From assembly GCA_030753015.1 (NCBI GenBank), contig JASMDC010000064.1:1-12047 (forward strand): a stretch of 12,047 bases of DNA, given 5' to 3'. Shown one piece after another: positions 1-12,047 of this stretch; position 1 is the first letter of the stretch, and each line of letters opens with the position of its first letter. A program made the translations under genes and the position numbers. Below the pieces are notes generated by a model, which ran no database searches, was not told where the DNA came from, and worked only from the letters and a program-made list of their open reading frames with translations. Source of the stretch: Candidatus Undinarchaeales archaeon (GTDB taxonomy: Archaea; SpSt-1190; JASMDC01).

Positions 1-864
1 ATCATCGATGTGCCGGTGTTCATCAAGAATCCCACGGACTTCAAGATGCCCGTGTCGATCCAGGTCATCAACGCAGCTGGCAAGCCACTGACGATCTCGG
101 ATGGTGAGTACTACAACCTCACCCTCCAGCCCCGTGCCTCGAAGTATGTGGTGTTGCCGGTGTCGGGTCCCACGGACTTCACGGTCAAGATCACATCGAC
201 AGTATGCAAGGGCGATCCCGATCTGGAGAGCGGTGCAGAATGTCGCGACGTGGTCCAGAACATACCGTTCAAGGTCAACCTGAAGGTGGGAGGGTACCGC
301 ATCGGCACATGCCGGTACAACTGGGAGTGCGTGACTGGCAACTGCATCACCGCCGTAGGAAGGTGCTGTCGGTCAGGATGGTTCTGGTCGCCGCTCAGGG
401 CCATGTGCGTCGACGACCTGCCGTTCTTCGATCCGGAAGCTCAGCCCAAGTCGCTCGCGCTCACCGTGGGTGCCATGCACCTCTATCCGGTGTACATCCA
501 GAACCCCTACGCGGGAGAGATCGCGGTGACACTGACCGTCTCCGGTTCGGCGACCACCCATATCACCCTTGACTGTGGGGAGAAAGTGGGGGTCAAGACG
601 TGCACGTACAAGCTGGCCAAGGGAGAGCAGCGCGTCATCCAGGTACCCCTTATCGCAGGTAAGGTTGGTACCACAAGCCTTGTCATCGAGGCGTTGGCTA
701 CCGTCCCGCAAGAGATACGCGCAGAGCCGCTCACCGTCAACCTCGTGGTGCTCTCAGGCTCCACTGGAGGCTCCGATCTGGTGACGGCGCCGGGTGCGGG
801 TGTGGTGGAGGCGCTGGTGTTGCTGACACTGGCGGGGGCCTACCTGGGCCGTCGGCGGGACTGA
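1..864 (+). CDS. Secreted, C-terminally anchored Cys-rich surface protein (5' partial)
   Basis: The frame is open at base 1, so the gene starts outside the window; 287 residues are visible. Two beta-rich, Ig/CARDB-like stretches (about residues 1-98 and 145-258) flank a Cys-rich knot at residues 104-136, with the spacing C104, C110, C115, C122, C123, C136. Two further cysteine pairs lie outside it. The C-terminus is a Gly/Ser-rich linker, then A-P-G (263-265), a hydrophobic run (266-283) and R-R-R-D. This three-part tail resembles the archaeal PGF-CTERM sorting signal, with Ala in place of Phe, so the protein is probably exported and anchored at the cell surface or processed by an archaeosortase. 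The molecular role is unknown. The last 25 bases overlap the end of the convergent DUF255 gene. The coding frame is certain; the anchoring mode is inferred from the tail. Confidence 0.75.
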
Positions 865-2954
865 GCGTCAAGTAGCTCATGCAGTGAGCCGGCATCGGTA
901 ACGGGTCGCTCGCAGGCCGTGCCCTGACAGACGTAGGCGGTCGCCTTCCCATCAATGGGACGCATGTCCTTAGTAAAGGGAGCGAGGTCCACGACCACGT
1001 CATCGTTCGGTTCGCGAAGGAGCACGACCGTCGAGGGGAGATATCGCTCGCGAATAGTACGAAGGAGCGCGCCAGTGTCATCTCCATCACGGTCGCCGGC
1101 GACCACCACCTCGCAGGACGGGCCCAGGACCATGTCGAGAGCACACAGGAGATAGGTGTGCGCGGTTGGCGCGCGTTCCGCGGGCTCGCCAAGGGCACGG
1201 GCCAGCTTGGTGGCCCGTTCCTCCATCTCGGGATCACCGGTGATGCGGGCAAGCCTGAAGAGGTTCGATAGCGCCACAGCGTTCCCCGAGGGGATGGCAC
1301 CGTCAGTGACATTCCTCCGCCGGACGAGGAGCTCCTCCCCGTCATCTGGCGTCGTGAACAGTGCACCGCCCTCGTCGTCCCAGAAGTGGTCGAGCATGAG
1401 CCCGTTCAGTCCGAGCGCCGCCCACAGCCATCGGGGCTCGAGGGTGGTCTGGTGGAGCTCGATGAGCCCCCACACCATGAACGCATGGTCGTCGAGAAAG
1501 GCGGGGACGGCGGCCTCGCCATCACGCCAGCGATGGAGCAGCCGGCCGTCCTCGTTGCGCATCCGCTCGAGCACGAAGGACGCGCCACGAGCGGCCGCTT
1601 GGGCGTACGACCGTTCCCCGAGCACCCGCGCGCCCATGGCCAACGCGGCCACCATCAGCCCGTTCCAGTCGGCCAGCACCGCGTCGTCCTGTGAAGGACG
1701 GGTCCGGAATCCTCGCGCCGTAAGGAGCCGTTCTCTGAGGGATCCTATCCGTGTCAGCAGCTCTTCCTCTGGTGTCTCGAGGTCTATGGCCATCTCGTCC
1801 ATGGTGCGAGGGAAGTGGAGGACGTTGGCACCTGGGGGGAGGCCTGCGCTCGACGGGACGTTACCCTTCTTCTCCATACCGAACGTCTCCATGGCGAGAT
1901 CGACCTCATCCCCAACGATCTTCTGCACATCGTCCACGGTCCATATGTAGAACGCGCCCTCACCGTCAGCACTGTCCGCGTCCTCGGCGGCATGGAATCC
2001 ACCCTCGGGGGAGATGAGCTCGTGCAGGACGTAGGTGAACACCTCCCGGGCCGTGCGGGCGTACGTATCATCCCCGGTCGCCTGAGCGCATTCCAGGTAC
2101 GCCATCGCTAGGAGGGCCTGATCGTAGAGCATCTTCTCGAAGTGGGGGACCAGCCACCGGGCATCGGTCGAGTAACGGTGGAACCCGAACCCGAGCTGGT
2201 CGTACACACCTCCGCGCCGCATGGACTCCAGGGTCCGCTCCACCATGGTAAGTGCATGCGTCTTCCCGGTCCGCCGCCAGTACCGCAGGAGGAACAGGAG
2301 CGTATGCGGAGTGGGGAACTTGGGTGCCGGTCCGAAACCACCGAACACCTCGTCGAAGGAGGTGGTGAGCTGCTCGTACCCGAGGTGGAGCATGGCCTCG
2401 CTTGGCTCGACACCGGGCCCGCTCTCACCGGACCCTTCTAGGGAGGAGCTCACCAGTCCAGCGGCCTTCAGCATGTCGTCCCGTCGAGTGCGCCACAGCT
2501 CGCTAAGACGCGGGACGAGGTCGAGCATGCCGGGGTGACCGAACCTGCTCTTTCTGGGGAAGTAGGTACCAGCGAAGAACGGCTTCCCGTCAGGGGTCAT
2601 AACGATTGTCAACGGCCATCCGCCGTGACCTGTCATCATCTGGCACGCTGCCATGTACACGTCATCGATGTCCGGTCGCTCCTCCCGGTCGAGCTTGATG
2701 CACACGAAGCTCTCGTTGAGGAGCCGGGCGACCTCGGGATCCTCGAAGCTCTCATGGGCCATGACATGGCACCAGTGACAGGTAGCGTACCCGATAGATA
2801 GGAATATTGGACGGTCCTCCTCACGAGCACGTTGGAACGCTTCCTCGCTCCAGGGGTACCAGTCCACTGGATTGGAGGCATGCTGGAGGAGATAGGGGCT
2901 CTTCTCCCTGATGAGGCGGTTCTTCCTGACCTCCTTTGTATCCTCGCTTTCCAC
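840..2954 (-). CDS. YyaL/DUF255 family protein: thioredoxin-like domain plus six-hairpin barrel
   Basis: This 704-residue protein belongs to the widespread YyaL/spermatogenesis-associated protein 20 (DUF255) family, usually about 650-700 residues. The N-terminal thioredoxin-like domain (about 10-170) has the hallmark [17 protein letters not shown] block (18-35), the C-H-W-C-H motif (59-63) and a D-R-E-E-R-P-D segment soon after. The rest is an alpha/alpha-barrel like the N-acylglucosamine 2-epimerase fold, with a recognisable [11 protein letters not shown] block. The biochemical activity of the family is not firmly established; a redox or sugar-related role is inferred. I chose the GTG at 2954: it leaves a family-length N-terminus, lies 7 bases after the nitroreductase stop, and has GAGG 12 bases upstream. 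The frame is open further, to an ATG at 3092, but that would run antisense-free through the nitroreductase gene and gives low-complexity, unconserved sequence. It is probably co-transcribed with the nitroreductase. Confidence 0.9.
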
Positions 2955-2961
2955 GAGCGTC

Positions 2962-3528
2962 CTAATCCTCGGTGTCCATATACCGGTCCTTGAAAGCGAA
3001 CTTGTCGAGGGGAAGGCGGGCGGGCCGGGTCCGCTCTGACTCCTGCTGATGGTCGTTGAGCGCGGCGATGTTCCGTTTCGAATGCTTACCAACGATGATC
3101 AGAGTGATGAGCTGGAGGTCGTCGGAGATGCCCAGGACCTCCTTGGCCTTGATCTCGTCATAGCCGGCGATGGGATGTGCTACAAGACCTAGCTCGGTCG
3201 CGCGCAGCATGAGGATGGCGGTGGCCATGCCCGTATCGAAGAGGTAGTAGTCACGTCCCTCCACAGAGCAGTCCAGCCCCTTCTTGCTCACGACAGCGAT
3301 GATGAGGTTTGCTGCGTTCGCCCAATGGTTACCGGGCGAGAGGCATTCCTGCAGTCTGAACAGCGTATCCGTCTTATGAACGAACACGTACCTCCACGGC
3401 TGCTTGTTGAAGCACGAGGGTGCGAGCTGTGCTGCATCAGCAAGATCATCGATAAGGCTCTGCGTGACCTCGATCTCCTCCAGCGCGCGGTACGACCGTC
3501 GCTTCAGGATGGCTTGTTGTACGTCCAT
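2962..3528 (-). CDS. Nitroreductase family protein (FMN-dependent oxidoreductase)
   Basis: The protein has 188 residues, typical of short archaeal nitroreductases that use FMN and NAD(P)H. Family signs are the N-terminal R-R-S-Y-R segment (10-14), which contacts FMN phosphate in relatives, the [11 protein letters not shown] block (36-46), and the central G-L-x-x-H-P-I-A-G-Y segment near residue 135-145. The substrate cannot be read from sequence; flavin-dependent reduction of a quinone, nitro or enone compound is typical of the family. The ATG at 3528 is preceded by AAGGAG nine bases upstream, a clear Shine-Dalgarno site, and a TATA-like box lies about 105 bases upstream, so this gene seems to have a leader. 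It is followed 7 bases later by the DUF255 gene, forming a likely two-gene redox operon. The C-terminal 25 residues are charged and probably extend past the core fold. Confidence 0.9.
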
Positions 3529-3536
3529 TCAAATCG

Positions 3537-3542
3537 CTCCTT
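3537..3542 (-). promoter_or_regulatory. Shine-Dalgarno site of the nitroreductase gene
   Basis: AAGGAG on the minus strand, with 8 bases between it and the ATG at 3528. It stands out because the genes starting at 4250, 5128 and 11313 have TATA boxes too close to their starts to leave room for such a site. Confidence 0.7.
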
Positions 3543-3628
3543 GTCCGTTCAGCTCGGTGGTCCGTCGATGGATGGTCAGCTGTGCTACGAGCGCCGGGAC
3601 GCCCGTCCACGAGAGACTCCTGACTCAG

Positions 3629-3644
3629 CTTTAAAAACCTTCAA
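3629..3644 (-). promoter_or_regulatory. Archaeal BRE/TATA box for the nitroreductase-DUF255 operon
   Basis: On the minus strand the sequence reads TGAAGGTTTTTAAAG, a purine-rich BRE followed by a TATA-like core centred near 3634. A start of transcription about 26 bases downstream would fall near 3608, giving a leader of about 80 bases that carries the AAGGAG site. The box sits in the 131-base gap between the Cys-repeat protein and the nitroreductase gene. The call rests on pattern and position only. Confidence 0.5.
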
Positions 3645-3659
3645 TGAGGGCCGTCGTCC

Positions 3660-4250
3660 CTACTCCAGGACCTTATCGATCACATCGCCGGGGTAGTCAT
3701 GGCGGTTGAGCATCGCCCGGATGTCATTGTCGTCGTGACCTTGCGTACGCTGCTCGGCGACGTACCGCTTCACGCGGCTCATCTCGTCACCTTCATCAGC
3801 GACGTGTTGATCCGGCTCGTGGGCCATGAGCTTGAACTTGACAACGGCCAGCAATATGAGCGCGAACAGGCCTCCCATGAGCATGGGGTAGGAGGTGGCC
3901 CCCGTGGTGTCGGGGGGTGGTCCTGCGGGCTCGGGCACGTCCCCCACCTTGGAGCGGCACTTGCTCTTCCACGACCCGTCCTCGACCATGTCGCACACTG
4001 AGGCCCCGCGGGCAGGGTCCACCGAGGCGATCTCGGGGCCGACGGTAGCAAGGCACCAGTCGGTCCAGTCGACGTCGGTGAGCTCGTCGGTGCACACGGA
4101 TACAGCGGCCCTGGGATCGCTCTTGGCCATTACCTTCGCCTGCTTCACCCAGCAGGTGTTCTTGTCACCGGCATCATCGCAGGGGCCGGCCATGGCTAGG
4201 ACCACTAGCAGAGCGAGGGCGACAAGACAGCTACCGAGCGTGCGACGCAT
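3660..4250 (-). CDS. Single-pass membrane protein with tandem Cys repeats outside the cell
   Basis: I do not recognise a named family. The 196-residue product has a signal peptide (1-22, R-R then a Leu/Ala/Val core). Its extracellular region has six cysteines (24, 33, 53, 66, 86, 98) arranged as two similar units: C33...DPRAAVSVC53 and C66...DPARGASVC86, each with Cys, about 12 residues, Asp-Pro and Ser-Val-Cys. A Pro-rich linker (103-118) leads to one membrane helix (about 121-140). The cytoplasmic tail ends in a helical motif (about 160-196, with GHDDNDIRAML and YPGDVIDKVL) like short archaeal C-terminal motifs that recur on membrane proteins. The frame is open to an ATG at 4292, but the ATG at 4250 starts the signal peptide exactly and lies 28 bases after a TATA box, implying a leaderless mRNA. 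Export and topology are well supported; function is unknown. Confidence 0.8.
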   Translation of the reverse strand: MRRTLGSCLVALALLVVLAMAGPCDDAGDKNTCWVKQAKVMAKSDPRAAVSVCTDELTDVDWTDWCLATVGPEIASVDPARGASVCDMVEDGSWKSKCRSKVGDVPEPAGPPPDTTGATSYPMLMGGLFALILLAVVKFKLMAHEPDQHVADEGDEMSRVKRYVAEQRTQGHDDNDIRAMLNRHDYPGDVIDKVLE

Positions 4251-4270
4251 CACTCTACACAAGGCACCGA

Positions 4271-4285
4271 ACCTATATAAAACCA
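4271..4285 (-). promoter_or_regulatory. TATA box giving a leaderless mRNA for the Cys-repeat membrane protein
   Basis: The minus strand reads GGTTTTATATAGG, a strong archaeal TATA box centred near 4278. The usual 25-28 base distance puts the transcription start at the ATG at 4250, which supports that start over the ATG at 4292. The box lies in the 51-base gap after the GTPase gene, so the membrane protein gene can be transcribed on its own. Confidence 0.65.
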
Positions 4286-4301
4286 GAGGCAAGACCCGGA
4301 T

Positions 4302-5090
4302 TCAATCCTCGTCCTCGCCGGTGATGACCTTGGCGATGTTGCCACGGTACCAGTCGCGGACCAGGATCTTGGCCATCTCGTCCACATCCGGTTCCCCGCC
4401 CCGGAGCAGTCGTCCACGGGAACAGGCGATCGCCTCGAGCACCTCGTGAGTGGGCAGGGACGGATCACCGCCGTAATACTCGATGACCGCAGGATGTTCA
4501 GCGGTGAGGTGCTCGATGAGCTTCCAGGCAACAGGGACCGGATCGCGGAGCTTGTCGATGTCCCATGCTCCAAGGAGAGCGAGGTCGACGGCCGACTCGT
4601 CCCTCGGGATGACCCCCGGGGTATCAAGGAGGAGGATGTTCTCGTCCATCCTGATCCACTGCTCGCCCTTTGTGAACCCGGGCTCGGGGGACGTCCGTGC
4701 CTTACCCCGGCGTGTGAGCATGTTGATGATGCTCGACTTGCCGACGTTGGGATAGCCGAACACCGCCACACGGATGTCGGACCCTGCTTTGGGCCGCAGC
4801 TGGGCCTTCAACCGGTTCCTGCCCTTTCCGGATTTGGCGGATACAAGAACGCAGGGAAGATCGGTCGCCAGACGGCGCTGGTCCGCCTGGGCATCGGCTG
4901 CGTCCACGAGATCGGTCTTGTTCACAACAAGAATGATGCTCTTGTGGAGCATGCGGGCGAAGCCCTCGAGCTTCTTGCACCGTGTCGTGTCAGGGGCACG
5001 GGCGTCGAGCACCTCGAGCACGACAGAGGACGATCTGATGACCCGTTTGACCCTGTCCCAGGCCCCGAGCCGTCGCCGTCTTCGTGCCAT
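4302..5090 (-). CDS. Circularly permuted GTPase of the YlqF/RbgA/MTG1 group
   Basis: This 262-residue protein has the G motifs in permuted order, the hallmark of the YlqF/RbgA/YawG group: G4 N-K-T-D (57-60), G5 S-A-K (84-86), then G1 G-Y-P-N-V-G-K-S-S (112-120), a G2 Thr in P-G-F-T-K-G (137-142), and G3 D-T-P-G (156-159). Known members bind large-subunit ribosome precursors and help late assembly, so a cytoplasmic ribosome-assembly GTPase is the likely role. The basic start (MARRRRR) fits RNA or ribosome contact. The C-terminal helical domain (about 190-262) is short, as in archaeal relatives. The ATG at 5090 is the only credible start. It is divergent from mtrA with a 37-base gap. The family call is firm; the exact ribosomal step is inferred. 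Confidence 0.92.
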   Translation of the reverse strand: MARRRRRLGAWDRVKRVIRSSSVVLEVLDARAPDTTRCKKLEGFARMLHKSIILVVNKTDLVDAADAQADQRRLATDLPCVLVSAKSGKGRNRLKAQLRPKAGSDIRVAVFGYPNVGKSSIINMLTRRGKARTSPEPGFTKGEQWIRMDENILLLDTPGVIPRDESAVDLALLGAWDIDKLRDPVPVAWKLIEHLTAEHPAVIEYYGGDPSLPTHEVLEAIACSRGRLLRGGEPDVDEMAKILVRDWYRGNIAKVITGEDED

Positions 5091-5096
5091 GTAAAG

Positions 5097-5108
5097 GCTT
5101 TTAAAAGG
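5097..5108. promoter_or_regulatory. Palindromic TATA box between the GTPase gene and the mtrA operon
   Basis: GCTTTTAAAAGG contains a perfect CTTTTAAAAG palindrome centred at 5102.5. Read on the plus strand, its centre is 25-26 bases before the GTG at 5128, the right distance for a leaderless mtrA mRNA. Read on the minus strand it lies only 12 bases before the GTPase ATG, too close for a standard leaderless start, so its role there is unclear. A second AT-rich element, GAAAGGTTTTT at 5110-5120 on the plus strand, resembles the BRE/TATA boxes of the genes starting at 11313 and 3528. It would instead favour a start at the GTG at 5143. Confidence 0.5.
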
Positions 5109-5127
5109 CGAAAGGTTTTTGACGTTT

Positions 5128-5775
5128 GTGGCGTGGCCGCGCGTGAAAGGTGACTACCTCCGGGTCCGGGAGGACAGTAGAGTGGTGGTAATCACACTTG
5201 GTACCGACAAGGAGCGCTTCACTGATATCGAGGCCCTCCTCGTGGGCTCCTGCAAGACCGAGAACCTCGGCCTGGAGCGCATCATCGTCAACGTAATCGC
5301 CAATCCCGCCATCCGTTTCATGGTGGTGACCGGGAGCGAGGTCGTGGGCCATCGTTCGGGCAACGCCCTGGTGTGCCTTCATCGGGAGGGCATTGACGAC
5401 GAAGGGGTCATTAAGGACGCTGTCGGTGCGGTCCCGCGCATCGAGAACATCGCCGCCGAGGCCGTGGAGCGCTTCCGCCAGCAGGTGGAGCTGGTCGACA
5501 TGGTGGGTATCGATGATCTCGACCTCGTTGCACGCACGGTCCGCGAGCTCGACGACCAGTTGACCAAGGACTACCCTGGCGGCCCCATGGAGGTCGAGGC
5601 CCGGCGACGGATCGTAGCACCGCTCCCCACCGGATCCGCTCACGGGGACGTGTGGTTGTCGGTCGATCCCGCAATCGAGGTGGATCCCTTCACCGGGTGT
5701 GTCTACCTATCCCATCCAATCCATGTCGGGGAGGGCGTGCGCATCGACGCAGAACGGGGGTTAGTATCATGTTGA
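5128..5775 (+). CDS. mtrA: MtrA-type corrinoid protein lacking the membrane anchor
   Basis: This is a homologue of subunit A of tetrahydromethanopterin S-methyltransferase, the corrinoid subunit that shuttles a methyl group on cobalt. Diagnostic blocks are W-P-x-V-x-G-D-Y (3-10), G-S-C-K-T-E-N-L-G (40-48), N-P-A-I-R-F (59-64), G-S-E-V-x-G-H (69-75) and E-A-V-E-R-F-R-x-Q-V-E-x-V-D (111-124). By alignment H75 matches the conserved His that ligates cobalt in methanogen MtrA. The product is 215 residues. Canonical MtrA is about 240 with a C-terminal membrane helix; here residues 165-215 are polar and no helix is present, so it should be soluble. I chose the GTG at 5128 because it keeps the W-P block and fits the TATA spacing; TTG 5119 and GTG 5143 are alternatives. 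It overlaps mtrH by 7 bases. Confidence 0.9.
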   Translation: MAWPRVKGDYLRVREDSRVVVITLGTDKERFTDIEALLVGSCKTENLGLERIIVNVIANPAIRFMVVTGSEVVGHRSGNALVCLHREGIDDEGVIKDAVGAVPRIENIAAEAVERFRQQVELVDMVGIDDLDLVARTVRELDDQLTKDYPGGPMEVEARRRIVAPLPTGSAHGDVWLSVDPAIEVDPFTGCVYLSHPIHVGEGVRIDAERGLVSC

Positions 5776-6695
5776 GGTTCCAGACCGAACAGCGGACAAT
5801 CGAGGTTGCCGGTGCGACCATCGGCGGCCAACCGGGGGAGTTCCCAACAGCGCTGGCAGCGACCATCTTCTACGAGGGTCACGACATAGTCCGTGACATG
5901 AAGAAGGGCGAATTCGATAAGAAGCGTGCCAAGGAGCTGGTAGCAGCCCACGAGGCGGCTGCGGAGGAGACGGGCAATCCGGCCCTCCTTCACGTGTTCG
6001 CAGCCTACCCCGAGGCCATGGAGACCTATCTCAACTTCGCTGCTGACGCCACCACGGGACCGCTGCTGGTGGACAGTCCGTCGCTCGACGTGCGGCTCGC
6101 CGGCGTGCGCTGGGCGCTCGAGGCCGGCGCCATCGATCGCATCGTCTATAATTCGCTCAACCTGACGATCACCGACGAGGAGATAGAGGCGTTGCGTGCG
6201 TCGGGTGTGAGCTGTGCCATCGTGCTCGCCTTCAATCCCAAGGACTCCGGTCTGAACGGGCGGCTCAAGCTGCTGGAGGACGGGGCCGATGTAACGGACG
6301 CTGGACTGCTGGACCTGGCGTCGGCCGCAGGCATCACAAAAGTGCTCGTGGACCCGGCGGTGACACCCATCGGCAACGGCGCCGGTGTGGCGGTGCGCAC
6401 TGCCCTGGCCGCCAAGGCCAAGTGGGGGCATCCTGTAGGCTCGGGCATCCACAACGCGCCCGCCTCGCTCCCCTGGCTCAGCGACAAGGACCGGAAGGTA
6501 AAAGACTGCGTCGATGTCGCCACGAACGTGCTCCAGGTGGCCATGTGCGCCGATTACCTGCTCTACGGCCCCATCGAGCACGCCCCGTACGTTTTCCCGG
6601 CAGTGGCCGTGGCGGATGCCATCGTGGCCGACGCAGCCCAGGAGCTTGGCACGGACATCTCCAAGAACCGGACCTTTACGGAACTGGTCGGGTAG
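5769..6695 (+). CDS. mtrH: MtrH-type methyl-tetrahydropterin:corrinoid methyltransferase
   Basis: This is a homologue of subunit H of the Mtr complex, the peripheral subunit that moves the methyl group of methyl-tetrahydromethanopterin onto the corrinoid of MtrA. It has 308 residues, the family length. Family blocks seen are I-G-G-Q-P-G-E-F-P-T-A-L (18-29) with T-I-F-Y just after, a V-D-S strand near residue 105, the I-x-Y-N-S-L-N segment near 125, D-P-A-V-T-P-I-G-N-G-A-G (195-206) and G-S-G-I-H-N (224-229), all typical of this pterin-binding TIM barrel. No large deletion is visible, so the enzyme is probably active. The ATG at 5769 overlaps the mtrA stop (ATGTTGA), with a GGGGG site upstream, suggesting translational coupling and a fixed A:H ratio. 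The pterin used (H4MPT or tetrahydrofolate) cannot be told from sequence alone. Confidence 0.93.
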   Translation: MLRFQTEQRTIEVAGATIGGQPGEFPTALAATIFYEGHDIVRDMKKGEFDKKRAKELVAAHEAAAEETGNPALLHVFAAYPEAMETYLNFAADATTGPLLVDSPSLDVRLAGVRWALEAGAIDRIVYNSLNLTITDEEIEALRASGVSCAIVLAFNPKDSGLNGRLKLLEDGADVTDAGLLDLASAAGITKVLVDPAVTPIGNGAGVAVRTALAAKAKWGHPVGSGIHNAPASLPWLSDKDRKVKDCVDVATNVLQVAMCADYLLYGPIEHAPYVFPAVAVADAIVADAAQELGTDISKNRTFTELVG

Positions 6696-6699
6696 CCTC

Positions 6700-7896
6700 A
6701 TGATCCCCTCCTCCAAGCCCCTGCGTGTGCTTTCGGTGGAGCTGGGGAACACAACGACCAAGTGCATCCTCGTCGAGACCGACCTTGACGACGGCACTTC
6801 CCGCATAGCGGCCCGACACGTGGACCGGACCCGGTCCATTGCGGCCAAGGACGGCTTCGCCCGGACCGTGTGGGGGTACGCTATCACCGAAGCGGGCGTC
6901 AAGGACATCGTACGCCGCTCGATCAACACAACGCTCCTACAGTCCCGACTCTCGGCCCGTGACCTGGACTTCGTGGTGCGGTCCACGGGAGTGACCGCTG
7001 GGTTCTCATCGCCCGAGGATGTGGGCACCCTCATCAAGGCCCTTGCCGACGCATGCCTGGCCGCAGGTGTCGAACCGCGCCAGATGATCGCGCCGCTCGC
7101 TGCTGACAACCTAGCACCCAGGCTCCGCGCCCATTCAATCATCGACCGTTCGACGTTCACCGGATCGGTGGCAGGCACGCTCCCACCGGGTGAGCCCGTG
7201 GCCGCCAACGAGATGGAGGGAGAGCTGGTGACCGCGGGGCTCAAGGACCATGCCCGGGCGAGCGGATGTCCATTCCGCAATCCCTACCTTGCCCTGGACT
7301 TCGGCACCACTCTCGCTGGTCGCCTCATCGACGACGAGCGCAGGACCGTGGCCACCTTCGCAGGCCTTGCCGGTGGCATCCTGGACGCTGTGGCACAGGG
7401 GTGCGGATTCACATCGGCGATGGATGTCCCGGTACGGCCGGGACGGACGGACCGGCACTCGGAAGGGATCATGGAGCTGGTGGAGATAGGCCCCGTGCGC
7501 ACGGGTGACCGCGTGGGGACCGTCCCCGTCGATCCTGTGGCCGCCTCGCGCGCAGGGGTAACGGTCATCGGATGCAGCGCCGACCTGGACGCGATCACGT
7601 CCGCATCCCGTGACGTGGCTCCCGGCCATCTCTCATGCGTGCTCGACGGACTGGCGGTGGGATTGTTCGACCGGTTGCTCGCTTCTGTGGAGGAGGCGGG
7701 GCTGGACGTGCCCGACAGTGTCGGCATCACGGGCCGTGGCGCGACCACTGGCGCCAAACCTGAACTCTTACGCGAGCGCGTCCCGGCCATCACCATCGTG
7801 GACGACGGCCTGGCACGTGGAGCGGCAGTGATGGCGATGTGCATGCTCCGATTATGTCGACCCCATGGACGGATGGGCGGCTGCCCACTGGCATGA
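6700..7896 (+). CDS. Methanogenesis marker protein 14-like, ASKHA-fold ATPase-like protein
   Basis: The 398-residue protein has two nucleotide-binding halves of the actin/sugar-kinase/Hsp70 type. V-E-L-G-N-T-T-T-K (13-21) is a phosphate-1 loop and A-L-D-F-G-T-T-L-A-G (198-207) is a second Gly-Thr-Thr loop. G-I-T-G-R-G-A (342-348) and V-D-D-G-L-A-R-G-A-A (367-376) match the adenosine side. Overall it resembles putative methanogenesis marker protein 14, whose function is not established. Other ASKHA proteins (RACo/RamA-type) use ATP to drive reductive activation of oxidised corrinoids, so a maintenance role for the MtrA cobalt is a reasonable inference. No N-terminal 2Fe-2S or clustered Cys motif is visible, unlike those activators. 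The ATG at 6700 is 4 bases after the mtrH stop; an upstream in-frame ATG lies inside mtrH and is rejected. The last 12 residues look unstructured. Confidence 0.8.
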   Translation: MIPSSKPLRVLSVELGNTTTKCILVETDLDDGTSRIAARHVDRTRSIAAKDGFARTVWGYAITEAGVKDIVRRSINTTLLQSRLSARDLDFVVRSTGVTAGFSSPEDVGTLIKALADACLAAGVEPRQMIAPLAADNLAPRLRAHSIIDRSTFTGSVAGTLPPGEPVAANEMEGELVTAGLKDHARASGCPFRNPYLALDFGTTLAGRLIDDERRTVATFAGLAGGILDAVAQGCGFTSAMDVPVRPGRTDRHSEGIMELVEIGPVRTGDRVGTVPVDPVAASRAGVTVIGCSADLDAITSASRDVAPGHLSCVLDGLAVGLFDRLLASVEEAGLDVPDSVGITGRGATTGAKPELLRERVPAITIVDDGLARGAAVMAMCMLRLCRPHGRMGGCPLA

Positions 7897-7899
7897 TAC

Positions 7900-8661
7900 T
7901 TACTCCTCGGGAGGTGAGCCGGGCGTGGACATTCCCGTCCCTTCTCCACTCGGATGAGGATCCTGCGGGTTCATATGGTATAGGACGGCGCCGTACGGAT
8001 CATGAGGGTTCCGGTCTATCTTTTCGAAATGGTGTAGCACGGCGCCGTACGGATCATGCCCCTTCCTGCTCTCTCCCTCGAATGGTACTCCAGAGATAAG
8101 CCCTCTCAGATCCAGGTATTCCTTCCGGGAGATCTCTCCCTTGGCAAGTCGTGTGGTCAGGATCTCAAGGGGATCCTCCCTCGAAACTGTGTTCAGATTG
8201 GTATAGTAACGTTGGAACCCGATGTGACCAAGCTTGAGTATCAATCCCCAGACCAGGATCAACAGCAACGCTATACCCAGAATCATGATGAGAGTAGAGA
8301 TGGTGGTAACGATGGTCTTCCATTGTTCAACACTCAATGGGCCGAGCTGTTGAGCGTCTATCATCGCCCTTCCTTGCTCTGAGCAGTAGAACCATTCCCC
8401 CATATTGTAATGGGTCTCCCGTAGCTTCTTGCTCCCCTCGCCACCCAAGAGCTCCGCTGACGTATTGTGTTCCTCATCGGGGTAGATCATCTCATGATAG
8501 TAGTGACCGATGCTTTCCAGCTCTTCCCTGGTGAGCTCCTCGCAGATGCGTCCTTCCTCGATGAGGCGCTCTGCCTCGGCGAACTCTTCAGAGTCGGCCA
8601 TGGCCATGGTGGAGATGGCGATTATGATGAGTAGGGAAATGAGTCTTGTTTCAGGATTCAT
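7900..8661 (-). CDS. Membrane protein with SHOCT domain and DPYGAV repeats
   Basis: The 253-residue product has a signal peptide (1-22) and an acidic ectodomain (23-115) with two cysteines, C40 and C93, in an I-C-E-E-L-T and W-F-Y-C setting. A membrane helix (about 118-144) follows, and then a SHOCT domain (162-190: D-P-L-E-I-L...G-E-I-S-x-x-E-Y-L). After SHOCT come two copies of a decapeptide, DPYGAVLHHF (203-212) and DPYGAVLYHM (221-230), each preceded by His, then a Pro-rich tail. SHOCT domains are small helical modules often found on envelope proteins and thought to mediate oligomerisation. The specific function is unknown. The ATG at 8661 begins the signal peptide and has GGAG about 11 bases upstream; an in-frame ATG at 8730 only adds unconserved residues. 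By eye, its DNA is less GC-rich than that of the neighbours. It ends 3 bases from the convergent mmp14-like gene. Confidence 0.8.
   Translation of the reverse strand: MNPETRLISLLIIIAISTMAMADSEEFAEAERLIEEGRICEELTREELESIGHYYHEMIYPDEEHNTSAELLGGEGSKKLRETHYNMGEWFYCSEQGRAMIDAQQLGPLSVEQWKTIVTTISTLIMILGIALLLILVWGLILKLGHIGFQRYYTNLNTVSREDPLEILTTRLAKGEISRKEYLDLRGLISGVPFEGESRKGHDPYGAVLHHFEKIDRNPHDPYGAVLYHMNPQDPHPSGEGTGMSTPGSPPEE
7975..8004. repeat. Direct repeat copy 1 (30 bases, 54-base period)
   Basis: It matches 8029-8058 at 28 of 30 positions and includes the shared core CGGCGCCGTACGGATCATG. On the minus strand it encodes the second DPYGAVL-type decapeptide of the SHOCT protein. The offset of 54 bases is 18 codons, so the duplication keeps the frame. 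Confidence 0.85.
8029..8058. repeat. Direct repeat copy 2 (30 bases, 54-base period)
   Basis: This is the partner of 7975-8004, differing at two positions. On the minus strand it encodes the first DPYGAVL-type decapeptide. The near-identity at DNA level, including silent positions, points to a recent in-frame duplication. Confidence 0.85.
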
Positions 8662-8991
8662 CTGTAAACAGCTCCGGGTGTGGTTGTGGGCTTGAAGGGA
8701 CGTTGCGTCCCTCGATGACCGGGATATCAAAAGGAAATAACAATGGTTATACGCCAGACATTATATGGTTTTTCTTTGGGGGCGACAATCCCCACGACGA
8801 TGATGCGATATACTCGACAGAGCAGAACCGCATCGAAGCGTCCCAGAAGCGTTGGTGCGTGAGGACGGATCGTCCGGGCCATGATGGACCTGGAGTGTTA
8901 TATCATCTGCCGCCAGCATAGCGTTACGGTGTGCATCCTCTCCTAATGCCTATGCCGTGGTCAATACCAGTGATCTTGCACGACGACTAGA
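8662..8991. other. 330-base stretch without a supported gene
   Basis: This gap lies upstream of the SHOCT gene and downstream of the DHH gene. It holds a perfect 6-bp hairpin, GGGACG-TTG-CGTCCC, at 8697-8711, and a possible promoter for the SHOCT gene, minus-strand AACCATATAATG near 8768-8779. That box would place transcription start near 8745 and put the hairpin in the leader. Both calls are weak. No tRNA, snoRNA box pair or convincing coding frame was seen. Confidence 0.45.
8768..8785 (-). promoter_or_regulatory. Possible BRE/TATA box for the SHOCT membrane protein
   Basis: The minus strand reads GAAAAACCATATAATG, an A-rich BRE-like stretch followed by a TATA-like core. It would give a leader of about 85 bases. 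This is a pattern match only. Confidence 0.3.
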
Positions 8992-11313
8992 CTAGGCCTC
9001 GACGGGTGGTGCGTCACCGGGCGCTTCCAGCGCTTCGAGCTGGTAGGAGGCGAAGAGCGGACCGTTGTAGGCGTCCTTCACGGCCGACCGGTAGGAGTCG
9101 CGGACCTCCCGCATCATGACCGCTACGTCCTGAGTGAGCTGCTTATCATCGGTCTGTAGCTCGTCGAGGTTGACGCGACAGTAGCCCTCGGAGAGCTGGG
9201 CGTCCAGTGTGTACTTGTTCTGGCCTGGGGACACGAGTTTCGTCGACGTGCCGTCCCGCTCTACCTTGTAGCCCTTTGTCTCGAGAGCGTTGTAGACGCC
9301 CTGCTCGATGGTCGCCTCCAAACCGGCCCTACCGTCCTCGCCGATCTTCTCAGCCCAGCCGGTGTAGTCGGCCTTGGCGTCGAACTGACCCTTGGCGCTC
9401 ACGATGACGGGATCACGGAACGTGTTGTAGGCGGTGAAGTGGGAGTCCACGTGCTCATCGTCCCTGGTGGCAAGGAGCTGGTACATGCCCTTCTTGGCCC
9501 CCAGCTGCGTGCCGTTGGATGTTTCGAGAGCGTATGCGACGTTGCCCTTGGTCAGGGTCTGGCTCCAGGCACCGGACGTCTGGAAGAAGCTGGGCATCCT
9601 CGGATCGAACTCCGTGTCCTTGAGGAGCGCCTCCTCGTGCTCGGGGAGGAGCTTGTAGCCGTTGAGGATGTAGTCCTCCAGCTGTTCGCCGATGGTCTTG
9701 TTCAGCACGGTCAGGAAGTCCTTCCAACCCGCCCGAGGTATGCTGGCGCCCGCAGCGACGGCGTGGCCGCCACCGATGCCGCCCACGGACTCGGCAGCCG
9801 TGTTCATGGCCTCGCCGATGTCCAGGCCGGCGCCGGTGAGGTAGTTGAACGAGCGTCCGGAGAACTTGAAGAACGACTCCTCGTCGGTGTCGCCCTTGAC
9901 ATAGGTATAGGCGATGATGGGGAGCTTGCGGAAAGCTTCCTCCTTGAAGTTCGCGGTCCCCAGGGCCATGGAGGCCATGACGCCCATGGTGGACTGATCA
10001 GCGTCCTTGTAGTAGAAGGTCGAGGAGATGTAGTGGTTCTCGCCATCCTTGAGCTCGATCTCGTCCTTGTGGAAGGCGTCGAACTTGATCTTGCCGAAGG
10101 TCTTCACCAGCCCGTCCCGAAGGAGCAACCGGTAGCGGTGCCATACCTCGTCGGCCTTCTCCAGGACCTCACCGCGCTCGCCCAGGAGCACCTTCTTGGC
10201 CAGCTCGCGGTTGGCCTCCTTCTCCTCGGGCGTGGCGCCGAACTTGGTGCAGGCGGTGAGCATGGAGCCGAACTCGCTCAGGGTACCGATCTCGGTATCC
10301 CCGAACTCGCCGAGCACATACGAGCGCTCGAAGAGCTGTGACTGCTGGTACTTCTGGAATGCCTCCGAAGCACCGGACTGTTCGATGAGCTCAGAGATAG
10401 AGCCGAGCACCAGATCACGCTCGCCCTTGCTCATACGCGCGGGTGTGTAGGTGGTATGGAGCCCAAGCTCCTTGGCGAACTCACGGGCACCCTTGTCGTC
10501 TCCGCTGATGCCCTCGAGGACGGGTCGGTCGCTGCCTGCCAGGGATGTGACGATGTTACGGCGGTGGTAGCCGTAGAAAGGCCAGGAGATGGGCGTCACG
10601 AGTTGCTCATCGGTGGCCTTCTTGAACACAGTGGCGTTCACCTCGCCGTTGGGGCTGGTGCCGTCCACACGGGCACCGATCATGGCCGCAGATCCCAGTA
10701 CGTTCATCACCGGCTCGTTCGGGTTGTGGAACTCGATGTTGCGGCCCTCGAGGTCCTTCTTGTACGCATTCTGCTTGCGGGCGGGGAGCGCGTCGTACAC
10801 CGACTCAGCAAGGGAGTAGGCGATGGTCGCTCCGCTGCAGGACTCGCCGCCGTCCATACCGAAGTTCGCGGGGTTCAGCTCCTTGAAGGTGCTGTCGGGC
10901 CCCATGGGCGGGTGATGGTCGAAGATGTACACGTCCGCGCCGCATTTGTCGATCTCAGCTTCGTCCAGGAGCCGCTTGTATCCTGAACCGATGTCTGTGA
11001 AGATTATCAAGTCGGGATTGTAATCGTCGATGGTCTCGCTCAGCTGGGATATCTCGGTATTGCTGAGCTGCGGGACGCCCAGCGTCTCCACCTCGAGGCC
11101 CAGCATGGTACCTATCTCTTCTGCGATGACACCGGATGTCCGGCCGTCCACGTCCGACGAGTGGTGCACGACGAGCAGGCGCTCCGAGGTCCGGGCCTGG
11201 GATACGATGTCCCTCCCCAGCTCCTCGGCCTCCGCAAGGAAGGCCTGCGCTTTCTCGTTTTGGGTGTAATCACGTAATTTATGGCGATCCACCCCATCGG
11301 CACCTAGGACCAT
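8992..11313 (-). CDS. Large DHH/DHHA1-family phosphoesterase (RecJ-like)
   Basis: The 773-residue protein carries the DHH phosphoesterase signature. Motif I is H-H-S-S-D-V-D-G (50-57), motif II is F-T-D-I-G-S-G (105-111) and motif III is D-H-H-P-P-M-G (132-138), giving the metal ligands D54, D56, D107, D132, H133 and H134. A DHHA1 substrate-binding signature, G-I-G-G-G-H-A-V-A-A-G, lies near residues 512-522. Family members are Mn-dependent nucleases (RecJ, archaeal GAN) or oligonucleotide phosphatases acting in the cytoplasm. A single-strand DNA or RNA exonuclease is likely, but the substrate cannot be fixed. The protein is much longer than typical archaeal RecJ-like proteins of about 450-500 residues. 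It has a long insert between the DHH and DHHA1 parts and about 240 residues after the GGGH motif that I cannot assign. The ATG at 11313 lies 29 bases after a TATA box. Confidence 0.88.
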   Translation of the reverse strand: MVLGADGVDRHKLRDYTQNEKAQAFLAEAEELGRDIVSQARTSERLLVVHHSSDVDGRTSGVIAEEIGTMLGLEVETLGVPQLSNTEISQLSETIDDYNPDLIIFTDIGSGYKRLLDEAEIDKCGADVYIFDHHPPMGPDSTFKELNPANFGMDGGESCSGATIAYSLAESVYDALPARKQNAYKKDLEGRNIEFHNPNEPVMNVLGSAAMIGARVDGTSPNGEVNATVFKKATDEQLVTPISWPFYGYHRRNIVTSLAGSDRPVLEGISGDDKGAREFAKELGLHTTYTPARMSKGERDLVLGSISELIEQSGASEAFQKYQQSQLFERSYVLGEFGDTEIGTLSEFGSMLTACTKFGATPEEKEANRELAKKVLLGERGEVLEKADEVWHRYRLLLRDGLVKTFGKIKFDAFHKDEIELKDGENHYISSTFYYKDADQSTMGVMASMALGTANFKEEAFRKLPIIAYTYVKGDTDEESFFKFSGRSFNYLTGAGLDIGEAMNTAAESVGGIGGGHAVAAGASIPRAGWKDFLTVLNKTIGEQLEDYILNGYKLLPEHEEALLKDTEFDPRMPSFFQTSGAWSQTLTKGNVAYALETSNGTQLGAKKGMYQLLATRDDEHVDSHFTAYNTFRDPVIVSAKGQFDAKADYTGWAEKIGEDGRAGLEATIEQGVYNALETKGYKVERDGTSTKLVSPGQNKYTLDAQLSEGYCRVNLDELQTDDKQLTQDVAVMMREVRDSYRSAVKDAYNGPLFASYQLEALEAPGDAPPVEA

Positions 11314-11336
11314 GAGAGGTCCGGGCGAGGTCGCCG

Positions 11337-11354
11337 GATTATAAACCTTTCTAT
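11337..11354 (-). promoter_or_regulatory. BRE/TATA box giving a leaderless mRNA for the DHH gene
   Basis: The minus strand reads AGAAAGGTTTATAATCC, a clear purine-rich BRE followed by a TATA box centred near 11342. Transcription about 26-28 bases downstream would begin within a few bases of the ATG at 11313, implying little or no leader. This also fixes the choice of start. Confidence 0.7.
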
Positions 11355-11565
11355 GGGGGTGTCACTCTCCAGTGGGGTAGCAGGTCATCACGGGGTCCGG
11401 GACGGCGCTGCCCAAGCTCGCTTACGCCGCTCTCAAGCATCGCCCACCGACACAGTGGTCGACGCCCGTCGACACCTCGGACCGTGTGTACAGCGATGTC
11501 CGGTCGTTGGAGCTGATGGTCCAGACGGTGCCCTGGTCCTGCACGACATCATCCGGCTGCCCTTT
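11355..11565. other. Gap between the DHH promoter and the regulator gene; nothing supported
   Basis: The gap is GC-rich. Open frames on the plus strand (one from 11353, another from 11381 to 11665) either lack a usable start or run antisense through the winged-helix gene, and none shows a recognisable motif. No T-rich terminator follows the regulator stop, and no tRNA was recognised. Confidence 0.4.
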
Positions 11566-11871
11566 TTACGGACACAGCGTGCTTGCCGCCTCCTCTACGG
11601 TGAGGTCGTGGCGCCAGACGGCCGCGAGCAGTTCTTCGATGCTAGGGTCCGTGGTCTTCGACTGATGCGCCCCTTTGCGCTTTCGGGGCGTCAGTTCCTG
11701 TGTGTTCCTCTTCTTCGGGTCGATGCTGCGGTAGACGGCCGACCTGCGTGAGCCCTGCCGGTGGAGCCTTCCCTGCTCGACCAGCGTGGTGAGGTGGTGG
11801 TGGACGTTGTCGTGGCCGAGGATGTCTGCAAGCTGGCCTGCGGTGAGCCCTTTGTCGCTAGCGTCGACCAA
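11566..11871 (-). CDS. Winged helix-turn-helix transcriptional regulator (N-terminus uncertain)
   Basis: The product contains a compact wHTH: L-T-A-G-Q-L-A-D-I-L (helix 2), then N-V-H-H-H-L-T-T-L-V-E-Q-G-R-L (recognition helix), then a wing with R-R-S-A-V-Y-R-S. A basic linker (P-K-K-R-N...P-R-K-R-K) and a short helical C-terminal tail follow. It is probably an ArsR/MarR-like DNA-binding repressor or activator; the ligand and targets are unknown. The first usual start codon is TTG at 11871 (101 residues), but that removes helix 1 of the wHTH. The same frame stays open upstream to a stop at 12022-12024 and encodes plausible sequence there (F-S-R-W-R-D-L-F-T-T-I-T-A-L just before the TTG). The real protein is therefore probably longer, up to about 150 residues, with a non-standard start such as ATT at 12015, or the sequence has an indel. 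Confidence 0.65.
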   Translation of the reverse strand: MVDASDKGLTAGQLADILGHDNVHHHLTTLVEQGRLHRQGSRRSAVYRSIDPKKRNTQELTPRKRKGAHQSKTTDPSIEELLAAVWRHDLTVEEAASTLCP

Positions 11872-12047
11872 GGCGGTGATGGTGGTGAAGAGGTCGCGCC
11901 ACCGGGAGAAGTTTGCACCGTTATGCTCCCAGAGACCGTTGTCGTCGAATTTGGATACATCAGGATGGGCGAGTTCGAGACGTTCAAGGAAGTCTGTAGA
12001 AGGGTGCTCAAGAATGTTGAATCACACATAATTATTTCACATCTCAA

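Follow-up and report, generated by a model that had tools for sequence, protein, structure and literature searches.

A soluble mtrA-mtrH-marker 14 operon in an archaeon without detectable McrA or MtrE, and marker 14 as a candidate for keeping the Mtr corrinoid active

What do mtrA and mtrH encode when the other mtr genes are missing, and why would a gene for methanogenesis marker 14 accompany them? The question is raised by a stretch of archaeal DNA of 12,047 nucleotides (hereafter the window), in which these three genes lie together. A first reading made without database searches (the sequence-only reading) had proposed an under-described, soluble methyl-transfer module without the pump and coenzyme M-side subunits of Mtr, whose third protein, of the ASKHA fold, keeps the cobalt active. 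To our knowledge, marker 14 has long been known only as a methanogen marker. The features of the locus are the following:

4302-5090, minus strand: YlqF-type GTPase gene, flanking and outside the module (TIGR03596, 138 bits, under its cut-off)
5099-5106, plus strand: TATA-box-like TTTTAAAA, 22-29 bases 5' of the mtrA GTG
5128-5775, plus strand: mtrA, GTG start, soluble corrinoid protein of 215 aa (PF04208, 6e-48)
5769-6695, plus strand: mtrH, methyl-tetrahydropterin:cob(I)amide methyltransferase subunit (PF02007, 1e-102)
6700-7896, plus strand: methanogenesis marker 14 (DUF2114), ATG at 6700, 398 aa, predicted ASKHA fold (PF09887, 4e-101)
7900-8730, minus strand: flanking gene outside the module, without a Pfam or NCBIfam match

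The open reading frames and family matches bear out the three-gene arrangement. All three genes are co-directional; mtrA, for which an alternative in-frame start (TTG) lies at 5119, overlaps mtrH by 7 bases, and mtrH is separated from the marker 14 gene by 4 bases. The sequence TTTTAAAA has its sole match in the window at this position, with 0.01 expected; its location would fit an archaeal promoter, possibly that of a leaderless mtrA transcript. Since both flanking genes are on the opposite strand, no further subunits have been lost to the contig edge. Indeed, neither the open reading frames nor the Pfam matches in the window revealed MtrB, MtrC, MtrD, MtrF or MtrG, and the three-gene operon itself contains no gene for a methyl acceptor. 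Elsewhere in the window, positions 8992-11313 encode a RecJ-family protein (773 aa) whose C-terminal part extends far past its DHH/DHHA1 domains. The protein encoded at 3660-4292 has no Pfam match; it is paralogous to that of locus L070 (5785-6414), both being of secreted type with a repeat-like end (..YV.E.R..GH.D..I...L....Y....I..VL).

MtrA passes the Pfam cut-off and scores 156 bits against the TIGR01111 equivalog, below the cut-off of 249. Aligned with described MtrA, it retains the Co-ligating His84, the Glu54/KTEN loop and the GA(I/V)P..EN segment; these cobalamin features (Co-binding His, KTEN loop, GAIP..EN) were described by Wagner 2016 (PMC4915002). The C-terminal membrane helix is absent from both the alignment and the structure model, in which residues 1-155 form a core at high pLDDT and the tail is disordered. 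According to the alignment, the MtrA proteins of a family of Mcr-free archaea (f40, see below) end in a comparable soluble tail. MtrH reaches 351 bits against TIGR01114, above the equivalog cut-off of 271, and has relatives in the PDB (9qtp, 8z9u and 6sj8). Conserved positions are retained at 29/35 in MtrA, at 59/68 in MtrH (residues invariant across methanogen and f40 MtrH) and at 43/47 in marker 14, which itself scores 336 bits against TIGR03285 (cut-off 274; reference residues invariant across 21 relatives). Because these positions are kept, the three genes are, judged by their sequences, intact and under constraint.

The window is the entire contig C78 of the archaeal genome bin G000 (3,845,586 bases; 98.9% complete, 5.0% contaminated), the sole member of its order among the genomes compared. 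In tetranucleotide composition, the contig shows correlations of 0.91-0.94 with C52, C11 and C84 of G000, compared with no more than 0.75 for loci from other genomes; moreover, C84, the Wood-Ljungdahl contig, carries a paralogue of one window gene. For these two reasons C78 very probably belongs to the bin. Genome-wide searches of G000 gave no match to McrA or to MtrE (PF04206). The alternative of a decayed copy beside mcr and a complete mtr operon elsewhere was thus checked by way of McrA and MtrE and not borne out, and the claimed lack of pump and CoM-side genes holds: no other mtr genes lie at the locus and MtrE is not found in the genome. Together with the MtrA without a membrane helix, this supports a soluble module.

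We then considered where a methyl group might come from. Contig C84 encodes Ftr, Mtd, CdhA, CdhC, CdhD and CdhE (confirmed by Pfam), as well as two formylmethanofuran dehydrogenase gene sets, CdhB and CooC (read from translations), and Mch and MTHFR are also encoded in G000. By gene content, the tetrahydromethanopterin (H4MPT) Wood-Ljungdahl pathway is complete, and because its genes are present CH3-H4MPT is very probably made. The pterin partner, previously given as a tetrahydropterin, can thus be sharpened: it is very probably a tetrahydromethanopterin-type carrier, since G000 contains ftr, mch, mtd and all the cdh genes. With its 3.85 Mb and this complete pathway, G000 contrasts with the other nine of the ten genomes of its phylum that were compared, which measure 0.6-1.1 Mb each.

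Next, the distribution of marker 14 was surveyed in 394 archaeal genomes; the counts include related genomes and are hence not independent. Marker 14 was found in 71 genomes, MtrE (above cut-off) in 61, McrA in 74 and MtrH in 123. Marker 14 is present in 61/61 genomes with MtrE (related ones included), whereas it occurs in 0/13 genomes that have McrA and lack MtrE, and for this reason we conclude that marker 14 tracks Mtr, not methane formation. Ten genomes with neither McrA nor MtrE also contain marker 14, accompanied by MtrH in nine of them; the remaining one, G157, has no MtrH match. As to position, in 5/10 methanogen families marker 14 and mtrH share a strand and are no more than 4 kb apart. 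The order MTHFR-mtrH'-mtrA-mtrH-marker 14 is found in all seven genomes of f40 (Mcr-free, 3 Mb), which are probably Thorarchaeia; in G104, marker 14 and an MtrA::MtrH fusion are divergently oriented. Co-occurrence and adjacency thus support the proposed tie between the third protein and a corrinoid methyltransferase.

A second mtrA-mtrH pair is present in G000, on contig C52, where it shares one operon with a gene for a MesA-like methionine synthase (264 bits against NF002119, above the cut-off of 258); a mes gene is present there and absent from the window operon:

6813-9366 of locus L004 (G000:C52), minus strand: mtrA-mtrH-MesA-like operon, divergent from a gcvH gene

The same type of operon occurs in G122 (L087) and G383 (L080), and the MtrH proteins of the three form one clade at 100/97. 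Among the sampled loci, the neighbourhoods of MtrH are of four main kinds. In the first, MtrA-MtrH is accompanied by marker 14; in the second, it is accompanied by a MesA-like methionine synthase and adjoined by neither RACo nor marker 14. The third, in related archaea, joins MtrH to RACo, an MtaC-type protein and a methyltransferase of UroD type, and in the fourth a thymidylate-synthase-like gene accompanies MtrA, MtrH or both. Examples of the last kind are L037 (3050-6057), L073 (3451-5732), L078 (2595-4203) and L089 (1810-3844), and a dCMP-deaminase-like gene adjoins MtrA and/or MtrH genes in L081 and L083; these six loci point to some link with thymidylate metabolism. Loci with an MtaC-type corrinoid partner have RACo as the adjoining ASKHA protein and those with a canonical MtrA have marker 14, the MesA kind being the exception. 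It is chiefly on this parallel that we base the proposal of marker 14 as an activator of MtrA. MtrH occurs without marker 14 in 51 Mcr-free genomes; these, and the C52 pair, imply that not every MtrH needs marker 14. In G157, two core-MetE genes lie divergent to marker 14 (L038, 6765-10173), and in a methanogen a Meth_synt_2 gene lies close downstream of marker 14 (L053, 9075-11969). We regard these two loci as a further hint at a connection with methionine.

The explanation that we favour, with moderate confidence, is that the operon encodes a soluble methyl-H4MPT:corrinoid methyltransferase, a pump-free form of the Mtr catalytic core. Marker 14 would maintain its corrinoid in the active state, and the methyl group would go to a thiol, homocysteine being the most plausible one. 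CH3-H4MPT would be supplied by Fwd, Ftr, Mch, Mtd and an MTHFR-type reductase. To judge from its family, its conserved residues and the pathway, MtrH would bind this substrate and methylate the cob(I)amide carried by MtrA. The membrane-free CH3-MtrA may then pass the methyl group on by way of a thiol-activating methyltransferase. Homocysteine, reached through a MesA-type core methionine synthase, would be the likeliest acceptor, because the C52 mtrA-mtrH pair shares its operon with a MesA-like gene and because MesA has been predicted to take the methyl group from MtrA (Price 2021, PMC7857596). Marker 14 would be a dedicated partner of MtrA/MtrH, presumably ATP-dependent, that returns cob(II)amide to cob(I), or remodels MtrA for that step, by analogy with the action of RACo and RamA on MtaC-type proteins. 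Several observations on gene content count against this explanation: the C52 mtrA-mtrH-mesA pair has no adjoining marker 14, MtrH is without marker 14 in the 51 Mcr-free genomes, G157 has marker 14 without an MtrH match, and the window operon includes no gene for a methyl acceptor.

How far does the fold of marker 14 speak for an activase? A sequence search of the PDB with marker 14 gave no match, so the fold was modelled. The AlphaFold model is confident (pLDDT 88, pTM 0.88) and matches several ASKHA families at Z 16-18 across 239-304 residues, in line with the fold that the sequence-only reading had assigned to the third gene. The top matches include AnmK (Z 17.9), 9gai, a benzoyl-CoA-reductase-type subunit (Z 17.3), and 4ehu, a 2-hydroxyacyl-CoA dehydratase activator (Z 16.7). 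The RACo structures 3zyy and 4c1n are among the Foldseek matches but missing from the VIA top list, and a special kinship between marker 14 and RACo is not claimed.

Such a fold would be compatible with an ATPase but does not pick out an activase among the functions that it allows. Marker 14 might instead be an ASKHA protein for assembly, cofactor loading or regulation of MtrA/MtrH, an alternative that we consider rather unlikely but that draws on two of the points against our explanation. The modelled fold matches kinases and FtsA as well as activators, with AnmK, CoaX, FtsA and TsaD standing beside the 2-hydroxyacyl-CoA dehydratase activators. In addition, PF09887 was the sole domain found by the Pfam search, which detected no 2Fe-2S, linker or RACo_C_ter domain, and without a RACo-like Fe-S domain the electron path is not evident. 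What favours an activating role over this alternative is that certain other MtrH clusters that lack marker 14 carry RACo, an ASKHA reactivase. The claim that the third protein keeps the cobalt active is strengthened by co-occurrence, adjacency and fold, but it is still an inference.

A flow in the opposite direction, with a methyl group from a methylated compound entering H4MPT for acetyl-CoA synthesis or oxidation, appears unlikely. MtrH-type enzymes such as MtgA (the 6sj8/MtgA family) do run that way with methylotrophic donors, and clusters of the RACo/MtaC/UroD type with MtrH occur in related archaea. However, B12-binding domains (PF02310) gave 30 matches in G000, and at the threshold used none of them is an MtaC-type corrinoid protein: the radical-SAM motif CxxxCxxC is present in 29 of the 30 open frames, and the remaining match, in an open frame of 156 aa, was taken as mutase-type. 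The methyl carriers that can be recognised in G000 are thus MtrA and the corrinoid protein of CODH/ACS. Moreover, the genes adjoining the operon include no demethylating methyltransferase.

It is more doubtful still that the operon is simply a vertical remnant of a full ancestral Mtr, transferring methyl groups to CoM or another thiol without energy coupling. This view has been published (PMC9635834), and several observations agree with it: several mtr operons of methanogens finish, on their 3' side, with the order mtrA..mtrH-marker 14, the MtrH score is above the equivalog cut-off, and the window MtrA groups with f40 MtrA at 86/83. On the other hand, the trees of MtrH, MtrA and marker 14 give no firm placement of the window genes and leave vertical inheritance versus transfer undecided, and among the nine other genomes of the phylum marker 14 is present in none and MtrH in only one. 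A remnant and the methyl-H4MPT:corrinoid methyltransferase that we favour are compatible with each other. Finally, a functionless copy, decayed or contaminant, is very improbable and was set aside as largely refuted: the bin is 5% contaminated and the contig short, but the composition of the contig, its paralogue on C84, the intact reading frames and the conserved positions described above all speak against it.

The methyltransferase with a thiol acceptor therefore remains our preferred explanation, and marker 14 is a good candidate for the protein that keeps the B12 cofactor of Mtr active, because it follows Mtr and not Mcr, adjoins mtrH, has a modelled ASKHA fold and occurs in a soluble operon outside methanogens. 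A bolder extension, which we put forward tentatively and think somewhat less likely to be right than wrong, is that in every methanogen the Mtr corrinoid is returned to activity by marker 14, as the ATP-dependent reactivase that has been missing, with this operon as the smallest natural set of MtrA, MtrH and activase. A paper of 2025 on the structure of Mtr describes the Mtr-activating RaCo enzymes as still uncharacterised (PMC12774963), and in the literature searched we found no paper that assigns a function to marker 14. With marker 14 and this operon, the question of how the oxidised Mtr corrinoid is restored has a specific candidate protein attached to it and a compact system in which to address it; if the reactivase reading is true, the activation step of Mtr becomes open to study without membranes.

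How does the operon compare with known systems? With the Mtr complex MtrEDCBAFGH it shares MtrA and MtrH with conserved cofactor residues, and the placement of marker 14 after mtrH is also seen in several methanogen families; it differs in that its genome has neither MtrE nor McrA, its locus no other mtr genes and its MtrA no membrane helix. MtgA, a methylcorrinoid:tetrahydrofolate methyltransferase, belongs to a fold family common to MtrH, but the window MtrH scores 216 against the MtgA family, short of the cut-off of 550, and pairs with MtrA instead of MtgC. The reactivases RACo and RamA resemble marker 14 in their ASKHA fold and their position beside a corrinoid methyltransferase, whereas marker 14 has neither a 2Fe-2S nor a linker domain and goes with MtrA, not with an MtaC-type protein. 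The C52 sister operon fits the MesA prediction and gives direct genomic support, from outside methanogens, for the predicted route from MtrA to methionine. MesA was found only in methanogens (Price 2021, PMC7857596), whereas here MesA-like proteins occur in Mcr-free genomes, and the window operon has no mes gene.

A further parallel is the MtrAH of Thorarchaeia and other Asgard archaea. MtrAH without other subunits, together with a marker (m26) 'tied to Mtr', was reported for Thorarchaeia by Adam 2022 (PMC9635834), and the literature already contains soluble MtrAH and a marker linked to Mtr from archaea without Mcr (PMC9635834; Valentin-Alvarado 2024, PMC11291895). The seven f40 genomes, with mtrH'-mtrA-mtrH-marker 14, probably represent this group. 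The likeness lies in a canonical MtrAH without the pump, in an Mcr-free archaeon with Wood-Ljungdahl genes, and to this extent the system is less under-described than had been claimed. However, the window operon consists of three genes, without a second mtrH or MTHFR, and belongs to another phylum, and G000 adds a separate mtrA-mtrH-mesA operon. What is new is this minimal form of the operon from a different phylum, the sister operon with its tie to methionine and a sharper link between marker 14 and Mtr.
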